A stretch of DNA of 64,000 nt from Clostridiales bacterium (GTDB taxonomy: Bacteria > Bacillota > Peptococcia > DRI-13 > UBA5745): the NCBI GenBank assembly GCA_009782505.1, contig WRIW01000007.1:1-64000 (forward strand), written 5' to 3'. The position numbers and the translations under genes are program-made. This document shows, in pieces, positions 1 through 64,000 of the stretch. Below the pieces are notes generated by a model. The model saw only the letters and a program-made list of their open reading frames with translations. It did not search any database and was not told the DNA's origin. Position 1 is the stretch's first letter. Every line of letters begins with the position of its first letter.

Positions 1-1
1 T

Positions 2-571
2 GAAGCTACCAAAACCACCGAAGTCGCCGCGCGGCTCCGATACCAGATAAGCCCGGAAGCATTCTTTCAGGTCAATACCCTCCAGGCTGAAGCTTTGTAT
101 AATGCAGCGGTGAGGGCCTGCGCCCCCCTGGCGGGAAAGCTCGTCTGGGACGTCTACTGCGGATCGGGTACCTTGAGCCTATACTTGGCCCGGCAAGCCG
201 GCGCCGTGCTGGGGGTGGACGTGAGCGAAGCCTCCGTCCGGGACGCCCGGCTCAACGCCCGTCTCAATGGAGCGGGCAACGCCCGCTTCCTGACGGGGGC
301 GGCGGAAACCCTCATGCCGGAGCTGGCTTCCGGCGGCGTCCCGGATCTGATTGTGCTGGATCCCCCGGCAAAGGGGGTGAAGCCCGCCGTGATCGACACG
401 ATACTGACCCTGCGGCCTGAGAAGGTACTCTATATCTCCTGCGACCCGGCGACCCTTGCCAGGGACCTGGAGCTGCTGAGCCGCGGCGGCGGTTACCGCA
501 TCAGGCTCATCCAGCCGGTGGATATGTTCCCCCAGACGGCCCATGTGGAGACCGTTGTGCTGTTGTCCTGA
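2..571 (+). CDS. rlmD: 23S rRNA (uracil-5-)-methyltransferase, RumA/RlmD/RlmCD type, C-terminal part
   Basis: The open frame runs in from the left edge, so only about 189 C-terminal residues are visible. They hold the catalytic half of the RNA m5U methyltransferase family: SPEAFFQVNTLQAE at the start, the SAM-binding loop DVYCGSGT, DPPAKG (family usually DPPRKG), and YISCDPATLARDL with the nucleophilic Cys. The end, VDMFPQTAHVETVVLL, is diagnostic of the family. The protein methylates uracil C5 in 23S rRNA; which of the two family target sites cannot be told from this part, so the symbol is provisional. The gap to def is about 95 bp. The left edge cuts off the N-terminal TRAM and Fe-S parts, if present. 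Confidence 0.93.
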   Translation, partial: EATKTTEVAARLRYQISPEAFFQVNTLQAEALYNAAVRACAPLAGKLVWDVYCGSGTLSLYLARQAGAVLGVDVSEASVRDARLNARLNGAGNARFLTGAAETLMPELASGGVPDLIVLDPPAKGVKPAVIDTILTLRPEKVLYISCDPATLARDLELLSRGGGYRIRLIQPVDMFPQTAHVETVVLLS

Positions 572-666
572 TTCCCACTGGAAATCAACCGGGCGAAGCG
601 GTATAATAAATAGTGTAAATAATCCGCGAAACGCGTTAGTTTTGATAAAGAATAGGAGCGATAGTA

Positions 667-1209
667 TTGGCAGTATACCAAATCGTAAGGGAAGGCAGCC
701 CCGTCCTGAGGGATAAAGCCAAGCCCATCACCAAGGTGAACGACGCCGCCATCCGCTTGCTGGACAATCTCCGGGATACATTAAGGGCGACGGAGAGGGG
801 CGTGGGGCTCGCGGCGCCCCAGATCGGCATATCGAAGCGGGCTTTCGTCGTGGAGCTTAAGGACGAAGAGCTTTACCTGGAGATCATCAACCCGGAGCTG
901 ACGGATTTTGAGGGCAGCGAAGAAGGCTGGGAAGGCTGCCTCAGCACGCCGGGGCTGGAGGGGCTCATCCCCCGGGCGGCAAAGATGAAGCTGAGCTATA
1001 CGGACAGGGAAGAAAACCGCTGCGAGCTTAAGGCGGAGGGATACCTGGCCCGGGTCATCCAGCATGAATACGACCACCTGGAGGGGGTATTGTTTCGGGA
1101 CAGGGCGGTATCCTTCCATACGGAAGAAGACGGTGATAAAGAGCCCTCGGAGGGCAAGGAAGGCGGCCGGGGGGCTTCCGGGGAGAACAGTCAGGGGGGT
1201 GAAGCCTGA
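667..1209 (+). CDS. def: Peptide deformylase
   Basis: Removes the formyl group from the N-terminal Met of new proteins. The 180-residue protein shows all three family motifs: GVGLAAPQ near residue 43, EGCLS with the metal-binding Cys, and HEYDH with the metal-binding His pair and catalytic Glu. The TTG start at 667 is supported by AGGAG at 654-658, eight bases upstream. The last 25 or so residues are an acidic, Gly/Ser-rich tail beyond the usual catalytic core. The stop overlaps the fmt start (TGATG), so translation of the two functionally linked genes is probably coupled. Confidence 0.96.
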   Translation: MAVYQIVREGSPVLRDKAKPITKVNDAAIRLLDNLRDTLRATERGVGLAAPQIGISKRAFVVELKDEELYLEIINPELTDFEGSEEGWEGCLSTPGLEGLIPRAAKMKLSYTDREENRCELKAEGYLARVIQHEYDHLEGVLFRDRAVSFHTEEDGDKEPSEGKEGGRGASGENSQGGEA

Positions 1210-2189
1210 TGCGGATCGTATTTATGGGGACGCCGGAGCTGGCGGCTACGGCATTGAAAGCTTTATATGACGCGGGGCATGAGCTGCCCCTGGTGATCAC
1301 CCAGCCGGACAGGCCGAAGGGTAGGGGCGGCAAGCCCGCTTTCTCCCCGGTGAAGGCTTATGCCGGGGACAAAGGGATACCGATATTTCAACCGGACGGG
1401 CTGAAGGACCCCCTTACCTTGAAAATGGTCGCGGAGGCTTCCCCGGAAGTCATCGTCGTCGCCGCTTACGGGAGGCTGCTCCCGGCTGCCATGCTGGAAG
1501 CCGCCCCCCTGGGCTGCCTCAATGTCCACGCGTCTCTGCTGCCGGCTTACCGGGGCGCGGCGCCCATACAGCAGGTGCTGCTGGACGGCGGCGCCGAGAC
1601 CGGCGTGACCATCATGAAGATGGACGAAGGGCTGGATACCGGCCCGATCCTTCTAAGCGAAAAGCTTCCCATCCCGGCGGATATGGATTTTGGCGGGCTT
1701 TATCAAGCCTTGTCAGACTTAGGGGCCCGGCTTCTACTGGAAGCGCTTCCCCTGTGGGCGGGCGGAGGGCTGAAACCCCAGGCCCAGCCGGCGGAGGGCG
1801 CCTCTTATGTGGAGCGGTTAGGGCGGCGGCATGAGATCATCGACTGGACTAAGCCTGCCGAAGCCATCCGAAACCAGATCAGGGCCTTCTCGCCTTCGCC
1901 CGGGGCTGCGGCTGTATATGACGGCAAAGAGCTAAAGATACTTGCCGCCCGGTTCCCCACGGCGGAGGAGACGGCGGCGCTGGAAAGCGGGACCGGCCAG
2001 GCTGGGGAGATAGTGGGCCTCATACGCCGCGCCGGGCCGGCGGTAGCCGCCGGGGAAGGCTACATCGTGCTCACCAAAGTGCAGCCCGCGGGTAAGAAGC
2101 CCATGGACGGCTGGTCCTGGCTGAACGGAAGCCGGGCGGAAGCCGGGGGGCGCTTCCAGCCGCAGTCGAGCGAAGACGGCGAAAGCTGA
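1209..2189 (+). CDS. fmt: Methionyl-tRNA formyltransferase
   Basis: Formylates Met-tRNAfMet with 10-formyl-tetrahydrofolate for translation initiation. At 326 residues it has the usual length. The N-terminus MRIVFMGTPELAATALKAL is typical, followed by the active-site segment LNVHASLLPAYRGAAPIQ and GVTIMKMDEGLDTGPIL. The C-terminal OB-like domain includes a weaker match around DGWSWLNG. Its ATG overlaps the def stop by one base, the common bacterial def-fmt arrangement. Confidence 0.97.
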   Translation: MRIVFMGTPELAATALKALYDAGHELPLVITQPDRPKGRGGKPAFSPVKAYAGDKGIPIFQPDGLKDPLTLKMVAEASPEVIVVAAYGRLLPAAMLEAAPLGCLNVHASLLPAYRGAAPIQQVLLDGGAETGVTIMKMDEGLDTGPILLSEKLPIPADMDFGGLYQALSDLGARLLLEALPLWAGGGLKPQAQPAEGASYVERLGRRHEIIDWTKPAEAIRNQIRAFSPSPGAAAVYDGKELKILAARFPTAEETAALESGTGQAGEIVGLIRRAGPAVAAGEGYIVLTKVQPAGKKPMDGWSWLNGSRAEAGGRFQPQSSEDGES

Positions 2190-2321
2190 TGTACGGAAGC
2201 CGACGCGGGCAGCGTAGGCTGGCCCGGCCGGAATCTGGCGTGGGAAAATCGACAAGCCCGGCTGAAGATCGGTGCGGGTAACGCCAGCCGGTACGGCGGA
2301 ATCCGAGAAAGGGGAGCGGAG

Positions 2322-3002
2322 ATGTATCTTGACCCTACGTATATACTGCTGCTACCGGGCCTGATCCTGGCCATGATCGCGCAAGCGAAGATGAAGAGCG
2401 CTTATCAGCACTACTCCCGAGAGGAGTCCGAGTCCGGATACGCCGGGATGCGGATAGCCCAAGCCTTGCTTCAGGACAGCGGGGTAGATGGCGTCGAGGT
2501 GGTGATGGGCCAGGGCCAGCTCACGGATCACTATGACCCCAGGCAGAGGAAGATCGTCCTGTCCCCCGGGGTCTACAGCGGCACGTCTGTGGCGGCGGTC
2601 GCCATCGCCGCCCATGAGACGGGCCACGCCATCCAGCATAGCGAGAGCTATATACCCTTGTCCTTCCGGAGCCTGCTGGCGCCGGGGGCGCGGGCTTCTT
2701 CGACAGTGGCGTTGCCCTTATTTTTCATCGGCTTGATCCTGGGCTCTTATTCGCTGACCCAGATCGGGATATATCTTTTCACCGCTGTGGTGATTTTTCA
2801 GCTGGTCACCTTGCCGGTAGAATTTAACGCTTCCCGGCGCGCCCTGAGCGCCTTAGGCGGAGGGGGATATGTGACTGAGGAAGAGTACCCCATGGCGAGG
2901 AAGGTCCTGTCGGCGGCAGCCTTGACCTATGTGGCTTCTCTGGCGGTAAGCTTGCTGCAACTGATGAGGCTGTTAGCCTTGTCCGGCAGGAGACGACGCT
3001 GA
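2322..3002 (+). CDS. Zinc-dependent membrane metallopeptidase, YugP family
   Basis: This is a 226-residue membrane protein of the Zn_peptidase_2/YugP family. An N-terminal membrane helix (YILLLPGLILAMIAQ) is followed by a region ending in HETGHAIQH, a metallopeptidase HExxH motif, and then three hydrophobic helices. The family motif FNASRRAL follows the helices. The ATG at 2322 has a GGGGAGCGGAG ribosome binding site. A 132-bp GC-rich spacer with only weak hairpins separates it from fmt. Its stop overlaps the rsmB start (TGATG). The gene commonly sits between fmt and rsmB in Clostridia; the substrate is unknown. Confidence 0.9.
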   Translation: MYLDPTYILLLPGLILAMIAQAKMKSAYQHYSREESESGYAGMRIAQALLQDSGVDGVEVVMGQGQLTDHYDPRQRKIVLSPGVYSGTSVAAVAIAAHETGHAIQHSESYIPLSFRSLLAPGARASSTVALPLFFIGLILGSYSLTQIGIYLFTAVVIFQLVTLPVEFNASRRALSALGGGGYVTEEEYPMARKVLSAAALTYVASLAVSLLQLMRLLALSGRRRR

Positions 3003-4609
3003 TGGGCGTCAGGCGCGGAGCAGCGAAAGCGGCTGGCGTTGCCAAGGCAGCAGGCACAGCGAAGGCTACCGGCGCAGCCAAGGTAACCGGTACAGCCAAG
3101 GCAGCAGGCAAATCGAAAGCGGCTGGGGCAGCCAAAGCTGCGGGAGTCTCATCTGCAGCAGGCACAGCGAAAGCGGTCAAAGCAGCCGCGACCGCTACAG
3201 CCCCCGGCGACGCCCGGGGGGGCGCGTACGAGGTGCTGGCCCGTATCGAAGAAGGCGGCTTCGCCAACCTGGCCCTGGACGATTACCTGGAAGGGCCCGG
3301 AGCGGCGCTGCCCCGGGAGGACAAAGCCCTGGTCACAGAGCTGGTCATGGGCTCGGTCAAGCGCAGGCTCACACTGGACTGGCTCATCGACCGGCGGGTG
3401 CAAAAACTACACAGCCTGAAAACAGGCCCCAGGATCATACTGCGCCTGGGGCTTTATCAGCTCATATATCTGGACAGGATACCCGCCCGGGCGGCGACAT
3501 ACGAGACGGTGGAGCTGGCGCGGAAGCGCTTCCACAGCGGCGTCGCCTCCCTGGTCAACGGCGTGATGCGGGGCTTGCTCCGGGAGAAAGAGGGGATCCT
3601 CTGGCCGGATGAGCACGCGGACCCGGCAGCCTACCTGTCTGTAAAACATTCCCACCCTCTCTGGATGATCGAGAGATGGCTGGATCGGTACGGCTTCCCA
3701 CAGACGGAAGCTTTCTGCCGGTATAATAATGAACCACCCGGCTTATGGCTGAGGGCAAATACCCTAAGGGCGTCTCCCGATGAACTGGAGGGGCGCCTGA
3801 GGGCGGAGGGCTGCCGGACGGAAGCCGGCAGATACGCGCCGGAAGCCGTCGCGCTGCTGGAAGGCCCGGGGGTCAGGAGCCTGGAGTCCTTTCGGCTGGG
3901 CTTGTGTACCGTGCAGGATGAAAGCTCCATGCTGCCTGCCCACGGCTTGGATCCAAAGCCCGGGCAGAGGGCGCTTGACGCCTGCGCCGCTCCCGGTGGC
4001 AAGACTACCCATCTGGCGCAGCTCATGGGGGACCGGGGCGTGATAGACGCCTGGGACGTCCATCCCCATCGGGTGGAGCTGGTCAAAGAGAACCAGCGGC
4101 GCCTGGGTATACAAATCATTGATGCGGTATGCAGGGACGCGGCGGGAGCCCCGGAGGGGGCAGCCGGGTTGCCCGCTATACCGGCGGGCGGCGCGGGATA
4201 CGGCGGGAGCGCGGCTCCATATGACCGGATACTGGTGGACGCCCCCTGCTCGGGTCTGGGCGTGCTGCGCCGCCGCGCCGACGCCCGCTGGCACAGGGAG
4301 CCGGGGGACGTCGGGCGCTTGGCGGAGGTCCAGGAAAGCATCCTGCGCAACGCGCTAACGCTGCTGGCGCCGGGGGGCAGGCTCCTGTACAGCACATGCA
4401 CCACAGAGCCGGAGGAAAACCGCCTCCTGGTGGAGAAGGCATTGGCGGCGAATCCGGGATACCGAAAAGGCAGGCTCTCTCTCCCCGTCGTGCGGGAAGA
4501 GAACCGGGGGCTGCTGCCGGACCCGGCTAAGGACTGGGATATACAGTTCCTGCCCTTCATCCATGGGCTGGAGGGCTTCTATATGGCAGTCATCGAAAGG
4601 GAGGGCTAA
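3002..4609 (+). CDS. rsmB: 16S rRNA (cytosine-967-C5)-methyltransferase with Ala/Lys/Gly repeat extension
   Basis: Methylates C967 of 16S rRNA. Residues about 75-200 match the NusB-like RNA-binding domain (AYEVLARIEEGGFANLALDD). The catalytic domain has LDACAAPGGKTTHLAQLM (SAM site), VDAPCSGLGVLRR and LYSTCTTEPEENRLLVE, giving both motif IV and motif VI cysteines. Residues 8-61 are an unusual hexapeptide repeat rich in Ala, Lys and Gly, making the protein about 70 residues longer than typical RsmB. The ATG overlaps the preceding stop and is the only strongly supported start; an internal start after the repeat is possible but I see no clear ribosome binding site. Confidence 0.95.
   Translation: MGVRRGAAKAAGVAKAAGTAKATGAAKVTGTAKAAGKSKAAGAAKAAGVSSAAGTAKAVKAAATATAPGDARGGAYEVLARIEEGGFANLALDDYLEGPGAALPREDKALVTELVMGSVKRRLTLDWLIDRRVQKLHSLKTGPRIILRLGLYQLIYLDRIPARAATYETVELARKRFHSGVASLVNGVMRGLLREKEGILWPDEHADPAAYLSVKHSHPLWMIERWLDRYGFPQTEAFCRYNNEPPGLWLRANTLRASPDELEGRLRAEGCRTEAGRYAPEAVALLEGPGVRSLESFRLGLCTVQDESSMLPAHGLDPKPGQRALDACAAPGGKTTHLAQLMGDRGVIDAWDVHPHRVELVKENQRRLGIQIIDAVCRDAAGAPEGAAGLPAIPAGGAGYGGSAAPYDRILVDAPCSGLGVLRRRADARWHREPGDVGRLAEVQESILRNALTLLAPGGRLLYSTCTTEPEENRLLVEKALAANPGYRKGRLSLPVVREENRGLLPDPAKDWDIQFLPFIHGLEGFYMAVIEREG
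3023..3184 (+). repeat. 18-bp tandem repeat coding for AKAAGx hexapeptides in rsmB
   Basis: About nine imperfect 18-bp units encode AKAAGV, AKAAGT, AKATGA, AKVTGT, AKAAGK, SKAAGA, AKAAGV, SSAAGT and AKAVKA in a row. The frame is kept. The product would be a basic, Ala-rich, possibly helical or disordered tail resembling histone H1/AlgP-type low-complexity tails. Confidence 0.85.
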
Positions 4610-4615
4610 GGAATC

Positions 4616-5779
4616 GTGGAGGAGCGGCTTCCAAAGGCGGCAGCGAAGGATGCCGACGAAGGTTTTACGGCATCGTCAGCGAAGGATGCCGGCGAAGGCT
4701 TCCCAAATGCACTGGGCAACAACGCCGGCGAAGGTTTTGCGGCTGCGCCGGGCAGGGATATTCGCGGCGCCCTTCCGGAAGAGCTGGCGGAGCTTATGAA
4801 GAGCCTGTCCGAACCGGCGTATAGGGGCAGACAGATATTTGCCTGGATACATCGGGAGAAGGTCTCCGACTTCGATCAGATGACAAATATTAGCAAATCA
4901 TTACGGGACAGGCTTGACGCGGACTACCCACTGGTCAGGAGCGAACTGATCCGCCGCCGGGTAAGCGCCGACGGCACGAAGAAGTATCTCTTCGCCCTGG
5001 AAGACGGCGTCCGCATCGAATCCGTGCTAATGAGCCATCGGGAAGAGACGGGCCACATACGGCATACGATCTGCCTGTCTACCCAAGCCGGCTGCGCCAT
5101 GGGCTGCGCCTTCTGCGCCACGGCGGGCATGGGCTTCAAGCGGAACCTCACGGCGGGGGAAATCGTAGGGCAGGTATTGGACATAGCGGCTATCGAGCAA
5201 GCCGATATCCACAACCTGGTCTATATGGGTATGGGGGAGCCGCTGCTGAATCCGGAAGCCGTAAAAAGGAGCATTTTGATCCTGAACCACCCTCTGGGTC
5301 TTAACATCGGCGCAAGGCGTTTCACCGTATCCACCTGCGGGCTGCCGGATGGCATACGCGCCATGGCGGGCTGGGGGCTGGACGCGGGGCTGGCGGTGTC
5401 CCTCCACGCCGCGGACGACGAGACCCGCAGCCGCCTGATGCCGGTGAACCGCCGCCATCCCTTAGCAGAGCTCATGGCTGCCTGCCGGGATTACCAAGCC
5501 GCTTCGGGAAGGCGCTTCACCTTCGAATACGTCATGATAAAGGGGGTCAATACCGGCGCCGCCGAGGGGGAGAAGCTGGGGCGGATGCTCAAAGGCATGT
5601 CCTGCAACATCAATTTGATCCCCGTGAACCCGGGCGGACACGGTTTTGCGCGCCCAGGCGAAGGCGAGCAAAAGCGCTTCATCAAGGAGCTGGAGAGGGC
5701 GGGTCTTAATCCCGTACTCCGGCAGGAGAGGGGCGCGGACGTCGGCGGCGCCTGCGGGCAGCTTGCGGCTGAAAATTAG
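4616..5779 (+). CDS. rlmN: Dual-specificity RNA methyltransferase RlmN
   Basis: A radical SAM enzyme that makes 2-methyladenosine in 23S rRNA (A2503) and in some tRNAs. The cluster motif is CAMGCAFC (CxxxCxxC). The loop MGMGEPL follows, and the C-terminal ERGADVGGACGQL holds the conserved Cys that forms the methyl-carrying intermediate. The first 45 or so residues are extra and contain three imperfect repeats around DADEGF, DAGEGF and NAGEGF; the normal family start resembles ELMKSLSEPAYRGRQIFAW. The GTG at 4616 lies six bases after the rsmB stop. GAGGGCTAAGGA upstream serves as the ribosome binding site. Confidence 0.96.
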   Translation: MEERLPKAAAKDADEGFTASSAKDAGEGFPNALGNNAGEGFAAAPGRDIRGALPEELAELMKSLSEPAYRGRQIFAWIHREKVSDFDQMTNISKSLRDRLDADYPLVRSELIRRRVSADGTKKYLFALEDGVRIESVLMSHREETGHIRHTICLSTQAGCAMGCAFCATAGMGFKRNLTAGEIVGQVLDIAAIEQADIHNLVYMGMGEPLLNPEAVKRSILILNHPLGLNIGARRFTVSTCGLPDGIRAMAGWGLDAGLAVSLHAADDETRSRLMPVNRRHPLAELMAACRDYQAASGRRFTFEYVMIKGVNTGAAEGEKLGRMLKGMSCNINLIPVNPGGHGFARPGEGEQKRFIKELERAGLNPVLRQERGADVGGACGQLAAEN

Positions 5780-5817
5780 GCTGAAAACCAGCTGAAAATT
5801 ATTCAACAGAAACTGTT

Positions 5818-5842
5818 TAAAATATCCTTCTGACTGCGATAA
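5818..5842 (+). promoter_or_regulatory. Candidate SigD/FliA-type promoter upstream of flgM
   Basis: TAAA at 5818-5821 and TGCGATAA at 5835-5842 resemble the SigD/sigma-28 consensus TAAA-N15-GCCGATAA; the spacing is slightly short (13). It lies in the only AT-rich spacer between the housekeeping genes and the late flagellar genes, 42 bp before the flgM ATG. Late (class III) control of flgM and flgKL by this sigma factor is established in other bacteria. The site itself is inferred by eye. Confidence 0.45.
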
Positions 5843-5883
5843 TCAAGTTAAGACGTATGTCAAAAGGGATGAGGTGTACCCAA

Positions 5884-6216
5884 ATGATTGAACCGATCAA
5901 GCTGCAAAACATATATCCGGTCAATAAGCCCGGCACGGCGGGGCAGATCCCCGCGGTGAAGAAAGACCCGGGATTCCCCATCGTGCAGCCCGCCGCCGAC
6001 GGCGACATGGTGCAGATAAGCTCCGACGCCGCGTTGAAAGGCAAGCTCAACGCGTTTTCCGCCGCGCTCTTCAAAGAGATGAACTCGGCGGCCGGCCCGG
6101 AGCGCATCGCCCGGCTGAGGGAGCAGTACGCGGGGGACGCATGCCCGGTGAGCGCCGCCGACATAGCGGGAGCTATCGTTGCCCGGCTCAGGGCGGAAGG
6201 CTTCGGCGATGAGTAG
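5884..6216 (+). CDS. flgM: Anti-sigma-28 factor FlgM
   Basis: Binds and holds the flagellar sigma factor until the hook is complete, when FlgM is exported. The 110-residue protein has a disordered N-terminal half and a C-terminal sigma-binding segment: VQISSDAALKGKL, then helices ERIARLREQY and VSAADIAGAIVARLR. This is the DxVxIS...R...L..A...G.Y.vd...iA layout of FlgM. I chose ATG 5884 because GAGGTG lies 9 bases upstream; an in-frame ATG at 5857 has no ribosome binding site. The stop overlaps flgN. The partner sigma factor is at 37.5 kb. Confidence 0.88.
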   Translation: MIEPIKLQNIYPVNKPGTAGQIPAVKKDPGFPIVQPAADGDMVQISSDAALKGKLNAFSAALFKEMNSAAGPERIARLREQYAGDACPVSAADIAGAIVARLRAEGFGDE

Positions 6217-6688
6217 CTTCGCCGATTTCCTCACGGCTACCGAGCGCTGCGCCGACCAGGCCAGGACTATGTTGGGCTTCGAGCAGGAAAAGCGCCAGGC
6301 TCTCCTGTCCGACGACATGGACCGGCTGGAAAACATGATACAGGCCCAGCAAGCAGCCATCATGAAGCTGGAAAGCCTGGAGAAGCTGCGGCTGGAAGCC
6401 CAGGAGAAGGCGGGCTACCACAATCTGTCCGCCGATGAGATACTGAAGCTGCTGGACGACGGCCCGGACAAGGAGTCCCTGGCAAGGCAGGCGGGGGAGC
6501 TGAGGCAGACCCTGGAAGATATACGCTTTCAGAACGACAGCGCGCTGGAGATCGCCAGGATGAACCTGCAGATAATCGAATCCCTGGCCACAGGCAAGGA
6601 GCAGAACGAGCGCCAGGGCGTATACAAGCCCGTCCAGGGAAGCGGCGCGAAATTCCAAGGGACGTCATCCTTTGACAAGAAGTATTGA
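6209..6688 (+). CDS. flgN: Flagellar export chaperone FlgN
   Basis: A 159-residue helical protein that keeps FlgK and FlgL soluble and delivers them to the export apparatus. It is rich in Leu, Glu, Gln and Lys with heptad-like spacing (FEQEKRQALLSDDMDRLENM, then IQAQQAAIMKLESLEKLR), typical of FlgN. Its place between flgM and flgK fits exactly. ATG 6209 overlaps the end of flgM by eight bases and is preceded by GGCGGAAGG. A longer in-frame start at 6179 would overlap flgM further and is less likely. Confidence 0.88.
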   Translation: MSSFADFLTATERCADQARTMLGFEQEKRQALLSDDMDRLENMIQAQQAAIMKLESLEKLRLEAQEKAGYHNLSADEILKLLDDGPDKESLARQAGELRQTLEDIRFQNDSALEIARMNLQIIESLATGKEQNERQGVYKPVQGSGAKFQGTSSFDKKY

Positions 6689-6701
6689 CAGGGGGATTTA
6701 A

Positions 6702-8327
6702 ATGAGTTTATTACGCCCGACATTTATGGGGTTTGAGACAGGCAAACGCGCCATCGAGGTCAACCAGAAGGCCATCGACATCGTGGCAAACAACTTGTCC
6801 AATGTAGATACGCCCGGCTATACCCGGCAGAGGCTGGATGTGGCTTCCATCGTGCCGTCGGCTTACGCCATGCGGGTCTCCGGGAGCAAGATCGGCGTCA
6901 TGGGCCAGGGCATAGAAGCCTTGGGGGTGAGCCAGATCAGGGACGTATTCCTGGACAAGCGCTTCCGGGACGAGTACGGCAAGGCGGCGTACCACAGCCA
7001 GGCGGCTACCTTACTGAAGGACGTGCAGGCGGCTTTAGGCGACGGCGGCGACATCACCGACGAGTCCGCCCTCTTTGGCTCCATCGCCCAGATCTACCGC
7101 GCCCTCCACGACTACGCCTATGAGCCGACCCTGGAGTCCCAGGCAAACATAGTCCTGGCTGCATTCCGCAACTTCACCAAGGTCATGCAGCAGCTGGACG
7201 CCAAGCTGGACAGCGTAGCCGACGCCCAGATATTTGACGTGAGCCTGGATGTGGACAGGGTCAACGAGATATTTAATGAAATCGCCCACTACAACTACCT
7301 CATCAGCCGGGATACCACGATCATGGCGGACCCCAACAACGAGTACTTCCGCCCCAATGAGCTCCTGGATAAGCGCAACATGCTCCTGGACGAGCTGGCG
7401 GGCTTCGGCGACATCAACGTGACTACTCTGGCAAACGGCATGGTCAACGTGGACTTTGGCGACAGGCGCGCGGTGGACGGCAAGGACTACCTGGCCATCC
7501 GCCTGGATAAGCGGGCCGACAAGACGATAGACATCGTGTGGAACGACACGGGCAAGGACGTGAAGTTTGCCGAAGGGAGCGGCAGCCTCAAGGCGAACAG
7601 GGACTTCCTCAACGGCAGAGGTATCAACCTGCAGAATCCCTACGAGACCATACAGGAGGGCATACCCTTCTACCGGGACAAGCTGGACACCATGGCCCAG
7701 GCTTTCGCCAACCTGGTGAACAACATCATCCCGGAGGTGAGGAAGCCCGCAAACCCGGACGAGCCGTACAATAGCGAGCCCCTCACGGATGCGGACGGCA
7801 ACGTCATTTACAAGAACCTCATCGGCGCCCGGGTGGAGGAGAAGTTCATTAACTCCGACGGCGTGGAAGAGATACATTATGTCGTCTACCCGGAGGGCAA
7901 AGTCACTGCGGCCAACATCAATATCAGCGACGAGTGGGAGAAAAACGGCCCGGGTTACTTCATTTACGATAAGAATGAAAACATCGACAACTACGCCCTG
8001 CAGATATGCGTAGGGATGACTTCGAAGGAGCAGAAGTTCATCTCACCCAGCAGTACATTTACAGGCACCTTCGAGGACTACGTGGCGGACTACGTCACCA
8101 AGCTGGCTTCCCAGATCAAGTACCAGGAAGCGCGCTTCGAGTCCACGGCTATGATGGCGGACGACTTCCTTGACCGCCGGGACGAGGTGTCCGGCGTCAA
8201 CCGGGATGAGGAGACGGCAAACATGCTGATTTTCCAGAAGTCCTACAATGCCGCCGCCCGGCTGATCACCACCCTGGACGAGATGATCGACGTCATCGTC
8301 AACCGCATGGGCCTCGTAGGGCGCTAA
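6702..8327 (+). CDS. flgK: Flagellar hook-associated protein 1, FlgK
   Basis: First junction protein between hook and filament. The 541-residue protein has the rod-type N-terminal motif NNLSNVDTPGYTRQR and a C-terminal D0 helix (NMLIFQKSYNAAARLITTLD). The central region is variable. RBS AGGGGG lies 7 bases before ATG 6702. It follows flgN by 13 bp and precedes flgL, its partner at the junction. Confidence 0.97.
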   Translation: MSLLRPTFMGFETGKRAIEVNQKAIDIVANNLSNVDTPGYTRQRLDVASIVPSAYAMRVSGSKIGVMGQGIEALGVSQIRDVFLDKRFRDEYGKAAYHSQAATLLKDVQAALGDGGDITDESALFGSIAQIYRALHDYAYEPTLESQANIVLAAFRNFTKVMQQLDAKLDSVADAQIFDVSLDVDRVNEIFNEIAHYNYLISRDTTIMADPNNEYFRPNELLDKRNMLLDELAGFGDINVTTLANGMVNVDFGDRRAVDGKDYLAIRLDKRADKTIDIVWNDTGKDVKFAEGSGSLKANRDFLNGRGINLQNPYETIQEGIPFYRDKLDTMAQAFANLVNNIIPEVRKPANPDEPYNSEPLTDADGNVIYKNLIGARVEEKFINSDGVEEIHYVVYPEGKVTAANINISDEWEKNGPGYFIYDKNENIDNYALQICVGMTSKEQKFISPSSTFTGTFEDYVADYVTKLASQIKYQEARFESTAMMADDFLDRRDEVSGVNRDEETANMLIFQKSYNAAARLITTLDEMIDVIVNRMGLVGR

Positions 8328-8409
8328 GGCATAAAGGCTAAAACATAACCACGGTTTCCCACGATGGGCACGGGTAACCATAATCACGCACGATGGAGGG
8401 TATAGAAAG

Positions 8410-9573
8410 ATGAGAGTCGCGGATCGGGCAGTAGCCAGAAACTATTTAAAATATTTCCACAAAGCCCAGGGCAAATACATGGAGACCAACCAGAGGATCG
8501 CTTCCGGCAACCGTTTTACGAAGCTTTCCGACGACGTCTCCGCCGGCGCCCGGGTGCTCCGCTCCCGCATGGACAGGTACAAGGCGGAGAAGCAGCTGGA
8601 AAACACGAAGGAAGCCAACGACGAGCTGAGGATCGCGGAGGACGCCCTTACCTCCATCAACACGCTGATCATGATCATCCATGAGCAGAAGGTGGTCAAG
8701 GCGAAAAACGACCCCACCAGCGACGAAGGCAGGAAGATCATCGCCCAGGAGATCAGGGCCATGATGGACGAGATCGTCCAGCACGCCAACGCCAAGTATG
8801 GCAACAAGTTCTCCTTCGGCGGCACCAACGGGTTCATCGCCCCGTTTTCCGTGGACGACGCCACAGGGAAGCTTCTGTATAACGGCATCGACTTCGACAA
8901 GATGTCCGTCCATCCCGACAGCGGGAAAATCGTCTACGACAATGGCGTGGACTATGAGCTGGAGTACCTGAAGGACGCGAACGGGGACTATATCTTCGAC
9001 CCGGTGACAGGCGAACGGCAGCCTCTGCTGGATCCCGTCACAAACGACCCCATCCTCAGGCGGGGGGACAAGGGCATGCTCATCCCCACGACCCTGGTGC
9101 CCATGGACAAGGAGCTCTACTTCGACATCGACCTGGGCATCAAGATGAACGGCCCCCGCATCGTGTCGGATACCGCCTTCAAGGTGTCCTACTCGGGGCC
9201 CGAGGTGTTTGGCTTCGGCGTGGACGACGACGGCGTCAGCAACAATGTTTACAACGTCATCCTCAATGTCATGAAGAACATCGACAACTACGACCTGGAA
9301 GAGCTGGAGCTGTGGGACAACAAGCTCATCAAACTCATGGACGTCTTCCGCAGGAACCTGACGGACATCGGCGTCAAGACCCAGTACCTCTGGGACACGG
9401 AGAAGCGCCTGGAGGACAAGATCGACCAGCATACGGCGAAGATCTACGATATGATGGGCGTGGACGACGCCGAGGAAGCCACCAACCAGATGATGAACGA
9501 CTATGTACTGAAGGCTATACTGCAAATGGGCAGCCGGATACTGCCGCTGTCCCTTATGGATTTCATCCGATAA
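8410..9573 (+). CDS. flgL: Flagellar hook-associated protein 3, FlgL
   Basis: Second hook-filament junction protein, of the flagellin superfamily. The 387-residue protein opens with MRVADRAVARNYLKYFHKA and the flagellin-like D0/D1 segment RIASGNRFTKLSDDVSAGAR. It ends with a C-terminal helix rich in Leu/Met (NDYVLKAILQMGSRILP). The middle carries a variable insert of about 100 residues. The 82-bp spacer from flgK contains no clear signal; GGAGGGTATAG serves as the ribosome binding site. Confidence 0.95.
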   Translation: MRVADRAVARNYLKYFHKAQGKYMETNQRIASGNRFTKLSDDVSAGARVLRSRMDRYKAEKQLENTKEANDELRIAEDALTSINTLIMIIHEQKVVKAKNDPTSDEGRKIIAQEIRAMMDEIVQHANAKYGNKFSFGGTNGFIAPFSVDDATGKLLYNGIDFDKMSVHPDSGKIVYDNGVDYELEYLKDANGDYIFDPVTGERQPLLDPVTNDPILRRGDKGMLIPTTLVPMDKELYFDIDLGIKMNGPRIVSDTAFKVSYSGPEVFGFGVDDDGVSNNVYNVILNVMKNIDNYDLEELELWDNKLIKLMDVFRRNLTDIGVKTQYLWDTEKRLEDKIDQHTAKIYDMMGVDDAEEATNQMMNDYVLKAILQMGSRILPLSLMDFIR

Positions 9574-9630
9574 ACTGGATGAAAGTTAAGAATGGAGTCT
9601 TAATTTGATTGCCAAAGGGGAGAAAAGGAC

Positions 9631-10230
9631 ATGATCACGCAGTTATTGCAAATCTCTACCACGCCGGTCAAGTATGAGCTTGAGATCGAAAGGGCCCGGT
9701 TGGAGTACAACCAGGACTTCATCCCGAAAGCCAAGGTGAAGACCCAGCAGGCTAAGATGGAGATGAGGTCGAGAAACACCCAGCTGCTGGTGGACACCTA
9801 CAAGGCCAGGAGATCCCTGGGCCAGAACAACAGCAGCGACTTCTACAAGCTGTTTTCCGACAAGGGCGCGGAATCCATCAGCCGCGCCACCAGGGATCAT
9901 GTGGAGACGGGCAACTCATTGTCGCGCATCGATATCGGCGTCAATATCAGCCAGATCATCGAGCAGAAGATGCTGGAGCAGCCGGTCACCTACATGGCGT
10001 TTATCCCCAATCCCGGGTCGGAGATATCATGGATTCCCAGCGAATTCAGGATCAGCGTCCAGCCGGGGGAGCTGAACTACGACTGGCAAATCATGCGGGA
10101 CATCATGAACTATGTGCCCGGCAGCGTGAGGATGAACATCCTGCAGCAGCCCAAGGTGCATATCGAGTACATGGGCAGGCCGATGTACATCCCGCCCAGC
10201 GCGGACCCCGAGTACGAGGAAGCGAGCTAG
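9631..10230 (+). CDS. DUF6470/YviE-family protein of the flagellar operon
   Basis: A 199-residue protein matching the YviE/DUF6470 family by sequence feel and position: it lies between flgL and fliW, as yviE does in Bacillus. The N-terminus LLQISTTPVKYELEIERA and the C-terminal IEYMGRPMYIPPSADPEY are characteristic. It has no signal peptide or membrane helix. Function is unknown; co-occurrence with FliW suggests a role in late assembly. RBS AAAGGGGAGAAAAGG precedes ATG 9631. Confidence 0.85.
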   Translation: MITQLLQISTTPVKYELEIERARLEYNQDFIPKAKVKTQQAKMEMRSRNTQLLVDTYKARRSLGQNNSSDFYKLFSDKGAESISRATRDHVETGNSLSRIDIGVNISQIIEQKMLEQPVTYMAFIPNPGSEISWIPSEFRISVQPGELNYDWQIMRDIMNYVPGSVRMNILQQPKVHIEYMGRPMYIPPSADPEYEEAS

Positions 10231-10239
10231 GATAAGGGC

Positions 10240-10671
10240 ATGAAATATCAGACAAGAGACTTCGGCGAGATCGAGGTCGAGACCAGGCAGATGTTGAATT
10301 TCCGTCAGCCGGTCTTCGGCTTTGACGATTACACGCGGTACGCCGTGCTCCATGACCCGGACGCCGGCGAAGACGTCGCCTGGCTCCAGTCCCTGGAGGA
10401 ACCCGACCTGTGCTTCGTACTGGTGAGCGCGCGGGTATTGTCGGCGGCATACGAGCCCGGGCTGCCCCCGGAGCTGGATAAGGTCATCGGCGAAGGGGAG
10501 CATGAGTGCTGGCTCATCGCCGTCATCCATGAGGAATTTCAAAAATCCACCATCAACCTGAAGAGCCCCGTGCTCATCAACTGGAAGACAGGATTCGGCG
10601 CGCAGGTGATACTGGAAGGCGACTACCCCGTGCGGCATCCTCTGGTCACGGAGGCTGAAGGCACATGCTGA
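10240..10671 (+). CDS. fliW: Flagellar assembly factor FliW
   Basis: A 143-residue protein that in Bacillus binds either flagellin or CsrA and so couples flagellin level to flagellin translation. Family features visible are MKYQTRDFGEIEV at the start, FGFDDYTRYAVL, the acidic PDLCFVLVSA stretch, and NLKSPVLINWKTGFGAQVIL near the end. The csrA ATG overlaps its last seven bases, so FliW and its target CsrA are co-translated. The third partner, flagellin, is not adjacent here. Confidence 0.95.
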   Translation: MKYQTRDFGEIEVETRQMLNFRQPVFGFDDYTRYAVLHDPDAGEDVAWLQSLEEPDLCFVLVSARVLSAAYEPGLPPELDKVIGEGEHECWLIAVIHEEFQKSTINLKSPVLINWKTGFGAQVILEGDYPVRHPLVTEAEGTC

Positions 10672-10925
10672 TATTATCCCGAAAGCCAAATGAATCCCTT
10701 ATCCTCGAGATGGAAGGCCTCGACGAGCCCGTGGAGATCATCGTGACGGAGCTCAACGCCAACCAGGTCAGGCTGGGCTTCCAGGCGCCGGCAGGATGCA
10801 AGATCTGGCGCAAAGAATTGTACCAGACCATACAGTACAACAAGCAGGCCGCGTCGGCGGCCCCCGCAGCCGGCATACGGGGCATGGCCTCCAGGCTGAA
10901 AGGACACGACGATGAGGGAACTTGA
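10665..10925 (+). CDS. csrA: Carbon storage regulator CsrA
   Basis: An RNA-binding repressor of flagellin translation and of other mRNAs. MLILSRKPNESLIL starts the canonical beta-strand core, followed by IIVTELNANQVRLGFQAP (canonical form VLEVKGNQVRIGIEAP). At 86 residues it is longer than most: about 25 C-terminal residues after the core are Ala/Gly-rich and basic. It overlaps fliW upstream and the next gene downstream, so all three are tightly coupled. Confidence 0.95.
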   Translation: MLILSRKPNESLILEMEGLDEPVEIIVTELNANQVRLGFQAPAGCKIWRKELYQTIQYNKQAASAAPAAGIRGMASRLKGHDDEGT

Positions 10926-11385
10926 GCAGATGCTGGACTTGTTGGAGCAAAAACGGGTCTACTTTCTGCACTATGAAAGAGAGATGGAAGAGCTGCCCCT
11001 GCTTCCCACGGAGGAGATGGAAGACTGCCTGGAGCGGGGGGCGAGCCTCATCAAGAAGATAGAGGAGCTGGACGGCAGGCTGAACCGGCTTGTCCAGCAG
11101 GAAGGGCCCATGGCCCTGTCCGCCGTGAACCATGAATGTGACCGCGGCCAGCTTTCACCGGACTTAGGCAAGCTATTTGACGCTTCCATGGGCGTGAAGG
11201 CGGTGGCGAACAGGATACTGCAAAACGACGGGCTGATCCGGCAGCGGATAGCCTACGAGAGGGAGCAGGCGCTGGAGAAGATCAAGGAAATCAACAACCG
11301 CTCGGATTCGGTGGCGGGGAAGTATCAGCGGTATACCCAGACCGGGTCGGCGCCCATGCCGGGATGGCAGGGGAAAGAGGTTTAG
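10912..11385 (+). CDS. Coiled-coil flagellar chaperone-like protein (FlgN/FliT-like)
   Basis: A 157-residue, mostly helical protein without signal peptide or membrane segment. Its charged, Leu-rich pattern (REMEELPLLPTEEMEDCLER; SLIKKIEELDGRLNRLVQQE) recalls FlgN/FliT export chaperones. It sits directly before fliD, whose chaperone FliT is otherwise missing. I do not recognise a specific family; a FliD chaperone role is an inference from position and composition. ATG 10912 overlaps the end of csrA by 14 bases. Confidence 0.6.
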   Translation: MRELEQMLDLLEQKRVYFLHYEREMEELPLLPTEEMEDCLERGASLIKKIEELDGRLNRLVQQEGPMALSAVNHECDRGQLSPDLGKLFDASMGVKAVANRILQNDGLIRQRIAYEREQALEKIKEINNRSDSVAGKYQRYTQTGSAPMPGWQGKEV

Positions 11386-11397
11386 GAGGATATCATT

Positions 11398-14300
11398 ATG
11401 GCTACAAACAACATCAACTCCAATTATTTCAGCGTGGCGGCCTATACGAACAAAGGCTTGTCCGGCATGGTCTCCGGTCTGGATACGGAGAACATGGTCA
11501 AGACGATGATGGCCGGCACCCAGAAGAAAATCAACACCCAGCTGGCATTGAAGCAGCAGGCTCTTTGGAGGCAGGAGATCTATCGGGATATCATCAACTC
11601 CATCAACAACGTGCGGAACAAGTACTTCAATCCCGCATTCGACGCCTCGCCTTTGAACAACTTCGCCAACAGCAAGTTTTTCAACATGAAGTCTTCCTCG
11701 GTGACGGCGGGGACTTCCGGCAGCGCCGCGCTGAAGGTGCTCAGCACCTCGGCCAACGCCATCGTGGGGGATATGAGCGTTGCCGTAAAGCAATTAGCCG
11801 CGGCTGCCTCGCTCAGCTCGCAGGCGTCCGTGGGCGCCGGGGATACGATCACGGGGAAAGATATCAGCACGACAGTCCTCAATGACTTTAATAATAGCCT
11901 AAACCTCATGATCAACAATCAAAACGTAGTCGTTAACCTGAACGGGGTAACTACTCAAGAGGATATGGTGGCTAAAATCAATGAGGCTCTGGTTGCGTAT
12001 GAGCATCCTACAACTCTTGAAACGACAGATACGGTTGCGACTATTGTAAATGGGCAGCTAAAATTCTTCAGCGAATCGGGAGACCTTATCCGCGTTGGTA
12101 ACGCCACCACAAGCCTGGCTTACCGGATGACTGGCCTCAACGCTGGGCAGACCTCTTCCGCGGCGGGATCCGGCCAAAGCCTTAGCGCCGGCAATATGAT
12201 CAATCCCGGCGCCGGCGTGACCTTCACAGTCAATCTTGACGGCGTAGATAAGCAAATAACATTAAACCCGGCCAACAGCACGGTCGCCGGCGTGCAGGAA
12301 AGCCTGCAGAATGAGCTGGATAAAGCCTTCGGTAACTACATCAATGTCAATGTTGTCGATGGAAATAAGATTCAGCTTGAACTGAGAACCGACGGTGGAC
12401 TGGAGTTTGGCGGCTTAAACGGCCATACATTGACCCTATACGGTACGGAAGCGAATAAGCTGGGCATATCCGCCGGGGCGTCCACCCGGCTGAACACCTC
12501 TTCGCAAATCGGCAATCTGGAAGGGCTCATGGGGGAACGGTTCGCCTTCACCATCAACGGCGTGGACTTCAGCTTCACGAAGGACGACACCATCGGCGCC
12601 ATGATCAACAAGGTCAACTCCAGCACAGCCGGGGTGACCATGTCCTACTCTTCCCTTAGCGGGCAGTTCAAGCTCACCGCCAATGCCACGGGAAGCCAGG
12701 GCAAGATCGATATCAGCCAGAAGGAAGGCGACCTCCTGGGCGCCATCTTCAAAGATTCCGACGGCGACTCCATGTTTAACCCCAGCAATACCGCCGTCAG
12801 CCAGCTGCTTACGACGAAGGGGATCAGCGGGAGCTACATTAACCCCACGACGTCCAATTTTTCCAGCGGCGCAAAGTTTACCATCAATGTAAACGGCGAG
12901 GACCATACTTACACATTATCCGCCGGAGTTAATGGCGTAAACGGCGAAACGATGCTCAATAACCTGAACAACTGGCTGAAATCGAGTTTCGGCACGGTAG
13001 GCGATATCCCGGGCGGCGACGCCAATATCGAATTCGACAATGCGGGCGGGCGGCTGATCATCCGGGACGGCTCCCTGGTGAAATTCGCTCACACAGACGT
13101 CAATACCACAAACTCCACGTCATACCAAGCCGGCATCAAGACGGATATCGCCCTGGCCCTGGGGCTGAATAACGTGGCGAAGGATAATCTGGCCACCGCC
13201 GGAACTCTGGTGGAGGATATTTATCAGCTCGATGATTTAGTGAACATTTTAGAGACGAACTTCCCCGGAATCGTCATCCCAGGCACAGTGGGAGAGTTGG
13301 GAACGCTTAGCGATACTTACCCACTGCTCTTTGCCGGGATCATGGATCACGCGGAAATCGGATTCTCCGGCGGGCGGCTGACCCTGACGGCGACTACGGA
13401 CGGCGTAGTCAGCACAAACCTCAATCTGGCGGATTCCAATACAGACCCGGCGGCGCTGATACGCAACGCCCTTGGCGCCCTCCTGGGCGGGCTGGACTCC
13501 CTCGTATACACCGCGGACGCCGGAAGCCTGGTCGACGACGCCTTGTTCACAGCAGGCAAGGACGCTCAGATCATCGTCAACGGCATAGAGACCTCGCGTT
13601 CCAGCAATACCTTCGAGATAGACGGCGTCACCATGCAGCTGACTTCGACCAGCTCCATACTGGGCGGCACAGGCACGACAGCCGACCCGTATATCTACGA
13701 TGAAACAGTCATCACTACCGAACGGGATACGGAAGCCGTAGTCGGCGCCTTCAAGTCCTTCGTGGAAGACTACAACGACATGATACGCAAGCTCTACGGC
13801 TATGTCCGGGAAGAGGCTCTTTTCCGGGATTACGCCCCCCTCACCGACGAGCAGAAGAAGGAGATGTCCGACCGGGATATCGAGCTCTGGGAGCAGAACG
13901 CCAAGACAGGGCTCATCCGCAACGATATGGAGGTCACCAATCTCCTCAATAATCTCTTCTCTACCTTGTACACGAAGCCCTTATCCTCAAACTATGCCCT
14001 CTACGATATCGGCATAGAGGCTTCGGACTATAAGCAGCCGGGCATCCTCTTCCTGGATGAAGACAAGCTGAGGGCAGCCCTGCTCAACGACCCCATGTCC
14101 GTGGAGAACCTTTTCATGGATCCCCTCAACGGGCTGGCGAAGCAAATGGGCGGCCTCATGGACGGCGCGGCCCGGGTCAGCCTGGCGAATCCCGGTTCCC
14201 TGGTAGCGTTAGCAGGCGTGGAAAACTCCGTCACGGACAAGAGCAACATCCTCAACACGTCCATCAACGAGATAAACGAAAGGCTGAAGGACCTCTGGGA

Positions 14301-14427
14301 AAGGTATGAGAAGGAAAGGGCCCGCTACTGGCAGAAGTTCAACACCATGGAGCAGATACTGGCCAGGTACCAAGCCCAGAGCGAATGGATCTATCAGAAC
14401 ATGGTCCTCGGCATGGGCATGGAATAA
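11398..14427 (+). CDS. fliD: Flagellar filament cap protein FliD, very large
   Basis: Caps the growing filament and folds flagellin there. The N-terminal FliD domain is clear (GLSGMVSGLDTENMVKTMM near residue 20) and so is the C-terminal domain (TEAVVGAFKSFVEDYNDMIR and the coiled coil around NINERLKDLWERYEKE). At 1009 residues it is about twice the common length; the extra sequence is a repeat-like, Asn/Ser/Thr/Gly-rich middle (residues about 150-780). That middle includes AT-richer patches, especially 11.88-12.07 kb. RBS AGGAGGATATC precedes ATG 11398. The downstream neighbour is fliS. Confidence 0.95.
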   Translation: MATNNINSNYFSVAAYTNKGLSGMVSGLDTENMVKTMMAGTQKKINTQLALKQQALWRQEIYRDIINSINNVRNKYFNPAFDASPLNNFANSKFFNMKSSSVTAGTSGSAALKVLSTSANAIVGDMSVAVKQLAAAASLSSQASVGAGDTITGKDISTTVLNDFNNSLNLMINNQNVVVNLNGVTTQEDMVAKINEALVAYEHPTTLETTDTVATIVNGQLKFFSESGDLIRVGNATTSLAYRMTGLNAGQTSSAAGSGQSLSAGNMINPGAGVTFTVNLDGVDKQITLNPANSTVAGVQESLQNELDKAFGNYINVNVVDGNKIQLELRTDGGLEFGGLNGHTLTLYGTEANKLGISAGASTRLNTSSQIGNLEGLMGERFAFTINGVDFSFTKDDTIGAMINKVNSSTAGVTMSYSSLSGQFKLTANATGSQGKIDISQKEGDLLGAIFKDSDGDSMFNPSNTAVSQLLTTKGISGSYINPTTSNFSSGAKFTINVNGEDHTYTLSAGVNGVNGETMLNNLNNWLKSSFGTVGDIPGGDANIEFDNAGGRLIIRDGSLVKFAHTDVNTTNSTSYQAGIKTDIALALGLNNVAKDNLATAGTLVEDIYQLDDLVNILETNFPGIVIPGTVGELGTLSDTYPLLFAGIMDHAEIGFSGGRLTLTATTDGVVSTNLNLADSNTDPAALIRNALGALLGGLDSLVYTADAGSLVDDALFTAGKDAQIIVNGIETSRSSNTFEIDGVTMQLTSTSSILGGTGTTADPYIYDETVITTERDTEAVVGAFKSFVEDYNDMIRKLYGYVREEALFRDYAPLTDEQKKEMSDRDIELWEQNAKTGLIRNDMEVTNLLNNLFSTLYTKPLSSNYALYDIGIEASDYKQPGILFLDEDKLRAALLNDPMSVENLFMDPLNGLAKQMGGLMDGAARVSLANPGSLVALAGVENSVTDKSNILNTSINEINERLKDLWERYEKERARYWQKFNTMEQILARYQAQSEWIYQNMVLGMGME

Positions 14428-14448
14428 AGCGGACCGGAGGGGATTAGC

Positions 14449-14868
14449 ATGATTAAGCAGCACTCATATGAGGCGTACAAGCAGCAGTCGGTCATGACCA
14501 TGACCCAGGCGGAGATGCTGACCATGCTGTATGACGGCATACTGAAAGAGATATTTCTCGTCAAGAAGGCTTTCGAGCAGGATCCGCTGGACATAGCCGA
14601 AATCAACAGGATACTGCAAAAAACCCAGAAAATAGTCAACTACTTAAAAAATTCCCTGGACACCAATTATGATATTGCAAATAACTTGTATTCGTTATAT
14701 GATTATTGTAACTGGATATTAATGCAAACGAATATCAAGAAAGACCCTTCACAGCTTGATGAAATCGTCGTCATTGTCGGCGATTTGAAGGAATCCTACA
14801 TATTGGCGGACAAATCCATGCGCATGCAGACCCAGGCCCCGGCCCAGCAGCATGTGCACATCGGTTAG
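14449..14868 (+). CDS. fliS: Flagellin export chaperone FliS
   Basis: A 139-residue helical chaperone that binds flagellin and keeps it unpolymerised. Family signature: YEAYKQQSVMTMTQAEMLTM at the start, LYDGILKEIFLVKKAF, then the C-terminal ILADKSMR. Codon use in 14.64-14.78 kb is more AT-rich than that of its neighbours. It follows fliD by 21 bp, with a GGAGGGGA ribosome binding site. Confidence 0.94.
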   Translation: MIKQHSYEAYKQQSVMTMTQAEMLTMLYDGILKEIFLVKKAFEQDPLDIAEINRILQKTQKIVNYLKNSLDTNYDIANNLYSLYDYCNWILMQTNIKKDPSQLDEIVVIVGDLKESYILADKSMRMQTQAPAQQHVHIG

Positions 14869-14924
14869 TATGACTGATTAGCTAGAGGAAGCGGGCGTAG
14901 TCAGAAGCGAAAGAGGCAAGTGAG

Positions 14925-15287
14925 ATGTTTTATGACAGCAGGGCGTTTAGAACCATGGAAGCTGGCGTCAGCGCGGCGTGGCTGCAGCAGAAGGTGCATA
15001 CCCATAATCTTTCCAACTACGATACGCCGAACTATAAGGCCAAGAGCCTGGTCTTCTCCGAAAGCCTGAGCCGGGCCAGGGACGCGGAGGGCAAGCGCAG
15101 GCCGGCCCTGAGCATCCGCCTCATTGATAATGAGACGACTACCGTGCGGCCGGACGGCAACAATGTGGACTCCGACGTAGAGAGCCTGAGCTTGTATAAG
15201 GCTTATGTCCACTACTCCATGCTCCTGGACAAGATAAAGAGCGAAGTCAACAACCACAACTATGTGCTGAGTAACGCGCCGAAGTGA
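14925..15287 (+). CDS. flgB: Flagellar basal-body rod protein FlgB
   Basis: Proximal rod subunit. The 120-residue protein has the rod-family N-terminal motif in a slightly divergent form (HTHNLSNYDTPNYKAKSLVF instead of ANNIANADTPGYKA) and the C-terminal helix SLYKAYVHYSMLLDKIKSEV. It begins the rod/basal-body series that continues with flgC. RBS GAGGCAAGTGAG precedes ATG 14925. Confidence 0.95.
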   Translation: MFYDSRAFRTMEAGVSAAWLQQKVHTHNLSNYDTPNYKAKSLVFSESLSRARDAEGKRRPALSIRLIDNETTTVRPDGNNVDSDVESLSLYKAYVHYSMLLDKIKSEVNNHNYVLSNAPK

Positions 15288-15328
15288 TAATCGCTCCATA
15301 AAGCCTGACGCGAGGGGGAACCATACAA

Positions 15329-15787
15329 GTGGCATTTTTACATTCATTGGACATCGTGGGCTCAGCCCTTACCGCCGAGCGTTACCGTTCGGATGTGATC
15401 CTGCAGAATATATCTAACGCCAGGACTACGAGGACGCCCGGGGGCGGCCCCTACAACCGGAAGCAGGTGGTCTTCGAAGAGAAGCCATTCCGGCAGGGCA
15501 CCTTTGGGGAGACGTTCCGGCATGTATGCAAGATCAGGCACAACCATCAGATACACACAGGCGGGGTCAAGGTGCAGACCATGGTGGACAGCATCAATGT
15601 ATTCAAGCCTGTCTATGACCCTGAGCATCCCGACGCCGACGCCGACGGATACGTATGGTACCCCAATGTGGACACCACGGAGGAGATAATCGACCTGATG
15701 GGGGCGACCAACGCTTATGAAGCCAATCTCACTGCCATGTCCGTAGTCAAGGCGATGATAAGCAAGTCGCTGGACATCGCGAAGTAG
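15329..15787 (+). CDS. flgC: Flagellar basal-body rod protein FlgC
   Basis: Proximal rod subunit, 152 residues. It has LDIVGSALTAERYRSDVILQ, then NISNARTTRTPGGGPYNRK in the rod-motif position, and a C-terminal helix NAYEANLTAMSVVKAMISKS. The GTG start at 15329 is supported by GAGGGGG at 15312-15318. A terminator-like hairpin follows 89 bp after the stop, so flgB-flgC may form a transcript separate from fliE. Confidence 0.95.
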   Translation: MAFLHSLDIVGSALTAERYRSDVILQNISNARTTRTPGGGPYNRKQVVFEEKPFRQGTFGETFRHVCKIRHNHQIHTGGVKVQTMVDSINVFKPVYDPEHPDADADGYVWYPNVDTTEEIIDLMGATNAYEANLTAMSVVKAMISKSLDIAK

Positions 15788-15875
15788 GCGGATACCCCAG
15801 TCATATCCCATAGATTTATAAAGCCCCGGTAAACCTGGCCCCGCGCGGGCCGGCATACAGCATGAAGCGGAGGGG

Positions 15876-15913
15876 CAGTCGGCACAGGGAAGTACCGGCT
15901 GTTTCTTTTTGTT
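15876..15913 (+). terminator. Intrinsic terminator after flgC
   Basis: CAGTCGG (15876-15882) pairs with CCGGCTG (15895-15901), seven pairs including one G-T wobble, with a 12-base loop. A T-rich run (15902-15913) follows directly. It is the clearest rho-independent terminator shape in the flagellar cluster. Confidence 0.65.
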
Positions 15914-16079
15914 TAAAAGCTAAAAATAATGAACTTTTTCTATGATCCCATCCCCACATATGGTAGGTACAGTGTCCATTTTGAACCGGTAAACGCTATA
16001 ACTGGAACGGAACCGGCGAAAAAAACAAAAGAAAACCGCCATGATATTAAAAATTGAACACTTTTTTACCCAATTCCTC

Positions 16080-16108
16080 TTTACTTGTCCCCCAATAATA
16101 GGTATAAT
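16080..16108 (+). promoter_or_regulatory. Candidate housekeeping promoter P1 upstream of fliE
   Basis: TTTACT (16080-16085), 17-base spacer, TATAAT (16103-16108). It lies in the AT-rich 15.9-16.2 kb gap, 145 bp before the fliE start. The rest of the 465-base gap (15788-16252) contains the flgC terminator, a second promoter and no open frame I can support. Confidence 0.55.
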
Positions 16109-16113
16109 AAACT

Positions 16114-16143
16114 TTGAATGAACGTGTATTTATCAAATATAAT
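16114..16143 (+). promoter_or_regulatory. Candidate housekeeping promoter P2 upstream of fliE
   Basis: TTGAAT (16114-16119), 18-base spacer, TATAAT (16138-16143), immediately downstream of P1. Together they are well placed to drive the fliE-to-cheD operon independently of flgBC. Confidence 0.55.
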
Positions 16144-16252
16144 CAATAAAAATTGAATCATACCGAATGGTAATTGCCAATAGGTAAATACGAAGAACTG
16201 CTACCGGGATGGTACGGCACAGACGAAAGCCAACGACGAGGTGAATGAAATC

Positions 16253-16552
16253 ATGTTTATCGTACCCATCGAACCTATGAAGCTTATGGAGTTTTCGGAA
16301 AGCGGGAACCCGAGGAGGGAGCCGGCCAGGGAGTCCGGGTTCAAAAATGTATTGAGCAACGCCGTAGCCGCATTAGAGGAGACCCAGAGGGCTTCCCAGT
16401 ACGACGCCTACCAGCTTGCCCTTGGCAATGTGGATGACATGTCGGAGATCATGATAAACACGCTTAAGGCGGAGAGCATGATCCAGACCACGGTGCAGAT
16501 CACGACCCGTGTCATCGCCGCCTACAAGGAGATCATGAATATCCAGATATGA
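16253..16552 (+). CDS. fliE: Flagellar hook-basal body complex protein FliE
   Basis: Links the MS ring to the rod and starts the hook-basal-body operon. The family core is visible in the second half: FKNVLSNAVAALEETQRAS, then DAYQLALGNVDDMSEIMI, then ESMIQTTVQITTRVIAAYKE. I placed the start at ATG 16253 (99 residues) because GAGGTG at 16238-16243 is 9 bases upstream; the in-frame GTG at 16241 overlaps that site. Confidence 0.93.
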   Translation: MFIVPIEPMKLMEFSESGNPRREPARESGFKNVLSNAVAALEETQRASQYDAYQLALGNVDDMSEIMINTLKAESMIQTTVQITTRVIAAYKEIMNIQI

Positions 16553-16593
16553 TGACCCCATAGGGCGTCCTGATACATTATCCATGAGGAAGA

Positions 16594-18240
16594 TTGGAAA
16601 GTGAGCGAACCGTGGCTACTCCCGTAGAGCAAAAAAGGAACCCCATACAGACAATACGAATATTCGTAGACAATATCCCACCGAACAGAAAAAGGCTCAT
16701 CCTGATCGGCGCCGCTGTATTTATCTTAGCAGTGGTCGTATTATCCCTGCTGCTGCTCAGCGGCCGCGGCTCGGACTACCGCGTGCTTTACTCCGGCCTT
16801 GACACGGTGGAATCCATAGAAGTGCATGACAAGATAAGGGAACTGGGCATCACTCCCCAGATCGACAGGCGGGGGCAGATACTGGTGCCCGCCTCCCAGT
16901 ATGACTATCTGCTCCTGCAGCTCGCCGCCCAGGGGCATCCCAGGTCCACGCTGGCCTACGACGTCTTCCTCGACAATACAGGCATGACCTCTACCGAGTC
17001 GGACAAGAAGCAGATACTGATTTTCCAGCTGCAGAACCGTATACAAGACACATTACGCCGCATCAGCGGGGTGGACAACGCCGTGGTCAACCTGACCATA
17101 CCGGATACCAGCCAGAGCGTGTGGGATCTCATCAATACCGACCAGCAGCCCGCCACAGCCGGCGTCATGCTTACCCTTGGCAAAGATACGGAGCTTTACC
17201 CAGAGCAGGTCAGCGCCATCAAGACCCTCATCGCCGCCAGCGTACCCCAGCTTGAGGAAGGCAATGTCAAGGTCGTGGACGCCACCACCGGACTGGAGCT
17301 CTACGGCGCGGATACGGTACAGACGACCCTTTCCCAGACCCTCAGCGCCATGCAGCTTGAGCAGTCTTATCAGGAGACCATCGAGTACAATGTCCGGCGC
17401 ATACTGCTTCCCTGGTACGGGGAAAAAGGCGTATTTGTCGTGGCCCGGGTCAGCCTCGACCTGGACAGCATGATGCAGGAAAGGTTTGACCTGTTAAACA
17501 AGGTCAGCGAAGCCGGCGAAGACCTGGGCGGCTACCCCACCCACTACGAGATGGAAGGCATCGTGGATGGAGTGGACACCGTGGCGGGCATCGTGGGGGA
17601 AGAAAACAACACGGACATCCCCACCTACCCGGTATACGGCGCGGCGGACCCCAGGAGCCAGCTCCACTACTACCGGGAAGGGGACTATGACTACGGTTAT
17701 CTGAAGACCCAGGTGGCGAAGGGCAACGCCCACATCAAGAGCGCTACCGTATCCGTGGTGGTGGACGAGAAGAACCTTACCGAAGCCCGGAGAAACGAGC
17801 TCATCGAAATCATATCCAAGGCGGCCGGCGTAGCCCCGGAATTCGTGGCCCTCTCGGCCCTGAACCCGCCGCCTCCGCCCATACCGGTCATAGAGCCTGA
17901 GCCGGAGCTCGTGGTGAGCTGGTGGCAGACGCTGCCATTGTGGCTCTACATAGCGGCCGGCGCGGCCCTGCTCCTCATCGTGGTCATCGTCATCATCTTC
18001 GTTTACCTGCGCAGGCGGGCAGCCCGGCGGGTGGAGGAACGGGAAGAAGAAGTACGCCAGGAGCAGGAGACCATGCTGGATGAGATCGAACGCTACAAGC
18101 AGGAGCTGGCGGACGCCGCCCTGGCCGCCGTCAACCAGAAGGACGACGCCATCACCGACGAGATACGCCAGTTCGCCAAAGAGAATCCTGAAATCACAGC
18201 CAACCTGCTCCGCAACTGGCTGAAGGAAGGGGAGGCATAA
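16594..18240 (+). CDS. fliF: Flagellar MS-ring protein FliF
   Basis: Forms the membrane MS ring on which export gate and rotor are built. Up to 548 residues, with membrane helix 1 at about 33-55 (RLILIGAAVFILAVVVLSLL), ring-building domains (DYRVLYSGLDTVESIEVHDK; RILLPWYGEKGVFVVARVSL), and a second membrane helix near residue 448. The cytoplasmic C-terminus (EIRQFAKENPEITANLLRNW) binds FliG. A Pro-rich stretch precedes helix 2. Start is uncertain: TTG 16594 has a purine-rich site only about 3 bases away; GTG 16612 (18 bases on) has GGAAAG at better spacing. Confidence 0.95.
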   Translation: MESERTVATPVEQKRNPIQTIRIFVDNIPPNRKRLILIGAAVFILAVVVLSLLLLSGRGSDYRVLYSGLDTVESIEVHDKIRELGITPQIDRRGQILVPASQYDYLLLQLAAQGHPRSTLAYDVFLDNTGMTSTESDKKQILIFQLQNRIQDTLRRISGVDNAVVNLTIPDTSQSVWDLINTDQQPATAGVMLTLGKDTELYPEQVSAIKTLIAASVPQLEEGNVKVVDATTGLELYGADTVQTTLSQTLSAMQLEQSYQETIEYNVRRILLPWYGEKGVFVVARVSLDLDSMMQERFDLLNKVSEAGEDLGGYPTHYEMEGIVDGVDTVAGIVGEENNTDIPTYPVYGAADPRSQLHYYREGDYDYGYLKTQVAKGNAHIKSATVSVVVDEKNLTEARRNELIEIISKAAGVAPEFVALSALNPPPPPIPVIEPEPELVVSWWQTLPLWLYIAAGAALLLIVVIVIIFVYLRRRAARRVEEREEEVRQEQETMLDEIERYKQELADAALAAVNQKDDAITDEIRQFAKENPEITANLLRNWLKEGEA

Positions 18241-18242
18241 GC

Positions 18243-19265
18243 ATGGCCGCATCGGACAGAAAAGCAGCTAAACTTACGCCCGCCAGCCGGGCAGCGGCGG
18301 TGATCGTCGCCCTGGGCGCCGACCACGCTTCCGGCGTATACCAGCACCTCAAAGAAGACGAGATCGAGCGCCTGTCCCTTGAGGTAGCGAAGCTAAACCG
18401 CCTCACCCCCGAGGAGCTCTCCGAGATCATCGAGGACTTCTACGGCCTGTGCATCACCCAGAAGGTCATCTCCGAAGGGGGCATCATATACGCCAGAGAC
18501 GTGCTGGAGCGGGCTTTCGGCAAGGACGCCGCGGCCAACTACCTGGAGCGCATATCCAAGTCCATGCAGGTCAGGGCCCTGGAGTTCGTCCGCAAGGCAA
18601 ACAACAAAAACCTCATGATGATGCTGCAGAACGAACACCCCCAGACGGTGGCTTTCGTCCTCTCCTACGCCCGGGCAGACCAGGCGTCCTTTGTGATTTC
18701 TTCCCTGGAGAAGGAGATACAGCTGGACGTGATACAGCGCATAGCCAAGCTGGAAAGCGTATCCCCCGACGTGGTCAACATCGTGGAGCAGGTGCTGGAA
18801 AACCGCTTCGCCGACGTCATATCCGTAGACATGACGGAGATCGGCGGCATCAACTACGTGGCGGACATCATGAACCACACCGACCGCACCACGGAGAAGC
18901 ACATCTTCGACGAGTTGAATAAGAGAGACCCCGTGCTGTCGGAAAATATCCGGAAGCTCATGTTCGTCTTCGAGGACATCGTCAACATGGACGACATCAC
19001 CATCCAGCGTTTCCTCCGGGAAGTGGATACCCAGGATCTGGCCATCGCCATCAAGGGCTCCAACGAGGACGTCAAAGACATATTGCTTAACAACGTTTCC
19101 CGCCGGGCGAGAGAGACCATCCTCACCGATATCGAATATCTCCGCAATGTCCGCCTGAAAGACGTAGAGGAAGCCCAGCAGCGGATAGTCAATATCATCC
19201 GCAGCCTGGAGGAATCGGGCGAAATCGTGATATCCAGAGGCGGAGAGGATGAGATCATTGCCTGA
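18243..19265 (+). CDS. fliG: Flagellar motor switch protein FliG
   Basis: Rotor protein that contacts the stator and transmits torque. The 340-residue protein has the three FliG domains: an N-terminal FliF-binding part (SRAAAVIVALGADHASGVYQ), the middle EHPQTVAFVLSY motif (EHPQTIA family signature), and the C-terminal torque helix FVFEDIVNMDDITIQRFLRE. The start lies two bases after the fliF stop. Its end overlaps the start of fliH. Confidence 0.97.
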   Translation: MAASDRKAAKLTPASRAAAVIVALGADHASGVYQHLKEDEIERLSLEVAKLNRLTPEELSEIIEDFYGLCITQKVISEGGIIYARDVLERAFGKDAAANYLERISKSMQVRALEFVRKANNKNLMMMLQNEHPQTVAFVLSYARADQASFVISSLEKEIQLDVIQRIAKLESVSPDVVNIVEQVLENRFADVISVDMTEIGGINYVADIMNHTDRTTEKHIFDELNKRDPVLSENIRKLMFVFEDIVNMDDITIQRFLREVDTQDLAIAIKGSNEDVKDILLNNVSRRARETILTDIEYLRNVRLKDVEEAQQRIVNIIRSLEESGEIVISRGGEDEIIA

Positions 19266-20067
19266 TATCTTTAAGACGCCCTGGTACTATATCAACATAG
19301 ACGACACGGTAGAGATACCCGACGTAGCCATCGAGGAGCCGCCCCCGGAGGAAGAAGCGCCGGAGGAAGCGCCCGCCGGGGACGGCGGGGAAGCGGAAGA
19401 CCAGGAAGGCGGAGGCGGGGAGCGCAGGCTCGGCACGGAGCGGCGGCGGACGATACGCCGGGCGGAGGACAACCTCTCCGAAGATACAGTGATACGGCTG
19501 TATAAAGAACGCCTCCGCATGACGAAGGAGGAATTCTTCGAAGGGATCGAAGAGGAGCTGCTGGCCGGCCTCCGGGAGCAGATGGAGGAGATCAGGGCGG
19601 AAGCCTTCCGGGACGAGCTGCTCAACCAAAGGCAGAACATAGGCGCCGCCCTGGAAGCCCTTGACCGGGGCCTGGGGACCCTGGCGAGAAACCACCAGGA
19701 CTTCCTGAAGGAATACGGCGAAGAGCTGAAGTACATGGCTCTGGACATCGCGGAGAGGATACTCCGCAAGGAGGTACAGGAAGACAGGCACGCCCTGGAG
19801 GAAATGGCGGTAGAGCTGGTCTCGGAGGTGAGGAACGCCCCCTGGATCAACGTAGAGGTTTCTGAAGAGGTGGAAGGCCTGGCGGATTACCTGAAGGAAA
19901 GGCTCAACATGGCGGAGCAGGACAAGTCCATCTTCGTGGAAGCCGGGGAAGCCCCGCCGGACAGCCTCAGGATAGTCACCGAGGAAGGCGTCATCGACGC
20001 CACCATATCGGTACAGCTCAAGCAGCTCAGGGACGCATTCGTCGCCGCAGAGGAAGAAGGAGACTGA
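19249..20067 (+). CDS. fliH: Flagellar assembly protein FliH
   Basis: Negative regulator and anchor of the FliI ATPase. The 272-residue protein has an acidic, Pro/Glu-rich N-terminus (about 20-70), a long coiled coil (LYKERLRMTKEEFFEGIEEE; LAGLREQMEEIRAEAF), and the conserved C-terminal domain (LDIAERILRKEVQED; VDATISVQLKQLRDAF-like end). ATG 19249 is listed; TTG 19258, nine bases after GGCGGAGAGG, is an equally good start. It lies between fliG and fliI as expected. Confidence 0.9.
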   Translation: MRSLPDIFKTPWYYINIDDTVEIPDVAIEEPPPEEEAPEEAPAGDGGEAEDQEGGGGERRLGTERRRTIRRAEDNLSEDTVIRLYKERLRMTKEEFFEGIEEELLAGLREQMEEIRAEAFRDELLNQRQNIGAALEALDRGLGTLARNHQDFLKEYGEELKYMALDIAERILRKEVQEDRHALEEMAVELVSEVRNAPWINVEVSEEVEGLADYLKERLNMAEQDKSIFVEAGEAPPDSLRIVTEEGVIDATISVQLKQLRDAFVAAEEEGD

Positions 20068-20071
20068 CCCC

Positions 20072-21394
20072 TTGTCCGTACTCACGAAAGATTTAGCGAA
20101 ATACTACCGCGTACTGCGCCACAGCGACCTTTGCCTCTACGAGGGCAAGATAAGCAAGATCGTGGGGATGACGGTGGAAGCCACCGGGCTGGTCTGCAGC
20201 ATCGGCGACGTGTGCAATATCTATCTGGAAGGCAAGGCGGACAGCATCATCGCCGAAGTCGTGGGGATATCCGACAACCGGGCCTACCTGATGCCCTACG
20301 AGAGCATGAATGGTATCGGCTACGGCTGCGCGGTCATCAATACCGGCAAGAAGCTCACCGTAAGGATAAGCGACGGGCTCATCGGCCGGACGGTAGACCC
20401 CCTGGGCCACCCCATTGACCTGGGCCCCCCCATCAAAGACGACGGCATACCATTCTCCATCGACGGGGAGCCGTCAAACCCCATGGAAAGGCCGCCGATA
20501 TCCGAGCCCATCGAGATGGGGGTCAAGTCCATCGACTCCCTGCTCACCATAGGCAAGGGGCAGAGGATGGGGATATTCTCCGGCACCGGCGTAGGCAAGA
20601 GCACGCTCATGGGCATGATCGCCCGGAATGTGAAAGCCGACATCAATGTCATCGGGCTGGTGGGGGAGCGCGGCAGGGAAGTGGTGGAGTTCATGAATAG
20701 GGACCTGGGGGAGGAGGGCCTGGCGCGCTCAGTGCTGGTGGTAGCCACCTCGGATCAACCCGCCATGATGCGATACAAGAGCGCCCTCACCGCCACCGCC
20801 ATCGCGGAGTACTTCTGCAGCCAGGGGAAACACGTCCTCCTGATGATGGACTCGCTGACCAGGTTCGCCATGGCCCAGAGGGAGATCGGGCTCAGCACGG
20901 GAGAAGCCCCAGTAGCCAGGGGGTATACGCCCTCCATCTACTCAGCCATGCCAAAGCTACTGGAGCGCTGCGGCAACTTCGAGCATGGCTCCATCACCGG
21001 CATATACACCGTGCTGGTGGAGGGGGACGACACCAACGAACCCATATCCGATATCGTGCGGGGGATCATCGACGGGCATATCATACTCTCCCGGAAGCTG
21101 GCGGCGAGGAACCATTATCCCGCCGTGGACGTGCTCAACAGCATCAGCCGCCTGATGACGGAGATCGTGGACGACAAGCAGAAGGAAGTAGCCTCCATGT
21201 TCCGCAACATGATGGCTGTGTACAAGGAGAACGAGGACCTCATATCCATCGGCGCCTACAAAGGCGGCACAAATCCGGCTTTGGACAACGCCATCGCCCA
21301 CAACACAAAGATGAACAATTTCCTGAAGCAGGAGATCGGCGAGAAGTTCGAATACGACGAGACCAACGATTTGATGCTGAAAGCGATATCGTAA
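20072..21394 (+). CDS. fliI: Flagellum-specific ATP synthase FliI
   Basis: Export ATPase related to F1 beta. The Walker A GTGVGKST lies at about residues 171-178, the Walker B LLMMDSLTRFAMAQREIG follows, and the family signature GYTPSIYSAMPKLLERCG is intact. At 440 residues the length is standard. The TTG start at 20072 sits nine bases after GAAGAAGGAGA, in the four-base gap following fliH. Confidence 0.97.
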   Translation: MSVLTKDLAKYYRVLRHSDLCLYEGKISKIVGMTVEATGLVCSIGDVCNIYLEGKADSIIAEVVGISDNRAYLMPYESMNGIGYGCAVINTGKKLTVRISDGLIGRTVDPLGHPIDLGPPIKDDGIPFSIDGEPSNPMERPPISEPIEMGVKSIDSLLTIGKGQRMGIFSGTGVGKSTLMGMIARNVKADINVIGLVGERGREVVEFMNRDLGEEGLARSVLVVATSDQPAMMRYKSALTATAIAEYFCSQGKHVLLMMDSLTRFAMAQREIGLSTGEAPVARGYTPSIYSAMPKLLERCGNFEHGSITGIYTVLVEGDDTNEPISDIVRGIIDGHIILSRKLAARNHYPAVDVLNSISRLMTEIVDDKQKEVASMFRNMMAVYKENEDLISIGAYKGGTNPALDNAIAHNTKMNNFLKQEIGEKFEYDETNDLMLKAIS

Positions 21395-21401
21395 CTTGGT
21401 A

Positions 21402-21509
21402 TGATCGAAAGTAAATGATTTGGCAGCCTGATTGGAAGTAAATGACTGAGCGGCCTGATCGAAAGTAAATGATCGAACAGCCTGACTGAAAGTAATGTTT
21501 GAGGTAGCA
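21402..21509 (+). repeat. Four imperfect 27-bp tandem repeats between fliI and fliJ
   Basis: Units starting at 21402, 21429, 21456 and 21483 share TGATCGAAAGTAAATGAT-like sequence; the last is the most diverged and runs into the fliJ ribosome binding site. The period is exactly 27. The repeats fill the whole 117-base spacer and have no coding frame I can support. Confidence 0.8.
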
Positions 21510-21511
21510 GT

Positions 21512-21967
21512 ATGAAACCCTTTGCCTTTTCCCTGGACCGGATACGGGACTATCGGATACAAGTGTTGGATACGGAGAAAAATCTGCTGATGGAGTTATT
21601 CCGGAAGCTTTACGATATAGAGGACAAGATCGCCCTCTGCCGCAAGTTTCGCCTGGAGAAGCAAGAGGAGATGCAGGAGAAGCAAATGCAGGGCCTGACC
21701 ATGCGGGAGCTTGAGGAATGTAAGTTTTACCTGGAGAATATGCGCATACAGCTGGAAGCCCTGGAGGAGGAAAGGGAGCAGGCCGCCCTGGAGGTGGAAC
21801 GCCAGCGGGTCGTGGTGGTCAAATGCTCCCAGGACGTATCCAGCCTGGACAAGCTGGAAGAGAAGCAGCTGGAAGACTACCACTATCTGGAAGCCCGAGA
21901 CAGCGAAAAAACCATACAGGAGCAGGTCATCCGCTCCCTGGTCTATCCGAAAAACGATTTGCATTAG
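21512..21967 (+). CDS. fliJ: Flagellar export protein FliJ
   Basis: A 151-residue coiled-coil protein that works as the stalk of the export ATPase. Start MKPFAFSLDRIRDYRIQVLD is the typical FliJ opening (xFxLxxlLxxR). Then come long Glu/Lys/Leu-rich helices such as CKFYLENMRIQLEALEEERE. RBS GAGG at 21500 precedes ATG 21512. The ylxF/motE gene that usually follows fliJ is not present; a structured non-coding spacer follows instead. Confidence 0.92.
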   Translation: MKPFAFSLDRIRDYRIQVLDTEKNLLMELFRKLYDIEDKIALCRKFRLEKQEEMQEKQMQGLTMRELEECKFYLENMRIQLEALEEEREQAALEVERQRVVVVKCSQDVSSLDKLEEKQLEDYHYLEARDSEKTIQEQVIRSLVYPKNDLH

Positions 21968-22078
21968 CGCTTCGTGAAATACAAGCAAAGGACGAAGCCG
22001 TCAATATGGGTATCAGCCGCCCGGGCGCCCCAAGCGCCCCGCGGAAGATATAAAGGAGACGCATTAAGTGACGAAGGA

Positions 22079-22183
22079 TTTTTCGTTTCCGGCAAGGCAA
22101 GCGACGAAAGCCGCGAGGGAGTGTACTCCTAATAGTACATGACCGAGCAGGCTGAGGACGCGGGCGAAGCCGGAAGCGGAAAA
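22079..22183 (+). other. Structured inverted-repeat element upstream of fliK
   Basis: A 15-pair outer stem joins 22079-22093 to 22169-22183, with two G-T wobbles and no mismatch. Inside it a hairpin TGTACT/AGTACA (22122-22127 with 22134-22139) and the short pairing AGCC/GGCT (22109-22112 with 22150-22153) are nested. It fills the fliJ-fliK spacer and ends 12 bases before the fliK ribosome binding site. I cannot assign it to a named family. Confidence 0.6.
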
Positions 22184-22209
22184 GACGAGTCAGGAAGGAG
22201 GTGATGAAA

Positions 22210-23475
22210 ATGGAATTCGTAAGTTTAACCCCCCAGGTCATGGACATACTCCCAATGACCGGGACCAGGGTAGCGGGGACAGGCATGAGCCGCGGGACGA
22301 TAAGCGGGGACGCCTTCGCCCAGTTGTTTCTCCAGCTAACCGGCGGTACCGGCGGGGACGGCATGGAAGGCCTATTGGAAAGCCTTTTGTGGCAACCTGA
22401 GGAGGAGAAGGCCCAGGGCGGGAAACCCGGCGTCATGGAAATGCTCATGGCGATGCTGGATCTGCACCCCGCGCAGTTCGACTTCCGGCAGCTGGCGCTG
22501 ACGGAGACGGAAGAGGGCGCGGCCCTGGACTTCGAGGCCATCCGGGAAGTCGTAAAGCTTACGCCGGACAGGCTCAGCGAGTGGCTGGCTTCCCTCGGCG
22601 GGCAGGCCATACCCGAAGCTTTGGCGCCGGTGGAAGAGGAGGCGTTGCCGGAAGCGGCGATCCCCATCCTCATACAGGACGCCATGCCGCAGCCCCCGAA
22701 AGCGGATACCAGGGAAGACGGCTTCGAAAGCCGCCGGGACCCGGCTCTGCCGGAGGAACCCTACCGGGAGATGGGCGGCATACCCCTGAAGGTGCTGGGC
22801 TACGAGAACCCGGGCAGGAGCGGGCCGGACAACGAAAGCGTCATGCAGGGCCAGGAGTCGTTCCGCCAGGCGGTGCGCGAAGTCAGGAGCAAGCTCTCGG
22901 ATAAGGGGAACAAAGCGGAAGGCAGCCCTGCGGAGATTTTACTCGGGCAGAGCGCGGTACGGGCCAACGCCGCAGGCAGCTACATGGCGGCCGAGGCGAA
23001 GCCGACGGAAGCGCCGGGCCTGCCGGACCAGATCTTCCTGGGGTTATCCCAGAACCTGAAGGCGGGCAGAGGGGAATTCGTCATCAAGCTGGTACCGGAA
23101 AACCTGGGCGAGATCACGGTGAAGCTGCTGGCGAAGGAAGGCAGGACCACGCTGCGGATCATTACTGCCAGCGCGGAGACCGCAAGGCTCATCAACAATG
23201 ATTTAGCCGCCCTGCAAAACGCTCTTAAGCCCATCCGCGTGGAAGTCCAGCAGGCGGTACCCGAGACCCCGGCAGACAGGGAAGCGGGGGCATACTTCGC
23301 CGGTTACGACCAGTTTGGCCAGTTCGACGAGTTCAACCAATACGGGAACCAGGGCGACGCGAACCCGTACTATGAAGGGCAGGGGGCAGCCGTGGCCGGG
23401 CCGGAAGCGGACGGCGGCGTGATCGCCGCAACCTTGACCACAGCCCCGGACAGCGAACTGGACATGTATGTCTGA
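22210..23475 (+). CDS. fliK: Flagellar hook-length control protein FliK
   Basis: Molecular ruler that switches the export gate from hook to filament substrates. The 421-residue protein has a variable, Pro/Glu/Ala-rich N-terminal ruler and the conserved C-terminal domain (FVIKLVPENLGEITVKLLAK; LRIITASAETARLINNDLAA; LKPIRVEVQQA). ATG 22210 lies eight bases after GGAGG (22197-22201). The tail is rich in Gln, Asn and Tyr. A second FliK-like gene appears at 45.9 kb. Confidence 0.9.
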   Translation: MEFVSLTPQVMDILPMTGTRVAGTGMSRGTISGDAFAQLFLQLTGGTGGDGMEGLLESLLWQPEEEKAQGGKPGVMEMLMAMLDLHPAQFDFRQLALTETEEGAALDFEAIREVVKLTPDRLSEWLASLGGQAIPEALAPVEEEALPEAAIPILIQDAMPQPPKADTREDGFESRRDPALPEEPYREMGGIPLKVLGYENPGRSGPDNESVMQGQESFRQAVREVRSKLSDKGNKAEGSPAEILLGQSAVRANAAGSYMAAEAKPTEAPGLPDQIFLGLSQNLKAGRGEFVIKLVPENLGEITVKLLAKEGRTTLRIITASAETARLINNDLAALQNALKPIRVEVQQAVPETPADREAGAYFAGYDQFGQFDEFNQYGNQGDANPYYEGQGAAVAGPEADGGVIAATLTTAPDSELDMYV

Positions 23476-23547
23476 CGGGCTTCGCCGGAAGAAAGAACAA
23501 AATACGAAGTCGCGAAGGAATCAATGAAGAAAGGAGGGTGAAAAGAA

Positions 23548-24561
23548 GTGGCGATAGAAGACGTTCTCGGAAGTACCAGTACAGACAGGATGCTGGGCGC
23601 GACGAAGATGTACGACGCGGTGTTCACGGACAAGAAGGAAAACGCCAATGTGAAGCCTTCGGATTTTCTCAATCTGATGGTGGCGCAGATGCGGAACCAG
23701 GATTTCATGAACCCCATGGACGACTCCCAGTTTGTGACCCAGATGGCTCAGTTTACCACGATGCAGCAGATGATGGAGATGGCCGAGTGGGCCAAGTCCA
23801 CCTACGCCTTAACTCTGGTGGGCAAGACAGTGACCGCCTCAAGGTTCAACGTATCCGGCGGGCTGGATACCGTAACGGGCGTAGTGGACAGGATATCCTT
23901 CGTGGATAACGAATATGTCCTCTACATCGGAGACGGCAAATGGAACCTCAATCAAATCATGGAAGTCCATGCCGGTACGTCGGAGGCAGACAAGGCGAAA
24001 GAGACAGACCCGGCGAAAGGCACAGACCCCGATACGGATAAGGACTACGGGGACGCGTCCCAAATCAGCCTCATCGCGGGGGAGACCACCCAGACCGCCG
24101 CCATCGTGGCATGGAAGGCGCCCACGGAAGACCTAGCCGCCGCGGCCGAGCTGAAGTACACGGTGTACTACAGCCTGGAAGGCCCCTTTGATACCCTCGA
24201 TGAAGTGAAGAACGGGATACTGGCTGGGGATGAAAACCGGACTGGCGTCCTGGCGGACATCATCGTAGGCCTTGACCCGGGCACCGAATACTTCGTCAAC
24301 GTGGTCGTGTTGGATCCGAATGGCAACGAAAGCGTTTACCAACCGGTAATGATTGTGACCAAAGGAGACGCGGTAGGCGGCGTCGGGGAGACCGAACCCG
24401 AAGGGGAGGTGGACGGCGAAGAGCCGGCCGAACCCGAAGAAGTCGCCGAAGGCGGCGCGGCAGGAGCCGAAGAGGCTGCCGAAGGGGACGAGACCCCTGA
24501 GGAGGAAGAACCCGCGGCGATGGGGCAATCCCCCATCACGGGAGAAGAAATCGAACAGTAG
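23548..24561 (+). CDS. flgD: Flagellar hook assembly scaffold FlgD with fibronectin-like domain and acidic tail
   Basis: Hook-capping scaffold. The N-terminal FlgD part is clear: SDFLNLMVAQMRNQDFMNPM, then DSQFVTQMAQFTTMQQMMEM near residue 70. After residue 150 the usual FlgD Ig-like domain is replaced by a domain with a fibronectin type III look (TAAIVAWKAPTEDLAAAAEL; LKYTVYYSLEG; GLDPGTEYFVNVVVLD). The last 60 residues are Glu/Ala/Gly-rich. At 337 residues it is longer than many FlgDs. GTG 23548 is seven bases after AAGGAGGGTG. Confidence 0.93.
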   Translation: MAIEDVLGSTSTDRMLGATKMYDAVFTDKKENANVKPSDFLNLMVAQMRNQDFMNPMDDSQFVTQMAQFTTMQQMMEMAEWAKSTYALTLVGKTVTASRFNVSGGLDTVTGVVDRISFVDNEYVLYIGDGKWNLNQIMEVHAGTSEADKAKETDPAKGTDPDTDKDYGDASQISLIAGETTQTAAIVAWKAPTEDLAAAAELKYTVYYSLEGPFDTLDEVKNGILAGDENRTGVLADIIVGLDPGTEYFVNVVVLDPNGNESVYQPVMIVTKGDAVGGVGETEPEGEVDGEEPAEPEEVAEGGAAGAEEAAEGDETPEEEEPAAMGQSPITGEEIEQ

Positions 24562-24615
24562 TTCGACTACATGGTAATGGAATAACACAGTAACACGCAG
24601 GAAGGACGATCGATC

Positions 24616-25026
24616 ATGGAGGATTTGAGAATCCGATATTACACACCGGTAACCACCGGGACCCCCCATGTGACGAGGCCCTCCCAGCCCCAGCAGCCGA
24701 AGGAGACAGAGGAGAAGACCGTAGAGAACCCCTCCTTCCGCGAAGCTTTGGAAGCCCAGCTGCAGCAGACGAGCAACGTATCCTTTTCCAAGCACGCTGT
24801 GAACCGGGCCATCCAGAGGAACCTGGACCTTTCCGAGGACAACATCGCCAGGCTGAATGAAGGCGTGCGCCTCGCGAAGGAGAAAAAACTGGAGGACCCC
24901 CTGATCCTGGTGGACAGGACGGCATTCCTGGTCAATATCAAGCATCACCGGGTGATCACGACCGTGGACGCCGAAGAACTCAAGGGGAACGTATTTACCA
25001 ATATAGACGGGACCGTAATCATCTAG
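24616..25026 (+). CDS. TIGR02530-family flagellar operon protein
   Basis: A 136-residue protein matching the small family found between flgD and flgE in Firmicutes. Its core reads SKHAVNRAIQRNLDLSEDNI, then ARLNEGVRLAKEKKLEDPLI, and LVDRTAFLVNIKHHRVIT, with a disordered Pro/Gln/Glu-rich N-terminus. Proposed by others to help hook assembly; its exact role is not settled. RBS GAAGGACGATCG precedes ATG 24616. Confidence 0.9.
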   Translation: MEDLRIRYYTPVTTGTPHVTRPSQPQQPKETEEKTVENPSFREALEAQLQQTSNVSFSKHAVNRAIQRNLDLSEDNIARLNEGVRLAKEKKLEDPLILVDRTAFLVNIKHHRVITTVDAEELKGNVFTNIDGTVII

Positions 25027-25049
25027 CCGGCCCTTTTCAAGGAGGCTAA

Positions 25050-25078
25050 GTACCCGGACGCTTGATGAGCGCGGGTAC
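25050..25078 (+). other. Hairpin upstream of flgE (first)
   Basis: GTACCCG (25050-25056) pairs perfectly with CGGGTAC (25072-25078), with an inner CGC/GCG pairing. It lies in the spacer between the TIGR02530 gene and flgE; no T-run follows, so it is not a standard terminator. Confidence 0.55.
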
Positions 25079-25083
25079 GGAGC

Positions 25084-25111
25084 CCTTGCCCCGAATGACG
25101 GAGGGGCAAGG
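25084..25111 (+). other. Hairpin upstream of flgE (second)
   Basis: CCTTGCCCC (25084-25092) pairs perfectly with GGGGCAAGG (25103-25111) around a 10-base loop, directly after the first hairpin and 16 bases before the flgE ribosome binding site. Confidence 0.6.
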
Positions 25112-25142
25112 CGGTCCCCGGGTAAAAAGGAGAAATGAAAGA

Positions 25143-26900
25143 ATGAATCGAGCTATGTTTTCCGGGGTGGCGGGCCTGAAGGTCCACCAGACCAGGATGG
25201 ACGTGATCGGCAATAACATTGCCAACGTCAACACTTACGGGTACAAATCCCAGAGGGCGGTCTTCAGCGATATCTTCTATCAGACGCTGCGGGGCGCTTC
25301 CATGGGTACGAACAGCAGGGGCGGCGTCAACCCCTCCACAGTGGGATACGGCGCCATGCTAGCTGGTATCCAGAACATGATGACCCAATCCAGCATGCAG
25401 AACACGGGTTACGGGCTGGACGTAGCCATCACCGGCGAAGGTTTCCTCCAGGTCATGGACGCCGATGGCAACGTCTTCTACACCAGGGCGGGCATGCTGG
25501 ACTTCGACTCGGTGGGCAACCTGGTAGACATCAACGGCAACTTTGTACTGGGCTCCAGGGACCTGAACGGCACCGACGGCACCCAGAAGATCAACCTGGT
25601 AGACCCCCTGGGGTCGGTGAACTCCGGCGTGCCTACCTCTGTGCAGAGGCTGAACGGCTTGATCTACACCCTGACCGGGTCGAGCAACTCCAAGTACGGC
25701 AACGTAAGCGTAAACTTCGCTTCGGACAAGACCATGGGCTTCAACGACGAGGCCACCATGGCCAAGGCGAAAGCCGTGGTCAACGCCACGGGCACCATCG
25801 ACGTGAAGCTGAACGCCTACGCCACATTTACCAGCCTGGACGAGCTGAACAAAGCCATTAACGACGCCATCGTGGAAGCGGTGAAAGCCGAGACGGGGGA
25901 GAGCCAGCACATCGCGGGGGACTTCAAGCTCACCGTGACGGAAGACAACGGCGCCACCTTCGACCCCTTCAAGGACGGCCCCCTCACCGGGGCGGAGATC
26001 GTAGGCTCCAACTTCAGCGTGAAGCCGGGCGTATTTACCGGCATACCCAACGGGGGCATCGACGGCTTCAATATCAAGGAAGTCAACACCGGCTTCACCG
26101 GCGTGGGGGACTTGACAGAATTTAAAGTCGTTTACTATGACGGTTCATCGTCAACGCCCCCCTACGACGTACCGGGCTGGGAAGTATACATGAAGATTAT
26201 CGACCCGGATACGTCCGAGGAAAAAGAGTACATCTGTTTCGTCCCCTGCGAGGCGGAGGACATCGGTTCCGCCCTTTTGATGATGAACAAAGATCCCATG
26301 GCTTCGGGCAGCGACACCTTCACCGTCACCTTCCCCGGTTTCGCTAGGATGAACCAAATACTGGATACTGAAGACCCGTTAATAGCAGACGGCGATGAAG
26401 TGGATTTGCTGTTGAAGAACGGTATTAATCCTGGACCCCCTAGCGACATCACCGTCACCGCCTCGGAGCCCTCCAAGGAGCTGGGCCTGGGCAGCGTGAA
26501 CTTCAGCATGCAGGGCGCCACCGAAGGTGGCGCGGTCACCCCGGACCAGCTCACGGGCATCACCATCGGCGCCGACGGGGCGGTCTACGTGAGCCACGCC
26601 GAGTACGGCACCGTGGCGGTAGGCAAGATCATGCTGGCAAACTTCGCCAACCCCCGCGGCTTGCAGCAGGTGGGCAGCAACTACTACAAGGAGACGCCCA
26701 ACTCCGGCCCGGTGCAGTACGCCGACCCCGGCTCGGACGGCACAGGGGCGCTGAAGGCCAGCACCCTGGAAATGTCCAACGTGGACCTCTCCGACCAGTT
26801 CGTGGACATGATCGTCACCCAGAGGGGTTTCCAAGCCAACTCCAGGGTCATCACCGTCTCCGACACATTACTTGAGGAACTCATCAACCTGAAACGTTAA
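25143..26900 (+). CDS. flgE: Flagellar hook protein FlgE
   Basis: Hook subunit, 585 residues. N-terminal rod/hook motif GNNIANVNTYGYKSQRAVFS at about residue 22; C-terminal NVDLSDQFVDMIVTQRGFQA followed by NSRVITVSDTLLEEL. A variable middle of about 300 residues sits between. I chose ATG 25143 because AAGGAG at 25127-25132 fits and the preceding hairpin region would be translated from the earlier in-frame start at 25062. Confidence 0.97.
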   Translation: MNRAMFSGVAGLKVHQTRMDVIGNNIANVNTYGYKSQRAVFSDIFYQTLRGASMGTNSRGGVNPSTVGYGAMLAGIQNMMTQSSMQNTGYGLDVAITGEGFLQVMDADGNVFYTRAGMLDFDSVGNLVDINGNFVLGSRDLNGTDGTQKINLVDPLGSVNSGVPTSVQRLNGLIYTLTGSSNSKYGNVSVNFASDKTMGFNDEATMAKAKAVVNATGTIDVKLNAYATFTSLDELNKAINDAIVEAVKAETGESQHIAGDFKLTVTEDNGATFDPFKDGPLTGAEIVGSNFSVKPGVFTGIPNGGIDGFNIKEVNTGFTGVGDLTEFKVVYYDGSSSTPPYDVPGWEVYMKIIDPDTSEEKEYICFVPCEAEDIGSALLMMNKDPMASGSDTFTVTFPGFARMNQILDTEDPLIADGDEVDLLLKNGINPGPPSDITVTASEPSKELGLGSVNFSMQGATEGGAVTPDQLTGITIGADGAVYVSHAEYGTVAVGKIMLANFANPRGLQQVGSNYYKETPNSGPVQYADPGSDGTGALKASTLEMSNVDLSDQFVDMIVTQRGFQANSRVITVSDTLLEELINLKR

Positions 26901-26906
26901 ACCAAA

Positions 26907-26976
26907 CGACGACGGATTTATGCCGTCGTCGGCGAGGGGAAGGCTACGGAGCTGCTCCCTTCGCCCATGACGGCAT
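26907..26976 (+). promoter_or_regulatory. Alternative RNA stems between flgE and flbD
   Basis: Hairpin A pairs 26907-26915 with 26923-26931 (nine perfect pairs, seven-base loop). Hairpin B pairs 26931-26939 with 26957-26965 (one wobble). A competing stem C pairs 26920-26927 with 26969-26976 (ATGCCGTC with GACGGCAT, eight perfect pairs); it shares bases with the right arm of A. A and C cannot form together, an attenuator-like layout. No T-run follows. Confidence 0.5.
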
Positions 26977-27027
26977 CAAAAGCAAAAGCAAAAAAGCCAA
27001 AGTAATAAAGCAGAGGAGAAGAGCGAC

Positions 27028-27225
27028 ATGATCACATTAACCAAGCTGGACGGTTCGATTTTTGCCCTGAATTCGGATCTCATCGAAACGGTGGTGGAGA
27101 ATCCGGATACGACAATTCACCTGACTATCAAGAAGTTCTACATCGTGAAAGAATCGATGGACGAGGTCGTAGAAAAGGTTGTCGAATTCCGCAAAGACAT
27201 CAACGGCGCTCTGAACCGTTTTTAA
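27028..27225 (+). CDS. flbD: Flagellar protein FlbD (SwrD-like)
   Basis: A 65-residue small protein with the family pattern MITLTKLDGSIFALNSDLIE then VVENPDTTIHLTIKKFYIVK. It is found directly after flgE in Firmicutes. The Bacillus homologue SwrD raises motor torque. RBS GAGGAGAAG precedes ATG 27028 and motA follows by 33 bp. Confidence 0.92.
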   Translation: MITLTKLDGSIFALNSDLIETVVENPDTTIHLTIKKFYIVKESMDEVVEKVVEFRKDINGALNRF

Positions 27226-27258
27226 ACGGGATTATCGCTTAAGGAGGATATGGCAGCC

Positions 27259-28095
27259 ATGAAGAAAAAAACTGACATCATGTCAATACTTGGATGGGTG
27301 TTCGGATTTGGCCTGATGTATCTCGGCATCATTCTTTCCAAAGACATCGCCAGCGGCTCATACTCCATCGACCCGGGCAATATCATCAACTTCTTCGACC
27401 CCACGAGCCTGGTCATCGTCGTAGGCGGTACGTTTACGGCCCTGATGGTATCCTACCCGGGGAGCCAGATCGCCAAGATACCGAAGCACCTGATGATCGT
27501 GCTGACGCCTAAGCAGTACGAGCCCATCAAGTACATCGACCAGCTGGTGGAGTTTGCCAAGAAAGCCAGGATCAACGGCTTGCTGGCCCTGGAAGAAGAC
27601 CTGGACCATATCGAAGACAACTTCCTGAAGAGCAGCATGATGATGGTTGTGGACTCCATCGACCCGGAAAAGGTCAAGCAGCAGCTGGAGACCCGGTTGG
27701 AGCACCTGGACGAGCGCCACGCCTCGGAGCGGGGCTTATACCAGAAGGGAGCCGGGTACGCCCCCGCCTTCGGTATGATCGGGACTCTGATCGGCTTGAT
27801 CAACCTGCTGAAAAACCTGGAGGACTCCTCGTCCATCGGGCCGAACATGGCTGTCGCGCTGATCACGACATTTTACGGAACCGTACTGGCAAACCTTATC
27901 TTTACGCCCATCGCAAATAAGCTGGAAGCCCGCCATGAGGAAGAGTTCCTGTGCAACATGATCATATGCGAAGGGGTCCAAGCTATACAAGCAGGGGAAA
28001 ACCCCAAGTTCATCCAGGAGCGCCTCATGAACCTGCTGCCCCACTACAAGCAAAACCTGGTGGGCTCCGAAAGCGGCGGCGGCGGCGAAGAGTAA
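27259..28095 (+). CDS. motA: Flagellar motor stator protein MotA
   Basis: Proton- or sodium-conducting stator subunit with four membrane helices: ILGWVFGFGLMYLGIILS and the SLVIVVGGTFTALMV region at the N-terminus, and GYAPAFGMIGTLIGLINLL and NMAVALITTFYGTVLANLIF at the C-terminus. The cytoplasmic loop contains charged residues (EDLDHIEDN, ERHASERG) that contact FliG. I placed the start at ATG 27259, 11 bases after AAGGAGG (27241-27247); ATG 27250 is too close to that site. Confidence 0.95.
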   Translation: MKKKTDIMSILGWVFGFGLMYLGIILSKDIASGSYSIDPGNIINFFDPTSLVIVVGGTFTALMVSYPGSQIAKIPKHLMIVLTPKQYEPIKYIDQLVEFAKKARINGLLALEEDLDHIEDNFLKSSMMMVVDSIDPEKVKQQLETRLEHLDERHASERGLYQKGAGYAPAFGMIGTLIGLINLLKNLEDSSSIGPNMAVALITTFYGTVLANLIFTPIANKLEARHEEEFLCNMIICEGVQAIQAGENPKFIQERLMNLLPHYKQNLVGSESGGGGEE

Positions 28096-28163
28096 TGATA
28101 GGATGGCTGCATAAGCCCGGGGCGGAGCATTAGTGAGAAGTAATCGGAAGGGCTGGTGAGAAG

Positions 28164-28985
28164 ATGGCACGGAAAGGCCGTGGAGAAGGCGGAGGGGAAT
28201 CCTGGCTAAATACATACGCGGACATGGTCACGCTGTTGCTGACATTCTTCATCGTTATGCTCAGTATGTCTACTATTGAGGTAGAAAAATTCGACGCTCT
28301 GGTCAGATCCTTTAACCCCGGTTACGATAAGGGCGTATCCGACGGGGGGGACTCGGACTTCATCATCGAAGACCCCATGGACGGCTTGAGCATAGACCAG
28401 GAGCTGACCATGGAGACCCTATTTGAGATGATACAGGAGTATATCCAGGAAAACAACATGCAGAACGACATGTCGGCCTCCCTGGAAAACGGCTTGATCT
28501 ATCTGCGCTTCAGCAGCGCCATGCTCTTTGTGCCGGACAGCTACACTATGCTCAGCGGGTCGAAGCCCCTGATGGATTTTGTGGGCACAGTACTGAAGCT
28601 TTACGAGGAAAGGATCAAATCCATCAATATCCTGGGGCATACGGCCCGTACGGGAAGGATAAATTCGAATGTATCCGACTGGCTGCTCTCCGGGGAAAGA
28701 GCCGCCACGGTAGCCATGTACTTCGAGGACATCGGCGTCGATAAAAACAAAATGATAACCTTCGGTTATGGGGACAACTACCCCATCGCGGACAATACCA
28801 CGGAGTCCGGCAGGAGCCAGAACCGGCGCGTAGAGCTGGTCATCGTGGGCATGGAAAGCATGGATAACTTTGACATATACGGTATGCTCAGCGGGGTCAT
28901 CGACGACAACGACATGGCAAGCGGCGATGTGCTGACGCCCAGGCCGCCGGCCGGGGGCGCGCCTGAAGCCGGCGGGGAAGACTAA
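28164..28985 (+). CDS. motB: Flagellar motor stator protein MotB
   Basis: Stator subunit anchored to peptidoglycan, 273 residues. The single membrane helix contains the ion-carrying Asp at about residue 20 (WLNTYADMVTLLLTFFIVML). The C-terminal OmpA-like domain has INILGHTARTGR, then NRRVELVI. A Pro/Gly-rich tail follows. RBS GGTGAG is weakly spaced before ATG 28164. The usual next gene, fliL, is missing. Confidence 0.95.
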   Translation: MARKGRGEGGGESWLNTYADMVTLLLTFFIVMLSMSTIEVEKFDALVRSFNPGYDKGVSDGGDSDFIIEDPMDGLSIDQELTMETLFEMIQEYIQENNMQNDMSASLENGLIYLRFSSAMLFVPDSYTMLSGSKPLMDFVGTVLKLYEERIKSINILGHTARTGRINSNVSDWLLSGERAATVAMYFEDIGVDKNKMITFGYGDNYPIADNTTESGRSQNRRVELVIVGMESMDNFDIYGMLSGVIDDNDMASGDVLTPRPPAGGAPEAGGED

Positions 28986-29035
28986 GGCGCCGTGCCGGCG
29001 AGCATGATTCCGGAGGATGAGGGGGAAGACGACCT

Positions 29036-30031
29036 GTGGCGGAAAACCTGTCTCAGAGCCAAATCGACGATCTGCTGAAAAAGATGCAAAGCGGTGGTAA
29101 GCAAGAGACCGTCGAAGTGGAAGAACCGGCGAGCAAGGTGAAGGAATACGACTTCACCTCGCCGAAGAAGTTCACCAAGGATCAATTAAATTCGTTGAGT
29201 AACCTGTACGACGGGTTTTCCCGGGTGGTTGCTTCTTACTACACGAGCATACTCCGCGACCTCTGTGAGGTAAGCGTGGTGCAGATCGAGGAGCAGCGCT
29301 ACTACGAGTTCAGCAACGCTCTTCCGGACAATACCCTGGTGGCTATGATGGACTTCAAGCCCCAGGAGCCCAACTATGACGAGACGGTCATCATGATGGA
29401 GCTGGCGTCTTCCTTCGGCTACCTGCTCATCGAGCGGCTCATGGGGGCCTCCGGCGACGTATACCTGCCGGACAGGGACTATACGGATATCGAGCTTACC
29501 ATCCTGCGTACCGTCCTTGACCGGGTGTCGGAGTACCTCCAGGAAGCCTGGCGCAACTACTTCGCCGTAAGCACGGAGATGCGGGGGATAGAGACCAACG
29601 GCCGTATGATACAGGCTTTCGCGCCTCAGGACGTGGTCGTCATCATCACCATGGAGATCAACAGCGGGAATTTCTCCTGCACTTCCAATATATGTATGAC
29701 AGCGGAAAACCTGGACGTGATCATCGCCAGCTTCAGCACGAAGTTTGCCCGGGCGTCCAAGCAGCAGGCGCCGGAGCGGGAGAAGGCGAAGAAAGACCTG
29801 GTCATGGATTACCTGAAGCAATCCGACCTGGTGGTGGAAGCCGTACTGGACCAGTGCCAGATGAGCTTCAATGATGTATTGCAGCTTCAGGTAAACGACG
29901 TGATCGCCCTAAACAAACGGATAGACAGCGACATCTGCGTCACGGTAGACGGGGTGCCGTGGTACAACGCCAGGTTAGGCGAGAGCAAGATGAAGAAAGC
30001 AGTCAAACTAATCGACACCATTGACATGTGA
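29036..30031 (+). CDS. fliM: Flagellar motor switch protein FliM
   Basis: C-ring protein bound by phosphorylated CheY. The N-terminal CheY-binding peptide LSQSQIDDLLKKM is intact; the middle domain (YDFTSPKKFTKDQLNSLSNL and MMDFKPQEPNYDETVIMME) and the C-terminal SpoA domain (VLQLQVNDVIALNKRIDSDI) follow. At 331 residues the length is standard. GTG 29036 is six bases after GAGGGGGAAG. Confidence 0.97.
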   Translation: MAENLSQSQIDDLLKKMQSGGKQETVEVEEPASKVKEYDFTSPKKFTKDQLNSLSNLYDGFSRVVASYYTSILRDLCEVSVVQIEEQRYYEFSNALPDNTLVAMMDFKPQEPNYDETVIMMELASSFGYLLIERLMGASGDVYLPDRDYTDIELTILRTVLDRVSEYLQEAWRNYFAVSTEMRGIETNGRMIQAFAPQDVVVIITMEINSGNFSCTSNICMTAENLDVIIASFSTKFARASKQQAPEREKAKKDLVMDYLKQSDLVVEAVLDQCQMSFNDVLQLQVNDVIALNKRIDSDICVTVDGVPWYNARLGESKMKKAVKLIDTIDM

Positions 30032-30045
30032 AATGAGGGGTTTAC

Positions 30046-31368
30046 TTGGCTAACGACGAGACAATGTACGGCGAAATGCTGACCGAAAACGAGCTTGACG
30101 TCATCGGCGAGGTCATGAACATCAGCATGGGATCGGCCGCCACCGCCGTGTCCGCTATGCTGGACAAACAGGTCACCATCACCACGCCCACCCTTTCCCA
30201 GAGCAAGTTCGGCGAAGTGGACTATTCGGACATGGATCCTTCCGTGCTGGTGAAAATCAACTACGTGGAAGGCATCAACGGGACGAACGTCATCATGTTC
30301 CGGAGCAGGGATATGCAGATCATCCTGAATCTGCTCATGGGGGACGAAGACATCCCGCCGGAGGATACGGATTTTGAATTCGACGAGATGAGCATGAGCG
30401 CGGCCTGCGAAGTGATGAACCAGATGATGGGTTCCTCCGCCACCGCCCTGTCGGAAGTGATGGGCTCCACGGTAAACATCTCCACGCCCACCGCCCATAT
30501 CTCGGAGAGAGGGAACAACGTGGCCTCCGGCCTCATGGAGCTGGACGAAGGGGAGCCGGTGGTGTGCATATCCTTCAATCTGATGGTGGACCAGGTGATG
30601 GACTCAAACTTCATCAGCTTCCTGTCCATCAAGCTGGCAAGGGAAATCATTTCCATCGTCATGCCGGAAGATGCGGAGATACAGCCTCCGGCGCCCGCGG
30701 CGGAAGCCGCTCCGGCGCCCGCGCCCGAAGCGACGCCCGAGCCTGCGGCGGAAGCCCCGGCGGAGCCCGTACCCGCGCCCGCATCTGTGCCGGAGCCGGT
30801 GTTTACGCCGGCAGCCCCGGCCCCCGCGCCGGTGATGGAGCAGCCCGCTCCCGCGCCCGCAGCGGTTGCCCCGCCGCCTCCGCCCCCACCACCGCCGCCT
30901 CCGCCCCCACCACCGCCGCCTCCGCCTCCGGCGCAACCGGTACAGCAGGCGCCGCCGGTGATGCAGGCGCCGCCCGTGCAGCAGGCGCCATACGGAGCGG
31001 ACTTCAACACAGGACAAAGGATGGTCACACCAATGAGTCAGCTAAATGTCAAAATGCCGCAGTATCCGGATTTCTCCGACCAGATAAGGAGAGGCGTAGC
31101 CTCCGGCGGCAACATCAACCTCCTTTTGGGGGTGCCCCTGGAGGTATCCATCGTCATCGGCAAGACCCGGCGAAAGATCAAGGAGATACTGGAATTCGGC
31201 CAGGGCACGGTGCTGGAGCTGGAGAAGCAGACGGGGGCGCCGGCGGAGATCATCGTCAACGGCCAACTCCTGGCTTACGGCGACGTCATCGTCATCGGGG
31301 ACAACTTTGGCGTCAGGGTCACGGAGATAGTCGGCACCAAGGACTTGATGGATTCCCTGGGCGGATGA
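30046..31368 (+). CDS. fliY: Flagellar motor switch phosphatase FliY (FliN type) with polyproline linker
   Basis: Fuses a CheC-like CheY-P phosphatase to a FliN C-ring domain. The N-terminal half carries both phosphatase motifs (LDVIGEVMNISMGSAATAV and ACEVMNQMMGSSATALSEV). The C-terminal FliN domain reads GVPLEVSIVIGKTRRKIKEI. Between them lies a Pro/Ala/Glu linker ending in about 20 consecutive prolines (about residues 281-302), encoded by a 21-bp DNA repeat around 30.87-30.93 kb. At 440 residues it is longer than the usual 370-400. The TTG start follows TGAGGGG. Confidence 0.93.
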   Translation: MANDETMYGEMLTENELDVIGEVMNISMGSAATAVSAMLDKQVTITTPTLSQSKFGEVDYSDMDPSVLVKINYVEGINGTNVIMFRSRDMQIILNLLMGDEDIPPEDTDFEFDEMSMSAACEVMNQMMGSSATALSEVMGSTVNISTPTAHISERGNNVASGLMELDEGEPVVCISFNLMVDQVMDSNFISFLSIKLAREIISIVMPEDAEIQPPAPAAEAAPAPAPEATPEPAAEAPAEPVPAPASVPEPVFTPAAPAPAPVMEQPAPAPAAVAPPPPPPPPPPPPPPPPPPPPAQPVQQAPPVMQAPPVQQAPYGADFNTGQRMVTPMSQLNVKMPQYPDFSDQIRRGVASGGNINLLLGVPLEVSIVIGKTRRKIKEILEFGQGTVLELEKQTGAPAEIIVNGQLLAYGDVIVIGDNFGVRVTEIVGTKDLMDSLGG

Positions 31369-31427
31369 GCCCGATCTTAGGGAATATCCCGTTCAAATGA
31401 AAACGCCGGGTTCATATCGTTGATTTT

Positions 31428-31452
31428 ATGGTATAATTAGTGATGGTATAAT
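31428..31452 (+). promoter_or_regulatory. Two extended -10 promoters upstream of cheY
   Basis: ATGGTATAAT occurs twice, at 31428-31437 and 31443-31452, 15 bp apart. Both contain TGGTATAAT, an extended -10 element (TGnTATAAT) that can work without a good -35. They lie in an AT-rich 166-base spacer between fliY and cheY. A perfect TTGACA (31472-31477) downstream lacks a convincing -10. Confidence 0.45.
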
Positions 31453-31534
31453 CAACAGTAGATAAATTTATTTGACAGAAACGTAGCGATAAGCAGTATC
31501 CACGACAATTATTTAATCCGGGAGGAGTAGCAGG

Positions 31535-31897
31535 ATGTATAAGATTTTGGTTGTAGACGACGCCGGGTTCATGAGGATGACCATTAAAAACCACTTGACG
31601 AAAGCCGGTTATACGGATTTCGTGGAAGGCGAAGACGGGGCGAAAGCCGTGGAGCTTTACAGCGTCGAGAAGCCGGACCTGGTCATCATGGATATCACCA
31701 TGCCGAACATGAACGGGATAGAAGCCCTCAGGGCCATCTCCCAGGCGGATCCCGGGGCTAAGGTCATCATGTGCTCGGCTATGGGCCAGGAGTCCATGGT
31801 CATGGAGGCCATCACCCTTGGGGCGCTGGACTTCATCGTCAAGCCATTTAAACAGGAAAGGATCGTACAGACCGTATCGAAGGTGCTGCCTCTTTGA
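31535..31897 (+). CDS. cheY: Chemotaxis response regulator CheY
   Basis: Receiver-only protein of 120 residues that binds FliM (and FliY) when phosphorylated. Phospho-acceptor Asp53 (LVIMDITMP), acidic pair Asp8-Asp9, Ser81 and Lys103 (FIVKPF) are all present. RBS GGGAGGAGTAGCAGG precedes ATG 31535. Its stop overlaps the fliO start by four bases (TTGA). Confidence 0.97.
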   Translation: MYKILVVDDAGFMRMTIKNHLTKAGYTDFVEGEDGAKAVELYSVEKPDLVIMDITMPNMNGIEALRAISQADPGAKVIMCSAMGQESMVMEAITLGALDFIVKPFKQERIVQTVSKVLPL

Positions 31898-32247
31898 ACG
31901 AAGGCTTAGCCGCCTTCGGCTCCGTCGTCGGCGTCTGCGTAGTCATGGTCCTTATCTTCGTGGCGGCTTTCTATGTCACGAAGCTTATGGGGAAGCATTA
32001 TTCCATACAGGCGTCCTTCTCCAAAGAGATGAGGGTCATCGACAAGCTGGCGCTGGGCCGGGATCGTTTTTTGCTCATCGTAGAAGCAGGAGAAAAAGTC
32101 CTGCTTCTCGGCGTAAGCCCGCAGCAAATCGATACCCTGGCGGAGCTGGATAAAGATGGTTTTGCCGACCTGCCGCCGGCACAGGAAAACATGGATTTCC
32201 TGAGCTTGCTGAGAAGCAGGATCAAAAAACCGGAAAATCACGATTAG
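31894..32247 (+). CDS. fliO: Flagellar biosynthesis protein FliO
   Basis: A 117-residue membrane protein that helps assemble the FliP gate ring. One membrane helix near the N-terminus (VVGVCVVMVLIFVAAFYVTK) is followed by a cytoplasmic part with IDKLALGRDRFLLIVEAGEK and VLLLGVSPQQI, typical of FliO. The TTG start overlaps the cheY stop. fliP follows by 9 bp, as usual. Confidence 0.9.
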   Translation: MNEGLAAFGSVVGVCVVMVLIFVAAFYVTKLMGKHYSIQASFSKEMRVIDKLALGRDRFLLIVEAGEKVLLLGVSPQQIDTLAELDKDGFADLPPAQENMDFLSLLRSRIKKPENHD

Positions 32248-32256
32248 GGTGTTGTC

Positions 32257-33030
32257 ATGAGGCGGTCTGCGTTTAAAATAACGGTTTTCATCCTGTGCGC
32301 CCTGGCGGCCATGGCTTGGACCATACCCGGGGAATCCAGCCTACAGGCGGCTATCCTGAATATCGATCTGGGCCCCGAGGGGGCGGAAGGCGTATTGGGG
32401 CCGCTGCAGCTGTTGGTGTTCCTGGCTCTCATTACTCTGATCCCGTCGATCCTGATCATGATGACCAGCTTCACCAGGATCATCATCGTGTTTTCCTTCC
32501 TGCGAAACGCCCTTGGCGCCCAGGCGCCCCCCAGCCAGGTCATCGTGGGGGTCGCGCTCTTCCTCTCCTTCTTCATCATGTGGCCTGTGGGCGTGGATAT
32601 CTATGATTCAGGCGTACAGCCCTTCCTGGACGGGGAGATATCCCAGGCGGAGTGCCTGGAAAACATGTCCCAGCCTCTGAAAGTATTCATGCTAAAGCAG
32701 ACGAAAGCCCCGGAGCTGAATCTCTTCCTGTCCTTCGCCGGGGACGAGAGCCTGGTCCAGGAGGTGACGCCGGAAGCCCTCACCGGCCTGGGCATGCAGG
32801 TGGTGATCCCCGCCTTCATCCTTAGCGAACTAAAGCGGGCTTTCACCATCGGGTTCCTGTTATTCATCCCTTTCCTGGTGATCGACGTGATCGTGGCAAG
32901 CACCCTTATGTCCATGGGCATGGTGATGCTGCCGCCCTCCATGATATCCCTGCCTTTCAAGCTCATGCTCTTTGTGGTGGTGGACGGATGGACGCTCATC
33001 ATGGATATGTTGGTAAAAAGCTTCCGCTAG
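32257..33030 (+). CDS. fliP: Flagellar export gate protein FliP
   Basis: Pore-forming gate protein, 257 residues, with an N-terminal signal-like helix and four hydrophobic segments. Family motifs: TLIPSILIMMTSFTRIIIVF and FSFLRNALGAQAPPSQVIVG near the N-terminal third, and IPAFILSELKRAFTIGFLLF near residue 190. RBS GGTGTTGTC is weak; ATG 32257 fits FliP length. It lies in the fliOPQR order. Confidence 0.96.
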   Translation: MRRSAFKITVFILCALAAMAWTIPGESSLQAAILNIDLGPEGAEGVLGPLQLLVFLALITLIPSILIMMTSFTRIIIVFSFLRNALGAQAPPSQVIVGVALFLSFFIMWPVGVDIYDSGVQPFLDGEISQAECLENMSQPLKVFMLKQTKAPELNLFLSFAGDESLVQEVTPEALTGLGMQVVIPAFILSELKRAFTIGFLLFIPFLVIDVIVASTLMSMGMVMLPPSMISLPFKLMLFVVVDGWTLIMDMLVKSFR

Positions 33031-33081
33031 CTAAGCGCGAAGCGGAAGGACGGGTTTAACGAAAAGTAAGAGGTAGTATGT

Positions 33082-33345
33082 ATGACCCAAGGCGACGTCG
33101 TTATTTATCTGAGAAGCGCTTTATGGACGGTGATGAAGCTGGCGGCTCCATTGCTGCTGGTCAGCCTCGCCCTGGGGCTTCTTGTGGCTATATTTCAGGC
33201 GGCTACCCAGATACATGAGCAAACCCTGACTTTCGTGCCTAAGGTAGTGGGCATAGCCTTTCTGCTCCTTATCCTGGGAAACTGGATGCTCACGAACCTG
33301 ACGGATTTCTTCAACAGCGTGATCCAGCGCGTCCTGGAGCTGTAG
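33082..33345 (+). CDS. fliQ: Flagellar export gate protein FliQ
   Basis: An 87-residue two-helix gate subunit. The first helix (APLLLVSLALGLLVAIFQAA) runs into TQIHEQTLTFVPKVVGIAFL, which carries the conserved T-Q-I-x-E-x-T-L motif of FliQ. RBS AGAGGTAG precedes ATG 33082. It ends 10 bases before fliR. Confidence 0.97.
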   Translation: MTQGDVVIYLRSALWTVMKLAAPLLLVSLALGLLVAIFQAATQIHEQTLTFVPKVVGIAFLLLILGNWMLTNLTDFFNSVIQRVLEL

Positions 33346-33355
33346 GGGCGCCCGT

Positions 33356-34129
33356 ATGGTATGGGAACTCACCTCCCGGCAGCTGACCGCCTTCATCCTG
33401 GTGTTCTGCCGCATGACCGGCGTCGTGCTGTTTAACCCGCTCCTGTCACGGCGCAACATCCCTACCCAGTTTACCCTGGGGCTGAGCCTTGGCCTGGCCC
33501 TGCTCATCGCCCCCGGCCTGATGGATACCATGGGCGCCATGGACGAGCCCCTGACCCTGATCTTCGCCATCGGCGCAGAGCTCCTGATAGGCCTTGCCTG
33601 GGGGCTGGTCTTCCAGATATTCTACTACCTGCTCTTCATGGCTGGGGACGCCATCGACCTTGGGCTGGGCCTCTCCATGGCGAAGGTATTCGACCGCAAT
33701 ACCAACATCCAGATGTCCCTGTCGGGGAACCTGTTCAACCTGATGTTTGTGCTTTTCCTCTTCGCCACCAACAGCCACATCGTCCTTATCCGGCTGGCGG
33801 CCGCTTCCTACGATATCATCGGCCTGGGCGGGGCCGTGATGGGGCCCAAGCTGAGCGGCTTCATCGTGGATTTGTTCACCAACACGCTGAACCTGGCGAT
33901 CCGCCTGACCCTGCCTTTCCTGGCGGCGACCTTCACGGTGGAAGTCACGATAGGGATACTGATGAAGCTGGTGCCCCAGATCAATATCTTTTCCGTCCAT
34001 TTCCAGGCGAAAGTCATCATAGGGCTCATCCTCTTGTTTGTATTTACCGTGCCGGTGGCCAACTTCATGGACAACTATATGCAAACCATGCTTCATCAGA
34101 TGGAGAGAGTGCTCGGCACTATGCTGTAA
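33356..34129 (+). CDS. fliR: Flagellar export gate protein FliR
   Basis: A 257-residue gate protein with at least five hydrophobic helices. Visible family features include FCRMTGVVLFNPLLSRRNIP, GLAWGLVFQIFYYLLFMAGD and LTLPFLAATFTVEVTIGILM, plus KLVPQINIFSVHFQAKVIIG near the C-terminus. Start ATG 33356 is close behind GGGGCG. It is followed by flhB across a 73-base spacer. Confidence 0.95.
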   Translation: MVWELTSRQLTAFILVFCRMTGVVLFNPLLSRRNIPTQFTLGLSLGLALLIAPGLMDTMGAMDEPLTLIFAIGAELLIGLAWGLVFQIFYYLLFMAGDAIDLGLGLSMAKVFDRNTNIQMSLSGNLFNLMFVLFLFATNSHIVLIRLAAASYDIIGLGGAVMGPKLSGFIVDLFTNTLNLAIRLTLPFLAATFTVEVTIGILMKLVPQINIFSVHFQAKVIIGLILLFVFTVPVANFMDNYMQTMLHQMERVLGTML

Positions 34130-34202
34130 CGGCGCCGCCGGAAGCGGACGCCGCCGAAAGCGAAATATACAAAGCTGCTGCGCAAGAGAGGGGGGATGAA
34201 CA

Positions 34203-35324
34203 CTGGCCGGCGAAGGCGAAAAAACCGAAAAAGCAACCCCTAAACGAAAGCAGGAGGAGCGCAAAAAGGGCAACGTGCTGATGAGCCAGGAAGTAAATAC
34301 CATATTTTCCCTCCTGGTCATCTTCTTCGCCCTGCGGATGCTGGTACCGGGCATCTATCTGAGGCTTCAGTCCAATACCGTCGACTTCTTCACCATGGGC
34401 GCCCGGGTGGAGACATTATACCAAAGCGACATCGTCAGCTTTTTCATTAAAAACGCCCTCCTTTTCGCCGTCACGGCTTTTCCCCTTTGCCTTATCGCCA
34501 TGTTTTCCGCCATGGCCATCACCATGGGCCAGACGCGAATGCTTTTCGCTACGGAAGCCATGCAGTTCAAGTGGGAGAAGCTCAACCCCATCAACGGGAT
34601 AAAAAAGCTCTTCTCCCTGCGGAGCGTGGTGGAGCTCCTCAAGTCCGCGATCAAGATCGTCATCCTCATCTATATCATCTACAAGGAGCTGTCTAACGCC
34701 ATCTTCATGCTGCCCAGGCTCATGGACATGTCCGTGCCCGCGGTGGCAGCCTATACGGGAAACCTCATCCTGTCCATCGTATGGAAGGCGGCGGCGGTGT
34801 TTGTAGTGCTGGCGGCGGCGGACTACTTCTACCAGTGGTGGGATTATGAGCGCAAGCTGCGTATGAGCAAGCAGGAAGTGAAGGACGAGTACAAGGAGAC
34901 GGAGGGGGATCCCCAGGTCAGGGCGCGGCAGAGGTCAAGGCGGGAGCAGGCCGCCCGGCGGCGCATGATGCAAAACGTGCCCACGGCGGACGTGGTCATC
35001 CGAAATCCCACGCACTTCGCCATAGCCCTGAAGTATGACCCGGACGTAAATCAGGCGCCTGTGGTCACCGCGAAGGGCATGGATCATCTGGCCCTGCGAA
35101 TCATACAGGTAGCCAGGGACAATGAAGTATACGTCATGGAAAACAAACCTCTGGCTAGGAGCCTCTTTGAGGAAGTGGAGCTTGACCAGGAGATACCGGA
35201 AGCCTTCTACCAGGTCATCGCGGAGATACTGGCTTTTGTGTACAACATCAACGAGAGGGACGGCAAGGGCCCGGCCTTCGACGCCTTGGACGGCAGGGCG
35301 ATGGAGGAAGCGGGAGCCCTGTAG
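34203..35324 (+). CDS. flhB: Flagellar export switch protein FlhB (CTG start)
   Basis: Substrate-specificity switch of the export gate. Reading back from the conserved part, the frame gives AGEGEKTEKATPKRKQEERK, the standard FlhB N-terminus, before the first ATG/GTG. In frame, a TGA stop lies at 34197-34199; the only start between it and the N-terminus is CTG 34203, seven bases after GAGAGGGGGG (34186-34195). The 373-residue protein has four membrane helices. The autocleavage motif NPTH starts at Asn268. Confidence 0.92.
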   Translation: MAGEGEKTEKATPKRKQEERKKGNVLMSQEVNTIFSLLVIFFALRMLVPGIYLRLQSNTVDFFTMGARVETLYQSDIVSFFIKNALLFAVTAFPLCLIAMFSAMAITMGQTRMLFATEAMQFKWEKLNPINGIKKLFSLRSVVELLKSAIKIVILIYIIYKELSNAIFMLPRLMDMSVPAVAAYTGNLILSIVWKAAAVFVVLAAADYFYQWWDYERKLRMSKQEVKDEYKETEGDPQVRARQRSRREQAARRRMMQNVPTADVVIRNPTHFAIALKYDPDVNQAPVVTAKGMDHLALRIIQVARDNEVYVMENKPLARSLFEEVELDQEIPEAFYQVIAEILAFVYNINERDGKGPAFDALDGRAMEEAGAL

Positions 35325-35352
35325 CGCAAGTGATATAACGGGAGTTAGTTGA

Positions 35353-37413
35353 TTGATTAAGACTATTCTTGACAATGTAGTAGCCGTATTCGTACTGGTC
35401 ATCGTATCGCTGCTGATCATACCTCTTTCCGTGCATGTGCTGGATTTCATGTTCATCCTGAATCTGGCCCTGTCCCTTGTCATCATCCTCATGACCATGT
35501 ATATACGGGAGCCCCTGGATCTGTCCGTATTTCCCTCGGTGCTGCTGGTGACCACGCTCCTGCGCCTCGCCCTCAATGTGGCTTCCACCAGGATGATCCT
35601 GTCCAACGGCGGTTATGCCGGCGAGGTCATCCGAACCTTTGGCCAGTTCGTCATCCGGGGCAACGTGGTAGTGGGTATCGTCATCTTCCTCATCATCGTG
35701 CTGGTGCAGTTCATCGTCATCACCAAGGGCGCCGAGCGCGTGGCGGAAGTAGCGGCCAGGTTCACCCTGGACGCCATGCCCGGTAAGCAGATGGCCATCG
35801 ATACCGACCTGAGCACGGGCGCCATCGACGAAGCGGAGAGCCGCAACCGGCGCGCGAAGATACAGAAGGAAGCCGACTTCTTCGGGGCCATGGACGGCGC
35901 GTCCAAGTTCGTCAAAGGGGACGCCATCATCTCCATCGTCATCGTATTCATCAATCTCATCGGCGGCTTCATCGTGGGCACGCTGGGCAATGAGGGAAGC
36001 CTTGGGCAGATCGTGAATATCTACTCCATCGCCACCGTAGGCGACGGGCTCATGGCGCAGATACCCGCCCTCCTCATATCCGTCGCTACCGGCATGCTGG
36101 TCACCCGCTCCGCGGCGGAAGCGGACTTGAATACGGATCTGGTGCGGCAGTTCCGTACCCAGCCCATCACCATGATCATCTCCGGCGCCGCCATGACCCT
36201 GCTCATCCTCATCGGCTTCCCGCCGGTGCAGGTAGCCATGACGTCAGGCATACTCATCGTGCTTGGGGCCGTGCTCATACGCCAGCAGAGGGCGGCGATA
36301 CCGGCGCCCGCCGCCGAAGGCCCGCCGGTCATGGAGGAAGTGACCAGCGAGGTGGCGTTCTACAAGAACCTGGATAATGTCTATAATCTCTTGACCGTAG
36401 ACCCCATCGGCATGGAATTCGGCTATAGCCTGCTCCCCCTGGTGGACGAGCACAGCGGGGGCAACTTCATGGATCGGGTGGTCATGTTCCGTAAGCAGTT
36501 TGCCGACGAGATGGGCATGGTCATCCCCTCGGTGCGCCTGAAGGACTCCAGCCAGATCAACCCCAACCAGTATGAAATCAAGCTGAAAGGGGAGACGGTG
36601 GCGGAAGGGGAAGTCCTCATCGACCACTTCCTGGCCCTGGAGCCGGCGGAGATACCGGAAGGCGAGGCGGTAGACGGCATAGAGACCATAGAGCCCGCCT
36701 TCGGCATGCCGGCCAAGTGGATAAGCGAAGACAAGAAGATCAAGGCGGAGATGGCGGGGTATACCCTCATCGACCCCACCTCGGTCATCATCACCCACCT
36801 CTCCGAGATCATCCGCAACCACGCCTACGAGCTGCTCACCCGGCAGGAAGTGAAGAAGATGGTGGAGAAGCTCCGGCAGCGCAACGAAATCATCGTGGAC
36901 GACACCATACCCGGGGTGCTCACGATGACGGAGCTGCAAAAGATACTGCGCAACCTGCTCCGGGAGGGCATACCCATCAGCGACCTGGAGACCATACTGG
37001 AGACCCTGGCGGACTACGGGCCCGTGGTGAAGGACAACGACATGCTCACCGAATACGTCAGGCAGGCCCTGAAGCGCACCATCACCCACCGCTTCTCCGA
37101 AGCCGGCCAGATGAAGGTGATGAGCCTGGACGGGGAGCTGGAAAACATCATTATCAACAGTGTAAAGAAAATGGACGGGGGGGCCTACCTGGCCCTGGAG
37201 CCCGATACGATACAGAAGATAATCACCGCTACAAACGAAAAGATAAACCAGATGAAGCAGGTGGTGCAGCCGGCTATCATCCTTACCTCGCCGGTGGTGC
37301 GCCTGTATTTCAAGAAGCTGCTGGACCAGTTCAACCCGGAGGTCGTGGTATTGTCCTTCAACGACATAGACAGCGGGGTGCAGATACAATCCCTGGGGAC
37401 GATAGCTATCTGA
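35353..37413 (+). CDS. flhA: Flagellar export gate protein FlhA
   Basis: Largest export-gate protein, 686 residues. Residues 1-315 form eight or so membrane helices with the FHIPEP-type loop region (ERVAEVAARFTLDAMPGKQM, AIDTDLSTGAIDEAES), conserved in FlhA. The cytoplasmic domain docks chaperones and FliH/FliI. TTG 35353 with GGAG at 35341 is the only in-frame start; TTG 35349 reads straight into a stop. No flhF or flhG follows. Confidence 0.97.
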   Translation: MIKTILDNVVAVFVLVIVSLLIIPLSVHVLDFMFILNLALSLVIILMTMYIREPLDLSVFPSVLLVTTLLRLALNVASTRMILSNGGYAGEVIRTFGQFVIRGNVVVGIVIFLIIVLVQFIVITKGAERVAEVAARFTLDAMPGKQMAIDTDLSTGAIDEAESRNRRAKIQKEADFFGAMDGASKFVKGDAIISIVIVFINLIGGFIVGTLGNEGSLGQIVNIYSIATVGDGLMAQIPALLISVATGMLVTRSAAEADLNTDLVRQFRTQPITMIISGAAMTLLILIGFPPVQVAMTSGILIVLGAVLIRQQRAAIPAPAAEGPPVMEEVTSEVAFYKNLDNVYNLLTVDPIGMEFGYSLLPLVDEHSGGNFMDRVVMFRKQFADEMGMVIPSVRLKDSSQINPNQYEIKLKGETVAEGEVLIDHFLALEPAEIPEGEAVDGIETIEPAFGMPAKWISEDKKIKAEMAGYTLIDPTSVIITHLSEIIRNHAYELLTRQEVKKMVEKLRQRNEIIVDDTIPGVLTMTELQKILRNLLREGIPISDLETILETLADYGPVVKDNDMLTEYVRQALKRTITHRFSEAGQMKVMSLDGELENIIINSVKKMDGGAYLALEPDTIQKIITATNEKINQMKQVVQPAIILTSPVVRLYFKKLLDQFNPEVVVLSFNDIDSGVQIQSLGTIAI

Positions 37414-37423
37414 CACGGCGCAA

Positions 37424-37472
37424 AGCTCCGGCGCCTCACGAGGCATAGGTATACCGCGTAGCTCCGGCGCCT
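37424..37472 (+). repeat. Direct repeat between flhA and the sigma-factor gene
   Basis: AGCTCCGGCGCCT occurs at 37424-37436 and 37460-37472, 36 bp apart. Each copy contains the self-complementary GGCGCC. The second copy abuts the GAGGGAGG ribosome binding site of the sigma-factor gene. Confidence 0.55.
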
Positions 37473-37490
37473 GAGGGAGGTGGCTCGCCG

Positions 37491-38306
37491 TTGGCGGACA
37501 ATCAAGAGCACAATGACCGTTTGGATGACCCGGTGGAAATGATGGAGGCGTATAAGAGGACGAAAGACCTGGAGACCCGCAACCGGCTGGTCATGCACTA
37601 CGCCCCCGCTGTACGGCACACCATCATCAGTATGAGGTCCATCCTGCCACAGAATATCGCTCAGGAGGAGTTTTATCACCAGGGCATACTCGCCCTCATC
37701 GACTGTATCGAGAAGTACGACCCCGGCCGGGGCGCCAGCTTCGGCACATTTATCTTCAAGCATCTCCGGGGGGCCATGCTCAGCTATATGCGTAAGCACA
37801 GCTGGCTGCCGTACCGGGTGAGGGCGGCGCGGCGGAGCATCATCGCTGCCCGGACGGAGCTGAGTAATCAGCTCATGCGGGAGCCTACGGACCAGGAGTT
37901 GGCGGAGTATATGGACATACCGCCCCGGGAGCTGAACCGCAACCTGCAAGAGATAGCGGCGGCGGATATGATCTCCTTCGAGGAGATGATGGCGGGGGGA
38001 AGCCTGTGGTCGCCCTACGACGGAGGGGCCTTCAAAGGCAGCCGGGTCTACGACCCGCCGGACGACAGCGTGGACCGGGATATGATGCAGGGGGAGCTGC
38101 GGGAGGCGTTGGCGGCGGCCATCGACGGCCTGGGCCCGAAGGAGAAGCAAGTGATATCGCTATGCTATTACGAAAACCTTAACCTGAGGGAGATCGGCGA
38201 GGTGCTCAACGTGAGCCAGCAAAGGATATCATTTATCCGCTCCCAGGCACTGGTCAAACTGAGGAAAGTTATGGTAGAATATCTACATGGGGAGGAAGAG
38301 GAATAA
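37491..38306 (+). CDS. fliA: RNA polymerase sigma factor for flagellar operon, FliA/SigD/WhiG type
   Basis: Directs late flagellar and chemotaxis genes and is restrained by FlgM. Domain 2 is visible at about 28-100 (RNRLVMHYAPAVRHTIISMR; GILALIDCIEKYDPGRGASF; GTFIFKHLRGAMLSYMRKHS). Domain 3 follows with TELSNQLMREPTDQELAEYM. Domain 4 contains ENLNLREIGEVLNVSQQRIS (helix-turn-helix). At 271 residues the length is normal. Strong RBS GAGGGAGGTGG precedes TTG 37491. The stop overlaps the next ATG (TAATG). Confidence 0.93.
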   Translation: MADNQEHNDRLDDPVEMMEAYKRTKDLETRNRLVMHYAPAVRHTIISMRSILPQNIAQEEFYHQGILALIDCIEKYDPGRGASFGTFIFKHLRGAMLSYMRKHSWLPYRVRAARRSIIAARTELSNQLMREPTDQELAEYMDIPPRELNRNLQEIAAADMISFEEMMAGGSLWSPYDGGAFKGSRVYDPPDDSVDRDMMQGELREALAAAIDGLGPKEKQVISLCYYENLNLREIGEVLNVSQQRISFIRSQALVKLRKVMVEYLHGEEEE

Positions 38307-39058
38307 TGCACAGCGGATTTTATGCCATTGCCTCGGGGCTGCTTGCCCAGCAACGCAATCTGGATGTGATAGGTAATAATCTCGTGAACGCGGATACCCC
38401 AGGGTTCCGGGCGGAGCGAATGGTTTTTACAACTTTTCAGCATGAATTGATGATCCGCAAGGAGGCCTGGTCCCGGACATTCATCGGCATCGCCAGCCCG
38501 ATAACCCTGGTGGACGACGTAGTCACCCTCCAGCACTCGGGGCTGTACCAGGATACGGGCTTCCCCTTCGACATAGCCATCGACGGCCCGGGGTTCTTCG
38601 TGGTGCAAGGCAGCGGCGAACAACCGTTCCTGACCCGGGGGGGGCAGTTCAACATGGACGTGGAGGGCTTCCTCATCCTGCCGGGCGTGGGCAGGGTACT
38701 GGGGCAGGACGGCAAACCCATACAGGTGAAAAACGCCGAGTTCACCGTGCTCCCGGACGGGACTATCAACAATGAAGCCGGCAGGCGCGTAGGCGTACTC
38801 GCCGTGGTGATGCCCCCCGATGTGGAGCAGCTGAACCGGATGAACAACGGGATGTATCAGATGGAGGAAGGCGTGCTCACAGAAGCGGCCGAGGGATACC
38901 GGCTCGTGCAGGGCGTGGTGGAGAAGTCCAATGTGGACTACAACCGGGAGATGACGACCTTCATCGAGGCGCAGAGGGCGTTTCAGTCCTGCAGCTCCGC
39001 GCTGCAGATGTACGATTCGTTGAATAGGCGGGCCGCGGCGGCCATCGCGAGCGTATAA
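38306..39058 (+). CDS. flgF: Flagellar rod/hook-basal body protein, FlgF/FlgG type (FlhO-like)
   Basis: A 250-residue distal or middle rod protein. N-terminal rod motif GNNLVNADTPGFRAERMVFT; middle GLYQDTGFPFDIAIDGPGFF; C-terminal NVDYNREMTTFIEAQRAFQS. In Bacillus, FlhO and FlhP form such a pair; here the two copies differ, this one being the FlgF-like member. Assignment between FlgF and FlgG is by order and weak features only. One-base overlap with the sigma gene. Confidence 0.88.
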   Translation: MHSGFYAIASGLLAQQRNLDVIGNNLVNADTPGFRAERMVFTTFQHELMIRKEAWSRTFIGIASPITLVDDVVTLQHSGLYQDTGFPFDIAIDGPGFFVVQGSGEQPFLTRGGQFNMDVEGFLILPGVGRVLGQDGKPIQVKNAEFTVLPDGTINNEAGRRVGVLAVVMPPDVEQLNRMNNGMYQMEEGVLTEAAEGYRLVQGVVEKSNVDYNREMTTFIEAQRAFQSCSSALQMYDSLNRRAAAAIASV

Positions 39059-39070
39059 AGGAGAGCAAGT

Positions 39071-39802
39071 ATGAAGACAGCATTTCACGCGGGGGCGTCC
39101 GGGCTTATGGCCTATCAGCAGATGCTGGATACTGTGGGCAACAACATAGCCAACGTTAACACCGTCGGCTATAAGCACCAGACCACGAACTTCGAGGATC
39201 TGCTTTATGTCCATATGAACACCAAATCCGCCCCGGAGCTCCTCAAGGGCGTAGGAACCAGGGCGGCGTATACGCAGCTCCACTCGGATCAGGGGGCTTT
39301 CGTCACCACAGGGGGCAAGCTGGACTTCGCCATCATGGGGGACGGCTACTTCCAGGTGGACAACGAGGGCAGGCGCGAGTTCACCAGAAACGGCGCTTTC
39401 GCCATAGGGCTGCGGAGCCGGCGGGCTTACCTGACCACGGCGGACGGAGCCTATGTGCTGGACGCCAGGGGCAGGCGGATAGAGCTGAAGGAGACCGAAG
39501 GCACGGGCGTCTATGACTTTGACGCCCTTAATGAAGAGATCGGCGTATTCCGCTTCACGAACCCCCACGCCTTATCTCCCGTGTCCGCCACCAGATACCT
39601 GGAGTCGGAGGAGTCGGGTAAGGCGGCCAGGGACACGAAAGGCGTGTGCGAGCTGGGGCAGGGCTTCCTGGAGCAGTCCACCACCAACCTGGCCGACGCC
39701 ATGACGGAGATGATCAGGGCCCAGCGGGCGTATCAGGTGGCTGCCAGGGTCGTCACCACAGCCGACCAGATCGAAGAGATCGTCAATTCTCTGCGAAGGT
39801 AG
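39071..39802 (+). CDS. flgG: Flagellar basal-body rod protein FlgG (FlhP-like)
   Basis: Distal rod protein, 243 residues. N-terminal motif GNNIANVNTVGYKHQTTNFE; middle GGKLDFAIMGDGYFQVDNEG; C-terminal FLEQSTTNLADAMTEMIRAQ and AYQVAARVVTTADQIEEIVN. RBS AAAGGAGAGC precedes ATG 39071. Together with the preceding gene it completes the rod. Confidence 0.92.
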   Translation: MKTAFHAGASGLMAYQQMLDTVGNNIANVNTVGYKHQTTNFEDLLYVHMNTKSAPELLKGVGTRAAYTQLHSDQGAFVTTGGKLDFAIMGDGYFQVDNEGRREFTRNGAFAIGLRSRRAYLTTADGAYVLDARGRRIELKETEGTGVYDFDALNEEIGVFRFTNPHALSPVSATRYLESEESGKAARDTKGVCELGQGFLEQSTTNLADAMTEMIRAQRAYQVAARVVTTADQIEEIVNSLRR

Positions 39803-39912
39803 CATAAGGGCAGTCAATAGGTATCCCACGGGCAATCAATAAACGCCCCCGCCCATGTTAGTACTCCTCGCTACGGCGAAACACTGGCCCGGGGAGAAGG
39901 AGCTGAACCTGT

Positions 39913-40536
39913 TTGAGTAGCTACGATGAATTAAACGATATCCACATCGACGTACTGAAGGAGATCGGCAATATCGGTTCCGGCAATGCCGCCTCCGCTT
40001 TAAGCACCATGCTGGACCGCAAGGTCGATATATCCGTACCCGTAGTCCGGGTGCTGGACTATACCCAGGTGACGGAAGAGCTGGGCGGCCCGGAAGAGCT
40101 CATGGCCGGGTTGCTGCTCTCCCTGAAGGGCGACGTGACGGGGATGATCATGTTCCTGCTCCACAAAGACTTTGCCCACATGGTCATCAATACCCTCACC
40201 GGCATGGAGCTGGAGAATGTGGGCGTGCTGGACGAGTTCAGCAGCTCCGCCATCAGCGAGGTGGGCAACATCATGGCGGCTTCCTACGTAAACGCCATCG
40301 CCTCCCTCACCGGGCTGGTCATCGACATCACGCCCCCTGACGTGTGCGTGGATATGGTGGGCGCCATCCTCAGCGTCCCGGCGATTTATTTTGCCAACAT
40401 GGGCGACAAGATAATCTTCATCCAAGACGAGTTCGACAAGCAGGAAGGGGAGTCTAAGTCTTCCAGCCACATCCTGATGCTCCCGGAAGCGGATTCGTTA
40501 AATACGATAATGACAAAACTGGGATTGGAATTTTGA
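39913..40536 (+). CDS. cheC: CheY-P phosphatase CheC
   Basis: A 207-residue phosphatase that removes phosphate from CheY and binds CheD. Both active-site motifs are present: LKEIGNIGSGNAASALSTML near residue 15 and ISEVGNIMAASYVNAIASLT near residue 115. TTG 39913 lies nine bases after AAGGAG (39898-39903). It overlaps nothing and is followed three bases later by cheD. FliY provides a second phosphatase of the same family. Confidence 0.95.
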   Translation: MSSYDELNDIHIDVLKEIGNIGSGNAASALSTMLDRKVDISVPVVRVLDYTQVTEELGGPEELMAGLLLSLKGDVTGMIMFLLHKDFAHMVINTLTGMELENVGVLDEFSSSAISEVGNIMAASYVNAIASLTGLVIDITPPDVCVDMVGAILSVPAIYFANMGDKIIFIQDEFDKQEGESKSSSHILMLPEADSLNTIMTKLGLEF

Positions 40537-40539
40537 GCT

Positions 40540-41019
40540 ATGATTACCGTTGGCATCGCTGACTTAAATATCGCCCGCGCGCCGGATATACTGGTGACCT
40601 ACGCTTTAGGCTCCTGTATCGGTATCTGCCTGTACGACGCCAGGATGAAGCTGGCGGGGCTTTCCCATATCATGCTGCCCTCGGCGGCCCAGGCGCCTAA
40701 CCTGGCGAACCAGCCCATGAAGTTCGCCGACACGGCGGTGGAAATGCTCATCCACAAGATGGAAGCCGCCGGGGCGCACCGGGCGCTGATGAAAGCGAAA
40801 ATCGCCGGCGGGGCGACCATGTTCTCCGGGCTGAGCAATTCCTCCATCGCCAACATCGGCCAGAGAAATACCCAGGCCGTGAAGATGGAGCTTCTGCGCC
40901 AGCGCATACCCATCATCGCCGAGGATACGGGCAAGGACTTCGGCCGGACCCTGCTGCTGTCGGCGGAGGACGGCTCCATGAGGATAAAGTCTGCCACCAA
41001 AGGCGAGTGGGTCTTCTAA
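40540..41019 (+). CDS. cheD: Chemoreceptor glutamine deamidase CheD
   Basis: Deamidates Gln residues in chemoreceptors and stimulates CheC. The catalytic Cys lies in YALGSCIGICLYDARM and the His in LSHIMLPSA; the C-terminal end is KSATKGEWVF. The 159-residue length is typical. It is the last gene of the plus-strand flagellar operon before a convergent hairpin. Confidence 0.96.
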   Translation: MITVGIADLNIARAPDILVTYALGSCIGICLYDARMKLAGLSHIMLPSAAQAPNLANQPMKFADTAVEMLIHKMEAAGAHRALMKAKIAGGATMFSGLSNSSIANIGQRNTQAVKMELLRQRIPIIAEDTGKDFGRTLLLSAEDGSMRIKSATKGEWVF

Positions 41020-41065
41020 GACGTGTGAGATCCGCTTGCCTTGCCAGAAACAAATCTCACGCGTC
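41020..41065. terminator. Inverted repeat between convergent cheD and cheB
   Basis: GACGTGTGAGAT (41020-41031) pairs with ATCTCACGCGTC (41054-41065), twelve pairs with one wobble, around a 22-base loop. It lies immediately after the cheD stop and 33 bases past the cheB end, so it could stop transcription from both sides. T/A-runs are weak. Confidence 0.5.
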
Positions 41066-41098
41066 TCTATGCATCAGGTTTTGCTTCCCCCTATTGTA

Positions 41099-42145
41099 CT
41101 ACCTCATTCTGCTGAGTTGGCTGAGTATCTCCTGCCCAATCTGAGACAAGGGCAGCTGCCTGGTGACGCCGCCCCGCTTATACGCCTCCATAGGCATGCC
41201 GTAGACGACGCAGCTCTCCTGGTCCTGGCCTATGGTGTAGGCGCCTTTGTCATGCATCATGGTCAGGCCCCTGGCGCCGTCGGCGCCCATGCCGGTGAGT
41301 ATCACGCCGATGGAGTTCCCGCCGGCTTCTTCCGCGCAGGATTGGAAGAGCACGTCCACGGAGGGGCAGTGGCCGCTGACTTTCTCGCCCTTCTGGCTGC
41401 GGACATAGTAGCCCTTGACGTCCCTCTTCAGGGTCAGGTGGTACTCGCCGGCGCCCAGGAGGATAAGCCCGGTCTCTACCCGGTCGCCGTCGGCGGCCTC
41501 TTTGGCGGTCATGTTGCATATCTTATCCAGCCGCTCGGCGTACATCCGGGTGAAGCCCGGGGGCATGTGCTGCACGATGACTACGCCGGGGGTGCTGGCG
41601 GGGAGGTCCTTGACCACCTGAATGATGGCTTCCGTGCCTCCGGTGGAAGCGCCGATGGCCACGACGGCCCGTTGGTTCTTGAACATAGAGGGGTTGCCCA
41701 GCACCCTGGCATGGGGCGCAAGGGGCGCCCGCGCCCCCCGGACCTTGCTGCGGTAGATGGCTTTGATCTTGCCCCTAATGGTATCGAAAAACAAATCCAG
41801 GTCCCCGGGGGCGTTGACCGCGGGCTTCTTCTCGAAGTCCAGGGCCCCGGCTTCCACGGCGTCCAGGGCAAAGTCCGCCCGGGAGCTGATGACCAGCACC
41901 GGCAGGGGATGCCTGGGGAGAAGCATCTTTAAAAAATCTATCCCGTTCATACGGGGCATTTCTACATCGAGGGTAAGGACGTCCGGCTTCAGCTGGGTGA
42001 TTTTCTGCATGGCCTCGTCCGCGCCGGCGGCGGTGCCGACCACGCGGATGCCCGGATCCTCATTGAGGGAGCTTTCCATCTTCATGCGGAAAAGCAGGGA
42101 GTCGTCCACGACCAAAACCTTGATGGCAGGGAGCGTACTGGGCAT
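41099..42145 (-). CDS. cheB: Chemotaxis-specific methylesterase CheB
   Basis: Removes methyl groups from receptors when its receiver domain is phosphorylated. The receiver domain (phospho-Asp60 in VLTLDVEMP) is followed by the esterase domain with the catalytic Ser167 (AIGASTGGTEAI), His193 (VQHMPPGFT) and Asp289 (TGMGADGARG). At 348 residues the length is normal. It is the last gene of the cheA-cheW-cheR-cheB minus-strand series. RBS AAAGGTGATT precedes the ATG. Confidence 0.96.
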   Translation of the reverse strand: MPSTLPAIKVLVVDDSLLFRMKMESSLNEDPGIRVVGTAAGADEAMQKITQLKPDVLTLDVEMPRMNGIDFLKMLLPRHPLPVLVISSRADFALDAVEAGALDFEKKPAVNAPGDLDLFFDTIRGKIKAIYRSKVRGARAPLAPHARVLGNPSMFKNQRAVVAIGASTGGTEAIIQVVKDLPASTPGVVIVQHMPPGFTRMYAERLDKICNMTAKEAADGDRVETGLILLGAGEYHLTLKRDVKGYYVRSQKGEKVSGHCPSVDVLFQSCAEEAGGNSIGVILTGMGADGARGLTMMHDKGAYTIGQDQESCVVYGMPMEAYKRGGVTRQLPLSQIGQEILSQLSRMR

Positions 42146-42166
42146 AAATAATCACCTTTCGCACAG

Positions 42167-42230
42167 AGCACAGTGGGGACGGTTCTTTTGTGTTTTTCGA
42201 AAAACACAAAAGAACCGTCCCCACTGTGCT
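42167..42230. repeat. Perfect 64-bp palindrome between cheR and cheB
   Basis: The two 32-base arms are exact reverse complements (centre between 42198 and 42199), with outer AGCACAGTGGGGAC, core GGTTCTTTTGTG and T/A-rich centre. It starts three bases past the cheR stop and ends 21 bases before the cheB ATG. It does not extend beyond 42167/42230. Shape and GGGGAC core recall REP-type or transposase-associated palindromes; such a stem would also attenuate cheR-to-cheB transcription. Confidence 0.9.
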
Positions 42231-42232
42231 TG

Positions 42233-43063
42233 TCATGTTTTCTGATAGATGGAAGGGCGGATGAAGCCGTAGCGGGTGGCGCCTTTATCCAGCACCTCGG
42301 AGTGGCCCACCAGGAGGAAGCCGCCCTTGGCAGTGGCGTCATAGAAGCGCTCTACCAGTTTGTTTCTGGTGTCGGCGTCGAAGTAGATCATCACATTGCG
42401 GCAAAAGATGATATCGAAGGGCTTCTTGTAGACCATAGGATCCATCAGGTTAAATACCCGGAAGATGACTTCCTTCCTGATCTTCTCCGTCACCTGGTAG
42501 GAGCCGTCCGGCAGGCGGGTGAAGTACTGGGTCTTCCACTGCTTGGGCAGATCCTTGATGTTGTCTTCGGAGTAGATGGCCTGCTTGCCTTTGTTCAGGA
42601 CATTCATGGAGATGTCCGTAGCCAGTATGCGCGTGTCCCACATGCCTTTCTTGCTGCCGAAGTACTGCTCCATGGTCATGGCTATGTTGTACGCCTCCTG
42701 GCCGGCGGAGCAGCCCGCGCTCCAGATACGCAGCTCGCGGCTGCGGTTTTTCTCCAGATAGGGAAGGGCGAACTCCAGGAGGAACTCGAAGTGCTCGGTC
42801 TCCCGGGCGAAGTAGGAGTAATTGGTGGTGATTTTGTTTAAAAAATTCAGCATCTCGTCGCCGGTCTTATCCCGCCGGAGAAGGTCCATGTACTGGTTGA
42901 AGCTGGAAAGCCCCAGATCCTTGATGGTATGGGAAAGGCGCCCTTCCACCAGCTGGCGCTTCTTGGAGAGGTTGATGCCGTACTTGTCGTAGACAAAATT
43001 AACAAGCTGGTTGAACTCTTCGTTTGAAATCTTCACCAGAAGGTTGGAATGATGATTGTCCAT
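42233..43063 (-). CDS. cheR: Chemotaxis protein methyltransferase CheR
   Basis: Methylates Glu residues of chemoreceptors with SAM. The N-terminal helical domain (NFVYDKYGINLSKKRQLVEG) is followed by the SAM-binding domain with TNYSYFARE, WSAGCSAGQEAYNIAMTME, DIIFCRNVMIYFD and LLVGHSEVL. The SAM motif GCSxGEEPY of most CheRs here reads GCSAGQEAY. At 276 residues the length is normal. It lies between cheW and cheB. Confidence 0.95.
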   Translation of the reverse strand: MDNHHSNLLVKISNEEFNQLVNFVYDKYGINLSKKRQLVEGRLSHTIKDLGLSSFNQYMDLLRRDKTGDEMLNFLNKITTNYSYFARETEHFEFLLEFALPYLEKNRSRELRIWSAGCSAGQEAYNIAMTMEQYFGSKKGMWDTRILATDISMNVLNKGKQAIYSEDNIKDLPKQWKTQYFTRLPDGSYQVTEKIRKEVIFRVFNLMDPMVYKKPFDIIFCRNVMIYFDADTRNKLVERFYDATAKGGFLLVGHSEVLDKGATRYGFIRPSIYQKT

Positions 43064-43072
43064 AGTTACTTC

Positions 43073-43558
43073 CTATTCCTCCGGCGCGAGCAGCTCCGCC
43101 ATATCCGCCTGGAAAAACTTTACCACGTCGATATTCATGACTACTTTTTCGTTCAGCGTGGAGATAGAGTCGAGGAAGCTGTCCCCCAGGCGCTTGTCCG
43201 AAAGGGGGGGGGGCGCCATGTTGCTCCGCTCCAGGCTCACCACTTCCGCCACCCGGTCTACGATGACGCCTACGTTCATGTCGTTGATGAGGACGATGAC
43301 GATGCAGGTCTTGTCGTCGTAGTCCCGCTCCTCCAAGCCGAACTTCAGGCGCACGTCGGAGATGGGTACGATCTTGCCCCGGAGGTTGATGATACCCTTG
43401 ATGTAGTGGGGCACGTTGGGGATATGGGTGATGTGCTGTATGCCGATGATCTCGATGACATGATTCAAGGGCAGGCTATATGTGGTGTCATCTATATCGA
43501 AGGTCAGGTATCTGCCGGTAAGGTCGTCCTGTACGGCGTTGACGTTTGTTTCATCCAT
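43073..43558 (-). CDS. cheW: Chemotaxis coupling protein CheW
   Basis: Links receptors to CheA. The SH3-like double barrel of the family is visible: LTFDIDDTTYSLPLNHVIEI, then YIKGIINLRGKIVPISDVRL and CIVIVLINDMNVGVIVDRVA. The last 50 residues include a stretch PPPLSDKR in a loop. The 161 residues cover a complete CheW. It starts 21 bases after cheA. Confidence 0.96.
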   Translation of the reverse strand: MDETNVNAVQDDLTGRYLTFDIDDTTYSLPLNHVIEIIGIQHITHIPNVPHYIKGIINLRGKIVPISDVRLKFGLEERDYDDKTCIVIVLINDMNVGVIVDRVAEVVSLERSNMAPPPLSDKRLGDSFLDSISTLNEKVVMNIDVVKFFQADMAELLAPEE

Positions 43559-43579
43559 ATGAGCTCACACCTTCCTTAT

Positions 43580-45652
43580 TTATAAATTGCTGACGAGGCT
43601 ATTTGCGTCCAGGATGAGGCAGATGCTGCCGTCCCCAAGGATGCTGCAGCCGGACAGCCCAAGCTCTTTCAAGTTGTATTTATTAAAAAATGAGGGAAAT
43701 GGCTTGACTACCACCTGGTACTCGCCCAGAAGCTCGTCGGCGAAGAGGCAGGCGATGGAGTTGCCGCTTTCCACCTGGATCATGATGCCGTCCATGACGT
43801 CGGTCTTCTCGGTGGATATCATGAAGTGCTCGTGGAGGCGTACCACGGGGTAGCAGTCGCCCCGCAGGAGTATCATCTCCGCCCCGTCCGTGTCGTGGAG
43901 CACCTGCTTGGGGTCGGTGATCTTGAAGGACTGCTTGATGGAGGTGATGGGCAGGGTAAATGTCGTGTCCCCCACGGAGATATTCATGCCGTCCACGATG
44001 GCCAGGGTCAGGGGTATCTTGATGGTGAAGGTCGTGCCCTTGTTCTTCTCGCTGCTGATGGATACGGCGCCGCCCACCTTCTCCAGGTTTTTCTTCACCA
44101 CGTCCATGCCTACGCCCCTGCCACTGTACTCGGTGACCTCGGTGTTGGTCGAGAAGCCGGGGAGCATGATGAGGTTGAATATCTCCTTGTCCGTATACTC
44201 GGACTCGGGCTTGGTGAGCATGCCGTTGTTCCGGGCCTTAGCCAGGATGCGGTCTACATCCAGGCCGCTGCCGTCGTCGGAGACGTCGATGAGGATCTCC
44301 CCCCCGGCGTTGCGGGCGTTGATGGTGACCTGGCCGGTCTCGGGCTTACCCAGGGACATGCGCACCTCGGGAGGCTCGATGGCGTGGTCGATGGAGTTCC
44401 GTATCATATGCATGAAGGGGTCGCCTATGGTGTCGTTGATGGTCTTGTCCACTTCCGTATCGCCGCCGTAGGTGACCAGGTCGACTTTCTTGCCCAGGCT
44501 CTTGGTCATATCCCTCACGATGCGGTTCATCTTCTGGAAGGTGCCCGTGAGGGGCACCATGCGGATGGACATGACCACATCCTGGAGCTCGTCCGTAAGC
44601 TTCCGCAGCTCACGGGTGGATTTGGTGAAATTGTCCAGCTTCAGCCCGCGGAGATCCGGATTGCTGGCTACCATGGACTCGGCGGTGACGATCTCCCCCA
44701 CCAGATCCATGAGGGCGTCGAGCTTGATTTGGTTCACGCTGATGAGGTTCTGCCTGGCGCCGCTCCCTCCGGCAGCAGCCGCCGCCGCGGGGGCTTTGGC
44801 TGCCGCCTGGACCGCTCCCGCGGCCGGTAGGGCCGCTGCGCCTTCGCCGGCTGGCGCCGGGGCCTGGGCGTCGGTAGCCTCGGCTGCCGGGGGCGAGCCG
44901 TCGTCGTCTTCGCTGAGGAGCTCGTAACTCTTGATATTGAGCGAGCTTTCGATGATTTTAATGACGTCGTCTAAGTTGTCCGTAGGCTTGCATATGATGA
45001 GGAAGCCGTTGCGGATGATATCCGCGCAGAGGGTGGCGTCGCTTTCCGGATGGGGGGGCACGGAGTCGATCTCGTCGCAGCAGTTGGCCAGCTGGTTCAG
45101 TATCATGAATGCCCTCATGTTTTCCATCTGGCATTCGTCTTCGAAGTGTATGCGTATCCGCCGGAAGCCCTCGTAGGAGGGGCCCGCCGCCGGGGCCTCA
45201 GCCCCCGCCGCCGCCGGGGCGGCCGGGGGAGGCGCCTCGCCCTTCATCACCGCCGCCAGCCCGTGGAGCTGACGAACCATGTCGGAGGGGTCGCCTTCCT
45301 CGTAGTTGGGGTCGCTCACCCGCTCGATCTCCCGCTTGAGGAAGTCCGAGCTCTGGAAAACCAGGTCAAAAAGGGAGCTGAACACGGGGCCCAACTTATT
45401 TGCGTCCTCCCTGAGGATGAAGAATACGTCTTCCACCGCGTGGCCTAAGCCGGAGATGGCGGAAAAGCCCATCATCGCGGAGGAGCCTTTGACGGTATGC
45501 ATGATGCGGAATATGCTGTCAATATTTTCCTGATTAATGTTCTGCGCGCGTTCGGACTCAAGCAAGATCTCGTCCAGCTGCTCCAGCATAGTATTTGACT
45601 CGTAAATGAAAGTCTCCAACAAGGCTTCCATACCGGGATCGATTGCGCTCAT
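43580..45652 (-). CDS. cheA: Chemotaxis histidine kinase CheA
   Basis: Central receptor-controlled kinase, 690 residues. Domains in order: HPt with phospho-His52 (RIMHTVKGSSAMMGF), CheY/CheB-binding P2 (about 155-245), Ala/Pro linker, dimerisation helices (ISVNQIKLDALMDLVGEIVT), ATPase with N-box MIRNSIDHAIE and G-boxes DDGSGLD and GRGVGMDVVK, and the C-terminal CheW-like domain. The Ala-rich linker at about residues 265-295 is the only unusual part. RBS AGGTGA precedes the ATG. Confidence 0.97.
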   Translation of the reverse strand: MSAIDPGMEALLETFIYESNTMLEQLDEILLESERAQNINQENIDSIFRIMHTVKGSSAMMGFSAISGLGHAVEDVFFILREDANKLGPVFSSLFDLVFQSSDFLKREIERVSDPNYEEGDPSDMVRQLHGLAAVMKGEAPPPAAPAAAGAEAPAAGPSYEGFRRIRIHFEDECQMENMRAFMILNQLANCCDEIDSVPPHPESDATLCADIIRNGFLIICKPTDNLDDVIKIIESSLNIKSYELLSEDDDGSPPAAEATDAQAPAPAGEGAAALPAAGAVQAAAKAPAAAAAAGGSGARQNLISVNQIKLDALMDLVGEIVTAESMVASNPDLRGLKLDNFTKSTRELRKLTDELQDVVMSIRMVPLTGTFQKMNRIVRDMTKSLGKKVDLVTYGGDTEVDKTINDTIGDPFMHMIRNSIDHAIEPPEVRMSLGKPETGQVTINARNAGGEILIDVSDDGSGLDVDRILAKARNNGMLTKPESEYTDKEIFNLIMLPGFSTNTEVTEYSGRGVGMDVVKKNLEKVGGAVSISSEKNKGTTFTIKIPLTLAIVDGMNISVGDTTFTLPITSIKQSFKITDPKQVLHDTDGAEMILLRGDCYPVVRLHEHFMISTEKTDVMDGIMIQVESGNSIACLFADELLGEYQVVVKPFPSFFNKYNLKELGLSGCSILGDGSICLILDANSLVSNL

Positions 45653-45678
45653 TTCGTCACCTTCTAATCTTCGTATTT

Positions 45679-45706
45679 AATATAGTCTATCAATAATAAC
45701 GTCCAA
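45679..45706 (-). promoter_or_regulatory. Candidate promoter of cheA operon
   Basis: On the minus strand TTGGAC (45706-45701) and TATATT (45684-45679) are 16 bases apart, 27 bases before the cheA ATG. It is the best housekeeping-type match in the divergent 231-base spacer between cheA and the gene at 45884. Confidence 0.45.
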
Positions 45707-45801
45707 GACCCGGGCGCGTCACGGACTCAGGGACAAAAGCGCCGGATACGCCCTCCAAGGTAAATTATATCTGCTTTTCCCCCGAATGTTAAGAGTAAAT
45801 G

Positions 45802-45828
45802 TTGATTTTTTAGCAAAAACACCGATAA
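45802..45828 (+). promoter_or_regulatory. Candidate SigD/FliA-type promoter upstream of the YlqG-like gene
   Basis: ACCGATAA (45821-45828) is a near-complete sigma-28 -10 box (GCCGATAA). The -35 partner is weak: TTGA at 45802-45805 (N16 to CCGATAA); a TAAA lies too far upstream at 45796. The element is 56 bases before the TTG start at 45884. Confidence 0.4.
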
Positions 45829-45883
45829 ATGTGATATAGTAGAGACAAAGCAGAAGGAGAAATTCCTGAAAGAGGGATAAGTT

Positions 45884-47611
45884 TTGGCCGACATCCTCAA
45901 GATAACCACGCCATTGATCAACAAAAACCAGCAGGTGGCGCCGAAGCCCGCATTGGAGCCGACGTCGCCCTTTCAGCTACACGACCTGACCAGGATACTG
46001 AAGCCATACAACCAGAAAGACGTCCTCGCCCAGAATAATACTCTTCTGAAGGAATCGGACAGCCCGGAGATACTCCTTGACCTGCTCAAGGATCCGGCGG
46101 TGACGGTCACCTACCTGAAGAATATTTTCATGCTTGAGGAGATATTCAAGCTGCTTCCCCAAAATAATATGAGCCTCACCCAGGAGATAGAGAACCTTTT
46201 CCATGAGCTGCTGATGCCCCACGACGCCATCGTGGACGAGCTCATCCGCCAGGAGCAGGAGTCTACCGTGTTTCGCGGGGAATTTTTCGACTTCCTGCGC
46301 AAGCTGAGTAATGAAGCCCAGCCCAAGTCCGACGTACAGGGCTCTGTGCTCAACCTGATGCGTTCCATCAATAATCTTATGGTGAAAGACGACGTGCTGG
46401 ACGCGGTGGCAAACAGCCTTGCTTACCTGTCCAAGAGCCTGGAGCCGAGCAAGGGCCTGGCCCAGAAGCTGGAGATACTGGCGTACCAGTTCCGCCAGGC
46501 GGGGAGCGGGGGCAACTTCGCCGCCCTGAAGGGGGAAGCCCTGGAGATACTGAAGGAAGTGGAAGAGAGCGTCCTGTACAGCCCCAAGCTGCAGAAGATG
46601 GCGAGCATCACTATCTATAATCTTTCCCGGTATAACGACAGCATGGAGTTCTTCCACGAAGCCGCCGGCAGCCTCTGGCAGAAGCTGGGCGGGGAAGACA
46701 GAGTGCTCTTCGCCCGGTATGTGGAATCCCTGATGCGCTTCTTCCAGGAGCACGAGTCAGGCGCCCTGCGGCCCGGGGAGGCGGCGGAGGAAGCCGCGCT
46801 GTCGGCTCAGGCCCAAGCCCAGGCGGAAGCGGAAGGGATCCTGGGAGCCGGGGCAGGCGGGCCGGAAGGGGCGGCAGGCATGGAAGGCGCCGTAAGCTAC
46901 GGCCAGGGGGCGTCGGCGGAAGAAGCCGCCGCGGAGGCGGCGGGCCTTGCCGCCGGTATAGCGCCGGATACCGAGGCGGGGGTGATGGCGGCGGCGGGCG
47001 CCCTGGCGGAAGCCAAGGCGAAGGCGGAAGCGCGGCCGCCCCGGCTTGAGGACGACCCCGAGGCGCTGGCGGAGCGCAAGACCACGTCCAAGGTGATGGA
47101 CGCCCTCATCGAGATGCTCCAGCGCCAGTCGGCGGACGAGGAAGCGGGCAAGGGCGAGGCGGGGCAGGTGGACAAGATACTCCACAGCCTGCTGTCGTCC
47201 CCGTGCAACTTCACGCCTCTGCTCCATTTCGTGATACCGGCGTATCTGGAGGACGTGAAGGCCTTCGCGGAGATATGGATCAACCCCTACGACGACGAAA
47301 ACGGCGCCCAGGGCGTGGCCCCGGGCAGGCGCATCCATATACTCATGGTGGTGGATGTGGAGGTGCTGGGGCGCTTCGAGGTGGAGCTGCAGGTGAGGGA
47401 CAGGATCATCGACTTGTCGCTGCACTGCCCGGGGGGGCTGGAAGAGCGCTTCGCCGGGATGATGACGTCGCTGCCGGGCGTCATGCGGAGTTTGGATACA
47501 CCGTACCGGTTCGGGCGCATGGAGATCGAGACGCTGGACCACTCCCGCTCGCTTATGGAAGTGTTCAAGACGCTTCCCTACAAGCGCATGGGCGTGGACA
47601 TCATGATATAA
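45884..47611 (+). CDS. YlqG-like protein with FliK-like C-terminal domain
   Basis: A 575-residue protein without signal peptide or membrane helix. The N-terminal 300 residues are helical (DSPEILLDLLKDPAVTVTYL; ILAYQFRQAGSGGNFAALKG), the middle (about 310-390) is Ala/Glu/Gly-rich low complexity. The C-terminus has a FliK-type beta pattern (HILMVVDVEVLGRFEVELQV). Position directly before an FlhB-like gene matches ylqG-ylqH of Bacillus. Function is not established; a second FliK-like ruler or switch is an inference. TTG 45884 follows AAAGAGGGA. Confidence 0.7.
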   Translation: MADILKITTPLINKNQQVAPKPALEPTSPFQLHDLTRILKPYNQKDVLAQNNTLLKESDSPEILLDLLKDPAVTVTYLKNIFMLEEIFKLLPQNNMSLTQEIENLFHELLMPHDAIVDELIRQEQESTVFRGEFFDFLRKLSNEAQPKSDVQGSVLNLMRSINNLMVKDDVLDAVANSLAYLSKSLEPSKGLAQKLEILAYQFRQAGSGGNFAALKGEALEILKEVEESVLYSPKLQKMASITIYNLSRYNDSMEFFHEAAGSLWQKLGGEDRVLFARYVESLMRFFQEHESGALRPGEAAEEAALSAQAQAQAEAEGILGAGAGGPEGAAGMEGAVSYGQGASAEEAAAEAAGLAAGIAPDTEAGVMAAAGALAEAKAKAEARPPRLEDDPEALAERKTTSKVMDALIEMLQRQSADEEAGKGEAGQVDKILHSLLSSPCNFTPLLHFVIPAYLEDVKAFAEIWINPYDDENGAQGVAPGRRIHILMVVDVEVLGRFEVELQVRDRIIDLSLHCPGGLEERFAGMMTSLPGVMRSLDTPYRFGRMEIETLDHSRSLMEVFKTLPYKRMGVDIMI

Positions 47612-47656
47612 GAGCTTGGCGATTTTATCAATAAACAATAGGGGAAGGCGGTAGAC

Positions 47657-48214
47657 ATGCCGCAGAAGAAGAAAGCGGTGGCGCTGAAGTACAACCTGGA
47701 GCAGGACTTAGCGCCGGTGGTCATCGCGTCGGGCTACGGCGAGGTGGCGGAGAAGATCATCAACATCGCGGAGGAGAGGGGCATCCCGGTGTACCGGGAC
47801 GACAGCGCCGCCTCCATGCTTTGCATGCTCGAAGTGGGGGCAAGCATCCCCGAGGAGCTGTACCAGGTGGTGGCCACCATCTACGTCCAGATCATGGAGA
47901 CCGCCAACCGGATCAAAGAAGGCACGCTGGGCACGTCGGCCGCGACGGGCGGCCGCGTGGGAAGCCGCAGCGGCGGAAGGATATTTACACCGATGGACGC
48001 GCCTTATGAGGCCGGGCTGGGCCAAGGCGTGGGCGAAGGGCCTGCCCCGGGGGCGGGCTACGGCGGTGAAGACGATGAAAGCGGCTTCGGCGCGGGCTTT
48101 AGCGAGGACGGCGGTATGGGCGGCGGCGAGGGAGACGGCTTCGTGGAGTCTTATCCGCCCCGCGCTTCGCGGCGGCCGGGCTTACCCGGCGGGGAAGGAG
48201 AGCCCCTGCCATGA
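47657..48214 (+). CDS. Soluble FlhB C-terminal-domain homologue (YlqH/FhlB-like)
   Basis: A 185-residue protein. Residues 1-85 match the cytoplasmic domain of FlhB/EscU after its cleavage site (KKAVALKYNLEQDLAPVVIA; EERGIPVYRDDSAASMLCML; IPEELYQVVATIYVQIM). The membrane part and the NPTH motif are absent. The remaining 100 residues are a Gly/Glu/Ser-rich, disordered tail not found in typical YlqH proteins. RBS GGGGAAGGCGG precedes ATG 47657. Its stop overlaps the next ATG (ATGA). Confidence 0.85.
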   Translation: MPQKKKAVALKYNLEQDLAPVVIASGYGEVAEKIINIAEERGIPVYRDDSAASMLCMLEVGASIPEELYQVVATIYVQIMETANRIKEGTLGTSAATGGRVGSRSGGRIFTPMDAPYEAGLGQGVGEGPAPGAGYGGEDDESGFGAGFSEDGGMGGGEGDGFVESYPPRASRRPGLPGGEGEPLP

Positions 48215-50877
48215 TGAGAAGCTATCGCCGGGTGGCGGAGGGGGCGGATGCCTCCCCCGGCAGGACGGTCAGGATAAAGAGGCATATAGACGTGCCACGG
48301 GCAGGCGGGCAGCCGACCCGCAGGGATGATAAGGACGCTGCCGGGACGATAGACGAGGCAGCGGATAGGGCTGCCGCCAAGACTGGAGACAAGGCGGCGG
48401 GAGGCCGGGGCGAACATATATTCGCCATGGATATCGGCACCCGGAGCGTCATCGGCCTCATCGGCAGGATGACGGGGGATACCCTGAGGATAGACGCCGT
48501 AGCCGCCGAGGAGCACCAGAACCGCGCCGTGGTGGACGGCCAGATCGAAGACATACAGGAGACGGCGAGGATAGCCCGCCGGGTGAAGGAACGCCTGGAG
48601 CGGGACATAGGCTATACGCTGAGCCAGGTCTATATAGCCGCCGCCGGGCGGGTGCTGAGGACCGGAGAGGCAGTCCATGAGGAAGAGATCCCCGAAGACA
48701 GGGAGATCGACGCCGCCATGGTGGCCAAGATGGAGTTTGCCGCTATCCGGCGCATCCACGAAAACCTGATGAAGGTGGAAACGGACCATGAGGATTCCTT
48801 CATCTGCGTGGGGCACTCCGTGGTGTGTTACTTCCTGGACGACTATGATTTTTCCAGCCTCATCGGCCATAAGGGCGGCAGGGCGGCGGTGAAGGTCATC
48901 GCTACGTTTCTGCCTAGGGAAGTAGTGGAAAGCCTCAACGCCACCATGGCCAGGATAGGCCTCACCGTGGCGGGGCTCACCCTGGAGCCCATAGCTGCCA
49001 TCAACGCCGTCATCCCCCAGGATATACGGAAGCTGAACCTTGCCCTGGTGGACATCGGCGCGGGTACGGCGGACATCGCCATCTGCGAGAAAGGCAGCGT
49101 ATCGGCATACACCATGGTCACCGTGGCGGGGGACGAGATAACCGAAGCCATCATGGAGGCGTGCCTGGCGGACTTCAAGACCTCGGAGGAGCTGAAGAGG
49201 AAGCTGGGGGAGCCCGCGGCGTTTACCTATGAGAATATACTGGGCTTCGAGGTGGAGACCAGGGGGGACGAGCTGTACCAGCAAGTCAAGCCTGCCGTAG
49301 ACCATCTCGTGGGCGTGATAGGCGATAAGATATCGGGGATCAATAAAAAGCCCCCCGCAGCTGTATTCCTGGTAGGGGGCGGGAGCCGCTTGCCGGGGCT
49401 GAACGCCATGGTCGCCCGGGAGCTGGGCATGGAGGATAACCGGGTCGTGGTGGGCGGCAGCGCGAATATGAAGAAGCAGGCCTCCTCCGGGCAGGAGATA
49501 TTCGGGCCGGAGTTCGCCACCCCGCTGGGCATAGCCATCACCGCCGTGCAGAGGGAGAGGGACGAGTCCTTCACCATCACGGTAAACCGGGAGCGCGTGC
49601 CTATGCTGGGCGTGTGGGAGATGACCGTGCTGGACGCCTTGCAGCTGGCGGGCTACAAATACAGCCAGATCGTGGGCAAGGCGGGGAAATCCCTTATCTA
49701 TGACCTGGACGGGGAGCGCCGCTCCCTGAGAGGCAGGCTGCCGGGGGCGTCGGAGATCACGAAAAACGGCCAAGCCTGCGCCCTGGGGGATATCGTGACC
49801 CCCGGAGACCAACTGCTCTTCGAGCCTGCCGACCCGGGGAAAGACGCCGTGCTTACCGTGGAGGAAGCGGCGGGCAAGCAGGACCCCGTGGCGGTCATGG
49901 TCAATGGCGTGAACTATACCGCCGGCTACATCGCCCTCATCAATGGCCGTCCGGCGGCGCCGGGGCAGCACATCCGCTCAATGGACGTGATCCGGCACAA
50001 AACCGTCTTCACGGCAGGGGACATGTGCGACGACCTGGGGATCGACCTGGATATGTACGAGATATATATTAACGACCGGCAGGAAGCCGACGAATATATC
50101 CTGATGGACGGGGACGTGGTGGAGACAAGGCCCTACGGTGAACACGCGCTCGCAGCGGCCGCCGCCTCCGCTCAGGCGGCCAGGGCGACTGCCGCGCCAC
50201 CGCAGCAGCGGAGGGAAGCGGCAGAAGCAGCCGCGGTCGCAGCCGGGCAAACGGAAGCCACCGCGGTGCGACAGGTCGATACAGCAGCCGGTTCGGCTGC
50301 CGGTGAAGCCAAGCCGACTTCGACTACTGCACAAATACCGGGCGCGAAGCCTGCGCCTGCCGCCTTGCGTTTGCCGGGGGCAGAGCCTGCACAGGCAGCA
50401 AGGCCGCTGGTCAGGCCCGTCGAGCCGCGGCCGGCGGCGGAGGCGGACGCCGGGGGAAAGCCGGAAGCTGCCAGACCTGCCGAGGCAAAGGCGGTAGAAG
50501 CGCGGCCCGCAACCCCGGCGGGAGCGGACGTGGAGCCGACGCCGCTAGTCAGGCCGGCGCAGACTGCAAAGCCCGCAGAAGCGGCAACAACCGCGTCTGC
50601 AGAAGCAGCAGCCCCTGCGGCAGAGGCGCAGCCCGTTATCCCGGCGGAAGCGGACGGCAGCTTCAGCGTGTACCTCAACGGCGAAGCGGTGCGGCTGCAG
50701 CCGAAGGAAGACGGCATGCCCCATTGTTTCGTGGATATGTTTTCCTATGTGAAAATCGACACAAAAAACCCCCGCGGCGACCTGATCCAAACCGTAAACG
50801 GCAAGGAAGCCCCCTATATGCTTGAGCTGCACAGCGGCGACGAGGTCAGGATACACTGGTCGGAGGATACTGTATAG
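48211..50877 (+). CDS. Large FtsA-like actin-fold ATPase
   Basis: An 888-residue protein. After a basic, disordered stretch of about 65 residues, the actin-fold core (about 70-440) shows FtsA-like motifs: phosphate-1 FAMDIGTRSVIGLIGRM, connect/phosphate-2 ALVDIGAGTADIAI and adenosine-type VFLVGGGSRLPGLNAMVARE. The C-terminal part has a ThiS/ubiquitin-like look (MVNGVNYTAGYIALINGRPA) and a Pro/Ala/Glu-rich linker of about 160 residues ending in SVYLNGEAVRLQPKEDG. It is not canonical FtsA: no membrane-targeting helix at the end. Its partner is unknown. ATG 48211 overlaps the preceding stop. Confidence 0.75.
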   Translation: MMRSYRRVAEGADASPGRTVRIKRHIDVPRAGGQPTRRDDKDAAGTIDEAADRAAAKTGDKAAGGRGEHIFAMDIGTRSVIGLIGRMTGDTLRIDAVAAEEHQNRAVVDGQIEDIQETARIARRVKERLERDIGYTLSQVYIAAAGRVLRTGEAVHEEEIPEDREIDAAMVAKMEFAAIRRIHENLMKVETDHEDSFICVGHSVVCYFLDDYDFSSLIGHKGGRAAVKVIATFLPREVVESLNATMARIGLTVAGLTLEPIAAINAVIPQDIRKLNLALVDIGAGTADIAICEKGSVSAYTMVTVAGDEITEAIMEACLADFKTSEELKRKLGEPAAFTYENILGFEVETRGDELYQQVKPAVDHLVGVIGDKISGINKKPPAAVFLVGGGSRLPGLNAMVARELGMEDNRVVVGGSANMKKQASSGQEIFGPEFATPLGIAITAVQRERDESFTITVNRERVPMLGVWEMTVLDALQLAGYKYSQIVGKAGKSLIYDLDGERRSLRGRLPGASEITKNGQACALGDIVTPGDQLLFEPADPGKDAVLTVEEAAGKQDPVAVMVNGVNYTAGYIALINGRPAAPGQHIRSMDVIRHKTVFTAGDMCDDLGIDLDMYEIYINDRQEADEYILMDGDVVETRPYGEHALAAAAASAQAARATAAPPQQRREAAEAAAVAAGQTEATAVRQVDTAAGSAAGEAKPTSTTAQIPGAKPAPAALRLPGAEPAQAARPLVRPVEPRPAAEADAGGKPEAARPAEAKAVEARPATPAGADVEPTPLVRPAQTAKPAEAATTASAEAAAPAAEAQPVIPAEADGSFSVYLNGEAVRLQPKEDGMPHCFVDMFSYVKIDTKNPRGDLIQTVNGKEAPYMLELHSGDEVRIHWSEDTV

Positions 50878-50928
50878 CGGGGCGAATAGCTCAGCCGGAG
50901 TTTAAACAAGCAAGAGGAGGAGACATTT

Positions 50929-52242
50929 ATGGACGCGTATATAGCCAGGCAACCCATCATGGACAAAGACGAAAAGGTCGTCGCCTACGAGATATTGTAT
51001 CACCAGGATAGCAGCACGCTGTACAACCAAAGGGACTACCGGGTGGCCAATGCCATCGCGAAGTTTTTCACCCAGATCGACAACTCCAATTTCCTGGAAG
51101 GCAAGGACGCCTTCCTCACCTTCACGCCGAACCTGCTCATGCAGAACATTCCCCGGATATTTGTGGAAGACAAGCTGGTGATCCAGATCGAAGACAACGT
51201 ACTGGTCCATCCCGTGGCCCAAATGATCATCCAGCGCTACAAGAAGCAGGGCTATCGGCTCGCCCTGTCGGACTTCGAGTTCAACAACCGGTATTTCAAC
51301 ATACTGAGCTCCATCAGCATACTGAAGGTGGATTTCTCCAACCCGGAAAGCGACAATATCGCCACCAGCGTCAGCATCGCCAAGCGGTTCAACAAGCAGG
51401 TGGCTGCCTATAACGTAAATTCCCCGGAAGCCAGGAAAAAAGCCATGGAGCTGGGCTGCGACTACATGCAGGGGGACAGTATAGCCAATATGGTCTCGTC
51501 CAAGGTAAGGGAGACGGGGCACCTGGAGAGCAACTTCTTCCGGCTGATGGTCTCTATCACCAGGGACGAGCCGGACATGCAGGAGATAGCCTCCATCATC
51601 GAGCTGGACGTGACGCTGACCTACTCTCTCCTCAAGATGGTAAACTCCGCCTACTTCGCCCTGGCCAATTCGGTCCAGGACGTACAGCAGGCCTTGACTA
51701 TACTGGGCCTGGGCCAGCTGAAGCAGTGGGTCTATCTGCTGAGCTTCAACTCCGACAGCGGCGGCATATCCGACGAGCTGATTAAGATATCTTTCCAGAG
51801 GGCCAACTTCTGCCAGGAGATGGGCTCCCTGGTGAAAAACTTCCCCCTCAGCCGTTCGGAGAGTTATCTCATGGGCATGTTCTCTACTTTGGGGACACTG
51901 CTGGACGTGAAGATCGAGGAGGCCCTGAACCAGCTTCCCGTATCTGACGCCATGAAGGAGGGGCTCATCAACAAGGAAGGCATGCCGGGGGACCTCTTCA
52001 ACCTGGTGATATGCTACGAGAGGGGCGAGTGGAACAAGATGAACCGCTTCGCCGAGCGGCTTGAGATACCCGTATCCATGATCGCCCAGAAGTACTTCGA
52101 GGTGGTGGAGTATGTAAACGAGATGTGGAACGAGCTGATGCGCCCCTTCAACAACGACGATGGGGAAGAGATGCCCAGCCCCGGCGGCGGCAAGAATATC
52201 GGCAGGGAAGTCGCCAGGAAGATGGAAAACACGCAGGAGTGA
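50929..52242 (+). CDS. EAL-HDOD signalling protein with degenerate EAL domain (YuxH type)
   Basis: A 437-residue protein. The first half is an EAL-type domain (YIARQPIMDKDEKVVAYEIL at the start; LALSDFEFNNRYFNILSS), but the EAL triplet itself reads EIL and most metal-binding acids are not obvious, so c-di-GMP hydrolysis is unlikely. The second half is an HDOD domain (EIASIIELDVTLTYSLLKMV, then NSAYFALANSVQDVQQALTI). This YuxH-like layout is typical. RBS AGAGGAGGAGAC precedes ATG 50929. Confidence 0.88.
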   Translation: MDAYIARQPIMDKDEKVVAYEILYHQDSSTLYNQRDYRVANAIAKFFTQIDNSNFLEGKDAFLTFTPNLLMQNIPRIFVEDKLVIQIEDNVLVHPVAQMIIQRYKKQGYRLALSDFEFNNRYFNILSSISILKVDFSNPESDNIATSVSIAKRFNKQVAAYNVNSPEARKKAMELGCDYMQGDSIANMVSSKVRETGHLESNFFRLMVSITRDEPDMQEIASIIELDVTLTYSLLKMVNSAYFALANSVQDVQQALTILGLGQLKQWVYLLSFNSDSGGISDELIKISFQRANFCQEMGSLVKNFPLSRSESYLMGMFSTLGTLLDVKIEEALNQLPVSDAMKEGLINKEGMPGDLFNLVICYERGEWNKMNRFAERLEIPVSMIAQKYFEVVEYVNEMWNELMRPFNNDDGEEMPSPGGGKNIGREVARKMENTQE

Positions 52243-52286
52243 CGTGGTGAAAAGTTAAGTAGTCGAGTATGGGCGCAGCGAGGCTA

Positions 52287-52314
52287 TTGACTTTAGTATC
52301 AGGTTTGATATAAT
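52287..52314 (+). promoter_or_regulatory. Promoter of tRNA-Val
   Basis: TTGACT (52287-52292), 16-base spacer, TATAAT (52309-52314), with an extended TGA before the -10. It is the strongest promoter-like sequence in the window. Start of transcription is expected near 52321, at the foot of a leader hairpin. Confidence 0.65.
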
Positions 52315-52318
52315 CAAG

Positions 52319-52349
52319 CCAGTGTATTGTTCTGCGAATGATACACTGG
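52319..52349 (+). other. Leader hairpin upstream of tRNA-Val
   Basis: CCAGTGTAT (52319-52327) pairs exactly with ATACACTGG (52341-52349) around a 13-base loop, just after the -10 element and seven bases before the mature tRNA. Confidence 0.55.
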
Positions 52350-52356
52350 TTACACC

Positions 52357-52430
<74 letters not shown>

Positions 52431-52437
52431 TCGCAAG

Positions 52438-52485
52438 AAAACCCCGTAAAGCTGTGGTATAGAGCGGTACGCGGGGTTTCTTCTT
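52438..52485 (+). terminator. Terminator after tRNA-Val
   Basis: AAACCCCG (52439-52446) pairs with CGGGGTTT (52472-52479), followed by TTTCTTCTT. The stem is eight pairs with a 25-base loop. Confidence 0.6.
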
Positions 52486-52522
52486 AGCCTCTGTTGAAGA
52501 GAACCTGTTTGCGTTGATTAAG

Positions 52523-52557
52523 CAATTTGAAATGGGACGTTGTCCCATTTCAAATTG
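52523..52557. repeat. Perfect 35-bp palindrome upstream of the 5'-nucleotidase
   Basis: Arms of 16 bases (52523-52538 and 52542-52557) are exact reverse complements around a three-base loop GTT. The inner ends read GGGAC and GTCCC, and the outer ends CAATTTG and CAAATTG. It stands between the tRNA terminator and the next ribosome binding site. Confidence 0.85.
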
Positions 52558-52607
52558 TATTGTGATTGACTAGAATTATTATGCAAATCGGCAGTCAGGA
52601 GGATGTA

Positions 52608-54080
52608 ATGGACACGGAGCGGTATAGAAAACTGACGATACTGCACTCAAACGACCTGCACGGGGCTTTTTTAGCCGAGGAGAAAGACAGCATGCTCATC
52701 GGCGGCGTTTCGCACCTGTCGGGCTATGTGCAGAAAGTGCGGGATGAAAACCCACACGTTCTCTATTGCATATCGGGGGATATGCTCCAGGGCTCGCTGA
52801 TCGACTCCGAGTACCGGGGCTTGTCCACCATCGAAATCATGAATATGCTTGGCCCCGACGTGGCTTCCCTGGGCAACCACGAGACGGATTACGGTTTGAC
52901 GCATCTGCTCTTTCTCGAACGCTGCGCCCGCTTCCCCATCGTCAACGCGAATATTTTTATCAACAACCCATATACAAGGCTGTTTGAGCCCCACGTGTTC
53001 ATCGAGGAAGGCGGGATGAACATCATGTTCATCGGCATCATTACAGAAGAAGTGATGAGCCATATCCGCTCCGACGAGCTGGTGAGCAGCCTGATCGACG
53101 TCAACGACGCGGCGGAGGAAGTGGGGCGGATCTGCGACGCCTACCGTTCCACCAAAGTGGATCTGACCGTCCTGTTGACGCACATCGGATTTGAAGAGGA
53201 CAAAAAGCTCGCGGCGCTCCTCGATCCGGCGTGGGGCGTGGACGTCATCATCGGCGGGCATTCCCATACGGAGCTCGAGCAGCCGGAAGTGGTCAACGAC
53301 ATCCTGATCGTGCAAGCCGCTGTGGGGACAAGGCAGATAGGGCACTTTGACCTGGTGGTGGATACGGTTCTCGATACTGTCCACGAATATGAGTGGAAGC
53401 TTGTGCCGATCACGGACGAGAATTGCCCCCGGGACGAAGCTCTGGAACGCCTGGTCTACGCCTATAAGGAGCAGACAGACAGGAAATTCAACCGCTTGCT
53501 GTACCGCATGGATCACGAGCTGACCCATCCCAGCCGCTATCAGGAGACAGGGCTCGGCAACCTCTTCGCCGACGCGCTGAAGGACTGCCTGGGCGTGGAC
53601 GTCGCGCTTTTTGGCTCAGGCGCCGTCCGGGTAAAGTCCATGGGACCTATGGTGACTTTGGGGATACTGACGGAAGCCGTGCCTTTTCGTGAAAAAGTAT
53701 TCATGGTGTTGGTCACGGGGAAACAGCTCAAGGTTATGTGGAAGCATATCCTGCGGGAAGAAGCCTTTATGGGGGAGCATACGGAATTTTTTCAACTGTC
53801 GTTCGGGATGGAAATCATCTGGTCAAGGGGGGCGCAGGAGTTCAGCCGTTTTGATTTCGACGGGGCGCCTGTCGACGAGAAGAAACTGTTCAGCATCGCT
53901 TTCCATGAATTCCACCGTAATAACTTCGCCGATTCATTCGGGTTCCCTTATGAAGAGGCGCTGGAAAACGGCCGGGAAGCAGTCGTCGCGACCAACTGCC
54001 AGGACGTCTTGGTCGAGTATTTTACGGACAACGAGCCGGAGGCCGAGGGCGTGGACGGGCGGTTGACTATACTTCCGTAA
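52608..54080 (+). CDS. 5'-nucleotidase/2',3'-cyclic phosphodiesterase family protein, cytoplasmic YunD type
   Basis: A two-domain metallophosphatase of about 490 residues. Metal-site motifs: ILHSNDLHG, ISGDMLQGS, LGNHETDYG, LTHIGFEEDK and GGHSHTELEQ; the C-terminal nucleotide-binding domain follows from about residue 325 (TGLGNLFADALKDCLGVDVA; LFGSGAVRV). There is no signal peptide, unlike UshA; the Bacillus homologue YunD is likewise intracellular. ATG 52608 is five bases after AGGAGG (52597-52602). Likely substrates are nucleotides or nucleotide sugars. Confidence 0.88.
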   Translation: MDTERYRKLTILHSNDLHGAFLAEEKDSMLIGGVSHLSGYVQKVRDENPHVLYCISGDMLQGSLIDSEYRGLSTIEIMNMLGPDVASLGNHETDYGLTHLLFLERCARFPIVNANIFINNPYTRLFEPHVFIEEGGMNIMFIGIITEEVMSHIRSDELVSSLIDVNDAAEEVGRICDAYRSTKVDLTVLLTHIGFEEDKKLAALLDPAWGVDVIIGGHSHTELEQPEVVNDILIVQAAVGTRQIGHFDLVVDTVLDTVHEYEWKLVPITDENCPRDEALERLVYAYKEQTDRKFNRLLYRMDHELTHPSRYQETGLGNLFADALKDCLGVDVALFGSGAVRVKSMGPMVTLGILTEAVPFREKVFMVLVTGKQLKVMWKHILREEAFMGEHTEFFQLSFGMEIIWSRGAQEFSRFDFDGAPVDEKKLFSIAFHEFHRNNFADSFGFPYEEALENGREAVVATNCQDVLVEYFTDNEPEAEGVDGRLTILP

Positions 54081-54138
54081 GGCGGTCGATGAATCATGTT
54101 GGCTTTAAAAAAATAAACATAGCAGGGAGGAAAAAACA

Positions 54139-54627
54139 ATGCAGGCAGGAATGAAGGTAACTCTGGTGGCGGACGCGAACTTAAAGTATGACAGCTACGG
54201 CGCGGGCAGGCCCGACGGGAAAACTACGCAGACGCTCAAGGCCGGGACTGTGGTGGAGATCACAAAGGTGGTGGACAATCCCAAGCCCGGGCAGACCCAT
54301 CCCATCCATGTGAACAATGCCGGCTGGATACAGGCAAGCGCGGTGGGCGGAGCGGCTTCGGCCGGAGCGCCCGGAGCGAGCCGGGCGGCTGCGCCGGCGG
54401 CTGCAGGCGGCAAATATGCGGCTGGAATGAAAGTTACTCTTTCAAAAGACGCGAATTTGAAGTATGATAGTTATGGCGCGGGCAGGCCTGACGGGAAGAC
54501 TACGCAGACCCTGAAGGCGGGGACCCAGGTAGAGATCACCAAAGTCGTGGATAGCCCCAAGCCCGGGCAGACCCATCCCATCCATGTGAACAACGCCGGT
54601 TGGATCGAGGCAAGCGCTATCGGCTAA
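54139..54627 (+). CDS. Protein of two nearly identical SH3-like repeats
   Basis: A 162-residue protein made of two copies of a 67-residue unit (about 4-70 and 96-162) joined by an Ala/Gly linker. Shared parts include DANLKYDSYGAGRPDGKTTQ, then TLKAGTxVEITKVVD, then PKPGQTHPIHVNNAGWI; only about five positions differ. The pattern resembles bacterial SH3/GW-type ligand domains with their central Gly-Trp. It has no signal peptide or membrane helix. DNA of the two copies is also highly similar, indicating a recent duplication. I do not recognise a specific family. Confidence 0.7.
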   Translation: MQAGMKVTLVADANLKYDSYGAGRPDGKTTQTLKAGTVVEITKVVDNPKPGQTHPIHVNNAGWIQASAVGGAASAGAPGASRAAAPAAAGGKYAAGMKVTLSKDANLKYDSYGAGRPDGKTTQTLKAGTQVEITKVVDSPKPGQTHPIHVNNAGWIEASAIG

Positions 54628-54649
54628 GCTGCCACAGCTAAGTCAGCAT

Positions 54650-54696
54650 AATTGCGCCGCCTGCGGTGGAAGCCGGATTCCGCAGGCGGCGCAGTT
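54650..54696. terminator. Strong 17-bp hairpin after the SH3-like gene
   Basis: AATTGCGCCGCCTGCGG (54650-54666) pairs fully with the region 54680-54696, seventeen pairs with one G-T wobble and a 13-base loop. It could serve as a terminator in either direction. The run of T after it is short. Confidence 0.55.
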
Positions 54697-54724
54697 CATT
54701 AAAGGGAGAAAGCAGGGGATAAAC

Positions 54725-55330
54725 ATGAGCCTTTTTGACAAAATCAAGAACCAGCCGGCCGGGACGGCCGCCGGCTCCCCAGCGGACACGGGGCAGGCAA
54801 CGAACGCCGGAGCAGGGGGGGGAGGCAAAGCGGTTTCCGTTGTATTTGCAGATATACCGGACACCATAGCCGGATTCACCGCCCTGCCCCAGGCCGCCAT
54901 GGCTACGCCTTTTGACACAGCTGCCCTGGCTGTGGCGGCGCTGTGCGTTTATTCTCTTAGTAAAGAGGAATGCGAAGCCATGCTAAACTATCTCAGGGGG
55001 CCGAACCCCATGGCGGAACGCGAACGGGTGTTCCTCAAAGACCGTATGGCGCAAAACGGCAAAGCGCCTTTTCTCGGGGCGTCTTACTTCGGCGGCGCGA
55101 CCCCGGGGAACGATTACACGCCGACGGAACCTTATACGGTCACGGTCAGCGAGAATCCTTACAGCTATGAAGCGGAAGGGGTCGCGAAGCTATTCGTCAA
55201 ATCCGGCGGCGGCGATTCGCCCCGGCCGGTATCCATGCGCCTGGCGAAAGACGGCAAATGGTATCTGTGGGAGTATTCGTCGCTGCTGCTGGATATACGC
55301 GCCCCGGAGTCCACTAACCCCTGGGCGTGA
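54725..55330 (+). CDS. DUF6935-like protein
   Basis: A 201-residue soluble protein. Residues 40-100 read FADIPDTIAGFTALPQAAMA, then TPFDTAALAVAALCVYSLSK and EECEAMLNYLRGPNPMAERE; the C-terminal half holds YTPTEPYTVTVSENPYSYEA and DSPRPVSMRLAKDGKWYLWE. I match it from memory to the DUF6935 family found in gut Clostridia, usually beside SPFH and zinc-ribbon proteins; this should be tested. The first 35 residues are disordered. Function is unknown. Confidence 0.65.
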   Translation: MSLFDKIKNQPAGTAAGSPADTGQATNAGAGGGGKAVSVVFADIPDTIAGFTALPQAAMATPFDTAALAVAALCVYSLSKEECEAMLNYLRGPNPMAERERVFLKDRMAQNGKAPFLGASYFGGATPGNDYTPTEPYTVTVSENPYSYEAEGVAKLFVKSGGGDSPRPVSMRLAKDGKWYLWEYSSLLLDIRAPESTNPWA

Positions 55331-55436
55331 CGCGCAGCCCCAGCTAAGGCGAGCCGGATCGCCGCACTGGTATGTTTGTATGGTAAGACATGTTGTGTTG
55401 AATGATATCAAATAGGATATGGAAGGAGATTGAAAC

Positions 55437-56855
55437 ATGGGATTGATCAAAGCGGCTTTAGGGGCTGTGGGGGGCACTCTATCCGACCAATGGCTGGAGT
55501 ACTTCTACTGTGACGCCATTCCTCAGGATGTGCTCGTCGTGAAAGGGCAAAAACGCGTTTCCGGGCGTTCTTCCAATACTAAGGGGGGCGACAACATCAT
55601 CTCCAACGGGTCGGGCATCGCCGTCGCGGACGGACAGTGTATGATCATCGTGGAGCAGGGCAAAATCGTGGATTGCTGCAGCGAGCCGGGCCAATTCACT
55701 TTCAATACGGGGGGCGAACCGTCTCTATTCGCCGGGGGCGACCTGGGGGAAAACATCATGGGTTCGCTGAAAAGCGTTTTCGAGCGGTTCAAGTACGGCG
55801 GCTCCCCCGGCAAGGACTGCCGGGTCTACTACTTCAATACCAAAGAACTGATGGGGAATAAATATGGCACGCCGTCGCCCATACCTTTCCGGGTAGTGGA
55901 CGCGAATATCGGGCTGGATATGGATATATCCATACGCTGCCACGGGGAGTACAGCTACCGGATCACGAACCCCATGCTATTTTATACCAATGTCTGCGGC
56001 AACATCACGGACAACTATATGCGGAGCACTTTGGACAAGCAGTTTGGCGCCGAGGTGCAGACCCATCTCCAGGGCGCTTTCGCGAGAATCAGCGAAAAAG
56101 GCGTCCGCTACTCGGCGCTGCCGGCCCACGCGGCGGAAATCGCGGCGGCGCTCAATGAGATCCTCTCCGCGCAGTGGCGCGACTTACGGGGCATAGAGAT
56201 CGTATCCTTCGGCGTGTCCTCGGTCAACGCGGACGAGAAAGACGAAGAGAGGATCAAAAACCTACAGCAAATCACCGTCATGCGCGACCCGACCAACGCT
56301 GCGGCGGCTATCGCTTCCGCCCAGGCGGACGCCATGCGTACGGCCGCCGGCAACGAAGGCGGCGCCATGGTGGGCATGATGGGGCTTGGCATGGCCCAGC
56401 AGGTAGGCGGGATGAACTCCCAAAACCTTTACGCCATGGGCCAGCAGCAGGGGCAGCAGCCCCAGCAGAGCCAGTACAACATGGCTACAGACGGCGGCTT
56501 TGGCGCGGCTGGCAGCCAGCAGGCGCCCGCGCAAGGCGCTGCGGCTGCCCCGGAAGCGGCTGAGAGCTGGACCTGCGCCTGCGGGCATGCGGGTAATACC
56601 GGCAAGTTCTGCGCCGAGTGCGGGTTGCCTAAGCCAATCCCTGCCCCCGCTGAAGTTGACGGCTGGGTCTGCTCCTGCGGCGCGGTGAATCAAGGCAAGT
56701 TTTGCGCCGAGTGCGGTAAGCCAAAGCCCGCCGGCGTGCCCCAGTACCGCTGCGACAAGTGCGGCTGGGAGCCGGAGGACAAGGCCCACCCGCCGAAGTT
56801 CTGCCCCCAGTGCGGCGACCCCTTCGACGACGGGGATATCGTAGGCGAAGCATAA
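55437..56855 (+). CDS. SPFH-domain protein with three C-terminal zinc ribbons (YdjI type)
   Basis: A 472-residue protein. Residues 1-290 form the SPFH/band-7 domain (QDVLVVKGQKRVSGRSSNTK; IIVEQGKIVDCCSEPGQFTF; SVNADEKDEERIKNLQQ), related to Bacillus YdjI (virion core protein family). A Gly/Gln/Met-rich linker (about 300-375) is followed by three zinc ribbons: CACGHAGNTGKFCAEC, CSCGAVNQGKFCAEC and a CDKC...CPQC pair. YdjI-like proteins place partner membrane proteins and PspA at stressed membrane. RBS AAGGAGATTGAAAC precedes ATG 55437. Confidence 0.88.
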   Translation: MGLIKAALGAVGGTLSDQWLEYFYCDAIPQDVLVVKGQKRVSGRSSNTKGGDNIISNGSGIAVADGQCMIIVEQGKIVDCCSEPGQFTFNTGGEPSLFAGGDLGENIMGSLKSVFERFKYGGSPGKDCRVYYFNTKELMGNKYGTPSPIPFRVVDANIGLDMDISIRCHGEYSYRITNPMLFYTNVCGNITDNYMRSTLDKQFGAEVQTHLQGAFARISEKGVRYSALPAHAAEIAAALNEILSAQWRDLRGIEIVSFGVSSVNADEKDEERIKNLQQITVMRDPTNAAAAIASAQADAMRTAAGNEGGAMVGMMGLGMAQQVGGMNSQNLYAMGQQQGQQPQQSQYNMATDGGFGAAGSQQAPAQGAAAAPEAAESWTCACGHAGNTGKFCAECGLPKPIPAPAEVDGWVCSCGAVNQGKFCAECGKPKPAGVPQYRCDKCGWEPEDKAHPPKFCPQCGDPFDDGDIVGEA

Positions 56856-56871
56856 GCGTAAACGAACGAAG

Positions 56872-56909
56872 CGGGCGTCCGGCGCCGGGCAGAAGCGCGC
56901 CGGCGCCCG
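56872..56909 (+). other. GC-rich hairpin between SPFH and zinc-ribbon genes
   Basis: CGGGCG plus CCGGCG (56872-56884, with one bulged T at 56878) pairs with CGCCGG plus CGCCCG (56898-56909), twelve pairs around a 13-base loop. No T-run follows, so a processing or attenuation site is as likely as a terminator. Confidence 0.5.
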
Positions 56910-56935
56910 TCAGGCTGATGGCGGGAGGCTGACCG

Positions 56936-58027
56936 ATGGCAAGTCAAATCACTAATTACCAATGCCCGAACTGCTCCGGGCCGCTCCAATTCGTAGGCGA
57001 GTCGGGGAAGCTTGAGTGCGACTACTGTAAATCATCTTTCGAAGTAGCCGTCATCGAGCAGCTGTACGCGGATAAGGAGCAGGCCGCCGCCGCCGCGAAG
57101 GAGCCCCAATGGGACTTCACTAAGGTAGGCGGGTCTTGGACCGATGAGGAAGCGGCGCATCTGCGGGCCTATGGCTGCCCCTCCTGCGGCGCCCAGCTGG
57201 TCTGCGACGATAACACAGCGGCTACCTCCTGCCCCTACTGCGGAAATCCCACCGTGGTGCCCTCGCAGTACGCGGACAAGCTGAAGCCGAACTATGTGAT
57301 CCCTTTCAAGCTGAACAAAGCAAAGGCGGAGGAAGCGCTGAAGAAGCATTACCATAAGAAAAGATTCCTGCCAAAAGGCTTCAACGACGCGAATCATATC
57401 GGAGAGATACAGGGTATATACGTACCGTTCTGGCTTTATGACGGGGAATCCAACGCCACCATGCGCTACAGCGCCAAGAAGGTCAGCAGCCACACCAGCG
57501 GCAACTACAAGATAACCAATACGGACCACTACCGGGTGGCACGGGAAGGTACGGTCGCCTTCGAAAAGGTGCCGGTGGACGGGGCAAGCAAGATGCCCGA
57601 CGCCCACATGGACGCCATCGAGCCTTATGACTATAGTGAGCTAAAGCCTTTCTCATCGGCGTATCTCCCCGGCTTTCTCGCGTATCGTTACGATGAGAAT
57701 GTAGATACATGCAGCAAACGGGCGAACAGACGCATCATCGAGAGCACAGAACGCTTGTTCGCCTCCACCACAAGGGGGTATACCTCCGTGACCCGGGAAT
57801 ACTCCAGTATGGAGCTGCTCCATAGCGAAGTCAGCTACGCGCTGATGCCGGTGTGGATGTTGTATACGAAGTGGCGAGGTAAAGATTTTCTCTTCGCCAT
57901 GAATGGCCAGACGGGGAAGCTCATCGGCGACCTGCCTGTGGACAAAGGCAGGTATTGGAGCTGGTTCGCGAGGATATATCTGACTACAGCGGCTTTACTG
58001 GCGATAGGCTTATTCATTCTGCTATAA
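56936..58027 (+). CDS. Zinc-ribbon membrane protein (YdjG-like)
   Basis: A 363-residue protein. Two N-terminal zinc ribbons: CPNC...CDYC (about residues 9-30) and CPSC...CPYC (about 80-104). A middle region GEIQGIYVPFWLYDGESNAT is followed by repeated polar segments. A single C-terminal membrane helix (ARIYLTTAALLAIGLFILL) ends the protein. This layout resembles Bacillus YdjG, which with YdjH binds YdjI and PspA. It lies between the SPFH and TPM genes, which supports the reading. Confidence 0.8.
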   Translation: MASQITNYQCPNCSGPLQFVGESGKLECDYCKSSFEVAVIEQLYADKEQAAAAAKEPQWDFTKVGGSWTDEEAAHLRAYGCPSCGAQLVCDDNTAATSCPYCGNPTVVPSQYADKLKPNYVIPFKLNKAKAEEALKKHYHKKRFLPKGFNDANHIGEIQGIYVPFWLYDGESNATMRYSAKKVSSHTSGNYKITNTDHYRVAREGTVAFEKVPVDGASKMPDAHMDAIEPYDYSELKPFSSAYLPGFLAYRYDENVDTCSKRANRRIIESTERLFASTTRGYTSVTREYSSMELLHSEVSYALMPVWMLYTKWRGKDFLFAMNGQTGKLIGDLPVDKGRYWSWFARIYLTTAALLAIGLFILL

Positions 58028-58042
58028 GGAGGCGGGATAGCA

Positions 58043-58876
58043 ATGAAAAAGACGGGAAGCGTATTTCTGCTCCTATCAATACTTCTTACGGTCATAGCCC
58101 CCGCCGCCTTCGCGACAGAAGCCGCGGTTGATAACTGGGATTACATCAACGACTGGGCTTATCTCCTCAACGAAGCCCAGATGTGGGATCTGGAGCTCAG
58201 AGCCGCGGATATCTCCCAGCGCTACCAATGCGGAATATTCGTATTTACAATAAAGAATATGTACGATCTTAACGTAGGGTATCTGTACGACGACGGGGAC
58301 GCCTATGTATTCAACAAAGCGCTCTATGAGGGCTTTGGTTTAGGGCACGGCGGGGACGGTAGCTGCCTGATCCTCTGCCTGAGCATGGACGGCCGGGATT
58401 ATTGGTTGGAACCTTATGGCTACGGGAAGACCGCTTTCAACAGCTACGGCATCGACCGGATGCTGGACGGCCATGTGCTGCCCAGGCTGAAAGCCAATGA
58501 CTACTACGGGGCGTTTTCCGCCTATCTCAATGTAGCGGAGGAATACCTGCGCATGGCCCGGGATGGCGCGCCTTTTAGCAAGGAAACCGACCCGGTAGCC
58601 ATCCGTGACGCTTTCCGGGCGCGTATGGGCGTGACCCTCCTGCTGCCGGCCCTCGTCGCCTGGATCGTATGCGCCATATGGAAGAGGCAGATGAAGACAG
58701 CCGTGCTTGCCAAGTCGGCTGACGCGTACGTGCCCCAGGGCGGTTTCGCTCTGACCAGCCAGTCCGACGTCTTCCTCTACCGTACGACCACCAGGGTGAA
58801 AGTCGAAAGCTCTTCATCGTCTTCCAGGTCCTCGTCTTCTTCCAGCGGCTCATCCGGCCGGGGAGGCAAATTTTAA
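58043..58876 (+). CDS. TPM-domain membrane protein (YgcG/YdjH type)
   Basis: A 277-residue secreted and anchored protein. Signal peptide at 1-25 (VFLLLSILLTVIAPAAFA), TPM domain (YINDWAYLLNEAQMWDLELR; CGIFVFTIKNMYDLNVGYLY), one membrane helix near 200 (VTLLLPALVAWIVCAIW), and a cytoplasmic Ser-rich tail (about 17 Ser) ending GRGGKF. TPM domains of related proteins occur in photosystem repair and envelope functions. It sits 15 bases after the zinc-ribbon protein, so the two are likely co-translated. Confidence 0.85.
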   Translation: MKKTGSVFLLLSILLTVIAPAAFATEAAVDNWDYINDWAYLLNEAQMWDLELRAADISQRYQCGIFVFTIKNMYDLNVGYLYDDGDAYVFNKALYEGFGLGHGGDGSCLILCLSMDGRDYWLEPYGYGKTAFNSYGIDRMLDGHVLPRLKANDYYGAFSAYLNVAEEYLRMARDGAPFSKETDPVAIRDAFRARMGVTLLLPALVAWIVCAIWKRQMKTAVLAKSADAYVPQGGFALTSQSDVFLYRTTTRVKVESSSSSSRSSSSSSGSSGRGGKF

Positions 58877-58934
58877 TGGAATGCGAATACAGAATAATGG
58901 GATTCGAACGCGAATATAAGGAGGTTTTATCCAA

Positions 58935-60635
58935 ATGAGGAGAATAGCAAAACGTCTTTTTAGCCTGCTGCTTGCGCTTTCCCTGATGTTGTCGGTGATT
59001 CCCGGCGTTGCCGGAGCTTTGCCTGAAGAGGGCTTCCGCTGGGCGCAGGGGGCGTATATCAACGTGGTCCTGTCCATGGGGGGCGGCATTTCCGAGGAAG
59101 GTGGGGTGTATGAATGGGAAATAGTGGAATCCGATGGATTCGGACCTTTGCCTGACGGTTTATCATTGACCCCTTACTTGGGCACAACGGAAACGGTTTT
59201 TCAGATCCTTGGCACGCCCACAACACTGGGCGCCGGAAGTGTAAAGTTCCATTTGGCGCCTGAGGGCGAGCTGCATCAATCCAGCAATTACGGCTATGAC
59301 TATATACTCAACTACGAGATCTTCCACGAGCATTGGCTGGTGTTCAACTATGACGACAATCCCGCCGCTCTGCCGGCCGGCAAGGTCGGCGCCGACTACA
59401 GCGCGCAGATATTGGCCGAAAGCTGCGGCACGCCTATCGTGTTTTCCCACGGCAGCGGCGAATTGCCGCCGGGGCTTTCCCTGAGCAACAGCGGTCTGCT
59501 CTCCGGCGTGCCCACGGCGGAAGGCACCTTTACCTTCCAGGTCAACGCCAATGTCAACGAAGCCGTCAGCGCCGGCGTGTCGACAAACGAGGCTCACATC
59601 GCGAGAAACAGTCATGGGTTCATCGTCACCATAGGCCCGGCGGACACAACCCCTGAGAAAATCACCGTCACCGCATGGAAGACGGACGAAAACGGCGCCC
59701 CCCTTGCCGGCGCTACCCTACGCATGGAAGGGATCACCGCGGCCGGGGCCCGAAAGGTATACAGCGAGGTATCCGACGCCAACGGCCTGGTGACCTTTGA
59801 AGTAGAGCCCGGTACGTATACATTGTACGAATACGCCGCCCCGGCGGGCTACAACGCCACGGACGACAGCTATCCGCTGCTCGTATGGGACGTGGGCCCC
59901 TACATCGACAGGGGGCCAAGCTGGAACCCCGACCGCTATCAACCTGTCACCTTCGTGAACAGAAAGATACCGGAGCTCAACAAAAAGGACCATTTCGCGT
60001 ATATGGCGGGTTACCCGGACGGGACCTTTGGAGCGGTAAGGAATATGACCAGGGCGGAGGCTGTGGTGATGTTTTCCCGCCTGCTCAACGAGTCCATGGC
60101 CTTGGATAAGGACTATAGAAGTTTCGCCGCGTACCCGGATATCAGCAGGGACGCCTGGTACGCGGGTCCGGTAGGCTTCATGCACCAACTGGGCGTGCTG
60201 GCGGACTATACCAGGGGAGGCCCGGCTTTTCGCCCGGACGAGCCAGTCACCCGGGCTGAGTTTGCCACGCTGGCGGCGCATTTCGACAACCTGACCCTGA
60301 CCAGCACCAATCAGTTCACCGACGTCGCCAGCGACCATTGGGCGGTGAAGTATATCAACTCTGCGGCGGCCAAGGGCTGGATCGTGGGCTATAGCGATAA
60401 TACGTTTAAACCGGAGGCGAATATCACCCGTGCCGAAGTCGTCACCCTGGTGAACCGCATACTGGAAAGAACCGCCGACGAAGCTTATGTCATCGCCAAC
60501 GCCGCGAAGCTGCCCCGCAGCTATACGGATGTGGACCGCAGCAACTGGGCGTACTTCACCATCATCGAAGCGTCCATCGGGCACGACTATATGAAGCAGG
60601 GCGCGGGGGAAGTGTGGACGGCGGTATATGATTGA
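58935..60635 (+). CDS. S-layer homology protein with putative Ig and Cna-B-like domains
   Basis: A 566-residue secreted protein. Signal peptide 1-30 (LFSLLLALSLMLSVIPGVAG); putative Ig/He_PIG domain (LPPGLSLSNSGLLSGVPTAE, about 175-200); a Cna-B/SpaA-type domain (NGAPLAGATLRMEGITAAGA; LVTFEVEPGTYTLYEYAAP) at about 240-330; then three SLH repeats from residue 350 (AGYPDGTFGAVRNMTRAEAV; AFRPDEPVTRAEFATLAAHF; WIVGYSDNTFKPEANITRAE). SLH repeats anchor proteins to pyruvylated wall polymers. RBS AAGGAGG precedes ATG 58935. Confidence 0.93.
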   Translation: MRRIAKRLFSLLLALSLMLSVIPGVAGALPEEGFRWAQGAYINVVLSMGGGISEEGGVYEWEIVESDGFGPLPDGLSLTPYLGTTETVFQILGTPTTLGAGSVKFHLAPEGELHQSSNYGYDYILNYEIFHEHWLVFNYDDNPAALPAGKVGADYSAQILAESCGTPIVFSHGSGELPPGLSLSNSGLLSGVPTAEGTFTFQVNANVNEAVSAGVSTNEAHIARNSHGFIVTIGPADTTPEKITVTAWKTDENGAPLAGATLRMEGITAAGARKVYSEVSDANGLVTFEVEPGTYTLYEYAAPAGYNATDDSYPLLVWDVGPYIDRGPSWNPDRYQPVTFVNRKIPELNKKDHFAYMAGYPDGTFGAVRNMTRAEAVVMFSRLLNESMALDKDYRSFAAYPDISRDAWYAGPVGFMHQLGVLADYTRGGPAFRPDEPVTRAEFATLAAHFDNLTLTSTNQFTDVASDHWAVKYINSAAAKGWIVGYSDNTFKPEANITRAEVVTLVNRILERTADEAYVIANAAKLPRSYTDVDRSNWAYFTIIEASIGHDYMKQGAGEVWTAVYD

Positions 60636-60653
60636 TGTAGCGGCGGTGTAGAG

Positions 60654-62312
60654 ATGGAGTATATCTTTTGCCCGGAGTGCGGGACGCAGCTGACCCCTAA
60701 CGCGAAGTTTTGCGTCCAGTGCGGCGAGAAAATCATATATGCGCCGCCGGCGGCCGCGGATGGGGCGGTTGCGTCCGTCGCCGCGGATGGGGTGCCTGCG
60801 GATGACGCGCCTTCCTTGGGCGCGACCTCCGGCGGGAGGCCCATGCGGGGCGGGGATAAAATTTGGATAGGGACGGGGAAAGAGCCCGTCTACCTGATCC
60901 CGAGGATGCTCAACCGCCACGGGCTAGTGGCGGGGGCTACCGGCACCGGGAAAACCACCACGACCAAAGCCCTGGCGGAAGCATTCAGCGACATGGGGAT
61001 ACCTGTCTTCATGGCGGATATCAAAGGTGACGTATCCGGCATGTGCCAGGCGGGCAAGCCGGGCACCTACGTAGACCAGCGTGTGAAGGATATGGAGATC
61101 AGCGATTTCCGCTTCGAATCCTATCCCGTGCGCGTATTCGACGTCTACGGCAAGAACGGCATACCGGTACGGACGACGATATCCGATATGGGGCCCATAC
61201 TCCTCGCCCGTATCCTGGGGCTGAACGACACCCAGGCAGGCATACTGCAAATCGTGTTTAAAATCGCCGACGACAGGGGTCTCCTGCTCATCGACCTGAA
61301 GGATCTACGGGCGATGCTGAAGTATGTGGGGGACAACGCCAGGGAGCTGACCACCGCGTACGGCAACATCACCGCCCAGAGCGTGGGCGCCATACAGCGC
61401 GGCTTGCTGACCCTGGAAGCGAGCGGGGGGGAGGCGTTCTTCGGCGAGCCGGCCCTGGATATGGCCGATTGGCTGGCCCTGGACGACAGGGGCCGGGGAT
61501 ACATCAACCTCCTGGACTGCGCCGCGTTATTCCAAAACCCGTTGCTCTATACCACCTTTCTGCTGTGGATGCTTTCCACGCTCTATGAAATGATGCCGGA
61601 GGTAGGCGACCTGGACAAGCCGAAGATGATATTCTTCTTCGACGAGGCCCATCTCCTGTTTAACGGCGCGCCCAAGGCGCTGCTGCAAATCATCGAACAG
61701 GTGGTGCGGCTCATCCGCTCCAAAGGCGTGGGCATATACTTCATCACCCAGTCCCCGGCGGATATACCGGATACCGTCCTGTCCCAACTGGGCAACAAGA
61801 TACAGCACGCCCTGCGCGCGTATACGCCGAAGGATCAGAAAGCGATGAAGGCGGCGGCGGCGTCCTACCGGCAGAACCCGGACTTCCACAGCGAAACCGT
61901 CCTGGGCGAGCTTGCCACCGGGGAAGCCCTCATCTCGGCCCTGGACAAAAGCGGCGCGCCGGAAATCGTTCAGCGGGCTTTCATCCTGCCCATACGGAGC
62001 TACCCGGGCGTGGCGGATGCGGAGCGCGTCAGCGAGATGACGCGGACCTGCCCGCTATACGCCAAGTACAGGCAGGCCTTCGACAGGGATTCCGCCTATG
62101 AGGCGCTGCAGAGGGAGCAGGCCCAGGAGGAAGCGTTAAAGCAGCAGCAAGCCGCCATGCAGCCCCAGGCGAAGCAAACCCAGGCAAGGCAAGCCCAAGC
62201 GAAGCGGGCCGGCTCAAGCCCGCTGGATAAAGCAGTGTCCAGCGCCATGACCCAGATCGGCAGGGAAGCGGGCCGCTCCCTGGCCAGGGGCTTATTCGGC
62301 AACCGGAAGTAA
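60654..62312 (+). CDS. HerA/YjgR-type ATPase (DUF853) with N-terminal zinc ribbon
   Basis: A 552-residue P-loop ATPase. The first 30 residues are a zinc ribbon (YIFCPECGTQLTPNAKFCVQ with a second CxxC), an addition to the usual YjgR family. The ATPase domain has Walker A VAGATGTGKTTTTKALAEA (about 105-115), Walker B KMIFFFDEAHLLFN, and FITQSPADIPDTVLSQLGN (sensor-type region). The last 90 residues are Gln/Ala/Lys-rich coiled coil. The family is related to HerA hexameric translocases; its substrate is not known. Confidence 0.88.
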   Translation: MEYIFCPECGTQLTPNAKFCVQCGEKIIYAPPAAADGAVASVAADGVPADDAPSLGATSGGRPMRGGDKIWIGTGKEPVYLIPRMLNRHGLVAGATGTGKTTTTKALAEAFSDMGIPVFMADIKGDVSGMCQAGKPGTYVDQRVKDMEISDFRFESYPVRVFDVYGKNGIPVRTTISDMGPILLARILGLNDTQAGILQIVFKIADDRGLLLIDLKDLRAMLKYVGDNARELTTAYGNITAQSVGAIQRGLLTLEASGGEAFFGEPALDMADWLALDDRGRGYINLLDCAALFQNPLLYTTFLLWMLSTLYEMMPEVGDLDKPKMIFFFDEAHLLFNGAPKALLQIIEQVVRLIRSKGVGIYFITQSPADIPDTVLSQLGNKIQHALRAYTPKDQKAMKAAAASYRQNPDFHSETVLGELATGEALISALDKSGAPEIVQRAFILPIRSYPGVADAERVSEMTRTCPLYAKYRQAFDRDSAYEALQREQAQEEALKQQQAAMQPQAKQTQARQAQAKRAGSSPLDKAVSSAMTQIGREAGRSLARGLFGNRK

Positions 62313-62333
62313 CCGGGAGAAAGGAAGATACCT

Positions 62334-63698
62334 GTGAAGTATGATCGTAAGACCTTCTCCGGCGGCGCCCATATCGTAGACTATAAAGGATTTACGAATG
62401 TCCTTGAGACGGTAGACGCCGACGCCCCGACGAAGGCGTATATCTCAATGTCCATGCATATCGGCGCCCCTTCCAAGCCTGTAGTGGAGGTCGGGGAAGA
62501 GGTCAAAATGGGGCAAAAGGTGGGCGAATCCCAAGGTTATGTCAGCGTACCGGCCCATTCCAGCGTCAGCGGGAAGGTGCTTGCCATCCAGAGGATGCCT
62601 ATGCCATCCGGGCGGATGGTGGATACGGTGGTCATCGAGAACGATTTCAAAGACGAATGGATCAAGCAGCCCGCCCAGGCTTCCATCGAGGAGATCAACG
62701 CCATGGACGGCGCGGCCCTGCAGGCGAAGGTGCTGGAAGCGGGAGTCGTGGGTATGGGCGGGGCGACATTTCCCTCCCATGTGAAAGTCGCTCCCCCGAA
62801 AGAAGGGCAGAAATTCGATGTGGTCATCCTCAACGGTATCGAGTGCGAGCCTTTTCTCACCGCGGATCACCGTATCATGCTGGAGAAGCCGGAGCGGGTC
62901 ATAGCCGGGCTGAAGTATTTCCTCCGCATGCTGAAATGCGACAAAGGCGTTATCGCCATCGAGGAAAACAAGATGGACGCCTTCGAAATGATGATCAGGA
63001 TCACCGAGCATGAGCCCCAGATCGAGACCGTCGTCTGCCGGGAGAAGTACCCCCAAGGTTCGGAGAAGCAGCTGATCAACGCCATCACTGGCAGGGAAGT
63101 GCCTCCCGGGGGCTTACCCGCCGACGTAGGCGTGTTGGTTCACAATGTAGCGACGGCGGCAGCCGTGGCCGACGCCATCGAATACGACAGGCCCCTCATC
63201 GACCGTATCGTTACCCTGAACGGCAATGGCATAAGCAAACCCATGAATTACCGCGTCCGGATCGGTACGCTCTACAGCGACCTCATCGAGCAAAACGGCG
63301 GGGTGGTGACGTATCCGGTGAAAATCATATCCGGCGGCCCCATGATGGGTTTCGCCGTGTATACCCTTGACATACCGGTAATGAAGGGGACGTCGGGCAT
63401 ATTGGTCTTCAACGACGAATCCCAGGTGCTCATGCGGGAGCCGGAAGCGCCCTGCGTCCGCTGCGCCCGCTGCGTGGATCACTGCCCCATGCGCCTGGAG
63501 CCTACCACTTTGATGAAAGCGGCGAAGAAAAGCGACTGGGCGAAGGCGGGCGCCTACGACGTGACCAGCTGTATGGAGTGCGGCAGCTGCGGTTATGTGT
63601 GCCCGAGCATGATCCCCCTGGTACAGTACATCCGCCTTGCCAAGCAGTACGTCACCAGCAAGGACGGGACAGGGGCGATCAACCCCTATTTGGCATAA
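62334..63698 (+). CDS. rnfC: Rnf complex subunit RnfC
   Basis: Peripheral electron-transfer subunit of the ion-pumping ferredoxin:NAD oxidoreductase. The 454-residue protein has VPAHSSVSGKVLAIQ (N-terminal lipoyl-like part), the FMN/NADH-binding region around GVVGMGGATFPSHVK and ILNGIECEPFLTADHRIMLE, and two 4Fe-4S sites: CVRCARCVDHCP and CMECGSCGYVCP. GTG 62334 follows AAAGGAAG. rnfD begins 72 bases later. Confidence 0.96.
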   Translation: MKYDRKTFSGGAHIVDYKGFTNVLETVDADAPTKAYISMSMHIGAPSKPVVEVGEEVKMGQKVGESQGYVSVPAHSSVSGKVLAIQRMPMPSGRMVDTVVIENDFKDEWIKQPAQASIEEINAMDGAALQAKVLEAGVVGMGGATFPSHVKVAPPKEGQKFDVVILNGIECEPFLTADHRIMLEKPERVIAGLKYFLRMLKCDKGVIAIEENKMDAFEMMIRITEHEPQIETVVCREKYPQGSEKQLINAITGREVPPGGLPADVGVLVHNVATAAAVADAIEYDRPLIDRIVTLNGNGISKPMNYRVRIGTLYSDLIEQNGGVVTYPVKIISGGPMMGFAVYTLDIPVMKGTSGILVFNDESQVLMREPEAPCVRCARCVDHCPMRLEPTTLMKAAKKSDWAKAGAYDVTSCMECGSCGYVCPSMIPLVQYIRLAKQYVTSKDGTGAINPYLA

Positions 63699-63731
63699 CC
63701 TGTCTGGCTTAGCCTATCCGGCATAACCTGT
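63692..63731 (+). repeat. Direct repeat between rnfC and rnfD
   Basis: GGCATAACCTGT occurs at 63692-63703 and 63720-63731, period 28, with further similarity (CTGG) after each copy. The first copy overlaps the rnfC stop codon. Confidence 0.5.
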
Positions 63732-63770
63732 GTCTGGTATAGTCGTTCATGAAGGGATGAGCTATAAAGT

Positions 63771-64000
63771 ATGGACAATGCAACGAAGCCTTTGATTTTA
63801 TCCTCGTCGCCCCACTTCCACAGCCGCTACACCACGGAGCGGGCTATGCAGGAAGTGGCCCTGGCCTGCCTGCCGGCTGTAGCCTCGGGTATCGGGTTCT
63901 TTGGACTCAACGCCGCTTTAGCTGTTGTATTATGCGTAGCCGGCGCCGTGGGGGCAGACGTGCTCTGCCAACGTATCATGGGCAGGCCGGTGATGAAAGG
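63771..64000 (+). CDS. rnfD: Rnf complex membrane subunit RnfD, N-terminal part
   Basis: The frame from ATG 63771 runs off the right edge, giving 76 residues. They match the start of RnfD: LILSSSPHFHSRYTTERAMQ, then EVALACLPAVASGIGFFGLN and a hydrophobic segment LAVVLCVAGAVGADVL. RnfD carries covalent FMN and forms part of the ion-conducting membrane core. Its place after rnfC is the standard rnfCDGEAB order. RBS GAAGGGATGAG is somewhat distant. Confidence 0.9.
   Translation, partial: MDNATKPLILSSSPHFHSRYTTERAMQEVALACLPAVASGIGFFGLNAALAVVLCVAGAVGADVLCQRIMGRPVMK

Follow-up and report, generated by a model that had tools for sequence, protein, structure and literature searches.

A perfect palindrome between cheR and cheB as a probable miniature mobile element resembling the ends of long Y1 transposase genes

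The chemotaxis operon cheA-cheW-cheR-cheB lies on the minus strand of the 64,000-nt stretch of DNA analysed here (the window), and the gap between its last two genes holds a long, perfect palindrome. What is this structure, and how did it come to lie between two chemotaxis genes? It spans nt 42167–42230, and no perfect inverted repeat in the window is longer; the second-longest has arms of 16 nt. As the initial annotation described, its two arms (42167–42198 and 42199–42230; 32 nt each) are exact reverse complements (100%) with no spacer, and a perfect arm of 32 nt excludes chance. It is placed between the TGA stop codon of cheR, which ends at 42233, and the ATG start of cheB at 42145. The 21 nt first given as the distance to cheB is correct, while the distance to the end of cheR is 2 nt rather than three bases. 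Pfam supports the identification of both neighbours. The features of the locus are as follows.

42167..42230, no strand: whole element, two REP-like hairpin units joined head to head as a dimer, which make a perfect 64-bp palindrome
42167..42198, plus: left arm, unit 1, reading AGCACAGT-GGGGACGGTTCT-TTTGTGTTTTTC; the unit recurs in all copies of this genome (G000)
42199..42230, minus: right arm, unit 2, the exact reverse complement of unit 1
42175..42186, plus: conserved 12-base core GGGGACGGTTCT, the loop of the unit-1 hairpin
42211..42222, minus: conserved core GGGGACGGTTCT of unit 2
42169..42174, plus: unit-1 stem, 5′ side, CACAGT (CACAAA in other copies), pairing with 42187–42192 (stem swap test)
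42187..42192, plus: unit-1 stem, 3′ side, TTTGTG (stem swap test)
42233..43063, minus: cheR, CheR methyltransferase (Pfam); stop codon 2 nt from the palindrome
41099..42145, minus: cheB, receiver and methylesterase (Pfam); start 21 nt past the palindrome
42153..42159, minus: Shine-Dalgarno-like AAAGGTG of cheB, outside the palindrome (from the sequence)
43073..43558, minus: cheW, upstream in the operon (Pfam)
43580..45652, minus: cheA, upstream in the operon (Pfam)

The only match to a known RNA family in the window is a tRNA, and searches for a phage or plasmid origin gave no match, so both of these assignments were rejected. Elsewhere in the window, a perfect 16-bp inverted repeat with a 3-nt loop (CAATTTGAAATGGGAC) is found at 52523–52557, about 90 bp past the tRNA gene at 52357–52430. 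The coding sequence of cheW contains a run of ten G on the plus strand (43204–43213) that gives PPP in the coding direction; it could be a slippage site or plain coding sequence.

If the palindrome were a mobile repeat, further copies might be expected in the same genome. The G000 assembly (1.98 Mb, 73 contigs, 83% complete) carries the element at about 17 places, including 13 dimers that fit GGGGACGGTTCT-N(10-40)-AGAACCGTCCCC exactly, i.e., inverted pairs of GGGGACGGTTCT. The sequence GGGGACGGTTC occurs 37 times, against once for a reversed control. The copies are similar only from about RRCACA inwards and their flanks are unrelated; most lie 0–17 nt from a stop codon. Six relatives (G002, G003, G004, G005, G007 and G008) retain the cheR–cheB adjacency without the palindrome, and the element was accordingly gained in this lineage. 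The initial annotation had suggested a mobile-type repeat, and had taken a single copy in the genome to speak for a local stem. Dispersal within G000 and absence at cheR–cheB in relatives bear out the former, and the copy number removes the latter objection. A search of the phylum for the exact CACAA stem returned G000 and G077 only, and no donor was identified.

Several individual loci show departures from the standard form. One contig terminates within a copy (G000:C42:12312-12373). Palindromes of this kind thus interrupt the assembly, and a copy bearing a Y1 transposase gene could be lost in the same way. In L017 (G000:C21:12902-12953), a rearranged form, both cores face the same direction instead of being inverted. 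The close relatives L108 (G004) and L109 (G003) share the ends of the cheR–cheB gap, and their short mid-gap inverted repeats differ (TGTGAC...GTCACA; CCCTTTGT...ACAAAGGG). This gap is apparently fast-changing.

Each arm of the palindrome forms a small hairpin of its own, in which a stem of about 6 bp surrounds the fixed 12-base core, and the letters of the stem vary between genomes. In a stem swap test on 33 groups of genomes, pairing persisted although the letters differed, with a mean of 4.83 perfect pairs within arms compared to 2.50 ± 0.16 when 3′ flanks were exchanged between genomes. The stem of the window copy is imperfect (CACAGT/TTTGTG, with wobble), where other copies read CACAAA/TTTGTG. 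Dimers turned up in 39 of the 398 phylum genomes searched, and the reversed control gave zero; as the core was searched for as an exact string, its conservation among dimers is partly by construction, a bias from which the sister cores described below are free. The share of letters common to the two arms of one copy is 0.83, against 0.65 between copies (0 of 5000 shuffles). Perfect arms had been read as a sign of recent insertion or strong selection, but because the arms of a copy share letters specific to that copy, they need not indicate a young one, and that reading is not upheld as a simple matter of age.

The same unit is carried by transposase genes in related genomes. Of the 398 phylum genomes, 124 encode a long Y1 protein (alignment A1), namely 33 of the 39 with dimers and 91 of the 359 others (p = 4e-13, a value that overstates independence since the genomes are related); the six dimer genomes with no long-Y1 match include G000. 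The proteins are approximately 250–275 aa long with NHxH and YIHNNP/YIHQNP motifs and a C-terminal extension, whose HTH-like nature is suggested by sigma-factor-like matches below cut-off in L051. Among the Y1 genes checked in dimer genomes, 27 of 39 have the core at both ends, inverted and pointing inwards, mostly 58–270 bp before and 13–241 bp after the gene. By comparison, none of the 13 short IS200-type loci (L038–L050) carries it. The core-flanked proteins L051 and L060 score above the cut-off set by NCBIfam for REP-associated tyrosine transposase, and L058, with a sister core at its flanks, scores slightly below it. A PDB sequence search with the Y1 protein gave no match.

Stems at the gene ends correspond to those of the dimers in the same genome. 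The mean longest stretch shared between Y1-flank stems and same-genome dimers is 8.25 letters, compared to 4.38 between genomes, and none of 2000 permutations was as good; the exceptions are G363 and G194. The association with a Y1-type REP transposase made in the initial annotation thus holds for this kind of repeat, which is linked to Y1 (RAYT-like) genes in relatives, but no Y1 gene was found in the 83%-complete assembly of its own genome. The gene may be missing from the assembly, may have been lost, or may never have been present, and the copies of G000 may accordingly be orphans.

Ten of the 39 Y1 genes lack GGGACGGTTC at their ends, and almost every one of them is flanked by inverted repeats built on sister cores: GGGGACAGGTACC, GGGGTCAGGCTT, GGGGACGTACC, GGGGACGGGGTT and GGGGACGGTCC. 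Core type follows the protein phylogeny. On a tree of 71 proteins it requires 17 changes, against 28.7 when shuffled (0 of 200 shuffles as low), and the GGGGACGGGGT genes make up a single supported group (nine rows). CACA/TGTG stems resembling the G000 ones occur at Y1 genes of the L129, L136, L180 and L181 group, and our best guess from these sequences is that the source enzyme would have been a lost or unassembled member of this group. No sister-core dimers were found in congeners with the pattern tried. In L106 (G002), where the same applies, the short cheR–cheB gap has the sister-core-like sequence GGGGACAGG beyond the stop of cheR, perhaps by chance.

The placement of dimers relative to genes was tabulated for at least 120 loci in named genomes, mostly of Bacillota, with some of Bacteroidales, Omnitrophota and others. 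Among the matches listed, 52% of 75 dimers in intergenic gaps are no more than 10 nt from a stop codon, compared to 6.7% of intergenic positions in the control. The figure is approximate, since the gene calls were rough open reading frames and 57 of the 132 dimers, lying inside or overlapping a frame, were left out. Convergent gene pairs have an excess of dimers between them and divergent pairs have few, again among the matches listed; in tandem gaps longer than 80 nt, 11 of the 28 listed lie within 15 nt of a stop, where 3.05 were expected. These biases, together with the likeness of the arms of a copy, would also suit a domesticated 3′-end element of whatever origin, retained for a hairpin that protects or terminates messages past stop codons. 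We consider this unlikely as an account of the palindrome: the occurrence is patchy (39 of 398 genomes) and the cheR–cheB position is not conserved, which point instead to insertion followed by loss of harmful copies, and the placement itself rests on crude open reading frames.

A local RNA stem that sets the CheR:CheB ratio, as an attenuator, RNase barrier or translational brake, would explain why the palindrome sits exactly between a stop codon and a ribosome-binding site. Its predicted fold is very stable (RNA −54.2 kcal/mol, z = −12.5; single-stranded DNA −37.6). This explanation is nevertheless very improbable given some 16 other places in unrelated contexts and six relatives of the same gene order whose gap is without the element. 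No T-tract succeeds the stem: CTGTGCGAAAGG follows on the coding strand, and with no terminator called at the element an intrinsic terminator was rejected. Any effect on expression may be a consequence of insertion and leaves the origin unexplained. Less probable still is a DDE-type MITE, which belongs to a cut-and-paste insertion sequence and would show terminal inverted repeats along with duplication of the target site. The element is short, palindromic and dispersed, with ends that are alike, as a MITE would be, but no target-site duplication was detected; flanking direct repeats were no longer than in shuffles, both in G000 and in 126 dimers from other genomes, and the matching ends in relatives are those of Y1 genes.

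The palindrome is very probably a non-autonomous miniature mobile element, consisting of two head-to-head REP-like units that resemble the ends of a Y1 gene without the gene. Units with genome-specific stems form both ends of long, TIRYT-like HuH/Y1 genes, and the Y1 enzyme would recognise stem and core of the unit in its folded, single-stranded state at a replication fork. It may then excise or copy the unit as single-stranded DNA and rejoin it elsewhere without duplicating the target. Insertions would survive mainly just past stop codons, where they harm least, and one such copy presumably landed between the stop of cheR and the ribosome-binding site of cheB in this lineage. Mobilisation by the enzyme, the involvement of the fork and the fitness filter are all proposed from the sequence patterns above.

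Among described repeats, the TIRs of TIRYT transposases, a branch of the REP/RAYT world, fit best. TIRs of TIRYT genes have the motif GGGGWSAS (PMC3733652), and the genes are probably the TnpA-Y1 subclass 2.1 of PMC6006769. In TIRtrons, as here, inverted repeats flank a long Y1 gene with HuH and Y--NP motifs and a C-terminal extension, TIR copies are dispersed and occur in dimers, and the motif begins GGGGAC/GGGGTC. The sequences GGGGACAG and GGGGTCAG, found at sister genes of the same tree, both fit GGGGWSAS. The core of the present element, GGGGACGGTTCT, is one letter off this consensus, with GGGGACGG deviating at the seventh letter, and because of this departure no family name can be fixed. 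REP-like hairpins were not found for subclass 2.1 genes (PMC6006769, 2018), whereas the ends seen here are small hairpins whose stems vary by genome. The word Firmicutes is absent from the main text of the 2013 paper (PMC3733652). A literature search for the core letters gave, among the papers listed, no description in a bacterial-repeat context, a weak result as figures are unsearchable.

REPINs and BIMEs (dimers of GTAG REPs with RAYT genes) likewise combine two head-to-head hairpin units into one long hairpin, are dispersed, mostly intergenic and near the 3′ ends of genes, and have a linked HuH/Y1 gene with the unit at its ends. The present repeats differ in having the conserved letters in the loop and a variable stem, in being few (tens of copies), and in the absence of a GTAG/GTGG foot. 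A GTAG REP/REPIN was rejected since the hairpin feet read AGCACA, AACACA, GACACA and similar. The CGTC-tagged REPs of PMC3733652 are also short palindromes, often in head-to-head dimers, and the reverse core AGAACCGTCCCC contains CGTC. In those repeats, reported without a dedicated transposase (PMC3733652), CGTC is an unpaired end tag; here it is inside the core and the unit is carried by Y1 genes, and this assignment was also rejected. The REP- or MITE-like nature first suspected is largely right, with Y1-linked TIR repeats as the closest kind. The suggested resemblance of the core to REP-associated (RAYT) palindromes stands as far as the link to Y1 goes, but this is not a true REP, as the GTAG foot is missing and the nearest published relative is the TIRYT TIR.

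For the chemotaxis operon the insertion is probably incidental, although the modelled fold makes some effect on cheB expression plausible. The new points are that the unit is a hairpin, that its loop is fixed while the stem varies, and that the stem is matched to the enzyme. There is perhaps an even chance that the recognition code of the TIRYT branch is modular, pairing a near-fixed GGGGAC-type loop (common to many genera and several phyla) with a short stem that covaries with the enzyme, so that a genome could hold several non-crossing populations of elements, with dimers persisting preferentially within about 10 nt of stops. The papers cited for TIRYT genes (PMC3733652, PMC6006769) describe them as free of REP-like hairpins and leave the repeats unexplained. 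The matched stems, the common core and a core type that tracks the protein tree amount to a directly testable code for how these single-strand transposases choose their DNA, and connect many so far unassigned palindromes of Bacillota and other phyla with a single group of enzymes. The main value of the finding lies in how such repeats pair with their transposases.
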